A stretch of 64,000 nucleotides of DNA from Pegea sp. RAD2-039 (lineage: Eukaryota > Chordata > Thaliacea > Salpida > Salpidae): assembly GCA_034620365.1 (NCBI GenBank), contig JAQGEQ010000270.1, positions 992,001-1,056,000 on the forward strand, given 5' to 3'. Made by a program: the position numbers and the translations under genes. The notes beneath the pieces are model-generated. The model had not been told where the DNA came from and searched no databases. It worked only from the letters and a program-made list of their open reading frames with translations. Positions 1 to 64,000 of the stretch are shown here, one piece after another (the first letter of the stretch is position 1; each line of letters starts with the position of its first letter).

Positions 1-73
1 TTAAAAATAAATTTATATTTTTATTGTCTTTAGTTGACGTAGGAGAAACCATAATTTTGCTAATTTATTTAAG

Positions 74-1099
74 ATGGCTGAATTAAATAAAGTTATTGAT
101 GAAAAGGGTCAGTTGAAAATTGGAACACATAATGGTACTTTTCATTGTGATGAAGTGCTTGCTTGTTTTCTGCTGAGATTGTTACCAAAGTATAAAGAAG
201 CAAGAATTGTGAGAAGTCGGGATCCTGATGTACTTTCTCAATGTGATATTGTTGTTGATGTTGGTGGAGAGTTTGACATAGATAAAAAACGGTTTGACCA
301 TCATCAGAAAACTTTTCATGAGACCATGAATTCACTCAACTCTGAATTTAGTTCTAACATTAAGCTCAGTAGTGCAGGATTAGTTTACTTTTACTATGGT
401 AGAGAAATCATAAAAAGTTTGATGGGGGATTATAGCCAAGATGAAAAGATAGTTTCATTAATTTATAATAATGTTTATGATAATCTCATAATTGAGGTAG
501 ATGCGATAGACAATGGTGTAAGCCAATATGATAATGATCCGTTGTACAAAATCTCTACTAATCTAAGCAAAAGAGTTGCTGGTTTGAATCCTGCTTGGAA
601 TGATTCTCAATCTGATGAAAATGAAAGGTTTTTTGAAGCAATGTCTATAGTAGGCAAAGATTTTCTAGATAAGGTTTCATATTATGTTGAAACATGGCTA
701 CCAGCTAGAGAAATTGTTGAAGAAGCTTTTATTAAAAGGCATGAAGTTGATTCTTCTAACAAAATATTGCTGCTTAGTAGAAGCTGTCCTTGGAAAGCAC
801 ATCTCTTTATGTTGGAAAGTGAACATGATATTGAAAAAAAAGATCAGATTTTGTATGTTATCTATAATGATTCCACTACTACTTGGAGAGTACAATGTGT
901 GCCTACTTCTGTTAATGGTTTCACAAACCGAAAATCCATCAAAGCAAGCTGGCAGGGTTTGAGAAATAAAGAGCTTTGTGAAGAGAGTGAAATACCTGGA
1001 TGTGTATTTGTTCATATGAATGGTTTCATTGGTGGCAATAAAACTAAAGAAGGTGCCTTAGCTATGGCAAGAAAAAGTTTAGAAGCTATGACAATTTAA
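74..1099 (+). CDS. MYG1: MYG1 exonuclease family protein
   Basis: A single uninterrupted frame of 341 residues. It carries the MYG1/UPF0160 signature: the HNGTFHCDE metal-binding motif at residues 19-27 and a DHH motif at 75-77 (FDHHQK), as in the DHH phosphoesterase-like family. Known members are 3'-5' RNA exonucleases acting in nucleus/nucleolus and mitochondria; that role is taken from the family. Human MYG1 is about 35 residues longer, mainly at the N-terminus. This start (MAELNKVIDEKGQ) shows no clear mitochondrial presequence, so a longer or alternatively spliced N-terminus is possible. Acceptor-like sequences precede the ATG (tgtctttag near position 32, and ttatttaag directly before it). 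The next gene, ABHD17, starts 275 bp downstream on the same strand, with no AATAAA between them. Confidence 0.93.
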   Translation: MAELNKVIDEKGQLKIGTHNGTFHCDEVLACFLLRLLPKYKEARIVRSRDPDVLSQCDIVVDVGGEFDIDKKRFDHHQKTFHETMNSLNSEFSSNIKLSSAGLVYFYYGREIIKSLMGDYSQDEKIVSLIYNNVYDNLIIEVDAIDNGVSQYDNDPLYKISTNLSKRVAGLNPAWNDSQSDENERFFEAMSIVGKDFLDKVSYYVETWLPAREIVEEAFIKRHEVDSSNKILLLSRSCPWKAHLFMLESEHDIEKKDQILYVIYNDSTTTWRVQCVPTSVNGFTNRKSIKASWQGLRNKELCEESEIPGCVFVHMNGFIGGNKTKEGALAMARKSLEAMTI

Positions 1100-1373
1100 A
1101 ACATAGATATTTATATTAAAGATGTCAGCATTTTTAATTTTCTTTTCTATTATATAAGTTTTTCTAATGGGCAATTTTTGGACAATTTCATAAATAGTTG
1201 TTGACATTGGTGTTAAGTAATAATGTAAATCATCACATCTTTAAAATTTCTAATGATTTTATATGAATGATTAAATTAATTTAAAAGTTCTTTATAGTTT
1301 GTAAAGGTTTTTTTTTTAAGATATTGTTGCTTGGTGAACATTTTTAAAACAAGGAAAACCCATCATCATCATC

Positions 1374-3933
1374 ATGACAGCTCTTTCTTGTCATGAACTT
1401 TGTAGACTTTTTTGTTGTCCTCCTTGTCCTGATCATATAGCTGCCAAACTAGCTTTCATACCCCCACCTCCAACTTATTCGGTTTCACCAGATGGATCTA
1501 CTGGAAGATATACTCTTTGTTTAACAGAAAGAGCTGAATGGCAATATTCTGATAGAGAGCAACAGTCTTTGGAGGTAAAGTTTTTCTTCTTGATTAAAAA
1601 CTTGTAATTTAACCTAGAATTACTTTTTCAAAAATAAGGTTTTAGATAAATTTCTTTTATATAATATTTATTCTATTTAAAAATATATTTTCACAGCAAT
1701 GTTTAAATAATTGTTCAATAAAGGCATTCATTAAATTAATTTTATAGCTTCGTTATATTCTCAAAAATAGGATTTAGTTTATAGTTAAGCAACATTTGAA
1801 GCAATTTTTATATTTAACTATTTATTTGAAGTTGTAATTGTTTTGTTTAGCAAGCATGAATCATAATGAAAGTTTATTTATCTTTTAAACAAACTATTTT
1901 TATTCTAGTAACAAGACTCAAATCTTTTCTCATGTTTTGAATAATTTATTAGAAGCTATAATATTTTTATTTTATAACATCACATTTTTGATGATTTTTA
2001 AAAGATAACTAATTTTTTTTCTAATTTGAATAATGTCATTGTTTATAATATCTGTATAAAGATTTGGATTAAATTAAAAATATGAAATCTTGATATACTA
2101 AAGATTCCTTTTATATTGTTTGATTATATATAAGACCAGAATCATGAAAAATAAAACAATTCCTCTGAATTATGATGTATATTTATATCATTCTTACTGA
2201 TATTAGGGAATATATTTCATTAAGTAAATAAAACTTTCTAACCCAAATTTTTTTTGATTTTATGATGAATACTAAAATTAAAGTCTTTTTTAAATTGTTG
2301 AAATTCTTAAGTTATGCCAGTTATTTAATTTATTTAAGAAAGTATTTAGCTCAAATCATACTTTTAATGATTATTTCAATTTGATTTGTCATTTTATTGT
2401 TTTATTTAATTAGAAATGAATTGCTGAAAGAAGTTTTTATTTTTAGGTCTATCTTGTTAGAACTTCTAGAGGAAGCAGGATTGCTTGTATGTATACTAAG
2501 TGTTCTACTGTTGCAAGAAGCAAGTATACACTTCTGTTCTCACATGGAAACGCTGTTGATCTTGGTCAAATGAGTTCTTTTTATGTTGGACTTGCTGCAA
2601 GACTTGAAGTAAATATTTTTTCATATGATTACTCTGGATATGGCGCAAGTACAGGAAAACCAACTGAAAAGAACATTTATGCTGATATTGATGCAGCATT
2701 TCAACATCTCAGACAAAGGTTGCTGAATTCATTTCAATTATTTTAAATAGAAAATCTTAGAACTGAAAGTATTAGAAAATTATTAAATGAAGTTAATACA
2801 AAATACTTCTGCCACCTACACAGTTGATAAGAAATGAGTAAAAATACTTGAAGATATTTTCCTACAAATGTATTTTGACTGATAATTTCATACAATGAAG
2901 AAAATTATTTGATTTTTCAAACTCATGCTAGTTTTCATATTTAAATATCTATTATTTTTATGGACATATTACAAAATCAATTTCTAACTAAGCTTCAATT
3001 TGAAATAGTTTGAAAGCTTCAAATATAAAAATGTTATTTTTGATTAAACCTCGTTTGTTTTTATGTGGGTTGCTGCATCTGCTTCTATCAGATTTCTTAA
3101 GCTGCAAGTTTATCAAAAAATGTTCAACTAATTTAAATGATTTGTAACAAATCGACTTTTATAACTACAGATATGGCGTGTCCCCTGAAAACATTATTTT
3201 GTACGGTCAAAGTATTGGGACAGTGCCCACAATTGACCTAGCTAAAAAGTATGAGTGTGGGGCAGTGATTCTACACTCGCCTCTGTTATCGGGTCTGAGA
3301 GTTGCTTTCCCTGAAACCAAACGGAGTTGGTGCTGTGACGTCTTTCCAAGGTTTGTCTTCAATTTGATACTCACTAAAATAAGTAACTTAAAAGTTAACT
3401 TCAACTCAGATATCACAAATCTCTAAAAATAACTTACATTGGCGTCGATAAAAATAAATCTTCCTTCACAAATTATTTGCTTCATTTCACTTAAATATCT
3501 GTTAGCTTAAAAATGCGATAAAAATCTGGATTTATAAAACTAGACCCTGGTTCTGATGCCATGTCAATGTAGAACTTTGAAATGTAAAAACTCGTCGCCA
3601 AGCATAAAGCCTGCTGGCACCCAGCACTTTGATAACATGTAAAAGATTACATCTTCATCTTCACAGTATCGAAAAGATTCCAAAAGTGACGTCACCAACG
3701 CTAGTTATTCACGGCACCGAAGATGAAGTGATCGATTTTTCACACGGACTTGCCATCTACGAAAGCTGTCCCCGGGCCGTCGAACCCTTGTGGGTCGAAG
3801 GTATACCCAGTAATTGTCATGACAACCATCAAACCTTTGATATGTTACAGGCGCTGGTCACAATGACATCGAGTTATATAGTCAGTATGTGGAAAGATTG
3901 AGAAAGTTCATACATCGTGAGTTAACTCAGTAG
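1374..3933 (+). CDS. ABHD17: ABHD17 (FAM108) depalmitoylase, five exons
   Basis: Exons 1374-1574, 2447-2718, 3171-3350, 3667-3800 and 3851-3933 join in phase to 289 residues. The product is an alpha/beta-hydrolase of the ABHD17 family, which removes palmitate from proteins such as Ras at membranes. The N-terminus has the family's cysteine cluster ([12 protein letters not shown]), itself a palmitoylation site. [16 protein letters not shown], the nucleophile elbow GQSIGT and the [10 protein letters not shown] acid region all match the family. The last intron is only 50 nt (3801-3850). Reading through it gives a false C-terminus that stops at 3901, while splicing restores the catalytic-histidine segment [18 protein letters not shown] run of CAT trinucleotides ends at the start codon. 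An AATAAA lies at 4370-4375. Confidence 0.95.
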
Positions 3934-6072
3934 CAAGTGATGATGCAGATGATGAGTTAACAGATCACAAACATCATCAACTTCATCTTCTGTTTCTTCA
4001 TCTTTAAACTGTTCGTACTCTTCTCCTGTTCAACGTTTCATTTCTTTTTCGTTTCAACTTGTAAATAATTTTCCAAAGAGTTTTTTGAGATTTCAGCCCG
4101 GGTGCTCCCTTCTCCCTCCTTTCACATCAGCAGCTACACATTTTCGTTCTCAATTTCTTTATTCATTGATTCTTCTCAATTTTAGCAGCTGATTTTCCCA
4201 ACTTTTATCTTCAAGCACTTGTCGTGAGATCAGATTATTCAACAAAGTCCTGATCTAACATTTTCACTTTTGATTCTCTCTTTCATTTGATCAAGTTTTA
4301 TGTGAAGGTATTAACCAAGTGTTGAAATCAACAAACTTCAACTTTACTTATTATATTGGTGACAAAATCAATAAATATTTCTTTTAATCTTGTATTATTT
4401 TATAACTTTATTTAATTATGTTTGCAATAGCTTTTGAAGAATTTTCTTTCTTTACTTTTTATTATAATTGTTTTTCATTAAATTGTTTCCGTTGAAATCT
4501 CTTCGTCTTCAGATGCTTCTACAGAAGCAAGTTGATTAGGTTTTTGCTTATTTAACAATCACTATAAATTTACACATCTTAAGTCTAACTCGTTTTTCTC
4601 CACTTCAATCACAACAACACAAGCTGTTCTGGAGGTTTGTGGAATGTGCTTGACGTGTAGCTTGCCCTAATTTTGGCATCTTCATAGTTCTATAAAGAAG
4701 AAATCTTTATTTAGAAACTTTGTCATATAATGAATAGCATTTTTTTGGACTTACTGTTCCATCAAATGTCAGATTTCAAGATAAGAAATCCCCTGGTATC
4801 AAGTGATGATATCATTTTATATCGTAAATGATGCTGATAAAACGTCATCACTTTTTGGGAGTCGGTTGCAAATGCTGCTTAACAGTTTTATTCCAGTTCA
4901 GAAAAATATTTTGTTTAAATTGCAATCTCTTATTTCGGTGAATTCTAGAACTGCGGAAGTTTTAAATGACAATTTCACCTGAACAGGTTTTATTCCTTAG
5001 TTTTTTCTTCACTTTTAAATAGAATTTTGATATTTTTCCTACTGTTTATTCGGAAGTTTTATCTTTGTTTTATGGTTACCAGAGTTTAAAAATCAATAAT
5101 TATTTATCTTCTGTTTAGTTTTTAACCTCAAAGAAGCTAATCAAGCATATTAGGATATGTTCCAATAAAAACAATCCAACATAAACTACCTGAGTAATAA
5201 TATTTAGTTCCATCTGTTGCTTGTTTGTATTTAGCAATTGATGATAAAAACGTTTTAAGTTTCATCTGAAGTTTTTTTGTGGTGATGATTTTAGGAAATT
5301 TTAGTAATTTTGAAACGTAGACAAATTTGTGATACAAACAGCAATTTTAATGAGGTTTGCTTAAATTTGACATTTATTTTTACAAAGACTAAAAATAGAA
5401 AGTTCTAAATGGTCAACGATATAAGTTTCTTCAGTTTAGTGGAAACAATTTCAAGATCATTTAAAGATTTGTTATAAAGAAAGGAATTCCAAGAAGTTCT
5501 GAAATAAATTTTTGAGTGTTTTTAGAATTTGTTCTGGATAATAAACTTTTGTTGAGAAATTTTAATCTGTTCAAATTTTACAATCAACATTAGAAACAAA
5601 AGAAATGAAAATCGTTTGTTTTTTTTACTATTTAATAATATTTAAATAAAAAGAACTTTTTGTTAGATATAATCGAGATACTCGTGGATTCATCTGAAAT
5701 ATAAAAACATTTGAAGAGCCAGCCATTTGTAAAAGTGAAGTTTATTGTATATGCGAATTACAGGTAAAACAAATTGTTAATTAAATTTAGTTGAAAGTTA
5801 TAGAAGTGAGTTTACAAAATCTCTCAATCATGAAGTTTTCACTAAAGAACATTTTATTGCTTATTTTACACCCAACTTTATGTGAAAAACATTATTTTGT
5901 AGAAAAAAATTTGCGGATTTTAAACAGACCTCAAAGAAATGATAAAAAACAGTATTAGAAGGTTAGATGACTTGTTAGCTTTCCAAGGGAAAAACTGTCA
6001 AACATTAGCAATCAGTGAATAGATTGTAGAATTAGTCATTAAAAGAAGATATAAGAGTGATTTGAAATGATT
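3934..6072. other. ABHD17 3' region and convergent intergenic DNA
   Basis: The first ~450 bp is the likely 3' UTR of ABHD17, less AT-rich than what follows and ending near an AATAAA at 4370-4375. The rest, up to the neurochondrin stop codon on the other strand, is AT-rich with no reading frame, RNA gene or repeat that I can support. The short frame on the minus strand at 5137-5337 has no recognisable similarity. Confidence 0.6.
4370..4375 (+). terminator. Poly(A) signal of ABHD17
   Basis: A canonical AATAAA about 440 nt past the stop codon, where the less AT-rich 3' UTR gives way to AT-rich spacer. Confidence 0.5.
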
Positions 6073-8089
6073 CTAAGCTGACACAACTGTTTGAATGGCT
6101 GAATCAACAACATTGTAGTAAAAAGCGGCATCAGAGATAGTATCATCAAGTTTGCGGAACACCTTCAGCAAATTGGTGACTTTTTCACAGAAACCAGATT
6201 GCTTCAAATCTTCAGGAGACACAAACTTGCTGCTGATGCACAAACTAAATTCTTTCATCAAAATAGGCCAGAGCCCTTCGATTTCATTCCAACAACCGTC
6301 GTATCTATGACCAGAATTATTTCAATTCAAGATGAAAATTCAAACTGACGTTTACGATTTGAAAATATAATTGTATTTTTAAATCAAACAATTAGAAACA
6401 AAATGATCTGAAATTGAAATTATTTTACCTTTCGGAAACGTAGACAGATTTACCATTGGTTGAATGAAGTACCTGTAGAAAATTGATTAAATTCTTGAAG
6501 AAATGTTCAGTCTTCTCATCAGCACGAAGATCTTTCTGTTTGTTCAAGATAATTAGAAGTAAAGTCGACACATAGGTGTAGTTGATAAAGTTTTTCTTTT
6601 GTGTAGTTGTTTGTTGGATTAACTTTAGTAATAGTTGATTTTGTCTTCCATCAACTTCGACCCGTAATGCTAATGCCATCAAGGCTTGGACTAACAGTTG
6701 ATACGCTTCTTTATCTAAACGCTGTTTTGTATCACAAAGTTCCATAAAAAGACAGCTAAAAACTTGCTCACTGTCGAGATATATGAGAGAAGCAGGCATC
6801 TCACATAAGTTGATTACCACTGGTGATATAGCTTTTACCATATTAGCATCGAAGGAAATCGTTTTCTTCAAATAACTGATATAAGTTGGAACAATTTCAA
6901 TAGTTTCTTCTAAATGGCAAAAATATTCCACGTTCATCCAGGACGACAAAGCTCTGAAGCAAGCTAACAAAATAGGTTTCTTGGTGGTTGATTCATCTAA
7001 TGAATGATGTAACTTTGAGGCAATTAATTTGGCAACATCAGTGAGCTGATCTTGTATGAGTTTTATATCAGAAAAACTTAACAAATCTTCATCGCCATCA
7101 CGATCTTGATCAAAATCTGCTATAGTTGAACAGTAAGCCTCATAAATAGGCAAGCACGAAAGTAGAAGTCGTACATCAGATTGAGAAAGGTTATTTTCTG
7201 GCTGGTTTAAAACCAAACCCATTTCAATACAAATCAATCTAATCAACAAACAATTAACATTTCTGATTTTATCTTCTTTATTTAGAAGAGAACTTAATCC
7301 AAAATGGTGAACAAGTTGAGAGCAGAAATCGATTGCAACATTTCGATCAGAGGAAGGCAACTTACTTGAGAAAACCTCATGTAAGACTTCCTTACTAGTT
7401 TCTAGCCATTTGTCAACATACAATGATTGATAGTCGGAGTGGAAGTTTGAAATTAAGCTTGAAAGATGCTTCATCATCAGAAATTTGTGGTGATCTCTTC
7501 TTAAATTCATTTTATTTGCAAAATGTCTCAACATCACCAACAAATTTTCATTACATTGATGCCATAAGTTGGAATTTCCATGAAGAAGACTGCTGATAAC
7601 ATTCAAACTATTAAAAATCACTTCATCATCAGCCACAGAACATACAACTGTCGATAAATTGGTCACAGCCACAGAACAATTACTACAAAAATTAGCCTGG
7701 TCAGTACACGAAATAAAAGCGTTCAAAATCTTGCTTGCTTCTCTCAAAGTACTGAGGTCTACTTCATCAAGATTTTCTAATTGAAAACTTGCTATAAGTG
7801 AAAGGATTTGTTCACTTGCTTCCTTTATTTGTGAGTTACTAAGACCAACATCAGAAAACGCAGATAGAATGCATACTCCGACGTTGTTGATCAGTTTCGA
7901 ATTATTTGCAGTGTGAAGAAGACGCAAAACAAAATTAAATCCAATTGATTTAAAAAGATTTGTCTTCTCTTGGAGTGAAAGCTTTTCAGCTTCTAAGGAC
8001 CTGGGTACTAGAAGTAGCGCTGCAAACTTGTCACTATCGTTTTTGGCTTTCTCCAATATCTTGACTAGCTTCAGACATCGGGTAGCCAT
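6073..8089 (-). CDS. NCDN: Neurochondrin, two exons
   Basis: Exon 1 is 8089-6429 and exon 2 is 6304-6073. They join across a 124 nt intron to 630 residues (human about 729). The N-terminus (RCLKLVKILEKAKNDSDKFA, then ALLLV) matches the neurochondrin start, and the rest is an all-helical, armadillo-like solenoid. The splice adds the terminal segment RYDGCWNEIEGLWPILMKEF, which carries on the family fold after the main frame would stop. Neurochondrin is a cytoplasmic protein tied to neurite outgrowth and CaMKII regulation in vertebrates; in other animals its role is less clear. The acceptor-like sequence tttattaacag lies 24 nt before the ATG. gamma-SNAP lies upstream on the same strand, with AATAAA-like signals in the 402 bp gap, so the two probably have separate 3' ends. 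Confidence 0.9.
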
Positions 8090-8491
8090 AGTTAAAAAAA
8101 AACTAAATCTGTTAATAAAATGAAAAATTTGGTCAAATAAAAAGAGTTTAAATTATCCGACTTTTAAACATTAATTCAGTGTTTTGATAAATTCAATTAA
8201 TATTTTATTGATTTATTCCAGAATATTTTGCAAGACTTATTTAAAACTAATCAAAATAACAATGAAAAAATGCTTTAGATCTTATTAATTGATGAAAATA
8301 TGAATAATAACTTAAAACAGAAATAATTATTTACATGAAAAGATAATAGCAAATAAAAGTTAATAAATTAAACTATTAGAAATGATACAGTGTTTAGATC
8401 AAACACAGCATTATAGACAAATATCTTTATACAACATTCAATACATCATTTAAAGTAAATATTTGTTGAAACTTTTTTGTTTATAGAATAG
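8090..8491. other. Spacer between gamma-SNAP and neurochondrin
   Basis: 402 bp between two minus-strand genes. It holds AATAAA-type sequence on the minus strand near 8200-8225, a likely poly(A) signal for gamma-SNAP, and an acceptor-like ttaacag just before the neurochondrin ATG. Nothing else seen. Confidence 0.5.
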
Positions 8492-9409
8492 TTAACATAA
8501 ATCATCTTCATCATTAGATAAATTTACACTTTTGGATTGAGAGATTTGTCTGGATTCAGTATTTGAATGACCAGGCACACGAATGGTTTTGGTAAGTCGA
8601 GCATAAACAACATCCATATATTTAAACAAAGGTTGATTTAATAAAGCAACTCCTTTATCATAATTCCTTTCACTAAAAGCCTTTAGCAAATCACAAAGAG
8701 TATAATATTGCTCTGTTTCATCAAAACTTGCCACATTTTCAGTTGCTTTAGAAAGACTTTGATTAGCTTGCACCTCATCACCTAGCTGCAAATAAAGTAA
8801 AACTTGACAACAGACGAGTCTTGCACTTGCTCCATTATCACTACCATCAACTTTACTCCATAAATGAATCTCTTTATCAATTGACTCAATAGCTTCATCA
8901 AATTTCTCACTTTTCACAAAAAGCCTTGAAATTGATGCTTGGACTTCAACAGCTGAACGTAACCTTCCATTTTCTTCACTTTCATATATATCCACAGCTT
9001 TTTGAAAAACTTTTAAAGCCCAACTGGGTTCTATAGATTCTACAAGCTTTCCAGCACGAATCAAGCATAAAGCTGCAGTATCAGGAGTCCCTTCTTCTAA
9101 GTACAGATCAGATGCATGATCAAAATGAGCCATTAACTTATCAAACTCTTTTAGCTCCTTTGAAACCAAACCTGCTTCTTCATAAGCTTTGCCAGCATGA
9201 AACCTTGAAGAGTTTTTGAAATGGCAAGTAGCAGCCTTGAGGTAGAGTTCACGAGCTTTTTCATACTTCTTGGCGTTCTTATATGTTACAGCAGCTTTAG
9301 AAAAGCAAGGTGCTGCGCTATCATAATCTGGTCTCCATTTAAAGAAACTTGTTTTAAGATATTTTTCACCTTGAGCTATTAAACTGTCAGCTTCAATTAG
9401 GTTAGGCAT
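8492..9409 (-). CDS. NAPG: Gamma-SNAP (NSF attachment protein gamma)
   Basis: One intronless frame of 305 residues (human 312). It has the SNAP arrangement of TPR-like helical pairs: an N-terminal EADSLIAQGEKYLKTSFFKW segment, repeated A-x-x-x-Y/F helices such as KARELYLKAATCHFK, and the YEEAGLVSKEL region. The acidic tail NDEDDLC is typical of gamma- rather than alpha-SNAP. SNAPs recruit the ATPase NSF to SNARE complexes for disassembly; the gamma form is linked to endosomal and mitochondrial traffic. No splice site is needed anywhere in the frame. Function follows from family identity. Confidence 0.95.
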   Translation of the reverse strand: MPNLIEADSLIAQGEKYLKTSFFKWRPDYDSAAPCFSKAAVTYKNAKKYEKARELYLKAATCHFKNSSRFHAGKAYEEAGLVSKELKEFDKLMAHFDHASDLYLEEGTPDTAALCLIRAGKLVESIEPSWALKVFQKAVDIYESEENGRLRSAVEVQASISRLFVKSEKFDEAIESIDKEIHLWSKVDGSDNGASARLVCCQVLLYLQLGDEVQANQSLSKATENVASFDETEQYYTLCDLLKAFSERNYDKGVALLNQPLFKYMDVVYARLTKTIRVPGHSNTESRQISQSKSVNLSNDEDDLC

Positions 9410-10053
9410 TTTAGAACTTTATAATTTCCAAATTGATTTTTCATATAAATTTGTTTCAACTATTGAAAAAAATTATTATCATATCATTGAGATATTTATG
9501 ATCTATCATAAATTATTCTAAATTATGATAAATTTATATAAACAAAAGCAAAATAATATAAATTTAGTGTTTAGATTTAATAAATAAACCTAAAAATTAT
9601 GATAAGCCATGCAAACATTTTATGCAAGAGTAACAAACAAACTATATTCTTATTGGCTAATATCTAAACACTTAAGTTAAAAAAATATTAAATAGAAATA
9701 TTATCTATCAAATATATAGAAAAAATCACTAAAATAAGATATAAACTACTAAATTAAACAGCATAAAATGGTTTACAAAGTTAAATTTATTTATGATTAT
9801 AAAACTGATAAAGTAACAATAACAGTTTAAACCTTTTGCTGAAAAAACATATGATAGAATTTTACAAAACCTGAAATAAACTGTTTTGGTAGAATTCCAG
9901 CTTATAAAAGAAATAAATATTTGACATTAGATATTAAATGTTTCTGTTAATTAAAAATAATATTATTCAAATTCTTTAAAGTAAGAAATTTGACAAAAGT
10001 TTAAAATATGTTATAAACATCATCATGCCCTCACTAAATATCACGTAATAGTA
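9410..10053. other. Intergenic, AT-rich
   Basis: 644 bp between gamma-SNAP and tafazzin: presumably the gamma-SNAP 5' region and the tafazzin 3' UTR. No gene or repeat seen. Confidence 0.5.
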
Positions 10054-10833
10054 TCAAGCATTATGCAAATCACTTATAGTTGCTTTTAATTCTTCCATTT
10101 TTAACTGAATTTTTTCTGTCACAACTTTTCTAATCTCTGCAGAATCTTTTCCTTCAGATCTCATTTGCTCAACTAAATCTTTAAAGTCTATTGGATCTCC
10201 TATAAGAATACTGAGGTTCTGGGCAGGCTGAGGTATATAAGGTTTTTTATTTGGAAGAATAGAATCCATTCCTAAATGATAAATTGGAACAACTAAAGGA
10301 ATATGATCACAATCATCAACTAGTCTACCAACCCCCCATTTAAATCGAATATAGCTTTTATCTAAGTTTATTTTAGATTCTGGAAAAACATGAACCCAGC
10401 CTCCATCATTCAACTTTTCAAGAGCAAAGTTCATTCCTCTTTGGAATATTCCATCTCCTCTCACTATGGGAATCACTCTTCCTAATCCAAAGAAGGTTGC
10501 ATGAAGGTCTTTAGTGAAGCAAATATCATGAGCTCCTAATGACCACCTCATTTGTGATGGTGAGAATAAATACTTCCAGTTTAGAACACCGAACAGCAAA
10601 GGATCATCTATACAGGAATGATGATTAGCGACAGTGATTAAAGATCTATTTTGATATTTTTTTGATTCTAAAACATTTATTAAATTTTCTTTGTTATAAA
10701 TATTGGATTTAGTGAAAATATTCATCCATAATTTACTAATAGTACCAACAAAAGTTATTGTTATTGGACTACAAATTCTCCACCATAATGTTTTAGGATT
10801 TTTTGGAAATGGCCATTTATGATTTTCTAACAT
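10054..10833 (-). CDS. TAFAZZIN: Tafazzin, cardiolipin transacylase
   Basis: One intronless frame of 259 residues, close to the 262-residue human isoform. It shows the acyltransferase HX4D motif in NHHSCIDDP (H71, D76) and a second motif, FPESKIN, at 151-157, followed by the diagnostic IRFKWGVGRL. Tafazzin remodels cardiolipin by transferring acyl chains between phospholipids at mitochondrial membranes. In FPESKIN a serine stands where most homologues have glycine (FPEGxxN), a mild deviation. On the minus strand a textbook acceptor, ttctttttgtttag, ends exactly at the ATG, so either a 5' UTR intron or a trans-spliced leader joins there. Confidence 0.95.
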   Translation of the reverse strand: MLENHKWPFPKNPKTLWWRICSPITITFVGTISKLWMNIFTKSNIYNKENLINVLESKKYQNRSLITVANHHSCIDDPLLFGVLNWKYLFSPSQMRWSLGAHDICFTKDLHATFFGLGRVIPIVRGDGIFQRGMNFALEKLNDGGWVHVFPESKINLDKSYIRFKWGVGRLVDDCDHIPLVVPIYHLGMDSILPNKKPYIPQPAQNLSILIGDPIDFKDLVEQMRSEGKDSAEIRKVVTEKIQLKMEELKATISDLHNA

Positions 10834-13340
10834 CTAAACAAAAAGAAATAAAAAAAATATTATAAAAGAAAATATGCAAAAAATAGCTTTCTTTATTTAA
10901 ATTTCTACAATATGTTATTAGTCAGAATATATACAAAAACTCAAATATAGAATACAAAATATTTAAAGTATAACATAAATATTGAGAAAAATTATAATAA
11001 CAATGAGCAACAGTTGATCAGAATTAATACAAAAAAGCCTTACAATAAAAGCTTTAAAATACTACAAAAGTTAGATTAAGTGTTTATTTTTTTTAAATAC
11101 GATTTAATGTAAACGTGTATCTTAAAGTACACATTGTTGTAATATGACTAATTGCGCCTTAGTTAAAAACTTTATAGATAAGTCTGTTAAGTGTTTCAAC
11201 CATCTCAATATCGCTTAAGACTGTAAAAACATAATGGAGTTTAAACAAAAAAGACTGAAATATAACTAGTATTTTTGATTGAATCTACAGTGTACATTAT
11301 GAACGATTCTACAGTTAAGTAAAACAAAAACTTTTATAAAACCAATTTTGACATAATTCCATGCAACAATTTGTCGGAGAGTTAGAAACAGTTTTTAAAG
11401 TACGGTCAAGTTTGTTTAAAATTATTTGTATAAAACTTGAGTAATTTAGCGGAAATTACGTCTCTTAACTAAGATAAACTTGTATAAAAAAGTAATTTGT
11501 ATTTTTATAGAAGTAAATCAAACTTTGAATATACGTGTTTACTTAAAAATTGTTATATTCCTGATAAATATCGTAATTTTGTAACCATTTTTGATTTAGT
11601 GAGAATTTTAGAATCTGAAACTTATATATGATGGACATCAGAAAGTGATTTCTATTACCAGCAAATAAGAAAGCTTACTTTTTTGTTTAACAAGAAAACT
11701 TTTAATAACAAAATCGATTTGATCTAAAAAATCTCCCTAGTTAGTTAAAGTTTTTATTTAGCTTTATTTTGAATCTTTCTTTTATGACAATGTTGGTTAA
11801 ACATTATAATAATAAATGTCAAAATGTTTTAAAAGACATGCACTTGAACGATTAAGTTTATTCTGCTTTGTATATTGATTAATACCTAACTTGTACATTT
11901 ATCAATAATTTTGTTATATCACTTTATATTTACATTTGAAACTTTTGATTCGCTGCAACAAAGATTAAGGGGTAATGAATTAAACATTCTGTTATTACAA
12001 ATTAAATTATAATAATGATTAAAACTAAGGGACTTTCCATGTATTAGTTTATCAAAAAACTTAAACTAACCCTCAAAAGAATGTTTGGCAGTCATATGGT
12101 GCTATGTATGAGTTGAATTTGGGTATATTTGTAGTTGTTTCTGGCCAGAAGAAAAAACCAAAGAAATTTATTTTTTTACTATATATATTTTATATATATA
12201 TTTTGGATATTTATAAAATCTCGATTATTGCCACAAAATTGATAGATGTTCTTTTTAAAACAAAATCCTGAAACAACCGAACAAATGTGAAAATACATGA
12301 AAACATAAGCTCAGCACATAGATTCAAGCTGATAGAATAATTTTTATGAAAAACCTTCTCTCAGTGCTAAATGTATTTACTTAATCTAGTCATTAGTAGA
12401 GTTAAAATAAATAGAATAATCTCAATTTTTTGTAGGACATTAGTTTTTTACCCTTAGTCTATTAAAAGGGGTAACTTTTAAAGTGCATCGAGCTTATTTA
12501 AAAAGATTTTAATTTTTTAGTATGTAATTTATTGGGTGCAAGTTTTTATCTTTATCATCTTTGATCATCCTTCGTGTGTTTTTCTGAAGAACGAATATCA
12601 AACTAAATTTGATAAACCTAAATTGTAAAATAATGCTAAAAGTACTAAACTTTTAAAAGCTAAAAGATACATGTGAAACGGGTAAAAAGATTAAAATGAT
12701 AAGTGGCAAGTATAGATTTACTTCACTACGTTTTTTGTTCTTATTTTATCATCATTTTCAAGTCAATCAATTTTAATATTGTAATATACTGGCTTATTTA
12801 AATGTTAGTGTGTACTAGCTAGTTACAAAATATTTTACTACTTATAAGAATTTTACAAACTAAATTTTTGTCTTTATTATATATTTTTACTCTTGTTTTG
12901 TAAGTTATGTATAAAAAACTTCACATGTATCACTAGATATTATTTATTTGGCTCTATTTTTAGAAATGTTTTATTTGAGAAAAAATTGTACTTTTTACTT
13001 AACTTTTCATTTATATAACTTTTCAAAAGTCAGTTTAATTTTGAAAAACTGAATATAACTTGATCAGTGTACTTATTATCAAGGCTGGCAACACTTAAGA
13101 ACGATTTTAATCTATACTCATTTTATTAAAGCTTTAATCTAACTTTATTTTATTGGCTTTTCTCAAATACTTTTAGTTATAAATAAAAAAGTATTTGACA
13201 AGTTTTCTATGTTTTATAAAAAAAAAACTTCAAATTATTCTCACAATTATCCCAACAAGTTTTAATTGTTTCTCTCTTTAGTGACTAAGCTAACTCCTAC
13301 TTGTTTTGGTTGTTAAATAAATCTTCTTGAAACTAAAGAT
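10834..13340. other. 2.5 kb divergent intergenic region
   Basis: Separates minus-strand tafazzin from the plus-strand importin-alpha-like gene, so it should hold both promoters. It is strongly AT-rich, with many homopolymer runs and a short TA-rich run near 12180-12205. A ctctctttag acceptor-like site at about 13280 may be part of the downstream gene's leader. No reading frame or repeat supported. Confidence 0.5.
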
Positions 13341-14729
13341 ATGAATAATGAATCTAAAAAGAAGGTAACTGAGTACAAAAGTAATTGCAGCAGCTGCGAA
13401 AGCTTGCGGATCAAAACTAGAAGATTCTGTGAGAAGGAATCAAAGAATAATAGACTCGGAATATTCCTAAAAAATCGATCAATAACAGAAGTAAACTCTG
13501 ATACAGATTTGAAACTTGTTGAAGAAATTAAGAATGAAATGGAAAGCAGTGATAGCTCAGTTTGTTTAAAAGCTGTTCGAAAGCTAAAGTTGTTCTTACA
13601 AGAAAACAACTCTCTTACCGCACAAGATAGATTATCTGTGGTGACGTCACTAGTCACATATCTCAACCACGTGATCAACAAGGAACTTGATTACGAATCA
13701 GCTTCAGTTATTTGTCTCATTGAGCTGAATCATTCAGTCATGGCAATTTTACGAAACGCTTTTTGTTCATTAATCGATCTTTTTGCTTCTAAACACCTCG
13801 GCACACGCCACCAAGCGCTTAAAGCCCTGACTCGTTTAATAGCAGAAGACTCCGAAATACTGGACACCGTATGGACCAATAAGATACTTGGCTTTATGTT
13901 TGACTTCACAGACTCGATCATATCCGAAGACACATGTCTTCTTGCATCTAATTTGCTCTTCCATTTATGCCTCAAAAACTCCTCACGTCATTTCTTTGCG
14001 TTTGTCTTCCAACTTCTCGGCACCTTTTCCACCTTCTACAGTTGTTACAATCGACCAGTTACCATGATGATTGTCAAAACTGTCCTCCATGTCAGTAGAA
14101 AGATGATTGAAGCAGTGATCGAGTCTGAAATGGTTGATCATCTGATTCGATGGCTTAATCATCCTGATCATGACGTCACACTTGTATCAGTGACCATTTT
14201 CACCGAAATTTTTTCCGTGTCACATCGTAGGTCTCGGGAGATTCTATCTGATCTCTTGAGACACATTCCACATCTGATCAATCATCCTAACAAACCAATC
14301 GCTAGTCAAGCTTTACTGATGCTGTGCAATCTAACATCGACTCGCTGTCCATGTTTGCTGCAAATGCTGGTCTCGTCCGATCTGGTCAGATGTGCCCTTA
14401 ATCACTTTACCAGTCCTGACCGCGTCCTTCAAGTCAGAGTCTCTCAAGTTGTCAGCAACTTAGTGGTACGGAAAGATGCGCGATTTATCGAATATCTTCT
14501 TAAAAACCGAATCCTTGATTTCTTATCTAACTTGTTGGATTGTGAAGATCTTCAACTTCTTTCACTTCTTCTTTCTTCTTTAAACTCTATACTTGAAGTT
14601 AGATCCACAGAGCTACAAGATCAGCTTAATGATAAACTTGTAGCAAAGATGCAACGACTGAAGATGTCTGATTGTGATTTTATCTCGAAGACTTCTGATT
14701 TGATCTTAAGAAAATGTTTATCTTTTTGA
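13341..14729 (+). CDS. Divergent importin-alpha-like armadillo protein
   Basis: An intronless frame of 462 residues. The N-terminal ~50 residues have the basic spacing of an importin-beta-binding domain (KKKVTEYK, LRIKTRRF, then FLKNRS). An armadillo-like helical solenoid follows: EEIKNEMESSDSSVCLKAVR aligns with the first ARM repeat of karyopherin-alpha. Near the end, FIEYLLKNRILDFLSNLLDC and LSSLNSIL match the last ARM repeats, and DFISKTSDLILRK matches the C-terminal helix. The family's W-x3-N ladder, which grips classical NLS peptides, is almost wholly absent, so ordinary cargo binding is doubtful. The identification is by eye and rests on collinearity rather than strong identity. A degenerate retrocopy that stays open, or a lineage-specific importin, would both fit. 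Confidence 0.6.
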   Translation: MNNESKKKVTEYKSNCSSCESLRIKTRRFCEKESKNNRLGIFLKNRSITEVNSDTDLKLVEEIKNEMESSDSSVCLKAVRKLKLFLQENNSLTAQDRLSVVTSLVTYLNHVINKELDYESASVICLIELNHSVMAILRNAFCSLIDLFASKHLGTRHQALKALTRLIAEDSEILDTVWTNKILGFMFDFTDSIISEDTCLLASNLLFHLCLKNSSRHFFAFVFQLLGTFSTFYSCYNRPVTMMIVKTVLHVSRKMIEAVIESEMVDHLIRWLNHPDHDVTLVSVTIFTEIFSVSHRRSREILSDLLRHIPHLINHPNKPIASQALLMLCNLTSTRCPCLLQMLVSSDLVRCALNHFTSPDRVLQVRVSQVVSNLVVRKDARFIEYLLKNRILDFLSNLLDCEDLQLLSLLLSSLNSILEVRSTELQDQLNDKLVAKMQRLKMSDCDFISKTSDLILRKCLSF

Positions 14730-14972
14730 AACCCTCATGATCTTTCACTATTTTAAACTATTACTTTTTATTATAAACTTTCTTCTTAGTTAAATTAAAT
14801 TAGTTAAAATGATTAATTAATCAAACATTTTTATTTAAATCCCTTTACTATGTAAGAGAAGGGACTCTTTTAGTCAAAATGACAAAAATATTTTCGAAAT
14901 AATCAAATGGAAGCAGAAGAAGTAATCTTGAAGAAGTCATCTTGAAGTAGTCACTGTTGATGATCTTATCGG

Positions 14973-16559
14973 CTACGTCTGGAAAGGATCTTTCAAGTTT
15001 TTCCATTTTCCTTCCAAACTTGTCCCTTTCTTATCCAAGCAATGTACATCAATTGGAGCTTGTCGATAAAACTTTTGCAAAATCTTGCTGACTTCGGGTT
15101 TGCTAATTAAATCACGCAAAGATCTCGACGAAGGTGATCTGTATATTTTAAATCAATCTCACTGAAAAGTTTCAAAATGAAGACTAACTTGTGGAAGAAT
15201 CGTGAAAGAGCTTTAATAGAGTCTTCTGATACTGAACTTTTGCATACAGACAATTTGGTGGCTGGAAAATAGTGCAAGTAACCAACACACATCTCATCTT
15301 TGATTCCTAAACCTCCCAAAGTCGTCAGGTTCCTTCCAATCGTATCGTACAAACACGAAGTCACAATCACATCCCCCTATATACAAGATGTAAACACAAG
15401 TGATGCATAACATGAGTCTGACCGGTAAGATCTTCTTCCTCAGCGGATAAATCTTTTCATTCCATGTGGAGTAGTCTTCATCGCGTAAAATATCTTCTAA
15501 AAACGAGTCGTTTCTGTAAATCGAAATCCTCATCTTTCTACCGACAAGATGACTGTGTAGTTGCCCAAATAGTACATTAATTCCATCTTTAGGAAAGCCC
15601 TGGGTATAGAAAGCTCATCAAAACTAGTCGTCACCAGTTAAAGCTGCACCTTTGCTGTACATTTACTGGGGCAGAAACCATCCCACTGAAATGTAGTTTT
15701 TGGGGGAATACCCATCAATGAAGTGTATATAGTTCCAACTTCAACAATTCCAGCATCAAAACGACGAATTTTAGTTGTGTACCAGATTTTAAAACCAGAT
15801 TTGTCGACCTTTTTCGACACTAATCCAGGATTATTGTAATGAATCTCAAGTCGAAGAGAGATCTGTCGTTCTTTTGAAGAGTTTAGGAGCATCCCAACTT
15901 GATCTGGATACACAACTGCCTTTGAGGAGAAGATATATTTTCAAACAAATAAATAAAGTAAATTTTACAGATGCGCCTGATGCCCAAGTAGCTACAACTT
16001 GCTCACAGCTTGAATCTTTCTTGCATATTCCATCAAAATCTTGAATATCTTCTTTGTTACATAAAAACAGCTGCAAACAAATTTGAATAAAAAAAGGTTT
16101 TTAATTTATATATTTTCACAGAAAAAGTTTTTCGAAATAATTTCGTCACAAAATAATTTATGAGATTTGTACAACGAGGAAAAACTTACTTCCATATGAT
16201 GGACTAAATGTTTACTTTCGATGTCTGCATCATAACCAACTATATGAATCGGTTGATTGATGTGTTCGGGCAGTTTGTGGATAGAACACCAATAAGTTGT
16301 TTCAGTTGCCGGAATTACAGTTTCGCCCAAAATATGAAAATATCGATAACTATCTAAGATAGCGGGGTGCTTAAATGTTGTAGATTTTAGTAGAAATGAT
16401 GAAACAAAATCTTTGACTTCTATAAATGAAAATAATATGTAAAATAGAAATGAAAATTGAATAATAATATTTACCAGTTAGAGGCCAGTCCATTGTAAGG
16501 CAGTGTGTGTAGTGTAATCCGAAAAAAAGTAGAAAAACCAGTAATCTAATAGCTCTCAT
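14973..16559 (-). CDS. DBH/MOXD-like copper monooxygenase lacking DOMON
   Basis: Seven exons (16559-16475, 16419-16190, 16070-15969, 15919-15650, 15599-15423, 15376-15189, 15138-14973) join in phase to 405 residues. A signal peptide (residues 1-20, ending THC) is followed almost at once by the copper type II ascorbate-dependent monooxygenase core. The core has TETTYWCSIHKLPEH, the CuA ligands in LVHHME and EIHYNNP, the CuB ligands in QLHSHLVGR, and the methionine in DEMCVGYLHYFP. Dopamine beta-hydroxylase, tyramine beta-hydroxylase and MOXD1 normally carry a DOMON domain of roughly 150 residues before this core; none fits here. All but one intron are 46-55 nt, and the last 50 nt intron hides the conserved tail RQAPIDVHCLDKKG. 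The substrate is unknown; a secreted amine or peptide hydroxylase is likely. Confidence 0.88.
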
Positions 16560-18732
16560 TTTTATTTTTACAAAATAAGAAGTCTAATATTCTAAATCAT
16601 CTTTAATTAATGATCAATATAGTAAAAAAATTTAAAAACGCTTTGGTAGTTTATTGTAAAATATTAGATGAAAACTTTGGGGCTCTTATACTCGTCTCGT
16701 TTAGTAAGTTTTCTATTTACATTATGTCTAGAAATCTTTTTCATCTTTGCAAATTTTCTACTTGCAACAGTTTTAAAAGATTTGTTTACATTTGCTCTGC
16801 TTAAAGCTTCCAAAATATAGCTTAGAGTTATCCCACAAACTGTTGACTCACCAAGCGGGTTCTCAGGTGAGTTTTTTATTTTAATCTTTTTGTTACTCGG
16901 GGTTTATCCATCTTTTGATTTTTTAAATAACTAAAACTGTTTTGCTCAGTTGTAATTCTACTGAGTAGGTCAAACTGGTTTTGGGCTGTTTGAATATTTG
17001 TTATATAAAAACTCAAATTGATTTTTCTAGATGTAACTTAAAATTTTTGAAATCAGAATAATTTTAGCAAAGCTCACCGATTAATATTTAAAATTTGTAC
17101 AATTTTCAGCTTACGTAAAAAGCTCGATTTTAAATGTATTTTAACCCTTTTAGAGGTGTAGTCTATACAAGCAGAAAATTATTGATGATCTATCATGAAA
17201 ACAAAATAATCCAATGCAAAAACTGGAAGTATAAAAGATTAGGTTTAACAAAGTTTACCCCTATAAAATTTAAAGTTATATTTATAAGCATGAATAATTC
17301 ATATCGAAAGCTATAAAATAAAGTGATAGTTTACGTTTATACTTATTTTTATCAAACAGTATAATCTGAGTTAATTTTTGTTTAAACTTTATTGTTTTAC
17401 GCAAACAACGAAAGCAATTTGCTAAATCCAAAATTTAGATAATCTTTTATAAAACAAAAATAAATAGCTTTTCTAACAAATGTTATACATTTTTAAAGCA
17501 AAGATTATTATCGAACGTTGTATCATCGCATAGTAGTTGCTAGCAGTATCGAAGCCAAGCCTTGTACAAGCTCACGCCATTTCCTATAAATAATCAACAA
17601 CTTTCCCTTTTATTTAATCTCAACTAACAGGAAAGAAAGATAAACGAAAAGCTTACATAAGTCACTTCAACTAACATCTTTCTCATACTTTATATACATT
17701 TTTTGTAACGTTTTACATACGTCAAAAAAATACTTTTTTTATTTTAGATAAAAAATCGATACAACTTTGTACAGTAACAAGTTTTTATTGAACAAAAATA
17801 ATTGAATTATCGGTGGTTTATAAGTGACATTAATTTTGCTTGCTGATACAAAAACCTACAATTTTTTTTTGATATTTATCCAAAGACACTTATCCGGTTT
17901 TTGTGGAATGGTAAAAATATTTACTCAACCACAAGTATTTTCCTAAAACCGTCTCCTCCAGGAGATTTTAGGTCAAGTTGACCTAATCGTGATTCGGATG
18001 AAGATTTTCTTGGATAGAGAGCTTTTTGCTCCCACCTATCAGAAAATTCTATCAAACTTGATCTTGTAATTATTGAACATATTTGATTGTAAATTAATGA
18101 TAAGTTAAACCTAAAAGAATAAACTTCTACTTTTTTACTCTAATAAAGTTGGTAAATAAGGTTTTGGTAAATATGAAAACTGACGATTTTTTGTTAAAAG
18201 TTTCAACTTTCAGAATAAACTTAATTAAGAAATACAAATGAATTTGATATTTGATTAAAAATAAGTTGGTTCTAAAATAAAAACCTAAAAAAAAGTATCA
18301 TTTTACAAATCATTCATATCTACGCACACTGTGAATAATTTTCTCACATATCTATTGAGTTTAGTATTAGTTATCCAAAATACTGTTCTTTGAATATTTA
18401 AAATTCTGCTTCTATCATTAAATATTTCATATATTATTTTGGTTAAATTCCATCATTGAAAAATACAAGTGGTTTTTATGAGAAGATTTAATTCAAGTGG
18501 CTCCATACTTTACTTTTTGTTGGATATTATCGTTTACATGTTTAACAAAATATTTATAAGAAATTGATTCCTTAAAAAATTGTTTACTTTCAAACAAAAA
18601 TCTTTTTGTAAAAAAACTCTTTTTGCATGTGTTACAAAATTACTTGTAGCGTTGTCGTCAAAACTTTTATCCAAATTAAATTTAAAACAGTTTTGTAATG
18701 AAATAAATAAATATACATATACTCAAATTTGT
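16560..18732. other. Intergenic, AT-rich
   Basis: About 2.2 kb with no supportable gene. The plus-strand frames at 16610-16804 and 17134-17316 are compositionally like random AT-rich sequence and resemble nothing I know. Confidence 0.5.
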
Positions 18733-19324
18733 TTACATCACTTCCTGAGATGAAAAGCGCTTTATTTCATAAGAAGATTCGTCATCGATTGGAACAGAAG
18801 AAAAACCTCTTTTGCGGATAGAGTTTTGTATCATTCTGTCAGTACAAAATCGATAAATAGTTTTATTTAGCAAAAAAGGTACAACTGACGTCTTCAAAAT
18901 AATAAAATTTTTTAAATAACTTACTGAACAGACTAAAATTGTTAAGCATAAATGAAATAACTAACGGATCTAAGCTTGAGCTTGGAGTTCCATCTTTGAT
19001 TTCTAGTAATTTAATGTCATCAAATTCACTTATGATATTCATACAAGCACTACTCCTGTGCAGGTCACGTGACTTTTCTTTTTCTATTGTACACTGTTGA
19101 ATAAGTTGACAACTGTAATTTTATACTTTGATTATTTTTGGATATTTATATTTTCCTTAATCTTGTACAAATATTTTTGATGATATGGGACCTACTGGCA
19201 ATGATTGTCGTCTTCTTAAAGCTTCAGGATCTATACCTAATAGTGGGTCAGATTCAAAACCAGCATGACTTGCTCTTCTAGTTGTTTTCACTTTTGAAAA
19301 CAACACATGACGAGATTTATCCAT
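18733..19324 (-). CDS. Unidentified small protein, three exons
   Basis: Not recognised. Exons 19324-19169, 19093-18925 and 18884-18733 join in phase to 158 residues through introns of 75 and 40 nt. The predicted protein starts MDKSRHVLFSKVKTTRRASH, contains DPLLGIDPEALRRRQSLPVG, then the charged stretch CTIEKEKSRDLHRSSAC, a hydrophobic run (VISFMLNNFSLFIVPFLL), and ends KRFSSQEVM. Support: three exons with consistent phase, a strong gtaagt donor, codon-like composition unlike the flanks, and an acceptor-like tctttttag two bases before the ATG, as at other starts in this window. The 40 nt intron is short even for this genome. Alternative splice choices could change the C-terminal half. Confidence 0.45.
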
Positions 19325-20159
19325 TTCTAAAAAGATGATTTTATATTTCTAAATACTGTTTAAACTATTCATTTATTTTTCTAACTTTCTTTCCCATACA
19401 AAAATTTTTTTTATTCATTTAGTTTGTTCAGCTAAATTACAATCAGATAAGTTTATGAAATATGAGCTCAATTTGTTTATACTACAGAAAGCACTTAGAA
19501 TTGAAAAACTAGTTCAAAAAACTTACTTATAAAACAAAGTTTTGATTTATTTCTTAAATTTTTTTATAAAAGTCTTACTTATTACAAGATTATCAAAAAA
19601 ATATTATTTAAAAGTACAAGCTTTTAAAAATATCGTTGCATTATAAGTATTGTTACGAAACAATGGAGTCTCATGTTGCTGTTATTTTTTAACTAAATTT
19701 CTATCTTAAATTCAAATTAATTGTTTTAACTTTTTGCTCTATACTACTAACATCTATTTTTATTAACAACAAAGTTTAAATCCCAACAAACAAAACAACA
19801 ATTTCATAAAAAACCATTTACGTAATTTGACTCGTAAAAACTGTTCGGCTAACAAAACTAGTTCAAGAAAAACTAGTCATACAAACAGATCTTATGTTGG
19901 TGGTTAAAGGTGCTTAGGATTTATACATCTCTCCTTAGTACTTAGAAACGTTATTCCAAGTTTTTGATTGCAAAAATATATTCTATAAGTGTCAATGACA
20001 AACTGAAATACTATTTATAAATTTATTTAAAAATGGTAACTATCAAATTTCTGATTGAATTTCGTTTTTTTCTGATTGAACTAATTTCAAATCATTTATA
20101 AAATGGCTAGTTTACACAAAGTTTAAGTTTATTTTCGCATTTTCTCACAAATTATTAAA
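19325..20159. other. Intergenic with a fold-back repeat copy
   Basis: 835 bp between two minus-strand genes. It contains one copy of the dispersed repeat listed separately at 19835-19920; otherwise AT-rich with nothing supported. Confidence 0.45.
19835..19920 (+). repeat. Dispersed fold-back repeat, copy 1
   Basis: The stretch ending ttggtggttaaaggtgctta closely resembles one at 45157-45240 (ttggtggtcgagggtgctga), and both are preceded by a ctaacaaaac/ccaacaaaac segment. A third, inverted copy lies at 60560-60635. The family seems to be short and partly self-complementary. Origin unknown. Confidence 0.4.
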
Positions 20160-20483
20160 TTAATTTCTAGTTGAGCAGTTTTTCAAATCTTCAAAAAATC
20201 GAGCACAGTTCCTCAAGTCACCAACATTGTCATCTGCGCAATTTAAAAAGTCGTTTAGCTCTCTTCTACAAGGAGCGGTCGACCCTTCATTATTACCAAA
20301 CAACATTGTTGTTAGCGCATGACCTGCAACAATCCCTCCAGCCACACCAGCAGCAGTTGTAGCTACATTTTTAGCCATGTTGCTCTTAGGTGGGGGTGCT
20401 GGCGGTTTTTTTGGAGCAAACGACTGATTTGAGCTTGACCTGTTATTCACTCTTGACGAAGAGCTCCTTCTTCCGTTCTCCAT
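20160..20483 (-). CDS. CHCHD2/CHCHD10-like twin CX9C protein
   Basis: 107 residues from the second in-frame ATG (MENGRRSSSSR). A longer frame begins at 20510, but the family's basic Ser/Arg-rich start fits the internal methionine better. Next come a proline-rich stretch (APKKPPAPPPKS) and the glycine/alanine-rich segment ATTAAGVAGGIVAGHAL, almost identical to the human CHCHD2/10 hydrophobic region. Last is a CHCH domain with two CX9C motifs (PCRRELNDFLNC and NCARFFEDLKNC). These proteins enter the mitochondrial intermembrane space through the Mia40 disulfide relay, influence cristae and respiration, and CHCHD2 can also act in the nucleus. Intronless here. Confidence 0.92.
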   Translation of the reverse strand: MENGRRSSSSRVNNRSSSNQSFAPKKPPAPPPKSNMAKNVATTAAGVAGGIVAGHALTTMLFGNNEGSTAPCRRELNDFLNCADDNVGDLRNCARFFEDLKNCSTRN

Positions 20484-20829
20484 ACTTTGACAGTTTCTTG
20501 TCAATTTCAAATAAATATATCATAATTAGAAACATTTTTTTGACTTTATGACGTCAGCAGCAATTTGACAAATTGAAGTAATCAATAAAAAACTTCCAAT
20601 TAAATTCGATAAGCCAAATTAGCTAAATCCAAACCAACAGATTAAATTCTTTTTTCTAAGTTCACTCAACTTTCAAACTAATCTTTATAAATCATTCAAT
20701 ATTCAAGTAAATATAACTACAGTAAGTTTGAACAACATCATTTGAAGTATTTATTTGATGTGCAAATCTCGAAGTAGAACTAGAAGACAGCTTAGTAGCG
20801 ATTGGCTGATTACAAAGATCAAGTTTAGT
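20484..20829. other. Spacer between CHCHD2/10 and ASNS
   Basis: About 350 bp that should contain the CHCHD2/10 5' region and the asparagine synthetase 3' UTR (both on the minus strand). No further feature seen. Confidence 0.4.
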
Positions 20830-23562
20830 TTAAGATTCGTCATTTTTATAGTAAGATAAAGCGCGTGCACTGGGATCTTTAGAATCACTCCACTTTGGCA
20901 ACCACTGATAAGGAGTCAGTTTTGAAAGCTTACTACCATAAAAAGATTCGAACACTGAACGATAATAATATGCTTCTTTGGAAGTTGGAGTCTTTTCCGG
21001 GAATCTTTCTGAAGCAAACTCCAAATCGTGATCGGATACCTGAGAATAATATGTTGACCACTAAAGGCGCAATTGAGTCCAACCCACCTCATTGTTTATG
21101 TAAGATTGGAGTATCTCAAACCAGGACTTCTTTTTGGAAGAGACACCGTCACTAAAAGCTTCTTTAGGACGCCACAATATTTCAGAAGGAATCAAATCAC
21201 TTTTAGAGAAAGCTGAACGGAGTAGGAATTTCTCAATCCCTTTCTGCAATCAACCAATCATCAATGATCTCTTTAATGATGTCCCATCTTACTTTGGGGC
21301 GTCTTAAGTCAGCCGGCAATGACAGATAGTAAGACGTGAAAGCATGGTCCAGAAAAGGGGCTCGGACTTCTAGGGCATGGGCCGCAGTCGATCGATCAGT
21401 CCTCAGGACATCATATAGATAAAGATCTTTCAACAAACGTCTATTGAAAATGATGTGAGAATGACAATTGCTGATGAATAAAGATCCTACTTGCTCTCTG
21501 CATCCCCATCCTCTGAAGACGGTTGTTTGTGGAAGTAGATGTATCCCTGAGCTAATTCATCAGCTCCTTCCCCAGACATGATCACAATCGTGTCTGTATT
21601 GGTACTGATGAACTTTGAGAGTAAGTACATAGCTGAAAAATCAAAGATTGAAAGATGGTCAGGGATTAGATAAAAAATTACGAGTAGAAGCTCGAATTGT
21701 GGTGACGTCAAAGCTTTCTAGGGCTTCAATGGTTGCCTTGACAGCAGCAAAGCCTTCTTCCGGAGTGAAACTGACCTCAAAATGTTCACTTCCGATGTAA
21801 GCTGCCACCTACATGTGGCAAGTTCGATCACGTGACTTGTAAGCAAATGATTAAACCTTGCGCGCCGCTAACACGTCAGGACTTTCTTCTAATCCTATTG
21901 AGAAAGTCTGAAGAGGTTGGGTACAGCCTCTCTTTTTTAAACGCTTTGCTGTGATTGCAGCGACCAAGGACGAGTCCAGACCACCTGAGATATGGTTGTT
22001 GTTAGTGACCACTTGACATCAGGACACTAACCTGATAGAAGACTTCCTATTCTTCGACTTGACATCAACCGCTTATCAACTGCATTTGTAAACAGATCTC
22101 GAATATTTCCTAAGATGTCTTCTTCCGAATCACCTACAATTCATAATTTTGATCAACAAAATACAATTGAGTATGTGATTCAAAGGGGAAACTTTTGATA
22201 CTTATATTAACATAAAATACATTTAAAAGGAATATTTATATCAGCTACACATTTGGTTAATTGTTTATAAAATAGTATTTGTTTTAAATTAGTAAATTGT
22301 ATTAAAATATTTAGTAAACTTTTTTAATTAAATTGTTCACAATGTTTGTTCTAAACAAGAAAGTCTTCATAGATAGTTTTTAAAACTTCTAAAATATCAG
22401 TTTTCAATGTAAAGTTCACCTTTCAGTAATTTGATATTTTGATATTCCCAATGTTGAGGACGATTGACAAAATCATGAAACTTTGATGAAGTGTTTAGAG
22501 TCACTCTACCATCAGAACAGTAACTGTACACACTGACATGGCCAGGTTGAAAGGCTTCAATCAAATGAGTCATGTTGCCTACTTCTTTCTCTAACAAGAC
22601 ATTCACAAGTCCTGGAAACAAGAAAGATGAAGATTGTTTAAATGGTGTTTGTGGATGATAACCTTTAGCTTCAGAACAAAGACCAAAGTGTCCAGCTTCT
22701 GTTTGGAAAGTAAACATGGGCCGGACCCCATAAGTATCCCTCGCCAAAGTAATGACCTTTTTTTTGCTGTCCATCACACAGAGAGCAAATACTCCATCTA
22801 ACATCTTACACATTTTCTGCAGATTTTAAGAAGATTAATAAATTTCATGAAATTTTTGAATAAGAAAATAGGATTAAAAATAAATTTCATTTTTTGCTGG
22901 ATTATTTTAAAGATTTTAAAAGAGTCAAACCACTGGACCAGTTAAGAAAAAATTAATTCTAAAAATGTTCTGATGATTTAAAATCAATTAAATTGATCAA
23001 ATATGTGTTTTTTACTGTAGAAAAAAAACAAGCAAAAAACCAACAAAGTCTTTAAAGATTACCTCTGGTCCAAATCTTTCATAAAGATGCAGTATAATCT
23101 CGCAGTCACATTTGGATTCAAAATTGAATGAGAAAAGTTCTCGAAGCTAAATATTTTTTCATTAATAATTAGTTTGTAGTAAAATGCAAACATCAAGTTG
23201 TAATAATGAATTGAGAAAGTTATGAGTTAAATAAAAAACCTTTTCAAAGTTGTAGATTTCCCCATTACAGATCAGGGTCAGATGAGGATACTGGACTAAC
23301 CTCATCGGCTGAAATTTATGAAAAAAAAGTTAATTTTTAATGATGCTTGAGTAAACTTGTAAATATGTTGACGTCATTACACCTGCATGCCAGCCACAGT
23401 ATCAACAATACAAAGACGATGAAAGCCCAGCATACAGTTTGGTAACAAGTTCATATTTTGGAAATGGAAACAATCAGGCCCGCGACAAGTAATTCTCATT
23501 GCACTTGAAAATAACTTGACGTCGTGCGAATCATAACCAAATAAAGCCCAAATACCGCACAT
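20830..23562 (-). CDS. ASNS: Asparagine synthetase (glutamine-hydrolysing), 11 exons
   Basis: Exons 23562-23383, 23308-23240, 23146-23063, 22816-22420, 22133-22032, 21984-21857, 21808-21682, 21632-21491, 21440-21293, 21243-21088 and 21039-20830 join in phase to 580 residues (human 561). It makes asparagine from aspartate, glutamine and ATP. The N-terminal glutaminase domain starts MCGIWALFG, where Cys2 becomes the nucleophile, with RGPDCFHF and [10 protein letters not shown]. The synthetase domain has the ATP-binding [11 protein letters not shown], the [12 protein letters not shown] loop and the C-terminal [12 protein letters not shown]. Introns in the 3' half are all 47-50 nt; those in the 5' half run 74-286 nt. 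An extra stretch of about 20 residues lies between CSEAKG and QPGHVSVY compared with human. Confidence 0.97.
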
Positions 23563-26500
23563 CTTAAAAATTTGTTGAAATCTAAAAATAAGATTTATAA
23601 AGTTTGTTGAACTTAAAAATTATGATGAAAAATATGAAAGGAAATTAATTAAAGAAATATTTATGTAGTATTTTTAATTAGAATTGTTAAGCTCAAAATG
23701 TACTTAAATATATTTATGAATATTTTAAGGAATATCAGATTCAAAACTAATCAAATAATTTAAAAAATATTTTTAGAAAATAAATGGACTTATATACTGA
23801 CAGCTTTAAAAGTAGAACAGAAAAAACAAAATTAAAATAACTCAGGTAAACTAACAAAACAACTAAAAATAAATAAGGTTAATTTTCTTAACCATTTTAT
23901 CTCTACTCACCTTACTAATTTTGATTTGTGTCAATAATTTTAAGATAACTTTAAATTTAGCTTTAGATGATGCAATATTACTATTCTTTCATATGTGGCA
24001 TCTAAAACTGAGCGTGGCTGAAATCAATCAAGCGTATCATTGATAAGAACTGAAAAAGTTTTCTACAAAGTTAGAGAAATATAATCTCTTTTGTTAATTA
24101 TTAATAACATTCAAAACTTTGCTACATTTTTTCTGTTGTACAAATCTCTACATTAATAAAAATATATTTTTATAAATTAAAGTTTAATCTACTCATATAT
24201 ATATATGGATAGTAGTTCGCGCCCAAAGTAGGCCAAAAAATATCTACATAAATGTTTAAAGTTATACACTAAATTTTAACACAATTAAAATATTTATTTA
24301 TACAGTTAAATAAATTAATTATAATCTAATACTTAATTAATTTAATAATAAAACATCTTTTAATTTTTAGTTAATGATTTATCTTTAATCAATTTCTTTA
24401 TTTGTAAATATAACAAATAGAACTTAATATTGTCTGTTTTATAAACGAAATTATTTAAAGAATGTAAAATTATGTAGAACATTTAATAAATGTTATGACT
24501 GAACAACCAATGAATTTGATTTACTCATTAAAATTGTACACTTTATATAAAAATGTAGAGCTTACAAAAGACCTAACTAAAGGAAATGGATAATAGAGAA
24601 AATAAAATTCTGTCAAAAGTACACGAATATTTTCAGGTTGTTATTTTTTATGATGAAACTAACTTAATCAATAAACCTTTGAAATAAAAAATGTGAAATT
24701 TTAGTTGCCATCGACAAACAACTATTAACAGAAAACAAAGCTGTAAAATTTAAACCAATCTTATACGGAATAAGTATAATTCAGAGTGAAGTAAGCTAAA
24801 AAAGTTAATGAGTATAACAATGATAGATTGTGTATCGTTTTTTAGCTTCAATTCTTGCAATCACGTAATAGGTCTGATATAAAGCAATTTTAATTGCCTC
24901 AAGGGTTTAAATTTTACCAGAAAATAATTCAAATAAAACCAATAAATCAAAAACAGTTTTTTGTTTAGCATTTGAAACAAATACTTTTAAGACTCACGAG
25001 TAAAAATAAAATTGTCATTTAGATTTATTAGAAGAAAAATTTGATTTTAATCATAAATAATTTAAATAAGTTGCTGTAATACATACCATGCAGCAGTATT
25101 TTAAGATTGAAGTGACAACATTTATCTTAATTAGTGCACAAATATATTTTATTTTTGTTGAACATGTTTTGTGACTATTTTAATTCTACTTGGAGCAAAG
25201 CTTCAAATTTCATTAAAAAAATAGTAGCTAATAAAATTTTACAAACCTTTTCAATAATATAAATGCAAAATATTATAAACTTATGTAATTAGTTATTCAC
25301 CTTAAATAATTGAGCTTGTGCCAATTCAGGCTACTTAGAGACTTAAATAAAAACATGAGTTGAGATAAAAATTCATTTGGGTAAATTTAACAACTTGATC
25401 AAAAAACAAACTTCAATTTCAAACAAATCTAAAAATAGTGCTTGGTAGTCTAAGATGCTTAAAATCAGAGCCATCCTAAGAGCAGCATATACAAGAAGCT
25501 GTTAACGTGAAAGAGTTTCCAGACAATTTTACGTGACTGTACAGTTTAAGAACGCCTTATAATTTTCTTTATATCAGTTTAATTAGAAAACCATTATGTA
25601 CTACCCATTGAATATTTGACAAGTAGAATAGAAACCTCCTGAACCACAACTTTTTTCAGTATCTAATTTCTATCTAATTTTTAGTATTATAATTTCTTTT
25701 GCTGCTTTAAATCTAATTGAAAAAGAAGACTTTTTATCAAATAATTTACATTTTCTCAAATCCTTGTAAAAACAGTAGATACGGATGTTAAAATAATCTA
25801 ATTTCATCAACACTACTACATCATGATGATGTGTTGATGTAAAAGTAGTTTTTTATTGGTTTCCCAAATCAACTTTAAAACGTACAAAAATAAAACTTGT
25901 TAAAATTCCTGAATAAAACTGATACTTTAAGCTTATTTGGCAAATATTTCGATAAAATGTTAACTATCTCTCCTTTTTAATTGTCAATCTATCTATCGGT
26001 GTTGAAAAAAATTATTTAGTAGGAAATATTTGAATTTAAATTGATGATAAGAAGCTGATTTTCTACTAAGTGTGAGAAAAAAAGAAAGTTAAAGAAATAA
26101 AATTGAAAAAAATTGGATGAAATAAAATCAAAAAGATCAAATTGTAGATAGTGATGGTATCAGGTTTTTATTTTATTTACATGAAATAGTTGAAATAGAA
26201 AATAAAGTAAAGCACTAAAGAATGCTTCAAATAATCTTAGCTGATAAAACCTTCATGTACATTATGTAAAATCACAAATTTGCAAAATAACAAGAACGAG
26301 TTTTTGTTTAAGATAAACTCCAAGTATGGCAAAGAAGATTAAAGGGGTTAATGTTTGTCTATCTGCCGAAAGTTTGGCAAATTTCCCAACAAAGAAATTC
26401 TAATAAATAAAAGAAATGGTTTTACGGTTAAGAAAACACAGTTACATCGATGTGCTAACATAAACATTTTAATGATATTTTGTAAAACAAAAACGTAATG

Positions 26501-26744
26501 AAACGCTGTACGCGCGACTCAATCCTATAAAGGCTGCTGCTGCTGCTGGAAATTGTATGAGAATTGAAGAGAACAAAAGAGTGGATGATGACGGTGGAGA
26601 TAAGGTGAGAAGGGAGGGTTGTTGATATTTGAATAATCTAAGCTCTTCAAAAACGAAAAGCTGGATTTGGATTGTCGAGGGATAGTTTTGCAATTTCATC
26701 TTTTATGTATAGAAGTGTTTAGCTAAAAAGACGACGTGACGTCA
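23563..26744. other. 3.2 kb intergenic region with a SINE 3' fragment
   Basis: Mostly AT-rich with no gene. The part nearest the IL-17-receptor-like gene (26470-26744) is less AT-rich and contains a short GCT/CAG run (about 26532-26548); it is probably that gene's 3' UTR. The minus-strand frame 26469-26699 is not convincing as protein. Confidence 0.5.
24198..24240 (+). mobile_element. SINE 3'-end fragment
   Basis: A TA-rich run followed by gtagttcgcgcccaaagtag and gccaaaaaa matches the 3' tail of the full SINE at 42335-42727 (ggttctcggctaaagcagg, then ccaaaaaa). Only the tail is present; no tRNA-like head is visible upstream. Confidence 0.5.
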
Positions 26745-29700
26745 TCAGTCAAAGTCGTCACAAGGTGGCTTGACTTCTAGTGGAAACCTTAAAAGTTGGC
26801 TTTCAGCTGGTGGAATGACATAGGGCAAGTGAGAGTCTATAGATAAGGAAGATTGAGGCAGATTGATGATGAGGTGATCTTTTTCCTGATCAGATGGATT
26901 ATCATCTGATAGTACCATCTTCATCTCATTTGAAAATTGATCAAATCCTTTTTGAAGAGCTTGTCCTTCAAGTGTTTTAATAAATTCCTTCTTATTCACA
27001 TATTTCACTGACAACTTGCCATTTACATAAATTCGATTTGTCTCTGTGAACAGAATAAAGTTGATAGATGAAGTAGTTGAAGATGTTGGAACCTTGCAGA
27101 TGAAAATATAAGTTCTCGATTTCATCCATGAGTTGATAGTTCATGGTGGTGTTCTTCAACCATCGGTCTCTAGGTGAAGATCCAACTGTAGAGTAAGGAA
27201 AGCGGACTGTGATAAACCTCTTTCGATTAGTAATCATCGCTTCTAGGAACCTGATGACAAGTTAGTTGAACAAACTGACGAAAATAAATATTTACAAACG
27301 AAGAATAAACAAAGGAGTTACAGCAAAGAAAATCCATCTTTAAGTGAAGAAAAAGATGATATATTGAAAATAAAACGGAAATCGTGAACCTGTACGCGAC
27401 GTTAAAGTTGCCAAGCAACGGTGGGTGCGAGACTTCGGTGTTTTCAGTGGGACACACAAAGATAATGTAATCAGAACGATCATAGGCTGTAGAGATCCAT
27501 TTTGGATAGTCCTGAATCAGTTGCTGCTCTTCAAACAGATCAAGTATCACTTCAATTGCGCAAACCGTTGTTAAGTAGGCAGCAAAATGTCTGTAAGATG
27601 GAGATGAGAAGATGAGTAACGTGATGAGGATCAAGACCTAATATTTTCGGTATGGATTTGATTGAGTTTTGGTGAGCGGTTATCATTTTCCCAGATTAAC
27701 CAAACCACGCATGGTTGCATATTTGCGACATCAAATGTTTGTAAGTTTAACCATTTAGATATACTATTCGGTAATCTATATTTCATTACCGCACAAAATC
27801 CTGTCAATAATTAAATAGGTGATTATGGGAGGTGGTTACCGTGGTTACCTTTTTTCCACATGTAAAAACAGAAGACAAAGATGATAAAGAAGAAAGTTAA
27901 CATCACAACAGATACAGTGATGAAGGAAACGATGTTATCTGTGAGGTCATATTTCAGTTATGAGTGAGTCATAGCAAAGTTGGAAACCTGAAAACAAAGG
28001 CTCCAAGCAATCATCAACTAAATCTCCGAACACATCTATATTTTTGGTCTTACTCCAGCGAGGAAGATTATAAAAAGCAGCCATCTCATCTTCATCAGAT
28101 CGTTTCTCACGGAACTAAAAAAAATGTCAATTAAAGATTACATTTTTTTAGGCTGAAGAAGTTAATGGGAGGAAGGTGACATCGGTAATCTTTTCTTGAC
28201 AGCTTTGATTAAAGAGGAAGTAGCGCGTGCTGAGTTACCCTCCCCAGTTTGTATATCCGCTTTTCCACGATTAAACCAGTAACGTAGGTACAGTGACATC
28301 GAGACCAACGGAATGTAAGTTTTCTGTCTGTGTGGGTGTCTTTACTTTTCCGAAGCAATCACAAAACAGCAACAACTATTCATCCATATTTGGGGGAGAT
28401 AGGCGACGTTACATAGCGCGACGTGATGTATCTTTGACAATGTAGTAGGATTGAGTTGTTAATACTAACTTGAACTGAGTAGCGGCCTGGCTTCAGACAT
28501 CTGAATTTTGTTGTTATTGTGTTGGATTTCTAGATGAAACAAGTCAGATAACTACTGCTAGTCACATTTTACTTACTCCGCTTTTTTTCACAACTCCTGT
28601 ATAAAACCGGCTCGTCTTTTTTACAGAACCAGGAAAAGGTTTTTCGCTCAGATAATCGATCACTAACAAGTAAGATGTGATATTGAAAATAGGGTCAGCG
28701 GCAGAAAAAATTATCATAATTTGATTTTGTCCAGAGTTCACTAAAGTTAGCGCAGAGGGTTTCCAAGCTAAAATTTTAAATTTCCTTTTATTAAGAATAA
28801 AATTGGAACTTGAATCTTACCTTTAAAAATAAAAGGATTTTCGAAATAATGTTTGGAAACCGGGTCGTTTGCGATAGCTAAAACCTAAACATGTTTACAT
28901 CAGTAACAGATAAGGGTTGATGGTGGAAATACTAACTGTGACTTTGTAATCGTAACCATCAGCTAACTCGTAGAAGGGTGAGATGTTTATTGTATAAACA
29001 CCACTTGCATTTTCATTATTTGTTTTTACATTCTGAATTTTTTCAACAAATTAACTTTTTAATAAATCATTTTAAAAAGTCACTTACATCATTATCTAAA
29101 TAAACAGAATATTGTCGAGTTTGGATGTCTGTTTTTGTACTTATTTTGAAAATCAACACTTTAACAACATACGATAGAATCGCGTAACAGGGGTCTACAA
29201 TAGGAATGAACACTTGTAGTTGGTATGCATTTAGTGAAAAGTTGAGTTTCTCAGAAAGTTTGAAAACCGTTTCTATAGAAATAATAAATATTTGTATTTT
29301 AGAAAATAGATTATTATTGTATAAATAATATAAATATTCAAATAGTTTTAATTCTTATTAAACTAATTGAAACTTTTTCTGATGAATTATGAAATTATGA
29401 GTTTTCGAATATGTAAACACTGAAGTATCATGAAGTCTACAAATCATTTACAGTTGATGTAAATAAACAGCAAATAAGTAAAACAACTAACCACAAGCAC
29501 ATTTATTTCCAGGATTCACATCTCGACAAGCTTAAATATAAACAATTCTTAAATTAAATATATGAACTTACAAATTCAGGTTACTACTAACTAGGAGTTT
29601 TTGGGAGTTTTTTCGCGAAAACCAGCGCCGTGTCATCTTCAGTAAACACAGATAGTAAGTATTCAGTATTATAACTGAAATACTGAGGTGTGATGAAATG

Positions 29701-32559
29701 TAGGCGACTACCATTGGTAGTTTTGTTGTATGCCTGCGACCAACAAAGTTATTTAAATGAAATTAATTCAAACAAATACAAATTTGAATTGATAAAAATT
29801 AAGCAGAATTCATTTGAAGGTCGGAAGATTGAATTAGAGATCTTTTAATGAGCTAAAACGGGTTTAAAGTTTAGACAAATAAATTCAATTAAAAAAGAAA
29901 GTTTTTAACAATAAATGATCAAAAGTGAACTTTTTCAGTTCATCTCACTAAAAACGATAATTTCGTAGAAAACAAATTTGTTGCAAAAATTTTTTAAAAG
30001 AAACAAACAACAATAATCTTATTTAGCAAGATTTTAAACTAGTTAAAAATATTTTGCAGGCGTAGATATAAAAATATAGCTTTGTAGTAAAGTGATAACT
30101 TTCATAACATTAGCTTTTTACTTCTTCAAAAACATTGTTGTGGAGCTTTAATTGATCAGATTTACATTTTAGATAATTGTTTAAAATAAAACGAAATGTA
30201 AGCAAAAAGAAAAGGACTTTTAATTCTGTAAATTCTAGTTGAAAATAATGTGAAAGTATTCTTGTGTTTATCTTAACTTTTGTATGAAGAGCAAATAAAA
30301 ATAATTGAGAAATAAAAGCAGATCCGATAGATGGAATATATACAAGTAATTAATAATTTATAAATAAATTGTTCGTTTAATTTTGTTCTTATCTACAAAG
30401 AATTGGTTAAAACGGTGTTAAAATTTAAAGATGTTATCGGGTAGATAAAAGATAAATGATCAAAGTTATCGCAGAATATATAAATACAGCCAGCAGCGAG
30501 CTGGCTGTAAATCTTATTTTTACAGCTATTTCATTTTTGAAAGAATTTAATGAGTAAAAGCTTTTAGTTTTATTCGTTTTGAAAAAAAAATAATTTAGCG
30601 ACCAAAATAAATAGAATTTATTCTTCAATTACATAAATTCATTTCTCTATTATTTTAGGAATAATACAAGATGTTTACATAAAACACAAAATAGTTTCTT
30701 CAAATGTAAAAAGAATACAAATAAGTTATTTTGTAATGCTTTAAATTTAAAATTACTTTTTTAAATTTCTTATTTCACTTCAATAACCAAAAAGAAGAAA
30801 TTTTGAACATTTTGAATTTTATTCGTCAGTTAATGTTTAACTTATTGAAATTTATAAAAAGCAATTTGAAAGAGTCAAAAACAAATAAGATTAACATTCA
30901 GCAAGTTTGCAGTTTTCTCATTTAGTCTGAGAAGTGTGCTGATATACAGCTTTATTTTGAAAACAAATTTTAGCAAACCATAAGCAATTTAGACGAAAAA
31001 TTCCTGTTTGTATCATGATAAATGAAATCTATGAATAAATGGCACTAAAAAAACTCCACGTCGAATAGTAGGTAAATATTTAGACAATTATCTTAAATGA
31101 AAAATGATGATCTGTTGCAACTAAATAATGTTAATTAAACAATTTAAATGTCAAAAAATTAAATTTTGATGAAAGCAGACATTTATACAACATAATTAAA
31201 TAAAGATATTTTAATTGAGTTATTTTACTTTTTTCAATTAAAAATTTAAAAAAATGTTCATTAAAAATTGACAATGACTCACTGCGGGTGACAGTTTAGC
31301 ATTATAACATATATTTATCAAGTTAACTCGAGGATGTGTGGTATCTTTGATGGTAGGTTGAGTTAGTATCTGAAAATTAACAAACTTAAAATGTATAGAC
31401 AGTAGATTTAATAAATCTTTTAAAGAATTTGTTTAATTAAAGCAAAAGAAAACAAACCTTAAAAATAGTATGTTTCGAAATAAATTCACAACTCTTAAAA
31501 CTTATCATCACAGTCGTGAAATTTTTAGGCATGTCAACCAATTGCGGGTAAGGTAAATTCCAAAATGTATGTTGAAGAGCCACAGTATCAGGGTGACAAA
31601 GCGTTGAAAACTTGGGAGTGATTGTATCATTAGAAAATTCGAAAATTTTGCATGAAACTGTAGTGAAGCAACATTTAAAAAGATTTCAGTTGAATGAGAT
31701 TATTGTAGAAAAGTTTAAGAAATAATTTACTATCTTTTATCATTTTAATGCTTGTTTCGATAATAATGATAAAAAATAGAAAAGTTTCTTAAAGTTTGTT
31801 GCAAAATTAAAACAAAAAAACTGTAAATTTAGTTTTCATAAACAATTGAGCTTTAATTTCATTCTTAATAAATTCTTTAGTAAGTACACATAATACTTTA
31901 TTAATACAAATAAACGCACAAACCAAACTTCAAAATTTAACGTTAAGGAAATAATTAAAAAATGAAGTAAATACTTGAAAAAAGTTGCATCATTAAAAGT
32001 AGATAAAGAAAACAGGAAACAATCTTACCTTCGGTTAAAGTAAGCGGGATTAGCTCGAAACATTGTGAGATACAAGAAAATATCTCTACCTTCAAAACAA
32101 AATTTCCATTGATAAATAATCAATGCTAGAAAGAATACAATAGAAATAAAGATTTACTTTATTATCTTTTCACTGTTATATTTACTACAATAACTAAAAA
32201 CTTAAAGTTCAAAAGTATATAGAAGTAGTTGGTGTTCTACTAGATTTAATATATTTATTGTCGTCTAGTAATGGGTTCAAAAAAGCTTATTTTATCCAAC
32301 CTAATTAACAAAGAAAGAGATATTTGTAACAGGAGTATGTAACAACAAAGAAAAGCAAAAAATTGAAGTGAAATTTCTATTTAATAAAATAGGTAAAAAA
32401 ACAAAATTAGAAATGAAAAATTACCACTGATTCGTTCTCGCATGTTTTTCTACAGTAGGCTACATCAGAAAAATCTTTAACTTCTTTCTTATCATCATTT
32501 GCTATGACACAATATAAAAGTTGTAGTAGACACAAAAGATAAACTAATCTTGTTACCAT
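26745..32559 (-). CDS. IL-17-receptor-like protein with SEFIR domain, 18 exons
   Basis: Exons 32559-32425, 32089-32029, 31657-31458, 31369-31283, 29733-29592, 29530-29492, 29272-29088, 29032-28937, 28884-28821, 28767-28577, 28529-28413, 28327-28277, 28114-27988, 27938-27849, 27800-27638, 27590-27390, 27250-27093 and 27043-26745 join in phase to about 801 residues. Order: signal peptide (MVTRLVYLLCLLQLLYCVIA), cysteine-bearing ectodomain with fibronectin-III-like strands (YKVTVLAIANDPVS, RCLKPGRYSVQV), one membrane span (FITVSVVMLTFFFIIFVFCF), then a cytoplasmic SEFIR domain (VVWLIWENDN, CAIEVILDLFEEQQLIQDY, SDYIIFVCP, RWLKNTTMNYQLMDEIENLY) and a ~90-residue tail. SEFIR domains bind Act1-type adaptors downstream of IL-17. 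Least certain are exons 12-13, next to the membrane, where splice choices are ambiguous. Confidence 0.82.
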
Positions 32560-35311
32560 GTCAAAAATCAAATAGCTCTAAAAAGTAGATAAATTTATCA
32601 TAACAATTGAACTTTGGAATGATTTTAAATGGTTGATAAAAGTCATTTAAGAAATAAATATTATTGCCTAAATCTTTTTATCAGTCAATTATAACATTAG
32701 TTATTGTTTTCTATTTCATGTTTTTATAACTTTACATTTTCATCAAATTTTTACTTAAATTCTAATAATTTATTTTTGCAATTATGAAATGCAATTCTCA
32801 AACAATAAATTTCTAAACAAATAAGTCAATATTAAAACAATTAGGGTAAGAATATTTTAAGCAGTTCAATAGTGTAGTTGACCAATTAAACTACTTTAAT
32901 CTATAAAAAACAATTAATTTTTGCTTTACAAAAAATTAGACCAAAGTTTGAGATAAATATATATTAAATATTTAATTATTAGAAGTTATAAATTAAAAAT
33001 ATTTTAAAATCTAAACATTGGTGACTCTAACATTGAAAAGCTGTTACCATTAGTTAGATAGTCATCTTATAAAAAATCTTGAAAAGTTTATACTTAAAAA
33101 TGATTCTCAAGTAAAACTATAGAAAGTAAATATTTTGGTATAAAATTCCTTAAAAAAATATATTTATCAATATTAGAATTAGAACTACCTATAAAAATAG
33201 TGAAGCATAATTAGAAAACAAATTGTTGAAGGTTAAATTTATAATTCTATAAAAATAAACTAATTATTATTTTAACCATATAGTATATAATAACTTTATA
33301 ATTCTAAAAAAATTATATGCTTTCTTTAATACCATATAAAAACAAATTATTTAGTTTTAATGTTTATCAACAACAATTATGCAGATTATTGACAAATTAT
33401 AATTAAAACAATTAAAATCAAAAAATTAAAAACTCACTTAATCAAAATTTTTATATTTTTTGTTTAAATACTAGAGATCTTACTATAACCAGCATAAGTA
33501 TAAAAGTATTGCAAAGCTACACAAATTTTATCTACTATGCTGCAATTGATTTGTGAACTTGTAGCTGGTAACACGCGCTAACTTTAAATTTAGTTCATTG
33601 TTTTAATGACTCTCTAGTGACAGGTTCCGGTGTTTTCAATACACAATCTTAGGTAAACCCAAAGAAAACCACTCTATCTAAATTCTTTAAAACTTATTTA
33701 TATATGCCAATTAGATTGTTCAGTTACTTAAATTGCTAATTTTAAGAAAAACTCACTTATAGTTTATATGACAAAAATCCTTTGTATAAAATGTGATAAA
33801 CACTTAAATAAAGATAAAATTAACAGCTCAAATCTTTTTATAAGCGATGTAAGGTCGTTGCTCTTCTTATTTATCCTATTTTGCCCTTTGTACGAAGTTT
33901 CACTTAGTAGTAGTATTAGATGCTTTTATGATCAATTCTTACTTGAGTTAAGCTCGTAATTTTTGTTATACTATTATTACTTCTAAACTAATTTTTGGGC
34001 ATTTTCGCGCTTTATTTATAAAATGAGCTGAGTGAACACCATGCAATCAAAATAAATAACAACAAAGTAGAATTCAAGCCTACTCGTGTAAACCAAATGA
34101 ATTAGCAGTCAATCGACTCAACCTTTCGCCAATCTTGTCGCCATTTCTTTTTAAAGATGTATTATAAACAATTCTTTAGAATAGTACTATATATTTTCTA
34201 GTTTTTCTATTTTTGGTATATATGATTTCTTTTTAGTAGATCGACTCTTATACGACTTGCTTGAGTAAAAAATTCTTTTTTGTCACTACAAAATAAAGAT
34301 TATTAAGGCAAGTTGATAGATTATAGCCTTTACTACTTCAAGGCAAAATAACGAAATAATGTTTTGCTGTCACATGCCAACTTACTTATCGCTTCACTTA
34401 TTCTAAAGCTTTTGTGAGTCTAAAATGCTTGGGCTTCTTGAATTACAGAAATATTAATTTTCATTAATTTATAGTGTTTTAGGACTTACATTAAAATAGT
34501 TTTTAATTGCAGTTTCGTACTAGATTACAAATAAAACGCATTTTTTATAGTGCCCGTCAAATTAATAACAATTTTTCTGATAGCTCTTTAAAAATAAATT
34601 GAATTCTCGAGGAGTTGTGAGTTTTAAACTATCTATTGAATAAAAGGAACAAGATCTATGATAAAATTTTAATAATAATTTTTACAGAAAATTTAAAGTT
34701 TTATTCTTGGAAAGATCGCCGTGAAAACGTTTTGGTCTTAAAGCCTCAAGTCTTAAAAAATATATTTAGCTAATGTTTCAAAGCATCATTTTTTTCTGTC
34801 TAAGCAATTATATAATATTTTTTTGTATATTATAATAGTATTAATATACAATCACTGTGTTTTGTTTTTGATATCATTACTCAAAGCATGGTCGTTCTCG
34901 GTACAAAAGGCCCCAACCACTTTTTTATATTTGATAAACTGTAATCTCCGATAAGTTACTTATACCGTCGACATATTTAAGAACATAATCAATGAGATTG
35001 AAACAGATTAATAAAATTTGTTTTTTTAGTTATCTAATTGAATATTATTTGTCAATGTCAAACATTGTAAGATAATTTATTTCTCAAAACTAGCAGCAAC
35101 AAAGTTTCTTTGAGTTATATATAAAAATTCAACCACAAATTATTATCTTTAAATTTTTAAACTCTTCATAGACTTGAGTTAAAAAAAACCAAATAACAAT
35201 TTTCTTCTATTATGAAAATGTAACCAAGATCTAAAAAAAATTAAACTAACAATAATAACAATCACTCATTTTATTATTTAACATTAAACTAATCATACAA
35301 AATTTTAAATA
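32560..35311. other. 2.75 kb intergenic region
   Basis: AT-rich sequence upstream of the IL-17-receptor-like gene and downstream of ATPSCKMT (both minus strand). An acceptor-like ctactttttag lies 17 nt before the receptor's ATG. The plus-strand frame 33768-33959 is not supported. No repeat recognised. Confidence 0.5.
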
Positions 35312-35920
35312 TTAAACTGTGTAGACCCAAACACTGTCAATACCTTCACCGATAACCTTACAAGGTAATAAATTAGGCATATGAAACCTACATGCAATAA
35401 TTTGAGAGCCTGGTTTCATTTCTGCTTTTAGTTTCACTTCTAAATCAGGCATCATTTCTTCAACACCAAAAACTACAACACGATCAAATATAGAATAGTT
35501 AACTTTCCATAAATCTGTTTTCTTGAAAACACAACGATTTACAGAAATGTTACTTCGAACTGTCTGATATCTACTGTACCATACTAGCCAAGGATTTAAT
35601 TCAAGACCCACAACTTGGTGACCTTGCTTGGCTATTGCAATGGCCACTCGACCATCACCACTTCCAACCTCAGCAACCGCTAAGGGTTTTAATTTAACTT
35701 TCTTTGGAAATCCATTCAAAATATTTGTAATTTGAGTTGGAGAAGCAGGAACGTAAGGAAGACAAACTTTTCGAAAAGCTGGAAGTAGAAATGGAAATGT
35801 AATAGCCACTAAACTACCAGCAACAGAAGTGATGCATCCTAATGCAAATAGTCCATACTTATTTGTTACTTTCTTATTTTCACTGGCATTTAACTTTATA
35901 GTATCAGCAATATCAGACAT
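35312..35920 (-). CDS. ATPSCKMT: ATP synthase c-subunit lysine methyltransferase (FAM173 family)
   Basis: An intronless frame of 202 residues. An N-terminal hydrophobic segment (about residues 22-47) serves as membrane anchor and targeting region. The conserved PYVPASPTQI leads into a seven-beta-strand methyltransferase fold. SAM-binding motif I is AEVGSGDGR (83-91), and VGLELNPWLVWYSRY is the family-specific follow-on. ATPSCKMT trimethylates the ATP synthase c-ring lysine in the inner mitochondrial membrane; its paralogue ANTKMT methylates the ADP/ATP carrier. The length and motifs fit either, and a single copy here might represent the pre-duplication form. The acceptor-like tttttatattcag ends two bases before the ATG. 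Confidence 0.9.
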   Translation of the reverse strand: MSDIADTIKLNASENKKVTNKYGLFALGCITSVAGSLVAITFPFLLPAFRKVCLPYVPASPTQITNILNGFPKKVKLKPLAVAEVGSGDGRVAIAIAKQGHQVVGLELNPWLVWYSRYQTVRSNISVNRCVFKKTDLWKVNYSIFDRVVVFGVEEMMPDLEVKLKAEMKPGSQIIACRFHMPNLLPCKVIGEGIDSVWVYTV

Positions 35921-38470
35921 AGCTGAATATAAAAATAGAAATGTTATTATTAGTAAAAGTAATCAAATATTAGTTAGCTTTAAAGAAACTAATCAAGAAT
36001 ATCTTCAATATTTTATTTGAAGCACTTACAGCTTTTTGATTTATATAAGGTTAATATTTACGTTTTAGTTATATACGTTCTGGTATATTTTAAACTTTTA
36101 TTTTATCAATAACAAAGCAGTAATCATAAATACAATTAACAACGTTGAAGACAATTAACTATAATTAATATAACTAACTTTGTAGTTATAATAACTTAGT
36201 GAAAAAATATCATGAAAATGAACAAATTTAATAAATGGTCAAAATAGTGTGAAGTAAGTCAGGTAAAACATCCTTTACAATATTTAATAAGTAAAGCTTT
36301 ATAACTAATAACAAGGTAAACCAAAATAATAACAAACTAATGTATAAGGATAAATTGAATTATTTAAAACAACTAACTTAATGCTTCAGAAATAAATTTT
36401 AATCATAAATATAAGTTATCAAAACAAACAAAACTGTAATATATTTTTACAATAAGATGATAACCAAATCTATTTATAAGGTTAAAAATTATCAATTAGT
36501 TATTTAATAATAACTATATCAGTTATCCTTGAAGTTTTCTCTATTTAAATTGTTTCTAAATATAAAAACTGTATGCAAACGGTAAATCCCCTTCTACGAA
36601 ATTTTTTGTTATTTTACTGATTCTTAAATAGCAGCAAAGAGCAAGAAATGCATAATGAAATTTTATAACAATATAAAAAATACAAATAATAACAAAAATG
36701 AAGTTATAAATCTTATATAAACCCTGAGTGCTTATCAATTTTAATAGCTTCAAAAACTTGTAAATACGTAGCACCTCATTATCTAGAAGCTAGAAGCCAT
36801 ATTTTACCGATACCAGTAATTAAAAATGGAATTCATTATACTTACCATGTCAATATTAAAAAACATTTACAATAATAATAAGGCCTATTTTGGTCGAGAA
36901 CGGTCATGCTTCATGTGCTATGAGTGATGATAATAAAAATAGAGCAAAACACAGTGAAATGCAAAAGAAAAAGTTTTTATGGTTTCTTTTTGTTCTTTGA
37001 AGCTGTTTTTTTACCTTTCAGTTGTTTGAGGGGAAAAGAGTGCCAGATAGAGTTAGAGTGCTTTGAATACTCTACCATGCGGCTGTTAATCTCAGGTTCT
37101 GATACTGATTATGTTATTTCTGATCCGATATAGACAAAATTATTTATAACCTAACTGTCACAGCCATTGGTGTTGATTGGCTGTGGAACGTTAATACTTT
37201 GTCTGAGAATTTTGTTTCTTTCTTAGACTAATTTTCCTTCCAAAGTGTGTGCAGGATAATGAAAGTTGATCAATTAGCATCTGTATGTCTTTTAGATAAA
37301 TTTGCAACAATTGCTGCGTAATCGACAGAAAGCAGGTCGCGGCTGTAGATCTTTTTTACCTTGCTCTTCGCCTTTAGAGGTGATACATTGAAAAGACTTC
37401 GTCAGGTCGAGATTTCTTCAAAAAATTTTATTTTTCTATTTTTAATTAATGCATTTCAAGCTTATTTTAATTCTTGGAATAATTCTAGTCACATGAATTC
37501 GGTCATACACATAAATGCTTCTCACGTAAAGTCACATCTACTGCTTACGTCAGAAGACTTATTTTCAAAACAGAATTGTTTGAAACAAACTTTTACTTTA
37601 TTTAAGATCAAAATATTTAGAAAAACATAAATGTTGAAGTTAGTTTGGGGTTATAGTTAGTTTTAAATGATTGTATAATGAGGATTTTTAAGGTGAAAAT
37701 TATTCCGATTAGTAGTGATCCAAGAGATCTTTGTAGAATTATTTCTTTATATGTTCTCATGTAACCATTAAAGCAAATTGGTGGTTTCAATATTTCAAAT
37801 TACTAAATGTTTTATGTTTCTCATCTTTATGTTCTATTCTTATTAAAAAAAATATGTTAAAATGTAGAGTTTGTAAAATTAGGGTTAAAAATAGTTTAAT
37901 GTTTTCTATTAAAGTGACAATGTGAAAGTATTACGAAAAATTGTAGTATCAACAAAAACTAAATGGTTACATGACCTTACGCACAAGCAATTATTTGAAA
38001 GTTTTAAGTGCAGAAAAAATTAATAGTGATATGAAGTTTTGTTTTTGGGGAATTTTTATTTGTCAATAATACAAGGGAGGTGCCTTACAGTTTGTTTTGC
38101 TTTTCCTTCGGGGTTCATTTATTATAGAAGATGAGTTTACACTGATTTCTGGCAAAGTTTTTGTTTTGTTTGTTTTAGTAGTTGTTTTGATTATATAAAA
38201 TATTTTCGATATTATGAAAATAATTCGAAAAATATAAGTTTATATGTTTGTTTATTTATTTAATTCTTTTGTTTATAAATTTACTTTTGTATAAACTAAA
38301 GTGTATTTTTTTACTAGCCATAATAGATTTAATAAAACACTTATATATTTTTTTGTTTTTTACATACTTTAAATGTATCTATTTTTAGGTTAACCTCTAA
38401 ATGAACTTATAATAAAAGAACTGTTGCCTAATTGTGTCAATTTCTGTCCATGGTTTGAATTCTAATCAAG
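35921..38470. other. 2.5 kb divergent intergenic region
   Basis: Lies between minus-strand ATPSCKMT and plus-strand NDFIP, so it should contain both promoters. An acceptor-like ctatttttag at about 38390 suggests the last intron or leader junction of the NDFIP 5' UTR. The small frames at 36556-36774, 36924-37133 and 37361-37630 look like chance. Confidence 0.5.
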
Positions 38471-41400
38471 ATGGAACAAACTCAACCATCTACTGAAGTA
38501 AGTATAAACTTTGCATTTATAATATTTTAATATTTATTTATACTTGCTTTTATTTATAAGAATGTCATGAACATATTATAAAAATATATTCTTTTTATTG
38601 ACTAGTCTCTTTAGCATTTTTAAGAGCTTGCAAATTTATTTATGATAAACTTTGAACATCTATAATATATTAGGTATTTATTTTTAGAATAATGAAGAAA
38701 CTGAAGAATTGATAAAGCCACCTTCATATGAAAGAGCAACTACTACTAATGTTTCAGGTTTTTATCATTTTATGAATACAAATGAAAAACCAATTTTCAA
38801 ATTTATTTGTTTAAAATAACTAGTCAATTCAACTTAGAAAAGGTTTAAAATCTAAAAGAATCTCTTTTTGTTTTGTCAACAATATGAACAGTAATTAAAT
38901 AAATTTTGTTTCATTTAGTTTCCTTCATGATATCAATATAAAATCTAATTTAAACACGAATAATTAGTATGCTTATACATTATAATTTTTTTAGCTTATA
39001 TTGAATTTGTTGATTCTATAGATAAAACTTTAGTATTAATATATTTTAAAAACATTCTGATACAGAATTCTAATAAACTTTATTAGCTGATTGTTAAAAA
39101 CAACCTACTTTTCTTAGAATTCCAACTTATCATTTTCAAAGCTAAACAAATACTTCTTGAAACAACATTTTATTTATAATCTGAATTTTTAATTACAAAA
39201 GAAGGTAATTAGTTTTTAATAACTTATTTTGACAGTTTTTATTAAATTTTTTTCTAAATGTATCTTTCCATTTAATTATTTTTTCATAATATTGGTAAAA
39301 ACATTATTTTTACGTAACAAGTTGATTTTTAAAAGTCATTAATTCTGTAGTACATAGTAAAGCAGTTACAATACCTGCCTACCTAGCGGGGGTTCCGGGG
39401 TTCGATCCTAGGTGATCACATATTAGTGACAAGGAAAAGTCCATATAAAAAAACCCAGGTAGAAGGGACCTGTGAGTCTGATAAACTGGCAACACTTCTA
39501 GGAGATGCTAAACTATGAATTCAGAGCTGGATTTGGAGCCCTGAAGACACTTTGTCAGTGTACCCAATGTCCTTATGGCAGCTCCTGTGACGCCAGATCC
39601 TTCTGCATGGGCAACAACTGGATATCCATATATATGGCAGATATATGCAAAGATATACACATGGCCGTTCGCGGCTGATACTTTCTTCTTTTTTTCTAAT
39701 TCTGTAGTAATTATGAAAATGTGATTTAGAGATAGAATTAATCATCATTACAATCTTCTCAATTTTTTTAGTGGTAGGCATAGCTCCTCCCTATGCTGAG
39801 TCTTCTGATCTTCCTAGTTATGATCTGAGTCAAAAGCTCAGAGCTCAAGAAATTCGTGAAGAGATGATTAAGATTTATTTTGACGCAGATGACGGGGTAT
39901 TTTTTGTTAACTTTGGCTTTGGTTAATTTATATTTTTGTCATTAATTATTTTGAACTGAAAAGTATTTGATCTTGACTAGTTTATGGCTTTAATAAACCT
40001 GATGTATCATATGAGATATAAGCAGAAGTTTTGATTTTTAATAAATTCGTCATTTGAAACTACTTTCACAGGATTTATCACTTGAACCACCAGGAAGCAT
40101 CGCAGAAATTGATTGTATGTTTTGGTCGTCCTTTTGGTTGTCTTTACTCTTTAACTGGATTGGATTTTTCATTGGATATTGTATCATTAATACTGTTGCT
40201 AGTAAAAGTGGAGCTCTTGCAGGCTTGGGTCTTTCCTTGTTAAACTTTCTTTTATACTTAAGAGTAAGTTAAGTTCTTATCATTTTAAGTTGCAGCTGAA
40301 ATTATTATAAAATCTGTTTTTGTGAATATATTTCAGATTACATTTCTTTTAAAACTATTAGAAATATCAAGATTAACTTTAAATCGTTGTTATTTTTATT
40401 GAAGAGTTTTTTTTTTAAGAATAATTTTTGTTATTAAAATATTGAAAAACAACAAGAATATAATTTAGTTGTTGAAATCAAAACACAGATTGAAATATAA
40501 AGTTCCATTTCATGTATTTTTGACATGAATTTTTAATTTTATGTCAAGATATAAAATTGCATAGGCTGAAAATTATGTAATAAAACATGTTTAATCTCTC
40601 ACAGCATTTTTCAAATATATTTTCTGTAAACCATTTTTTTAGATGTTTGTAAAAGTTACAAGTAGTATTGCTAAATTTTGTATTTCGTCTTCAATTGAAT
40701 TGCAATAAACTTGTTGATAATATTCCGTTTTTTGAATAATTAAAAATAATAATCAGTTTTGTTTTTAAAGGTCCGGGTTGTTGATATCACTTCTGATCAA
40801 TCTATAAACTTTGTTGGACAACGATTGATTATTTGGTGGATTTTGTTAGCTCTTGGTAAGTTACTAAAAATTAAATTAGTTTTAATCTTACAAAAACAAA
40901 TAAACAAGTGGATATATCATACTAATTGTAAGTTGATTTGGCGGTCTTCAAACAATCTTTCAAATTTCATCACGCCTTAGCAAGTAGCTTATGAATTTTG
41001 TTTTTCATTTTATTAAAGCTTAGTAGTTACTTGTCACTATTTTCGTTTAGTGAATTCTTGAATAATTTATAGCGCTTGCTTTATCAATTGTTCTAGACTT
41101 AATGTAATTATTTTCTTCTAAACTTACTCTGATCGTCATTGAATAAAAACCAAAATGTTTTCTACTATTTTATATTTTACTAAAAGTATATCTTTTAACT
41201 TGACTAAGCTGTCAGTATGAATTATTGCCCCTTCTTTTTTTATCAAACTTTAATTGTTCACTTTATCTTATTCTTAATGGCTCTTCGAGTCATTGTTTAT
41301 AATTTGTCAAACGTTTCATTTCGTGATAACTTAGTTTACTTTTAAACTTTTGTTAATTTAAGTACTTGAGCTAGAACATAGACTTGTTCAAACAGACAAG

Positions 41401-41542
41401 TAACAAATCCTAGGTTACATCCAACGGTTTATTTTTTCTCTTTCTGACAGCTATTCTGATCTTCATCAAAGGAATATATGCAGGCACAAAAACTCGTCAG
41501 CAGTATAGAGAGCTGTCTGCTCGTAGAGTTGAAACATATTAA
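38471..41542 (+). CDS. NDFIP: NEDD4 family-interacting protein (NDFIP), six exons
   Basis: Exons 38471-38497, 38688-38757, 39772-39896, 40072-40263, 40771-40855 and 41451-41542 join in phase to 196 residues. The cytosolic N-terminus has WW-domain-binding motifs (PPSY in exon 2, LPSY and a PPY in exon 3). Three membrane spans follow: WLSLLFNWIGFFIGYCII, GALAGLGLSLLNFLLYLR and LIIWWILLALAILIFIKGIY. The pair LFNWIGFF and SGALAGLGLSLL is diagnostic of NDFIP1/2. These Golgi and endosomal adaptors recruit and activate NEDD4-family ubiquitin ligases. Two short upstream ATGs occur in the leader. Intron 2 hosts a SINE with perfect target-site duplications. AATAAA signals start at 41624. Confidence 0.93.
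39340..39709 (+). mobile_element. tRNA-derived SINE in NDFIP intron 2, with target-site duplication
   Basis: The element body (39353-39696) is flanked by a perfect 13 bp direct repeat, taattctgtagta, at 39340-39352 and 39697-39709. The head is tRNA-like, with a B-box-type ggttcgatcct at about 39400. The central part contains gcaacacttctaggagatgc and agctcctgtgacgccag, also found in modified form in the copy at 42335-42727. The 3' part ends with gccgttcgcggctgata and a T-rich tail. The intact duplication suggests a fairly recent insertion. Confidence 0.82.
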
Positions 41543-44080
41543 TACAAGAAGTCAACAAAGTAAATCAACAACTGAAGATTAGAAACTTTTCTCTTAAATT
41601 TCACTTTAAATCAATTTAATTAAAATAAATAATAAATATCTTTATCAGCCGTTGAATTTCTTTTTACTTTATAACTGTTTTTGTTTTTCAGCAACCTTTT
41701 TCTTTCAAACTTGTTGTCAGAAAGCTGAAATCTTTTTTGTTTGATGTATATTTCATAGCCTAACAAATGTATCTCTCAATGTGTTCTACTAAAATGTTCC
41801 ACTTTCTAAAACACTTAAGTTTTCACAAATTATTTCTCTCAGAGAAAACTAAATGAACATAAAAGTTTCCATTTCGTGTCTGATGAATGTTAACATTGAC
41901 ATTTCTGTCATCACAACTATTAAATTACAATTTTTTATCGATTACTTAAAACTCAATGTCGATAAGTAAAAGGCTGAAATCCATGACGTCTTTTGTATAA
42001 GTTATAGAGCTTGTTTAATTAAGTAATCAATCTCACAAGCAGTTTATCTTTTAGATATTGTGATCTAATCTGATAATTAAACTGAGTTTGCTGAATTATC
42101 TTTTGACACGAAATGTTCACAATCTAAAAGAAAAGTTAGCAATCTACAAATAATTTGGAATATTTTTAGAATCATGAGTAACAATAATAGTTTGACTTTC
42201 AAAGTTTATTATTTATTTACAAATCTGAATAAATCAATATACACTCAGTTTAATACCTACAAATAAAATTGATATTATACTCTATTATATAACCGCAATG
42301 TTTTTCAAAATTTAGATAAAAGTATAAGTTCAAAGTCCATCTGTGTGGTGTAGCGGTTACCATGCCCACCTACCAAGCGGAAGGTTTTGGGTTTGAGCCA
42401 AGGTGGACACATATTTGCAATAAGGAGTAGTTTATATAAAAAACGGATAAAAAGTCCCCGTAAGTTAGGTTAATGACAACACTTCTAGGAGAGGCAAAAT
42501 TCCGAATTGAAAGCCGGAGTTTTCCCCTCGTAGGCAGTTTGTCACTCAGTGTCGTTCTGGTAACTCCTACGACACCAGCCGGACGCAGCTGCACCAGTCT
42601 GTCTGTTCCGCTCCATAATTGAGTGAAGAGTAGAACCCTGCTACTAGGGCAACTGCTGAATCTCCATAATTTTTGCCCTGGTATGTATATGTATGGCGGT
42701 TCTCGGCTAAAGCAGGCCAAAAAAAACTTATAAATCTGAAGCAATCAAAGCATTAAATTTTCTAACTTAATGTTTAAGATAAGATATTTTCTAGAGTAGC
42801 AGATGCTATCTAAGTTTGACTAGCAATATAAAAACTTGTATCAAAACAAATTCAATTTTTATTGAATTTTTATTATTTCTTGTTCAAATCCTTTCATAAC
42901 TGATTTAAGCGTATAGCAAAGTATCATCAACAAAAACCCAAAAATCTAACTCAATGATCATAAAAAATAGTTTCAATGAAATTCAGAAACTAGTAAGTAG
43001 CATAATCCGATGTGCAGCAAGGATATTATTCAAATCTTTTTAAAATATATATATTTATAGCTAGGAGATTTCTAAGCAGTAAAGTACAAGAATGGTTTTA
43101 TTTGATACCTTCATTATTTTATGTTTCTTTTTGTCAAATATCTACTAACAAGCTCAAAAGATATGTTTGACTAAACGATAATGTTTATAGATATAGTAGA
43201 ATAATTCTCTTAAACACAAATAATGAAATCACTATGAAACCAACAAATTTACTAAGCTAAAACTTTATCTACTTTTGTTTAACTTGGCTTAATGACATAT
43301 AATGTAGAAAAGCAGTTGGTCATATAATCTTCTTAAGACTCTTGTTTTAAGAGTGCCCTGCGAATGTACTTTTCAAAGATTTTAAAAGTTTTTGGATGAA
43401 CTGATTGGGTCATTTTCTTTAATTTGTGAGATTTTGTTATAAAATCAAGTTAATTACGTTAATTTGTGCTTATCTTTAAAGATTTTTATCTTCAACGATA
43501 TTTTTGATATCCTTATATATTTCTAATACTTGATCTAGTTTTACTAAAAAAGTTTACTAATATTTTCTATTTTTACATTTAATTTTATAGCCATAATTGT
43601 CTTACTGCTGGCGGCCAAATTGAAACATCCTTCTAGTAACTATTGATGGAAGTGTTGATTACTTTTAATGGTTAAAACATTGTGAGTTGCAAAAAAATTT
43701 AACAATAAATCAATAATTTCGTAAAAAATATAAATGAATTATGTTGATGGTTAATTTATGAAAATTTATTTTGCAAAACCTTTCATTATGAACTTATATT
43801 AAACTTTTTTTGATTTTTCTTTTTTTTATGGTTTTTCAACTATTTATTGAATAAAGGAGTTTAAATAAATTGAAAAATTTTTTTACTTCACTTCTAAACT
43901 TAATAAAGATTATTTTTAAATCATGTAAAATAAATATACAATCATATTATTAAAAGATTATTTTATTTTTATCACATTTAGCCTATATTTCAAATGAAGC
44001 TAAATTTCTATTTTTTAAATTAAGAATATTGTTTTCAGACTTTATATTTCATTTTTTGTGATATTTATAGATATTTAAAC
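41543..44080. other. Intergenic between NDFIP and MAD2L1
   Basis: About 2.5 kb: the NDFIP 3' UTR, a full-length SINE (42335-42727, listed separately) and AT-rich DNA. An acceptor-like atatttatag lies 11 nt before the MAD2L1 ATG. No other gene seen. Confidence 0.5.
42335..42727 (+). mobile_element. Full-length tRNA-derived SINE
   Basis: The head (about 42335-42410) folds as a tRNA. 5' gtccatc pairs with 3' ggtggac as a 7 bp acceptor stem; the A-box region is gtagcggttacc and the B-box region gggtttgagcc. The body shares acaacacttctaggaga, the aactcctacgacaccag segment and other blocks with the SINE at 39353-39696. The 3' tail is ggttctcggctaaagcagg followed by ccaaaaaaaa. A minus-strand open frame across it (42370-42744) is accidental. 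The central block may be a SINE domain shared across families; I cannot name it. Confidence 0.82.
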
Positions 44081-45507
44081 ATGACATCTACCCAGCAATC
44101 AAATTTGATAACTTTAAAAGGCTCAGCTGCAATAGTTTCTGAATTTTTTTGTAAGTTTTTTAATATTGCTCAATATTTTTAGAAAAATGTATTTTTGTAG
44201 AATTGTATAAACGATATATTAATTTTTTTAAGATTAAGCTTAATCTTATATAACTATGATATTAAGATGCTTTTAATAAAATCTTGAATTTTCATTAGCA
44301 CTTTAATTTGTTATAATTTTGACTATTTTTTTATATTACCATTTGAAATGTTTATCAGCAATTTCTGTGATCTTGATTAGCAACTTTTGTACCTTAATAA
44401 AGATTAAAACTTATAATTTCAATTTGCTGATTCATAATTAGAGGAATGTTATGAGTATTTGATCGATTTTTAGCTTGTAAATATTCATGTTAATGAATAT
44501 ATAATTATTCATATAAATCATATATTATTATTCTTAAAATAATTTAATATTAACTATATTATTTTCAAGATTATGGAATCAATACTATTCTATACCAAAG
44601 AGGTTTATATCCAGATGAAATGTTTAAACAAGAAAAGAAATATGGCTTGACAACTTTAGTTTGTACAAATAAAGATGTTTCTAACTATCTAAACAATATA
44701 GTTATTCCTCAATTGACTGGTAATTAAAATGTTTCAACTAAAATGGCTTTTTTGAACCACATCAATTACAAAAGTGTTTTTTTTTTGCAGAATGGTTGAA
44801 CAAAGGAGTTGTCCGTAGAGTGGCGGTTGTGATCAAAGAAATTGATACAAATGAGACGATGGAACGATGGCAGTTCAATATCAGCTGTGATTCAAGTGCA
44901 GATGATCAACCACAGTAAATATAGTAGCTATATATGTTGTAGCAATTGATTTAATCACGTGATCATTATGTTTGTAGCCACAAAGACATAAAAGTTATCA
45001 ACTCTGAGATCAGAAATGTAATTCGCCAGATAACAGCGACGATGACTTTTCTTCCTGTACTAGAAGCTCCATGTAAGTGTGATAGTTTGTTTTTAAAACT
45101 TCATGAAAATGTTTTCTTTTATTGATTTGTAAACCATCAAAGCTGGTTCAATGTATAGCACCCTTGAATTATAAAACTTCTCGACCAACAAAACCAAGAA
45201 AATGAACAAATCTTGCGCTTGGTGGTCGAGGGTGCTGAGGACTTACCTGATTATATCAGACGCAGCAAGTGCCTCTAAAAAAATAAACGTTTATAAACCC
45301 AAATTAGATTGCATTACTATTAATAATCTTTTAATTTCAGGTAGCTTTGATCTTCTATTTTACACCGATAAGGATCTCGAAGCTCCTAAAAATTGGGACA
45401 ATTCAGCTCCTTGTTTGATAACAAACGGTGAACAAGTTCAACTACGCTCATTTTCTACTTCAGTTCATCAAGTTGATGGTGCTGTTTCATATAAGTTCTC
45501 TTTCTAA
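44081..45507 (+). CDS. MAD2L1: MAD2 spindle checkpoint protein, five exons
   Basis: Exons 44081-44150, 44570-44719, 44791-44914, 44978-45072 and 45341-45507 join in phase to 201 residues (human 205). The whole protein is a HORMA domain: ITLKGSAAIVSEFFYYGINT, ILYQRGLYPDEMF, YGLTTLVCTN, ERWQFNISCD, the IRNVIRQITATMTFLP helix and SFDLLFYTDKDL all match MAD2L1 rather than MAD2L2. MAD2 switches between open and closed forms, binds MAD1 and CDC20, and inhibits the anaphase-promoting complex until kinetochores attach. The C-terminal safety-belt segment ends a few residues early (VSYKFSF). Intron 4 carries a copy of the small dispersed repeat. Confidence 0.96.
45157..45240 (+). repeat. Dispersed fold-back repeat, copy 2, in MAD2L1 intron 4
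   Basis: Bounded by agcaccctt on the left and its near-complement gagggtgct on the right, with an inner pair ctcgaccaac / ttggtggtcgag, so a single strand could form a hairpin. Resembles 19835-19920 and, in inverted orientation, 60560-60635. Confidence 0.45.
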
Positions 45508-46297
45508 TCTTTTGTATTTTTCAACTATTATCAAGTCTTGTGCTGGAAATTGAGTTGATTTGATATTAGCATCAAGTAAACCAAACTAATTTTAAGGTTA
45601 AATTAATCAAAAAGTGCTTTTTTTGTGTCTGTCTTGTTTATACAGTAAGCTCTGTTAGCTTCAAGGACACATTCTAATTTCAATCAATTTAGCACTAAAT
45701 AACTATTTTTCTTAATCTATAATAATGGTCATACCGAAATCCATTAAATTTCTTAGTTTATTCTCTGTTAAGGACATAAAAATTCATCTTAAAGTAACAT
45801 ATGTTCAATTGTCACAATTTTAAACATTGCAATTATAGAGCTAATAAAGAGCACTTTTGAATTTTCTATGCATTTGTGATACAGCTTGAAACATTAGACT
45901 AAAATGCTTTAAGATCTACTTTTATAAACAAATGTCAATAAGAAAAAGAAAGTGCGATGCATTAACTACTTCGTGTTTGTTTACGTAAAAGTTAGATTAA
46001 GATAATTATTTTGATACAGAAGATATCATCTAAATGAACCAATAAAGTTGAGAAAATAAAGACTATTCTTTGATCTTATATTACCAGACAACATGTTTAG
46101 ATAAGAACCAATAATACTTTTTATTGTTTTAAGATTCTTAGTTTATTACATCTAAACATATAACTAAAATCAGTCTTGATACAATGCTCATAATATGCTT
46201 CTAAAAATAAATAATCACGTGTAGACGAAAACAAATAAAAGAAAGTTAATGGTAAAGCGTTAGAATGTTGGCATCAAATAAAAACAAGTCAAAGCTC
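45508..46297. other. Convergent spacer between MAD2L1 and POLDIP2
   Basis: 790 bp of AT-rich DNA between two 3' ends. No gene or repeat supported. Confidence 0.5.
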
Positions 46298-47278
46298 TTA
46301 TGTAGTTTCCAAGGCAAAGGCAGGGATCCTTGCATCAAATTGCTCCCCACTTTCTTTTTCCAACCGAAATGTTCCCCACATTGTTCCACTATTTGAAGGT
46401 AACGACATGTGACTACAATAATGGAAGACTGGGGACGATTTGTTTAAAATGGGTTCTTTTCCACTTACTCCTCTTCCCCTTACAGTTTTTACTGATCCAT
46501 TGCTGATTATTCTCCAATGTCTTTCCTGTAATCTCGCAGGATCATCACCTAAATTTTCAATTCTGATGGCATACCTCCACCAATACTCTATTAAATGAGA
46601 TGAGGAGCTGTTCTTCATCCCCAAGAAGAAGGGAATAGCAGTGACTCGTATATCACCAGTTGTTTCTTTATACACTTTATCCATTCTTAAACATTTGTGA
46701 TTGATATTTTTCCATTTATTTAAACGTTCAGTTCCTTCAAATTGTTTTGATTCATCGTTTTGACTGAAGAAATGAGAAAACAAATCGTTTTTGATAGGAA
46801 CTTTTTCAGCAGAAGTATAAGGTAAGACATCTGTATGTGAAATGTAATCAACTCCAAGTACTGTTTGTATCCCTGTCATAGTTTCACCACTTTCATTTGT
46901 CTTTGCAACAGTAACAAAAAAAGCTTCTTCTCTATTAGAAGGCAAGTCTCGTGAATCAATTAAAGCTTGATAATAAGTTTCAGTAGTGTGCGAGCTTGGT
47001 TTGGTAATATCTGTTCTACTATTAGATGGATATGGACCGGGATATTTACTTTGCTCAGAGATGTTTGCACACCAGGGTTGTATGATTATACCTCTGTAAG
47101 CAAATACCTTATGAAGAAATGTTTGTCCTATGGAATAAGAATTTTCAGTGTCTACTTCAGGTAAAATAGTGCCCACATGTTCTAGATGCACATTTGTAGA
47201 TTGATACCTTGTGTATAGATTGCTTGCAGCATAAACTTGCTGAGATTTAAAATGTGCAAATATTCGATTTGTCAACAT
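46298..47278 (-). CDS. POLDIP2: POLDIP2 (PDIP38), YccV plus ApaG domains
   Basis: An intronless frame of 326 residues. The N-terminal ~40 residues are basic and Ser/Tyr-rich (MLTNRIFAHFKSQQVYAASN), consistent with mitochondrial targeting. A YccV/HspQ-like domain follows (YSIGQTFLHKVFAYRGIIIQ, then PYYQAL-type sequence). The C-terminal ApaG domain runs from about residue 200 (DIRVTAIPFFLGMK, EYWWRYAIRIENLG, RHWRIIS, VRGRGVSGKEP, MWGTFRLEKESGE). POLDIP2 was found as a partner of DNA polymerase delta and PCNA; in mitochondria it modulates the CLPXP protease. Those roles come from the family. The acceptor-like tgtattgtag ends two bases before the ATG. Confidence 0.94.
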   Translation of the reverse strand: MLTNRIFAHFKSQQVYAASNLYTRYQSTNVHLEHVGTILPEVDTENSYSIGQTFLHKVFAYRGIIIQPWCANISEQSKYPGPYPSNSRTDITKPSSHTTETYYQALIDSRDLPSNREEAFFVTVAKTNESGETMTGIQTVLGVDYISHTDVLPYTSAEKVPIKNDLFSHFFSQNDESKQFEGTERLNKWKNINHKCLRMDKVYKETTGDIRVTAIPFFLGMKNSSSSHLIEYWWRYAIRIENLGDDPARLQERHWRIISNGSVKTVRGRGVSGKEPILNKSSPVFHYCSHMSLPSNSGTMWGTFRLEKESGEQFDARIPAFALETT

Positions 47279-49366
47279 AGCTACAATACATGTATCAACT
47301 TGAATTTTACAATAAGGCTGATCATAAAATTAACTTTATTTAGAAATATACATCAATTTTTAATGAATTAGCTCTATATATTTTATACAATACTCTACAT
47401 ATCTATAAACTTAAAAATAATAAAAATTGTAAAAAACTATTATAAATGAAATAATCTTAGTATATTGCTATCTTCCTATGTAAAAAACTCAAGATAGAAA
47501 AACAACTCCATATTTTACTAAAATTACTTCAACATTTTTGTGATTATAAAAATAAAATTAACTTGGTTTTTATTAAATTTATCTGAAATTATAAATTATT
47601 TGCTTTTATCAATTACAAAGTATTCAGATTTTTTTATGAAAAATTGTTCACTTAACTTTTTACTTGAATATCAAAAGAAGTAAATTTTATTACAAAAAAT
47701 TTAGTAATGTATCAAATGTTTTATATAAAAAAGTCAGGTAATAGTTAATATTTAAAGTTAATAAAATTCAAATCATATTTTTTTACAAAAAAAATATATC
47801 AGAAAAATAAAGCTTTATAAAAAGAGATTTTAATAGATTTTAAAACATGTGAAAAACGATTTTTTCATAATAAAAAAATTAGAATTCAAGCGAGAGTATA
47901 TTTGCACTAGTAGAGACTGTAGTAAGAAATTAATATTCTTATTTGACAATGTTTCATAAATTCCAATTTATTAATTATCTTGTTAAGCTATAAATAGATT
48001 CGGGTAAATAAGTTGGTTAGATTTTATGACAAATACTTTTATTAAGTAAATCCGATAAATTTAAAGCCAGTTTGATTATTGGTCAAAATTGGGTAAAAGA
48101 TAAGTAGAACAGAGACTATAGATATATATATTTTTTTTAATTCTTGTAGTTTTAAAGATCATTCATATTTAATTAAAAATTCATCAAATAATTATTTCTA
48201 ATTTTATTTAGTTTAAAACAAAAGCTAGTCGTCTCTCTTTTTATTTTTTCAAAATCATACATGTAGTAAAAATACATAATAGTAAAAATAGGTGTGCTCA
48301 CTGTAAACAAGCAGGAAAAGCCTCTTAGACCAAAAATAACTGACAGAGAAAGTGTCACGTTTCAAGGTGCAGTATTTATCGAAGTGGTATGTTTTACAAA
48401 ATACATATGAATATAATTAAGATGATAACAGAGAAACTTTAGCACAAATTGAACATAGAATATTGGTTATCAAGAATTACTGCACTGATCAGAAAAATTA
48501 CTTTACTCCAAATCAGCACTCACAAAACTATTATATTTATCGAGAACTTTGTTTATTTAAAAGTGTCAACTTAAGCAGATTTTTTAAACGGACTCAATTG
48601 TTACCAATTCAATTGGCGGCATACTCATAAAGACTATTTTGATTGAAACTATAAGAAAATGATCGTTAAGATATATAAAGATATTTATTTAGAAAACTTT
48701 GAAGTATCCTGTCTTATCTTATTAAAGTACTGTAACTAGAATAATGGCCTTCTTAAAACAAATATTTTCAGCATATTTACTGCAGCAGAAAAAAAAAAAT
48801 TTATAAATTCATTCTATTTAAAAAAGGTATAGGCACAGGAAAACAATTTCTTGAATGCTTTATTTTCTTGAATTTTTTATCACATAAAAAATTATTTATT
48901 TATTACAATAAATGTGAAGGAGGGTGCCTAAAGAGAGCACCTCTTGCTAACACACATTCTCACAAATTAACAACAAAAATTCGTTTTTTTAGCTACTATT
49001 TAACATAATTTGCAGAGCTAAATGACTATTTCTTTAGTTGTTTCTAGTCTAATACAAGCTCTACAGGTTTGAGATTTTATTAAACAATAATCGATTGCCT
49101 TTAGCTTCAACATACTAATACCCTTCTTACTATTCTAATTTTTTATTATATAAAAGCAGTCAATTTGTAAGATTAAATTTCATACCTAATGTCATCTGAG
49201 ATTTTTATCACTGTTTTTGTGAAAAACGAAATTACATGATTTCACTTTCAGCTTTAATTTTATCTTCCATAATAACCATGGTGCTTTCATGAGAAAGAGA
49301 AAATTAAAACGTTTAAAGCCATTTATTTAAAGTATTTAATAAAAAGTTGTTGAAGAAGTTATTTTT
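47279..49366. other. 2.1 kb intergenic region
   Basis: AT-rich. A minus-strand AATAAA (plus-strand tttatt at 49322-49327) sits about 40 nt past the stop of the PTRH2-like gene and is a good poly(A) signal for the UTP14-PTRH2 cluster. The frame at 48173-48358 is unsupported. Confidence 0.5.
49322..49327 (-). terminator. Poly(A) signal after the UTP14-PTRH2 cluster
   Basis: AATAAA on the minus strand about 40 nt beyond the stop of the last gene. No AATAAA is found in the 81 nt and 45 nt gaps inside the cluster, which supports a shared 3' end. Confidence 0.5.
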
Positions 49367-49777
49367 TTAGAGAAGTTTTAGATCTTTAGTGACTTTGTCT
49401 AAACAAGTAGAGTGAGATGGTCCCAAAGCAAGGACAGTAATAGAACCAGCTGCAACTTGACTTCGACCAGCATCTTTAACCAAATAAACAGTAATTCCTA
49501 ATTGTTCAGCTTGTGATTTAATTGCTAATAAAGAAACTAGATTGTTGGTTCGTAGAACAACTTTTGCAGATCCTTCTTTCTGCCACGTCTCAAGTGCTTC
49601 AGTGTTAGCTTTCAACTTTGTTTCAACTTGATGCTTGTAAGTTCCTAAAGTAGCATGAGAACACTGGGCAGCAATCTTACCTTTTTTCATGCCCAGATCG
49701 GTTCTAACCACCAAAGCTAATTTGTGAGATGAACGTTGAAAACATCGGTTTAATAAATCGCTTACAAGTTTAATCAT
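49367..49777 (-). CDS. Second PTRH2-type peptidyl-tRNA hydrolase, no membrane anchor
   Basis: 136 residues, intronless. It has the Pth2 fold and motifs: LALVVRTDLGMKKGKIAAQC, SHATLGTY, the conserved VYLVKDAGRSQVAAGS and LALGPS. Pth2 enzymes release peptides from stalled peptidyl-tRNA. Unlike its neighbour it lacks an N-terminal membrane segment; a short basic stretch (MIKLVSDLLNRCFQRSSHK) precedes the domain and could be a weak mitochondrial presequence. Its ATG is only 45 nt after the stop of the upstream PTRH2 gene, with a good acceptor (tttaaatttacag) ending two bases before it. The two domains are clearly divergent, so the duplication is old. Confidence 0.92.
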   Translation of the reverse strand: MIKLVSDLLNRCFQRSSHKLALVVRTDLGMKKGKIAAQCSHATLGTYKHQVETKLKANTEALETWQKEGSAKVVLRTNNLVSLLAIKSQAEQLGITVYLVKDAGRSQVAAGSITVLALGPSHSTCLDKVTKDLKLL

Positions 49778-49822
49778 TGCTGTAAATTTAAAGAAGTTTG
49801 ATTAAAGTAAAAAACTAAAAAG

Positions 49823-50338
49823 TTACAGCAATTTCAAGTGACCAGTCACAAGATCTAAATCTTGTTGATAAGCTGGACCTATGCCTAGGACAGTAGTTGA
49901 GCCAGGTTCAATTTGAGTCCGACCAGCATCTCGAATAAGCGAAGCCGTCAAGTGTAAATGTTTGGCTTCTTTGTACAATTCTTCTAATTGTCGTTGCGTT
50001 TGGCATTTCACAACGATCTTTGCACTTCCACTACGTTTCCACAGTTTCAACTTCCGCTTGGCATGCTTTCTAGCTTGTTGATAGCAAGCGATTGCAGCAT
50101 GAGCACATTGAGAAGCGATCTTCCCTTTCCCCATCTTCAGATCTTGTCTCACTACGATCACCATCTTTAACGAATTAGAACCATTAGAAGCATCAGAACC
50201 ATCCGTCGAATCACTGTATTCCCCTGAATCCGAATCTTCAGGACTCTCTTCCATGGATGGAGTTTTTAGCAAATAATTGAAAATGAAAGCAGCCCCGAAA
50301 CTAGCAAGAATGCCAGACACAAAATAAACATAATCCAT
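49823..50338 (-). CDS. PTRH2: PTRH2 (Bit1) peptidyl-tRNA hydrolase 2, membrane anchored
   Basis: 171 residues, intronless (human 179). An N-terminal hydrophobic anchor (about residues 4-24) is followed by an acidic Ser/Asp-rich linker that contains SGEY, as in human. The Pth2 domain follows: MVIVVRQDLKMGKGKIASQC, AHAAIACY, SLIRDAGRTQIEPGSTTVLG, ending VTGHLKLL. In vertebrates PTRH2 sits in the mitochondrial outer membrane, hydrolyses peptidyl-tRNA and influences anoikis. It is the middle gene of a tight same-strand row: UTP14 ends 81 nt upstream and the second PTRH2-like gene begins 45 nt downstream. The acceptor-like tgtgttgatag lies seven bases before the ATG. Confidence 0.96.
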   Translation of the reverse strand: MDYVYFVSGILASFGAAFIFNYLLKTPSMEESPEDSDSGEYSDSTDGSDASNGSNSLKMVIVVRQDLKMGKGKIASQCAHAAIACYQQARKHAKRKLKLWKRSGSAKIVVKCQTQRQLEELYKEAKHLHLTASLIRDAGRTQIEPGSTTVLGIGPAYQQDLDLVTGHLKLL

Positions 50339-50419
50339 CTTACACCTATCAACACACCAACAAGTTTAGTTATATGTTAGAACTATTTATATATAATATA
50401 GCTAAAAATGAAAACATAA

Positions 50420-52081
50420 TTATAAAAATGTCTCTGATTTTTTGGCAGCGCTTTCAGGGTCCATGGGGTTGATGTAGGTTCCGGTGACAGTAGAGAATCT
50501 AGGACGGATGTTATCTTTGAAAACAGATGGTGGGTTCCACGTGGAACCGATAGGAGCAGCAAGAGTGCGCTCAAACTGTTGCTTACTTGTGTAAGGAAAC
50601 GGCAAGTTATTGACCTGATGTTTGGCGGTAAAACTACTACGCGAGGCTTCATTTATTATCACGTGATTAAGTTTACGGTCCTTTCTAGCTCTTGGTAAAT
50701 CAGTCTTAGCCAAATTGGTAAATTTGGTTTTTCTTTTGCGTTTTTTCGACGATGGTTTCAAACCACAACCAGCCCAGCTGCCCCAACCAGGCATTTGTAA
50801 CTCGTCAAGTCCAGCTGATATTTTCTTGTCAGCTGATTCAATTTTCTTTTTATTTGCTACGAATTCAGCAACAATGTCATCATCAGCAAAAGCTTCCACG
50901 ATTGTCATACTTTCAGCATTCAGATTTGAAGTCTTCTCAAACTTAGAGATTGTTCGAGATTCTTCTTTGGATTCCTTTTCAATCAGAACTTCATCTTTGA
51001 CTTCAACTTCTTTTTCAATATCATCTAGAGCTTCTCGAAACTTCTCATCTGACGATGGTTTGAGAGTATCCTCCGGCGGGTTGTTGTTCGAGAGCGAGAA
51101 CCAAGGATTGATCTGATCAGGAGGTAACACAGCAGAGGTACACTCCTTCGACTCCGGTTCGATCTCATCTTCTGAGCTTGATACTTCTGCTATCTTAGTT
51201 GTCAGTTGTTGATGACGCGTCATCTGCTCATTGATCTTTTCACGTGTCGCTGCATCATGTTTCGCGATTACGCTTCGATTCTTTTTCCATTTGCTTCCAT
51301 TAGTAGAGTGACGTAATGAAGCACGTTCTTCAGCGCGCGTTTTCTCTACATCTACCTCCATACCTTTCTGTTTCTTCTTGTTGCTTTCAATCAGGCGCTG
51401 GTTTCGACGGTACTTTTTGCTTTTAATCTTTCCTTGCCTTTTCATCTTCGATTGTTGATATGAAACGAAAGCGCGATGCTTGCGTAGTTGCGCGTGTAGG
51501 TCGCGCGCTTCTGCTAAACTCATCTTGGATTGATTGAGAGCTTGGTGCTCAGCGACACTCAATCCTTCCGGCGTCTTCTCCACACATTTGTTACCAAGCA
51601 GTAATTGGCTGATCTCTTCTTCTAACTTGCTCTTTTGCTTATTTTTCAGATTTTTAGAAGAAACAGGAGAGACAGTGGAGATAGTAAGTGACTGGTGACC
51701 GAGTGGGAAAGACAAGTGGTCAGCTTTACGGTTGTCTTGAACAACCTTTTGCCACTTGCTACTTGCTTCTTTCATCTTTTTGTACTCCACAACCCTTTGA
51801 ACACCTTCACTTGCTGCTTTACTCAACGGAGCACTGAGCAAGTTCATCTTCAAACTTCTCCGAACTTGATTCTTTACTGTCTTCAACTTCCCTGCCTTGC
51901 CTTCACTCCCTACTAACAACTTTTCGACTTCAATCACATTTCCAGCTTTTCTATCAATTAACGAAAACTGTGAGACATCTTCTGAAGCTTCACTTCTTCG
52001 AGACTGCTTTGTCTTCTCATCTTCATCTGGTAACCAACCAAACGTCTGTAGAAGAGAATCCATTTTTTCATCTTCATCCAT
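50420..52081 (-). CDS. UTP14: UTP14, small-subunit processome protein
   Basis: 553 residues, intronless. The open frame extends upstream to 52177, but that part is hydrophobic and AT-rich and contains an acceptor-like ttattattttcag; the acidic start MDEDEKMDSLLQTFG at 52081 fits the family. Landmarks: the basic segment KIKSKKYRRN, the RAEERASLRH helix followed by SKWKKN, and the diagnostic LQMPGWGSWAG box. UTP14 works in the nucleolus in 18S rRNA processing and activates the DEAH helicase DHR1/DHX37; that role is from the family. Human UTP14A is about 770 residues, so the linkers are shorter here. It is the first gene of the UTP14-PTRH2-PTRH2 row. Confidence 0.94.
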   Translation of the reverse strand: MDEDEKMDSLLQTFGWLPDEDEKTKQSRRSEASEDVSQFSLIDRKAGNVIEVEKLLVGSEGKAGKLKTVKNQVRRSLKMNLLSAPLSKAASEGVQRVVEYKKMKEASSKWQKVVQDNRKADHLSFPLGHQSLTISTVSPVSSKNLKNKQKSKLEEEISQLLLGNKCVEKTPEGLSVAEHQALNQSKMSLAEARDLHAQLRKHRAFVSYQQSKMKRQGKIKSKKYRRNQRLIESNKKKQKGMEVDVEKTRAEERASLRHSTNGSKWKKNRSVIAKHDAATREKINEQMTRHQQLTTKIAEVSSSEDEIEPESKECTSAVLPPDQINPWFSLSNNNPPEDTLKPSSDEKFREALDDIEKEVEVKDEVLIEKESKEESRTISKFEKTSNLNAESMTIVEAFADDDIVAEFVANKKKIESADKKISAGLDELQMPGWGSWAGCGLKPSSKKRKRKTKFTNLAKTDLPRARKDRKLNHVIINEASRSSFTAKHQVNNLPFPYTSKQQFERTLAAPIGSTWNPPSVFKDNIRPRFSTVTGTYINPMDPESAAKKSETFL

Positions 52082-52312
52082 TTTAAAAAATTTATTAATT
52101 TTAGGCTGAAAATAATAAAGTGTGATGAGTACAAAGAAAATAATAAAAAATGAATTGATTAAAATATGATGAACCAAATGGTAAGTTACTTTGAATTATA
52201 ATACAATTAGGATTTTTTAATGAAAGTGCATCAAAATCGTTTAAGTATACATTGAGATAGTAAAGTATATATGTTAGATTAAGGTAACTTTTGCTTGGAG
52301 TTGATAATTAGG

Positions 52313-52810
52313 TAGAAATGAGTTGAATTAGTCTTTTTTGTTTACCAACTTCAATACTTCAGATTGAACATTTTTTATATCTGAGGTCCAGTACTTTTTC
52401 AGCCATAATCTATATTTGTATAAAGATGAATGGAAAACTTTCTGACTTAAGTACTTTAAAGCAATACCTGGATTTAATTGATATATTATTGGAAAACTAC
52501 ATTCTACCATACAATTTATTATTCTTAAGTCACCACCAGCTTTTATCAACGTGTCTAACCCATCAAAATCATCATAATTTTCATTCAGAGTTTTTCCATA
52601 AAGTGAAAATTTTTTTTGAATATTTTGCTCATTATTATCCCAAATTTTCTTCAGCCAATTTGTGTACTTTTTATCAACTTTATTAAACAGATTTTTTGAT
52701 AATAAGCTGAAAGCCTCTTCTTCATCAATATCATAATAAACATTGAATGAAATTGTTTTCATAACTTTAATCACATTGTTAACTCCATCAGCCATTGTCC
52801 ATAAGCTGAT
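52313..52810. repeat. ~500 bp segmental duplicate, copy A
   Basis: Matches 55278-55775 at a constant offset of 2965 bp with only three internal substitutions plus one at the right edge, and no indels. It spans the last two repeats, the stop codon and about 15 bp of 3' flank of the larger repeat-protein gene. Sequence similarity ends abruptly on both sides. Confidence 0.95.
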
Positions 52811-54556
52811 ATCATCTTCTTTGTTAGGCTCTATAATACTTACTTTATGTTGATACATATCAATGTTTCTATCAAATTCATTTTCTGAAACCTTTTTATC
52901 TACAAGGCTTATAGCTGTTGATTCGATACCATTAGATGAATTTGTTTGTTTATATTCAGCTTGAAAAGTTTCACTTAACCAAATATATTCAATACATTTA
53001 ATATATTTTTCATTATTTTTACCAAATACTTTCATACTTAAATCAGAAGCAGCTTTAAGGAAAGCTACATTTCTAGAAAATGATGGATCAAGCATCAGCT
53101 TAATAAGCTTACCTTCACTTTGATGACCAGAAAGAAAACCATCATAAGAAATTAGAGCTTGATTGACAAGCTTTACTACACAACAAATATCCTCAATATT
53201 ATTTTTTATCATTCTGTCCAACCACTGATATTCATCAGAACCAGCTTTTTCAAATAGCTTTTGAGATAAACTACTTACAGCAGCTTGTTTGTTTGTCAAA
53301 TATGAATCCATAAATGAACTTTCTATCATTTTTTTAAGAGCACAGTTTATTCCACCAACAACATTCCAGTTGTATGGCCTTTCTTGTGTATTGGTTTTCT
53401 GTAAAACTAAAGAACGAACTTGGTGAACATTATTTATCCATACATGCTTAACCCATTTGGAATTATTTGTTGAATTTTCACCAAATAAAAGTAAGCAAAC
53501 TTCTTTAATACCATCTGCCATACTTGACTTGTTTTCCATTTTTTTGGCGAAATCAATATCAATCATTTTCTCAACTACATTTTCTACACTACCAACTAAT
53601 TTCCAAACTTTTCGACGAGGCAGAACTTCTTTCCTGGTAGCTCCTTTCTTTCTATGACTTATTTTTTGACGTTTAGGCTGGCTTGGTTCACCACCTCCAA
53701 TAATATTCCTAGTAATACGTTTTTCACTAACAAATTTTTTTATCTTAGATTGAATTTCATCTATATTGCTTTTCCATAAGTAATTAAGCCAAATTGAGTC
53801 TGGTTCATCTTTACCACCAAACAAATCTTTATTAATCCTTTCAATAACTCTCATAGCATAAGGTAAAGAGCACTTTTTTTGAAAATCATGATCAACCATA
53901 ACTTTCATAACTCTATCAATTCCACCAGCTTTTTCTAATAGACTTACATCTTTAACTACATTTTTGTTGTTATCACTTTGCCCAAATAAAACATCTAGAT
54001 AAAGATTATCAACATTTGCAAACCAATAATATTTTAATAATGAGGTTATATCTTCATCCACATCATGATGTACAGCTTTACACAAATTTTCAAAAGTTAA
54101 AGATACACTAAAAAGTTGTAAGTTTTGATAAAAATTACATTCAATCATCAGATTTTTCAGCTCACAAATACCTTCAGCAGATTTTAAATATTTCAGAAGA
54201 TCAATTTTACATTTTTGCTTAATTTCAAAACTTTCTTCACTTGAACTTGGTAAGCTTTTCAATCCCCATTTAAAGTAATGTTTAGAATGTGAAAATGTTC
54301 GATTAATAACAAGCCGTTGAACATCCTCTTGATTCCGTCCCCACATACGTTCTAACCAGTCAACATTTTTCGGTTCTTTATTACCATACAAACTTTGTGA
54401 AAGCATTAAAAAAGCATATCGTTTATTAGCTAGAACATTGCCTATAAAATTTGTCTCAATAATTTGAGTTATCAAATTTTCCATTCCACCTGGTATTTCT
54501 GAAATACTTCTACGATTTTGTTTGGAAAATCTTTGCAAAACTGAAGCTTCCATCAT
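52328..54556 (-). CDS. Unknown protein of eight ~80-residue repeats
   Basis: Not recognised. One uninterrupted frame of 742 residues, built of eight copies of one module starting at about residues 23, 125, 211, 322, 401, 482, 590 and 674. Each ~60-residue core reads G-G-x7-M-x4-F-x10-A-x3-L-S-x2-L-F, a short loop, then W-L-x3-W-x2-N-x4-Q; M falls at module position 10, F at 15, F at 35, W at 45 and W at 50 (plus or minus 2). The pattern suggests a helical bundle repeated as a solenoid. Linkers vary; the one after repeat 3 is very basic (PKRQKISHRKKGATRKE) and looks like a nuclear localisation signal or nucleic-acid contact. No signal peptide, membrane span or catalytic motif. The last two modules are nearly identical to those of the neighbouring gene. 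Confidence 0.85.
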   Translation of the reverse strand: MMEASVLQRFSKQNRRSISEIPGGMENLITQIIETNFIGNVLANKRYAFLMLSQSLYGNKEPKNVDWLERMWGRNQEDVQRLVINRTFSHSKHYFKWGLKSLPSSSEESFEIKQKCKIDLLKYLKSAEGICELKNLMIECNFYQNLQLFSVSLTFENLCKAVHHDVDEDITSLLKYYWFANVDNLYLDVLFGQSDNNKNVVKDVSLLEKAGGIDRVMKVMVDHDFQKKCSLPYAMRVIERINKDLFGGKDEPDSIWLNYLWKSNIDEIQSKIKKFVSEKRITRNIIGGGEPSQPKRQKISHRKKGATRKEVLPRRKVWKLVGSVENVVEKMIDIDFAKKMENKSSMADGIKEVCLLLFGENSTNNSKWVKHVWINNVHQVRSLVLQKTNTQERPYNWNVVGGINCALKKMIESSFMDSYLTNKQAAVSSLSQKLFEKAGSDEYQWLDRMIKNNIEDICCVVKLVNQALISYDGFLSGHQSEGKLIKLMLDPSFSRNVAFLKAASDLSMKVFGKNNEKYIKCIEYIWLSETFQAEYKQTNSSNGIESTAISLVDKKVSENEFDRNIDMYQHKVSIIEPNKEDDISLWTMADGVNNVIKVMKTISFNVYYDIDEEEAFSLLSKNLFNKVDKKYTNWLKKIWDNNEQNIQKKFSLYGKTLNENYDDFDGLDTLIKAGGDLRIINCMVECSFPIIYQLNPGIALKYLSQKVFHSSLYKYRLWLKKYWTSDIKNVQSEVLKLVNKKD

Positions 54557-55277
54557 TCAGAATAGACTATTTATTGGATTGCAAAGTTTATAAACGGTTT
54601 TAAAATACTTCATCAAATTAAGAAATAAATAACCTACAAAAAAATGTATATATTAAAAAAATATTAAAAAAAAGTTACCATAACAGTATCTTATGAATGC
54701 TGGTCTAAAAGTGGTATCATAACATAAATGTCTAACAAAAAATATCAAAACAATAACAGTAAAAATATGTTAACAAAATAATAATATAAAACAGATGTGA
54801 ACAAATAAGAGCAATAAGTTATTGACAACCAACAATCATACAATCTATTTTGGTAGAATTATATAGTCAGAATCACTAGCTAGAAAGAAGTTCTATAAAG
54901 GAACAGCCATAATTCCTTCTTATGGACTTTTAATTATAGTAGATAGTAGCATGGCTTCTCCCTTTAAACCTACTGTTCAATAACATTAAAGTTAGTTGGC
55001 ACATTAAGCTCAAGGGTTAAAACTTTCCTACCCGAGTTTACTACTAGAGCTTTAACTTTTCATTAACCTACCACAAGGCAGTAACAATGCTTTTGCAACA
55101 TAAAATACATTTTCAAACTTTATAAGATTTAATAAATATAACTTAAAGTATAAAGCAAAATCAAATTGATACCAATTTTGGGTAAACTAAAAATATTTTA
55201 ATAAGAAATTTCAAATTCTATTCACTTTAATACAAATTTAGCAACTCTGTTTTAAATACTATGTTTATAAGGTTTAT
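54557..55277. other. Spacer between the two repeat-protein genes
   Basis: About 720 bp, AT-rich, between the 8-repeat and 3-repeat genes. No conserved promoter element or repeat recognised. Confidence 0.45.
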
Positions 55278-55775
55278 TAGAAATGAGTTGAATTAGTCTT
55301 TTTTGTTTACCAACTTCAATACTTCAGATTGAACATTTTTTATATCTGAGGTCCAGTACTTTTTCAGCCATAATCTATATTTGTATAAAGATGAATGGAA
55401 AACTTTCTGACTTAAGTACTTTAAAGCAATACCTGGATTTAATTGATATATTATTGGAAAACTACATTCTACCATACAATTTATTATTCTTAAGTCACCA
55501 CCAGCTTTTATCAACGTGTCTAACCCATCAAAATCATCAGAATTTTCATTCAGAGTTTTTCCATAAAGTGAAAATTTTTTTTGAATATTTTGCTCATTAT
55601 TATCCCAAATTTTCTTCAGCCAATTTGTGTACTTTTTATCAACTTTATTAAACAGTTTTTTTGATAATAAGCTGAAAGCCTCTTCTTCATCAATATCATA
55701 ATAAACATTGAATGAAATTGTTTTCATAACTTTAATCATATTGTTAACTCCATCAGCCATTGTCCATAAGTTGAT
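55278..55775. repeat. ~500 bp segmental duplicate, copy B
   Basis: Partner of 52313-52810. It carries the last two modules, the stop codon and a short 3' flank of the three-repeat gene. Beyond position 55775 the two genes differ entirely at the nucleotide level, although their more upstream modules are related in protein pattern. Confidence 0.95.
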
Positions 55776-56099
55776 CTGATTTTGTTCAGTCATTTCATTT
55801 GAGTTGTTCTGTTCAGAAATAATGTTTAATGTAGAAAATTCTTGTACTCTCTTTTTATTGTTATACCAAACATTTTTCAACCAATCTACATAAACTGATT
55901 TAATTTCTTTAAATAAACCTAGACATAATTTATCAAAAGCTTCTTTTTCATTTAATTGTAAATCTTTTAAAAATGAAGTTTCTGATAACTTTTCTACAAG
56001 ACCCTCTCTTTCTCCAACCAATATCCAGAACATTATTGCTTCATCCTCTTTGATATCGACATTAGAATCAATTTTACCACTGTCTAATAGGTCCATCAC
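55293..56099 (-). CDS. Paralogous protein of three repeats
   Basis: Not recognised. 268 residues: a 28-residue lead (MMDLLDSGKIDSNVDIKEDE and on), then three copies of the module seen in the gene at 52328-54556, at residues 29-115, 116-199 and 200-268. The first module (GEREGLVEKLSETSF, LCLGLF, WLKNVWYNN) is diverged; the other two match the neighbour's last two except for four residues (V/M, N/K, Y/S and S/N at the junction). Same orientation as the neighbour, 736 bp upstream of its start. It could be a truncated daughter copy, the source of the larger gene's end, or a partner kept similar by gene conversion. Further 5' exons cannot be excluded. Confidence 0.8.
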   Translation of the reverse strand: MMDLLDSGKIDSNVDIKEDEAIMFWILVGEREGLVEKLSETSFLKDLQLNEKEAFDKLCLGLFKEIKSVYVDWLKNVWYNNKKRVQEFSTLNIISEQNNSNEMTEQNQINLWTMADGVNNMIKVMKTISFNVYYDIDEEEAFSLLSKKLFNKVDKKYTNWLKKIWDNNEQNIQKKFSLYGKTLNENSDDFDGLDTLIKAGGDLRIINCMVECSFPIIYQLNPGIALKYLSQKVFHSSLYKYRLWLKKYWTSDIKNVQSEVLKLVNKKD

Positions 56100-59013
56100 A
56101 AAACAATATATAATAATGAAGTATCACAAAAAGCAAAAGCTGTTTATAAATAAATACCTAAAATAACTAATTTCAACAGGTTTCTTGATTTATTTATTGT
56201 TTTTCAGATAAGACATACAAAGATTGAAAAGTTTGATTGATATTACATTTTTAAAAAATATAAATTTATTTATAAATCAAAATAAAAGACTTATAATAAA
56301 ATTAATTGTTATTGAACTAAAAAAATTGTTAAGAAGTTAAAATCAAAATGCAAAAAAATAATAATAAAAATAAAACTAGCAAATCATAAAATAGTAAATC
56401 AGTAGATAGTCTACTAATCAATATATACTGTATTTAAAATTATTTAGTTAAAAGTACTTAACCTAAAAATACAAAAAAAAATTAGCAAATCAAGAACATT
56501 TTTTTTATTGTATGTCCTTTGATCTAAACATTTATGCTGATTTTGTGACTTTCTTAGCATAAGTTAAAATGAAATAACGGGCCTAGGAGTCTGTAACCTG
56601 GTATTACAGCACACGGCTATAGTAAGAAAATATGGCGTTTTCATTAGTTGTTCAAAAAAAGTAAATTTGTTAGACAATATTAATAATAATAAAATAGTTT
56701 TACCTTATATAAAAAAATATATTTAAAAACATCCTTGCTTGAAATGCATGAAATATTCTTTACAAATGTTAAGACTGATTATGACAGGAAAAGTCTAGAC
56801 ATACGAAAAAGGTTTTAAGTTTTTAGCAATTATGTTGTAGCAAGATTGAGCAATGAGATGATCATAATCTAAAACAAAAAAGGAATCATAGAAAATATTA
56901 TAAAGCTCAATATTACGTTCCAAGATCATTTACTAAAAAAGCTTCCCTTAGATGTGACATTTCCTTTTCTTCATACAAAAATTGTCTGTACAAACTTAAT
57001 ATAATGTAATTGCAATATCAGGCCCTTTGTTCGACCTCGCACTACTATTTGAAAATTATTAATGGTTCTATTATCTTAACTTCAATGACTTCTTAAAGAT
57101 TGTAATCCTTCATTCGTTCTAAAAAGTTTGTTGACTAAAATTAAATCAAATAACCACTTTAATAACACCCTGAGATCAAATCGCTTTTGAAACAGGTAAC
57201 CACAGTTTGTAATCTTTTTTCCCACTTTATCACTACACCAAATTTTATGGTTTAATTAATTTGTTAATAGATGTTGTATAGTACCATCATTTTTCTACTT
57301 ATTTCGTATTTTATTGTATTCCTTACTTTTACATACCTTGCATAAAATACCTTTGTAGTGTTCCTACTTTTCTCTATACTGCTTATGTTTAACTGTGGTA
57401 CTTTAGACCTTTCATCATTTTCTTTATAGTTATGTTAATCTGTGTTCACTATAAGACTTGTATAGTTTTTTATAAAGAGTGATACTTTAAATAAATCATC
57501 GAATAAATAAAAACAAGCTTCTTATATAAAGGAAATTGTATTCATTCAATGATTTATTAATCAACTAGATAGACCCACCAAAGTCTCATTTTTGTGTTCA
57601 ATTGAAACCTAAATTATTTTTTGGGCTGTTCAAACAAAAGTTTTCAATGTACTTTTATACAGACATTGAATTCACTATTTGAAATTTTGTTTTTTATAGG
57701 GATTGATTTCTAATTGCTTGCTATCAGATGAAAAGTTAAGTTATGAGACTTATTTACTTCATAAGTTTAGTGTTTACATTTATGTAAACAGCAATATCAT
57801 TTTGTGGCAGATTACATATCATACGATGACTATCTTCAAAGTTTTGAAACCGCTGGCTTTAAATTCTTTACCAGACTTAGATTAAGATAAGTTTAAGAAG
57901 TTAACCATCGTTGCAGATATTTTTTATAAAGTTTATTTTTAAAAGGTAGTTGGCCCAAATAAGTATTTGAAAAATATTTTTAACATTTCTTTGAGTACAT
58001 ATCACTTTTACACTGACTACTAACTAGGCAAAACTACTAAAGTAAATTAGATTTTTAAGAATAACAATTTTTTCATATAAGTTTTTTTTAATCGATTGAT
58101 GTTCACAGGTAAACATTTTCTTGATTATTGCAGCGATTATTTTGTTTTTCTTTTTTAGCATTAAAAATGTTTTATGATGTTCCAAATTAAACTTTCTTTG
58201 TATATTTAGATAATTAAAGTCTAATAGTAGTTAAATTTGAATTATAGCTTTATTGTTTCTTGAATATTATTAATTAATGTAACATGAAGATGCTTTCAGT
58301 AAACGTATGGATAAATCTTCAAATTTCAGGTTATTTCGACACCTCAAAATCGAACTCAAAATTACTTGCATTAATCTCAAGAAATCAAATCATCTTTATA
58401 CTGGCTGAATCAAAAATACTTTAAACTTGTTAATATTTTTATACTCATGTTTCTTTGTGTAATTCTTCAACAGCTAATTTCACTTCAGTCGTTTCCTTTT
58501 CAACAAACTTTTATATTCTAGTTCATACTAACAACTGTTTAATAACGAATACAGATGATATTTGTGTAAAGATTTTTATTCACGATTCGTAAGAACCTTC
58601 AACACTAATCAAAAGTTACTTGTCTGTATCTTGGCTTGACCTTTTTAGCTATTTATCCGATTTTTGAGTTCTAACCAGGTTTGTTGGTATTAAAAATCAG
58701 ATATAAACTCGAAGCTGTTGATTATTTATTATGAACGTAATAGTTGCAGTTAGAAAATTTGCAAATCAGATGATACATATTCGAACAAAATTGTTAAATT
58801 GTTCCCAATAAATAAAATGTAAATCATTTGAATTTGAAAAAAGATTTGTTATTTGAATGATTAAAAAATAAAATTGTAAATCTGGCTATAAGAAGCAATC
58901 AAGAAAAAGTTTAATGAAATTTTCAAAATTGAAAAACAACAAATCTATAAAATTAAAACAATTTCATCTAATCATCAGTAAACATGCAAAGTACTTAGAA
59001 TTCAGAACTAAAT
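56100..59013. other. 2.9 kb intergenic region
   Basis: AT-rich DNA between the upstream end of the repeat-protein pair and the 3' end of the FATP gene. The plus-strand frame 57703-57885 has no support. No repeat copy or RNA gene identified. Confidence 0.5.
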
Positions 59014-62000
59014 CTACAAACGTAATTTTCCTGAAATAATATCTTGGTACACTTCCGCATCAACTCTTCTGTAACTTTTTAACTTATGGTCAACAACGAA
59101 TATAGGATCAGTAATCACAGTGACATCAAAGCCTTCTTTGCGCAAACCACTTTTCGCCAACTTATGAGTTCCTGCAAATATGTTAATCAGAAACCAATTA
59201 CTTAAAACCACAAACAAAAATATTTCCTTCAAATATTTTAATTCATAAAATTTAGATCTGAAAATGAAACGCAAAAAATTAGTTGCAAGATTTGAGGTTG
59301 AGCGATCTGCAGGTGATAATTACAAAACAATTTGCTCATTAGCGGACCAATTAATAATAGATTTTGGCTTTTAACTTATAAAAAAGGATCTGGAAACACT
59401 TAAATGTAAAAAAAGCAACAAATAAAATGAATTTTTTACAACTAAAGTTTTTATGATAATAAAAACTCGATCAAAAATGGCGACGAAAACTAAAGATGAG
59501 TTTCAACAAATATATTTATTTAAAAAAAGTAAAAATGCCACAAAAGCTCACCTGTCATTGGTAATTTGGGCAGCACACGAACCAATAGTGGTCGTGCATA
59601 AGATGGTAAAACTTTACTAGATTCCTCATAAAATCTTTCAAGACTTATCTCTTGATTGGGATCTTCAAGAGAAACCATTCCAGCTTTTCCATCAGTTCCT
59701 GAAAGTTGATTGAATAAAAACAACAAGTTTGAAATATTCTGACTCTTTATGAAATATCTAAATTATCAGCCAACAAGTTCATTCTTGCCAAATAGATTTT
59801 GAAATATTAATTTGAAAGATTACTAGAATTATTTAGAAGAAAAAAAGTTGATCGACAAATTGAAACAATCTCATAAAAATGAAGTAAATGTTTTCTCAGA
59901 TAGCAAACCTGGGATAGAAACACCATAAACTGCTATTGTGAAGTGATTGTTGAAAGCTTTAGCAAGTTCAGCTTCACATTCAGCAGTGGAGACATTTTCA
60001 CCTTTCCATCGGAAAGTATCACCTGTTCGGTCCTTGAAGTACATGTTGCCATACTTATCTTGAACAAGGACATCACCTAAACAACAGCTTTACGGAGGAG
60101 GAAGTAACCAACTAGCAACCAACCAACCTGTGAGGAACACACTATCTCCCTTTTCAAATACATCAAACGCAATCTTTTTTGCGGTTTCCTTTTTATCAGC
60201 ATAACCTTCAAAGCGTTGGGTTCCTTGTTTTAGGATCTTTGCAACAAGCATTCCTGGTGATCCTGAGATACATGAAGTTGATGTCTTTTAAAACAGGATC
60301 TTTTTGAGTAATCATCAATTTACTAACAAACTGATCATATATGTTAACTCAAATCAAAGAGATTTTTAAATATGTTGTGGACGGGACTCAAACCAACGAT
60401 CCTCTGGGAATAGAAATAAAAGTTTGCACCAAACTTCAAGATTAACTAATTCCAATTCTCTAGTTTTAAGTTCTTTGATGTTTTTGTTTTTGAAGTTCAT
60501 TTATTTCTTGTAAAAATAGAATTATTAAGAAATCAGCACCAATATAGATGCTTGGCTTCTTATCACCTTCAACCACCCAACAAATGACTTATTGGCAAGC
60601 TTTTTGCCGTGGAGTTATTGTCAATGAAGGTGCTAAATAAATTCTATTGATTTTAATAATGACTTTGTGTTTTATGTGATATTTAAACCAGTAAGTGTGG
60701 TTTACAAATCACAAACATATGAAATGATTTCAACAAATTTCTAACCCACCTATTTTACTTTTGATACATAAACCGTTCTTGTCTCTAATAAGTTGCATAT
60801 CTTCATCAACCTCAACCAGGGAAAGAGGGTAAAAACCTACACAAATGTGGTTACAAGGGACCTATATAATACTGGGGCACCTACTAGGGGCGATTACAGA
60901 CACAAAGCCACAAGATCCTTCTGTATTAGTAATATTCATCATGCTTGCATTACCCTCAGTTGCTCCATAAAGCTCAGCGATCTTACTGATGTTGAATCTG
61001 ATCAAGAAAAATTTTCTTAACTATCAACTATTGCAACTAAAAGTTACCTTTGAACAAACTTGCACCAAATTTCCGGTCGTAAACCATTTCCGCTGCCACA
61101 ACGGACATAGTGGTCGCGATCTGATTGTCGTTCTGGTTGAGCGAGCAAGTAGCGGCAAATCTCACCGATGTAGAGAAACACCTAAAGTTTGTAACTTGCT
61201 GCTGCAATCATTTTGTAACTTGCTGCAACTAACCGTACAATTGTACTTCTTACATTCAGTCCAAAATCGACTGGCTGAAAATTTACTTCGGACGGTAAGA
61301 GTGAGACCGAATAGCAGACACTGTCCCACACCTAGTATGCCCCCGTTTGAATGATATAAGGGCAGAGTACAGTAAATAGAATCATTTTTATTGTAGCCCA
61401 CAAAGAAATGGGACATAGCTGCCATGTAAAAGTACCTGGAAATTGGCATTTACTACTCACTATACTAAATTGGCCTTTTACTAAAATGGCCCATAATCTT
61501 TAAGGTGATGATTTAAGATGAATCTTACCGCGAATGAGAGATCACAGCTGCTTTAGGGAGACCAGTCGTTCCCGAAGTGTAGATAAAAACCATTTTGTCG
61601 TTGTATGAAAGGTTTTGGGGTTCTGGTGGAGGTATACGAAGACCAGATCTCAATACTTCATCAATATTGATGTTTGAAAGATCTTTTTCAGCGGTTTCTT
61701 CTTCATCTAACACGTAGTACTTCATTTCAGCACCCAAACTGGATTTCACTTCATCCATAACTGCAAGTTTTTGTTTAAATAAAAGATAAAACCTTAACTT
61801 CTATTTCTTTACCAGGTTTTAAACGTCCGACAAACACAACTGATTTCGCTTCAGAAACTTTAATACAATGTACCAAAGCATCTTTTGTTAAATTGAAATT
61901 AAGAAGGGCAGATAAAGCTCCAATCCTGGCCAAGCCTAACCACAAAGCGACAAATTCTAACCGATTGTCAACAAATAAGGCGACAGTATCACCATGCCGT

Positions 62001-62763
62001 ATACCTTGACGACTGTTCAAGTAAAAACATTGATTGTTTTTAATTTAAAAGATAAAACTGCTATTCTATACGCTTAGGAAGCACAAGATACCATCAGAGT
62101 TGGTACTTTATTGCGTGTCTTAGGTTTTCAGACCATTAGAATCTTACAAAAATGAAAATAGTACAGATATTTAACAAAAAATACAATAAATGTATCACAG
62201 ACCTAATAAATAGCAATAGTTAAAAGCTAAGTAAGTTAATAACATACTGAAAGAAGTTTGCATAAGCACATGAATAACCATGTAGATCTTGAAAAGTCCA
62301 TTTACGGTCTTCCTGTTGTAAAGCTATTTTATGCGGATTTAAATGTACTCTTTGATCAAATAATCTTGGAATTGTCAGGTTTTGTTTCAGATTGTTTTTT
62401 TGAATATAATTGAACTTTTTTAAAATGTAAAATGCTCTAAAAACAAATTTGATATTTCGATAATTACTAAAACATATTGTAACAAGATTTGTCATAAAAG
62501 ATGACTAACTATGCTAAATAATTCATTAGCTTATATCAAAACTTACAAATATAATATCCAAAATATTAGAGACAAAAGTCTTCAACTAAATATATTTACC
62601 TTAAGTCTCTTGGTAACGTTGTAAAAAGGATTTTTAGTTCTTCTAAGCCATCAGTAAATAAAATAATCGCAAACAATAGTATTCCAGTATAAATGAGATT
62701 TGTAGTGATAAAAATTTGCAAAATTAAAGACACAAATATATATAACGATATTTTTCCAATCAT
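59014..62763 (-). CDS. SLC27A: Long-chain fatty acid transport protein / acyl-CoA synthetase (SLC27A1/4 type), 12 exons
   Basis: Exons 62763-62600, 62436-62248, 62012-61813, 61760-61529, 61435-61234, 61181-61048, 60997-60885, 60836-60750, 60262-60128, 60076-59909, 59698-59552 and 59171-59014 join in phase to 642 residues (human FATP4 643). An N-terminal hydrophobic anchor precedes the adenylating domain. The AMP-binding signature is [18 protein letters not shown], followed by [18 protein letters not shown] and [14 protein letters not shown]. The FATP/VLACS motif is [18 protein letters not shown]. These enzymes drive uptake of long and very long fatty acids by making their CoA thioesters at plasma or ER membranes. 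Introns of 48-52 nt alternate with longer ones; the 48 nt intron 60884-60837 is needed to keep [19 protein letters not shown] in frame. Confidence 0.96.
60560..60635 (-). repeat. Dispersed fold-back repeat, copy 3, in FATP intron 8
   Basis: On the minus strand, tagcaccttcattgac on one side and gttgggtggttgaaggtg on the other repeat the layout of the copy at 45157-45240. Self-complementary ends again allow a hairpin. More diverged than the other two. Confidence 0.35.
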
Positions 62764-64000
62764 TTTCAAAAAATAACAATCAGTTACTTTTGAATAAAAT
62801 TTTCTACAAAATAAAGTTTTTTTAATTATTTGGATTAATTCATTAATGCTAATATAGATTAATAAAAAAAAATAGAACTTATTTTATAATCAGTATTCTA
62901 TAATAAATCATTAAAGTTTTTACTTAATTTTATTTTACAAAATATATTTAAGCAATCCATTATAAACAAATTATGAATATATGATAGATAATAAAGAGAT
63001 TTGGAAGTGTTTCTTAACAATAATAAATACAAGAAATAAAAATAAATAATAAAAATTGATATTCATGTTGAATAACATGATACTTATCATTAAATTAAAA
63101 CCATAAAATAATTTCAGTAACTAAAAAATATAAATTTACAAGGTGACAAGCAAAAAAATAAAAACGATTTAAAATCAAAACTTAAATAAATTAAAAACTT
63201 ACTAAGTACTTAATTACAACAGTATTTAATAGAAAAAGAAGATTTTAAAGTTTTCTGAAAATAACATCAATTGATGCAACTTTATTAAAAATTAATAATT
63301 TGTTTATCATGATTATAAGCATCTTGCTGAAAGTATTGTCTGAACTTTGTCTGAAGGAATGTAATAAAAAAAACGTCAAACTCATTCAGGAACTAAAATG
63401 AAAGAAATCAATAAAACGAAAACACAAAATAGTGCTAATTATCTGCTTTTCTCACCGTAACAACTGATTTGCTTTACGGAGCCCCATGCAGTAAAATGGG
63501 GAAAATATTGACGATTAGTGATATAAAAATACTTCAAACAAGGATTAAGTTCAAAAGTCCAAACTATAACTGAAAATGTAAACCTAAAGAATGACATTTC
63601 GCCCAAATAAAAAGTAAACATTCAAAACAAAATCATTTTGTAATAAATAGGTAATCGAAAAAGTTAACTTTCAATTTTATTTACTCTTTTATCAAAAACT
63701 AGAAATACAGAAAATGTTCTAGAATATGCAAAATTTCGTCTTAATTTTTTTTGCATAAATTTATCTTCATGAAATTTGCAATTTCTTAAACTTTTGTAGT
63801 CGGTGAAGTAACCCAACAAGAACTTTAAATTGAACTCACTTTAAATGAAATCGAATAATATTAAAAACGTGGTTTCTTATGACTAATTTGTTAAAATCGT
63901 CAATAAATTAACAGATCCCAGCAATCATATTATATGTATTCTAAAGTAGCTTTGAGGACAGAGTAAAAGCTTAGTCTAAATGCTAAATATAGTTGTTGGT
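62764..64000. other. Upstream region of the FATP gene, window end
   Basis: 1.2 kb of AT-rich DNA with long A/T runs. No gene, repeat or RNA seen. The minus-strand frame 63439-63621 is not supported. Confidence 0.45.

Follow-up and report, generated by a model that had tools for sequence, protein, structure and literature searches.

Two adjacent genes of Pegea sp. encode tandem copies of a predicted all-helical module

Gene organization at the locus

We analysed a window of 64,000 nucleotides (positions 992001-1056000 of contig C4) from the Pegea sp. genome (105.7 Mb in 387 contigs), in which two adjacent single-frame ORFs, both on the minus strand, encode tandem copies of one helical repeat unit of roughly 80 residues. 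Gene 1 (52328-54556, minus strand) starts with ATG ATG immediately 3' of a TGA and encodes 742 aa carrying eight modules, R1-R8; gene 2 (55293-56096, minus strand) encodes 267 aa, counted from its ATG, with three modules, B1-B3; the protein sequence analysed for gene 2 additionally included nine residues preceding that ATG. Along the minus strand the order is gene 2, gene 1 and UTP14. The original prediction had placed two neighbouring genes with eight and three module copies here, and ORFs of that description were found in that place and on the same strand. Its span of 52328-56099 was right as to location and needed correction at the end: the gene 2 ATG lies at 56096, so the pair occupies 52328-56096.

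Regional G+C is about 28%, and frames of 742 and 267 codons stay open there. G+C by codon position falls through gene 1 (0.40/0.28/0.20), as it does in MYG1, SNAP and TAZ, and gives a weaker coding pattern in gene 2 (0.35/0.23/0.24). The neighbours recognized by Pfam in the window are MYG1, neurochondrin, SNAP, an acyltransferase that we take to be tafazzin-like, an ApaG/YccV protein, two adjacent PTH2 genes and UTP14, with MYG1, neurochondrin, UTP14 and PTH2 also being single-frame. Genes of this kind point to an animal genome. No tRNA or Rfam family was found in the window, and RNA folding of the intergenic stretch gave no signal (z 1.0).

Several further features were observed in the window and genome. 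The two PTH2 (peptidyl-tRNA hydrolase 2) genes (49370-50338, minus strand) are 45 bp apart, the first having an additional N-terminal hydrophobic and acidic stretch, and with UTP14 they run head to tail (49370-52081, minus strand; gaps of 81 and 45 bp). A pyrimidine-rich YAG (at least 9/14) lies within 60 nt before the ATG in 7 of 9 other genes, compared with 28% of random non-coding positions, at a distance of 0 nt in TAZ and 2 nt in the FAM173-like gene and PTRH2b; genes 1 and 2 have none in this interval. Such sites are sequence hints of spliced-leader trans-splicing or 5' UTR introns. No exact copy of nematode SL1 or the bdelloid rotifer SL was found in the genome. The window also encodes a single-frame armadillo-type protein of 470 aa (13317-14729, plus strand; Arm, E 3.9e-5). 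Finally, a 341-aa ORF at L035 8959-9981 (minus strand) specifies a protein starting with a P-loop; its product is presumably PSTK-like, which would suggest selenocysteine machinery.

The repeated module and its predicted structure

All modules are encoded on the minus strand. Those of gene 1 are R1 (54296-54502, aa 19-87, an HMM domain), R2 (53984-54190, aa 123-191), R3 (53735-53941, aa 206-274), R4 (53396-53608, aa 317-387), R5 (53162-53371, aa 396-465), R6 (52928-53137, aa 474-543), R7 (52595-52804, aa 585-654) and R8 (52343-52549, aa 670-738). In gene 2, B1 (55821-56030) is distinct from every gene 1 module and closest to R4 (33% identical), B2 (55560-55769) is near-identical to R7, and the B3 protein (55308-55514) is identical to that of R8. 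The 11 modules of the original prediction are therefore present as eight plus three, but because two gene 2 modules copy the last two of gene 1, nine of them (R1-R8 and B1) are independent.

A profile of the nine distinct modules detected eight domains in gene 1 (71.8-92.2 bits) and three in gene 2 (89.5-94.3 bits), scores obtained with the same modules that built it. When each module was instead scored against a profile of the other eight, R1 reached 49.9 bits, R2 33.8, R3 48.4, R4 49.3, R5 48.0, R6, the lowest-scoring, 25.5, R7 59.0, R8 53.7 and B1 52.0. None of 2000 shuffles per module (nine modules) attained the corresponding leave-one-out score, the best shuffle giving 15.5 bits; scores were returned for 1853-1990 of every 2000, the remainder being scoreless. 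The repeat is real, with similarity far beyond chance at a pairwise identity of 15-33% (mean 22%, nine-module alignment).

Conservation across the nine modules is complete at F15 (9/9), followed by W50 (8/9), by M10, A26, F35, W45 and N53 (7/9 each), and by the weaker columns G1 and G2 (6/9 each) and Q58 (5/9). The conserved columns are mainly hydrophobic residues or glycine, as expected of a buried core. A constant core length, proposed earlier, holds exactly in five of the nine modules (R1, R5, R7, R8 and B1); R2 and R3 carry one extra loop residue, R4 two, and R6 has two fewer, all of these changes falling between F15 and A26. The linkers do vary as described, module starts being spaced 79-111 residues apart. 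Net charge lies between -0.3 and +1.9 in seven of the nine modules, with R8 at +5.5 and R2 acidic at -6.1.

The strongly basic linker noted after repeat 3 was also found (53585-53680, minus strand; aa 293-324, its end overlapping the start of R4), reaching net +11 in 30 residues in windows starting at residues 293-295. This NLS-like segment occurs in gene 1 only. Of the roles that it had been taken to hint at, the nuclear one has this single linker in its favour; a nucleic-acid role finds no backing in the modules, which are mostly near neutral and match no DNA-binding family.

Given the nine paralogous modules as input alignment, AlphaFold2 modelled an 80-aa construct of R7 with a mean pLDDT of 89.2 and a pTM of 0.77 (five models, 78.3-89.2), placing helices at construct residues 2-11, 14-24, 27-33, 35-47 and 52-79. 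The module is thus confidently predicted to be an all-helical domain. Foldseek comparison of the single-module model with 350,542 PDB chains returned no match at E ≤ 10, which does not prove a new or different fold, as short helical domains can score poorly in such a search. Together, the confident helical model, the lack of a Foldseek PDB match at that threshold and the absence of significant matches in the profile libraries and PDB sequences (below) support the original proposal of an undescribed-looking module under structural constraint. A structure search of BFVD yielded five matches (best E 7.2), and a VIA second look, comparing one chain only, adds little. The single-sequence AlphaFold2 model of full-length gene 1 (pLDDT 34.4) is useless for module arrangement.

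Searches for relatives and copying between the two genes

The module had been called undescribed, and sequence-to-profile (not profile-profile) library scans agree, with no significant match in Pfam, PHROGs, NCBIfam or PDB sequences. Pfam hmmscan, run on each protein and on each of the nine modules, gave nothing below E 0.04 and no ARM, HEAT, TPR, PPR, ankyrin or death-fold match at E ≤ 10, a threshold at which HMMER filters discard most matches above about 0.1; this agrees with the earlier reading, which had not recognised the module as any of these. The best PHROGs (E 0.074) and NCBIfam (E 0.017) matches were not significant. Among PDB sequences the best match (E 0.0066) was to the designed repeat protein cTRP5, assembled from segments of 21-23 residues that each fell short individually; a bacterioferritin/ferroxidase match (E 0.008) covered residues 81-198, that is, a linker plus R2, and a longer module alignment as query reached E 0.039 at best. 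These two PDB matches and the other weak library matches were read as chance because they indicate different families: RnlA_toxin_N (0.11), CbiN (0.21), YWFCY (0.041), Bac_globin (0.2), ESAT6_3 (0.15), PRK08668.1 (0.77) and Gins15 (0.017), the PHROGs entries phrog_34840 (0.074), phrog_10293 (0.11) and phrog_167 (4.5), and others up to E 2.9. No relative appeared in phage records or in IMG/VR and GTDB genomes, the latter two each covered by one short-peptide-pattern scan that reaches close relatives only. Among the papers listed by literature searches on orphan or repeat families, none concerns this module to judge by its title.

Within the 105.7-Mb genome itself, whole gene 1 as query retrieved the two genes only. 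B1 hit five sites within the locus (its own or others) at E ≤ 0.002, a sixth there at 2.2 and a single site elsewhere at 0.34, and the module consensus recovered 11 of 11 modules at E ≤ 0.0044 with the next match at 0.70, in a search that scores only the best candidates from a loose first pass. Recovery of all 11 demonstrates that divergent modules are within reach of this search, although these same modules went into the consensus. The E 0.70 match, C21:2359869-2359982, scored 17.9 bits with the profile and keeps the LF-W-W-N spacing; it was rejected as a third member and taken as chance because its reading frame differs from that of a longer ORF whose start it spans and whose protein, presumably PSTK-like, opens with a P-loop. 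The 10 kb around the E 0.34 match, C247:496668-496796, has no frame above 6.9 bits. Nor did the adjoining 100 kb of contig C4, 60 kb towards higher coordinates and 40 kb in the opposite direction, yield further modules (best 7.8 bits), and no second locus was found in this genome. The family is probably lineage-restricted, orphan here meaning without relatives in the collections searched, which held no other eukaryotic genome.

The two genes share a 498-bp segment that runs from a module start through two modules and the stop codon to 15 bp beyond it, its copies in gene 1 (52313-52810) and gene 2 (55278-55775) being 99.2% identical. Four codons differ, all four changing the amino acid (dN 0.010, dS 0), a number too small to reveal selection in either direction. 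Searched against the genome, a 1501-bp part of gene 1 matches one place, as does the 721-bp intergenic sequence. B1 is closest to R4 and not to R6 (16% identical); gene 2 could therefore be the older paralogue and have had its end replaced, through gene conversion or a fresh duplication, an order of events read from sequence comparison; in the module tree none of the seven inner branches is starred, the B1-R4 grouping (support 89/91) included. The pair would have been enlarged by internal module duplication, with a recent step in which two whole modules passed between the genes by copying or gene conversion. An old dispersed repeat (56884-57472) lies 0.8 kb upstream of gene 2 and has at least 41 further genome matches (at least 39 places once adjacent pieces are merged) that are 67-79% identical, with 40 of 187 candidates scored.

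Competing readings and a candidate domain family

The reading that we consider to have about an even chance of being correct is a lineage-restricted family whose proteins would be strings of one small all-helical domain acting as multivalent scaffolds. Each module would fold alone round a hydrophobic core of F15, A26, L34-F35, W45 and W50, and the G-G turn would cap a helix. Since linker lengths differ, we prefer modules arranged as beads on flexible linkers over a rigid solenoid. ARM, HEAT, TPR, PPR and ankyrin proteins are likewise tandem helical repeats, but these solenoid families stack short units tightly, whereas the modules here start 79-111 residues apart with variable linkers. Similar in organization are the FF-domain proteins PRPF40 and TCERG1, which also carry several divergent small helical domains with unequal linkers; however, Pfam gave no FF match, and the predicted module differs from FF in helix order and lengths, with five helices of which the last spans 28 residues.

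It is doubtful, though worth weighing, that the module is instead a diverged form of a known helical protein-protein domain (SAM, death-fold, FF or HEAT/ARM-like) lying below the detection limit. Small helical domains can diverge past what sequence searches detect, the five-helix order ending in a long helix is loosely reminiscent of SAM, the scans compared sequence with profile, and an absent Foldseek match is no proof of different folds; but SAM, death-fold, FF and HEAT/ARM are all missing from the Pfam results at E ≤ 10, and the PDB offers neither a convincing profile match nor a Foldseek match at E ≤ 10. We think it quite unlikely that the modules belong, in far-diverged form, to the tri-helical DNA-binding domains of Myb/SANT or MADF type, which would make gene 1 a multi-domain DNA-binding nuclear protein. 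The succession of helix, aromatic, helix with A/W and helix with W loosely resembles MADF by eye, as the aromatic pattern does that of MADF and Myb/SANT, and the basic NLS-like linker would suit such a protein. Neither family, however, has a Pfam match at E ≤ 10 in either protein or the nine modules; for Myb/SANT, of which solved domains are numerous, Foldseek gives no PDB chain at E ≤ 10; and the modules are mostly near neutral, with R2 acidic. The lack of a PF10545 (MADF) match in the genome is a weak point, as control searches also gave nothing; Blo-t-5 and Chitin_bind_4 likewise had no genome match, with equally silent controls, and COX1 had none either.

Derivation from a virus or mobile element would agree with genes that are intronless, orphan in the collections searched and recently part-duplicated, and that have an old dispersed repeat 0.8 kb upstream of gene 2. 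We regard this as very improbable: viral collections (IMG/VR, close relatives only; phage records; PHROGs; BFVD) gave nothing significant, the 1501-bp part of gene 1 and the 721-bp intergenic stretch each match a single place in the genome, and the absence of introns is not unusual locally, since conserved neighbours are single-frame too. We give hardly any credence to an artefact, whether an assembly error behind the copied modules of gene 2 or decaying frames. The 498 bp at 99.2% identity could prompt that suspicion, but both frames are open, the copies differ at four sites, their flanks are unlike, and gene 1 is independent of the copied segment. We consider a lineage-restricted gene, expanded via module duplication, to be the likeliest origin.

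Returning to the scaffold reading, divergent module surfaces would each bind a partner, making the proteins multivalent. Because the modules are near neutral apart from R2 and R8 and there is one basic linker, we favour a scaffold with multivalent protein binding, in the case of gene 1 a nuclear one, over a nucleic-acid-binding array. The basic linker suggests by its sequence that gene 1 may be imported into and act in the nucleus, and gene 2, which lacks it, would be cytoplasmic or a competitor. We put forward more tentatively, as possible but falling short of even odds, the fuller proposal of a new domain family, perhaps with an unseen helix arrangement, that arose in one lineage and became a nuclear multivalent scaffold through module duplication. 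Orphan genes are common, and this finding is a modest one until orthologues, expression or partners are known. If the proposal is true, the pair would show in compact form a lineage inventing a domain able to fold and building a repeat protein by its multiplication, the latest copying step, in which two whole modules moved as one 498-bp unit, being clear and recent, and would offer a test case for how lineage-restricted genes acquire a stable fold.
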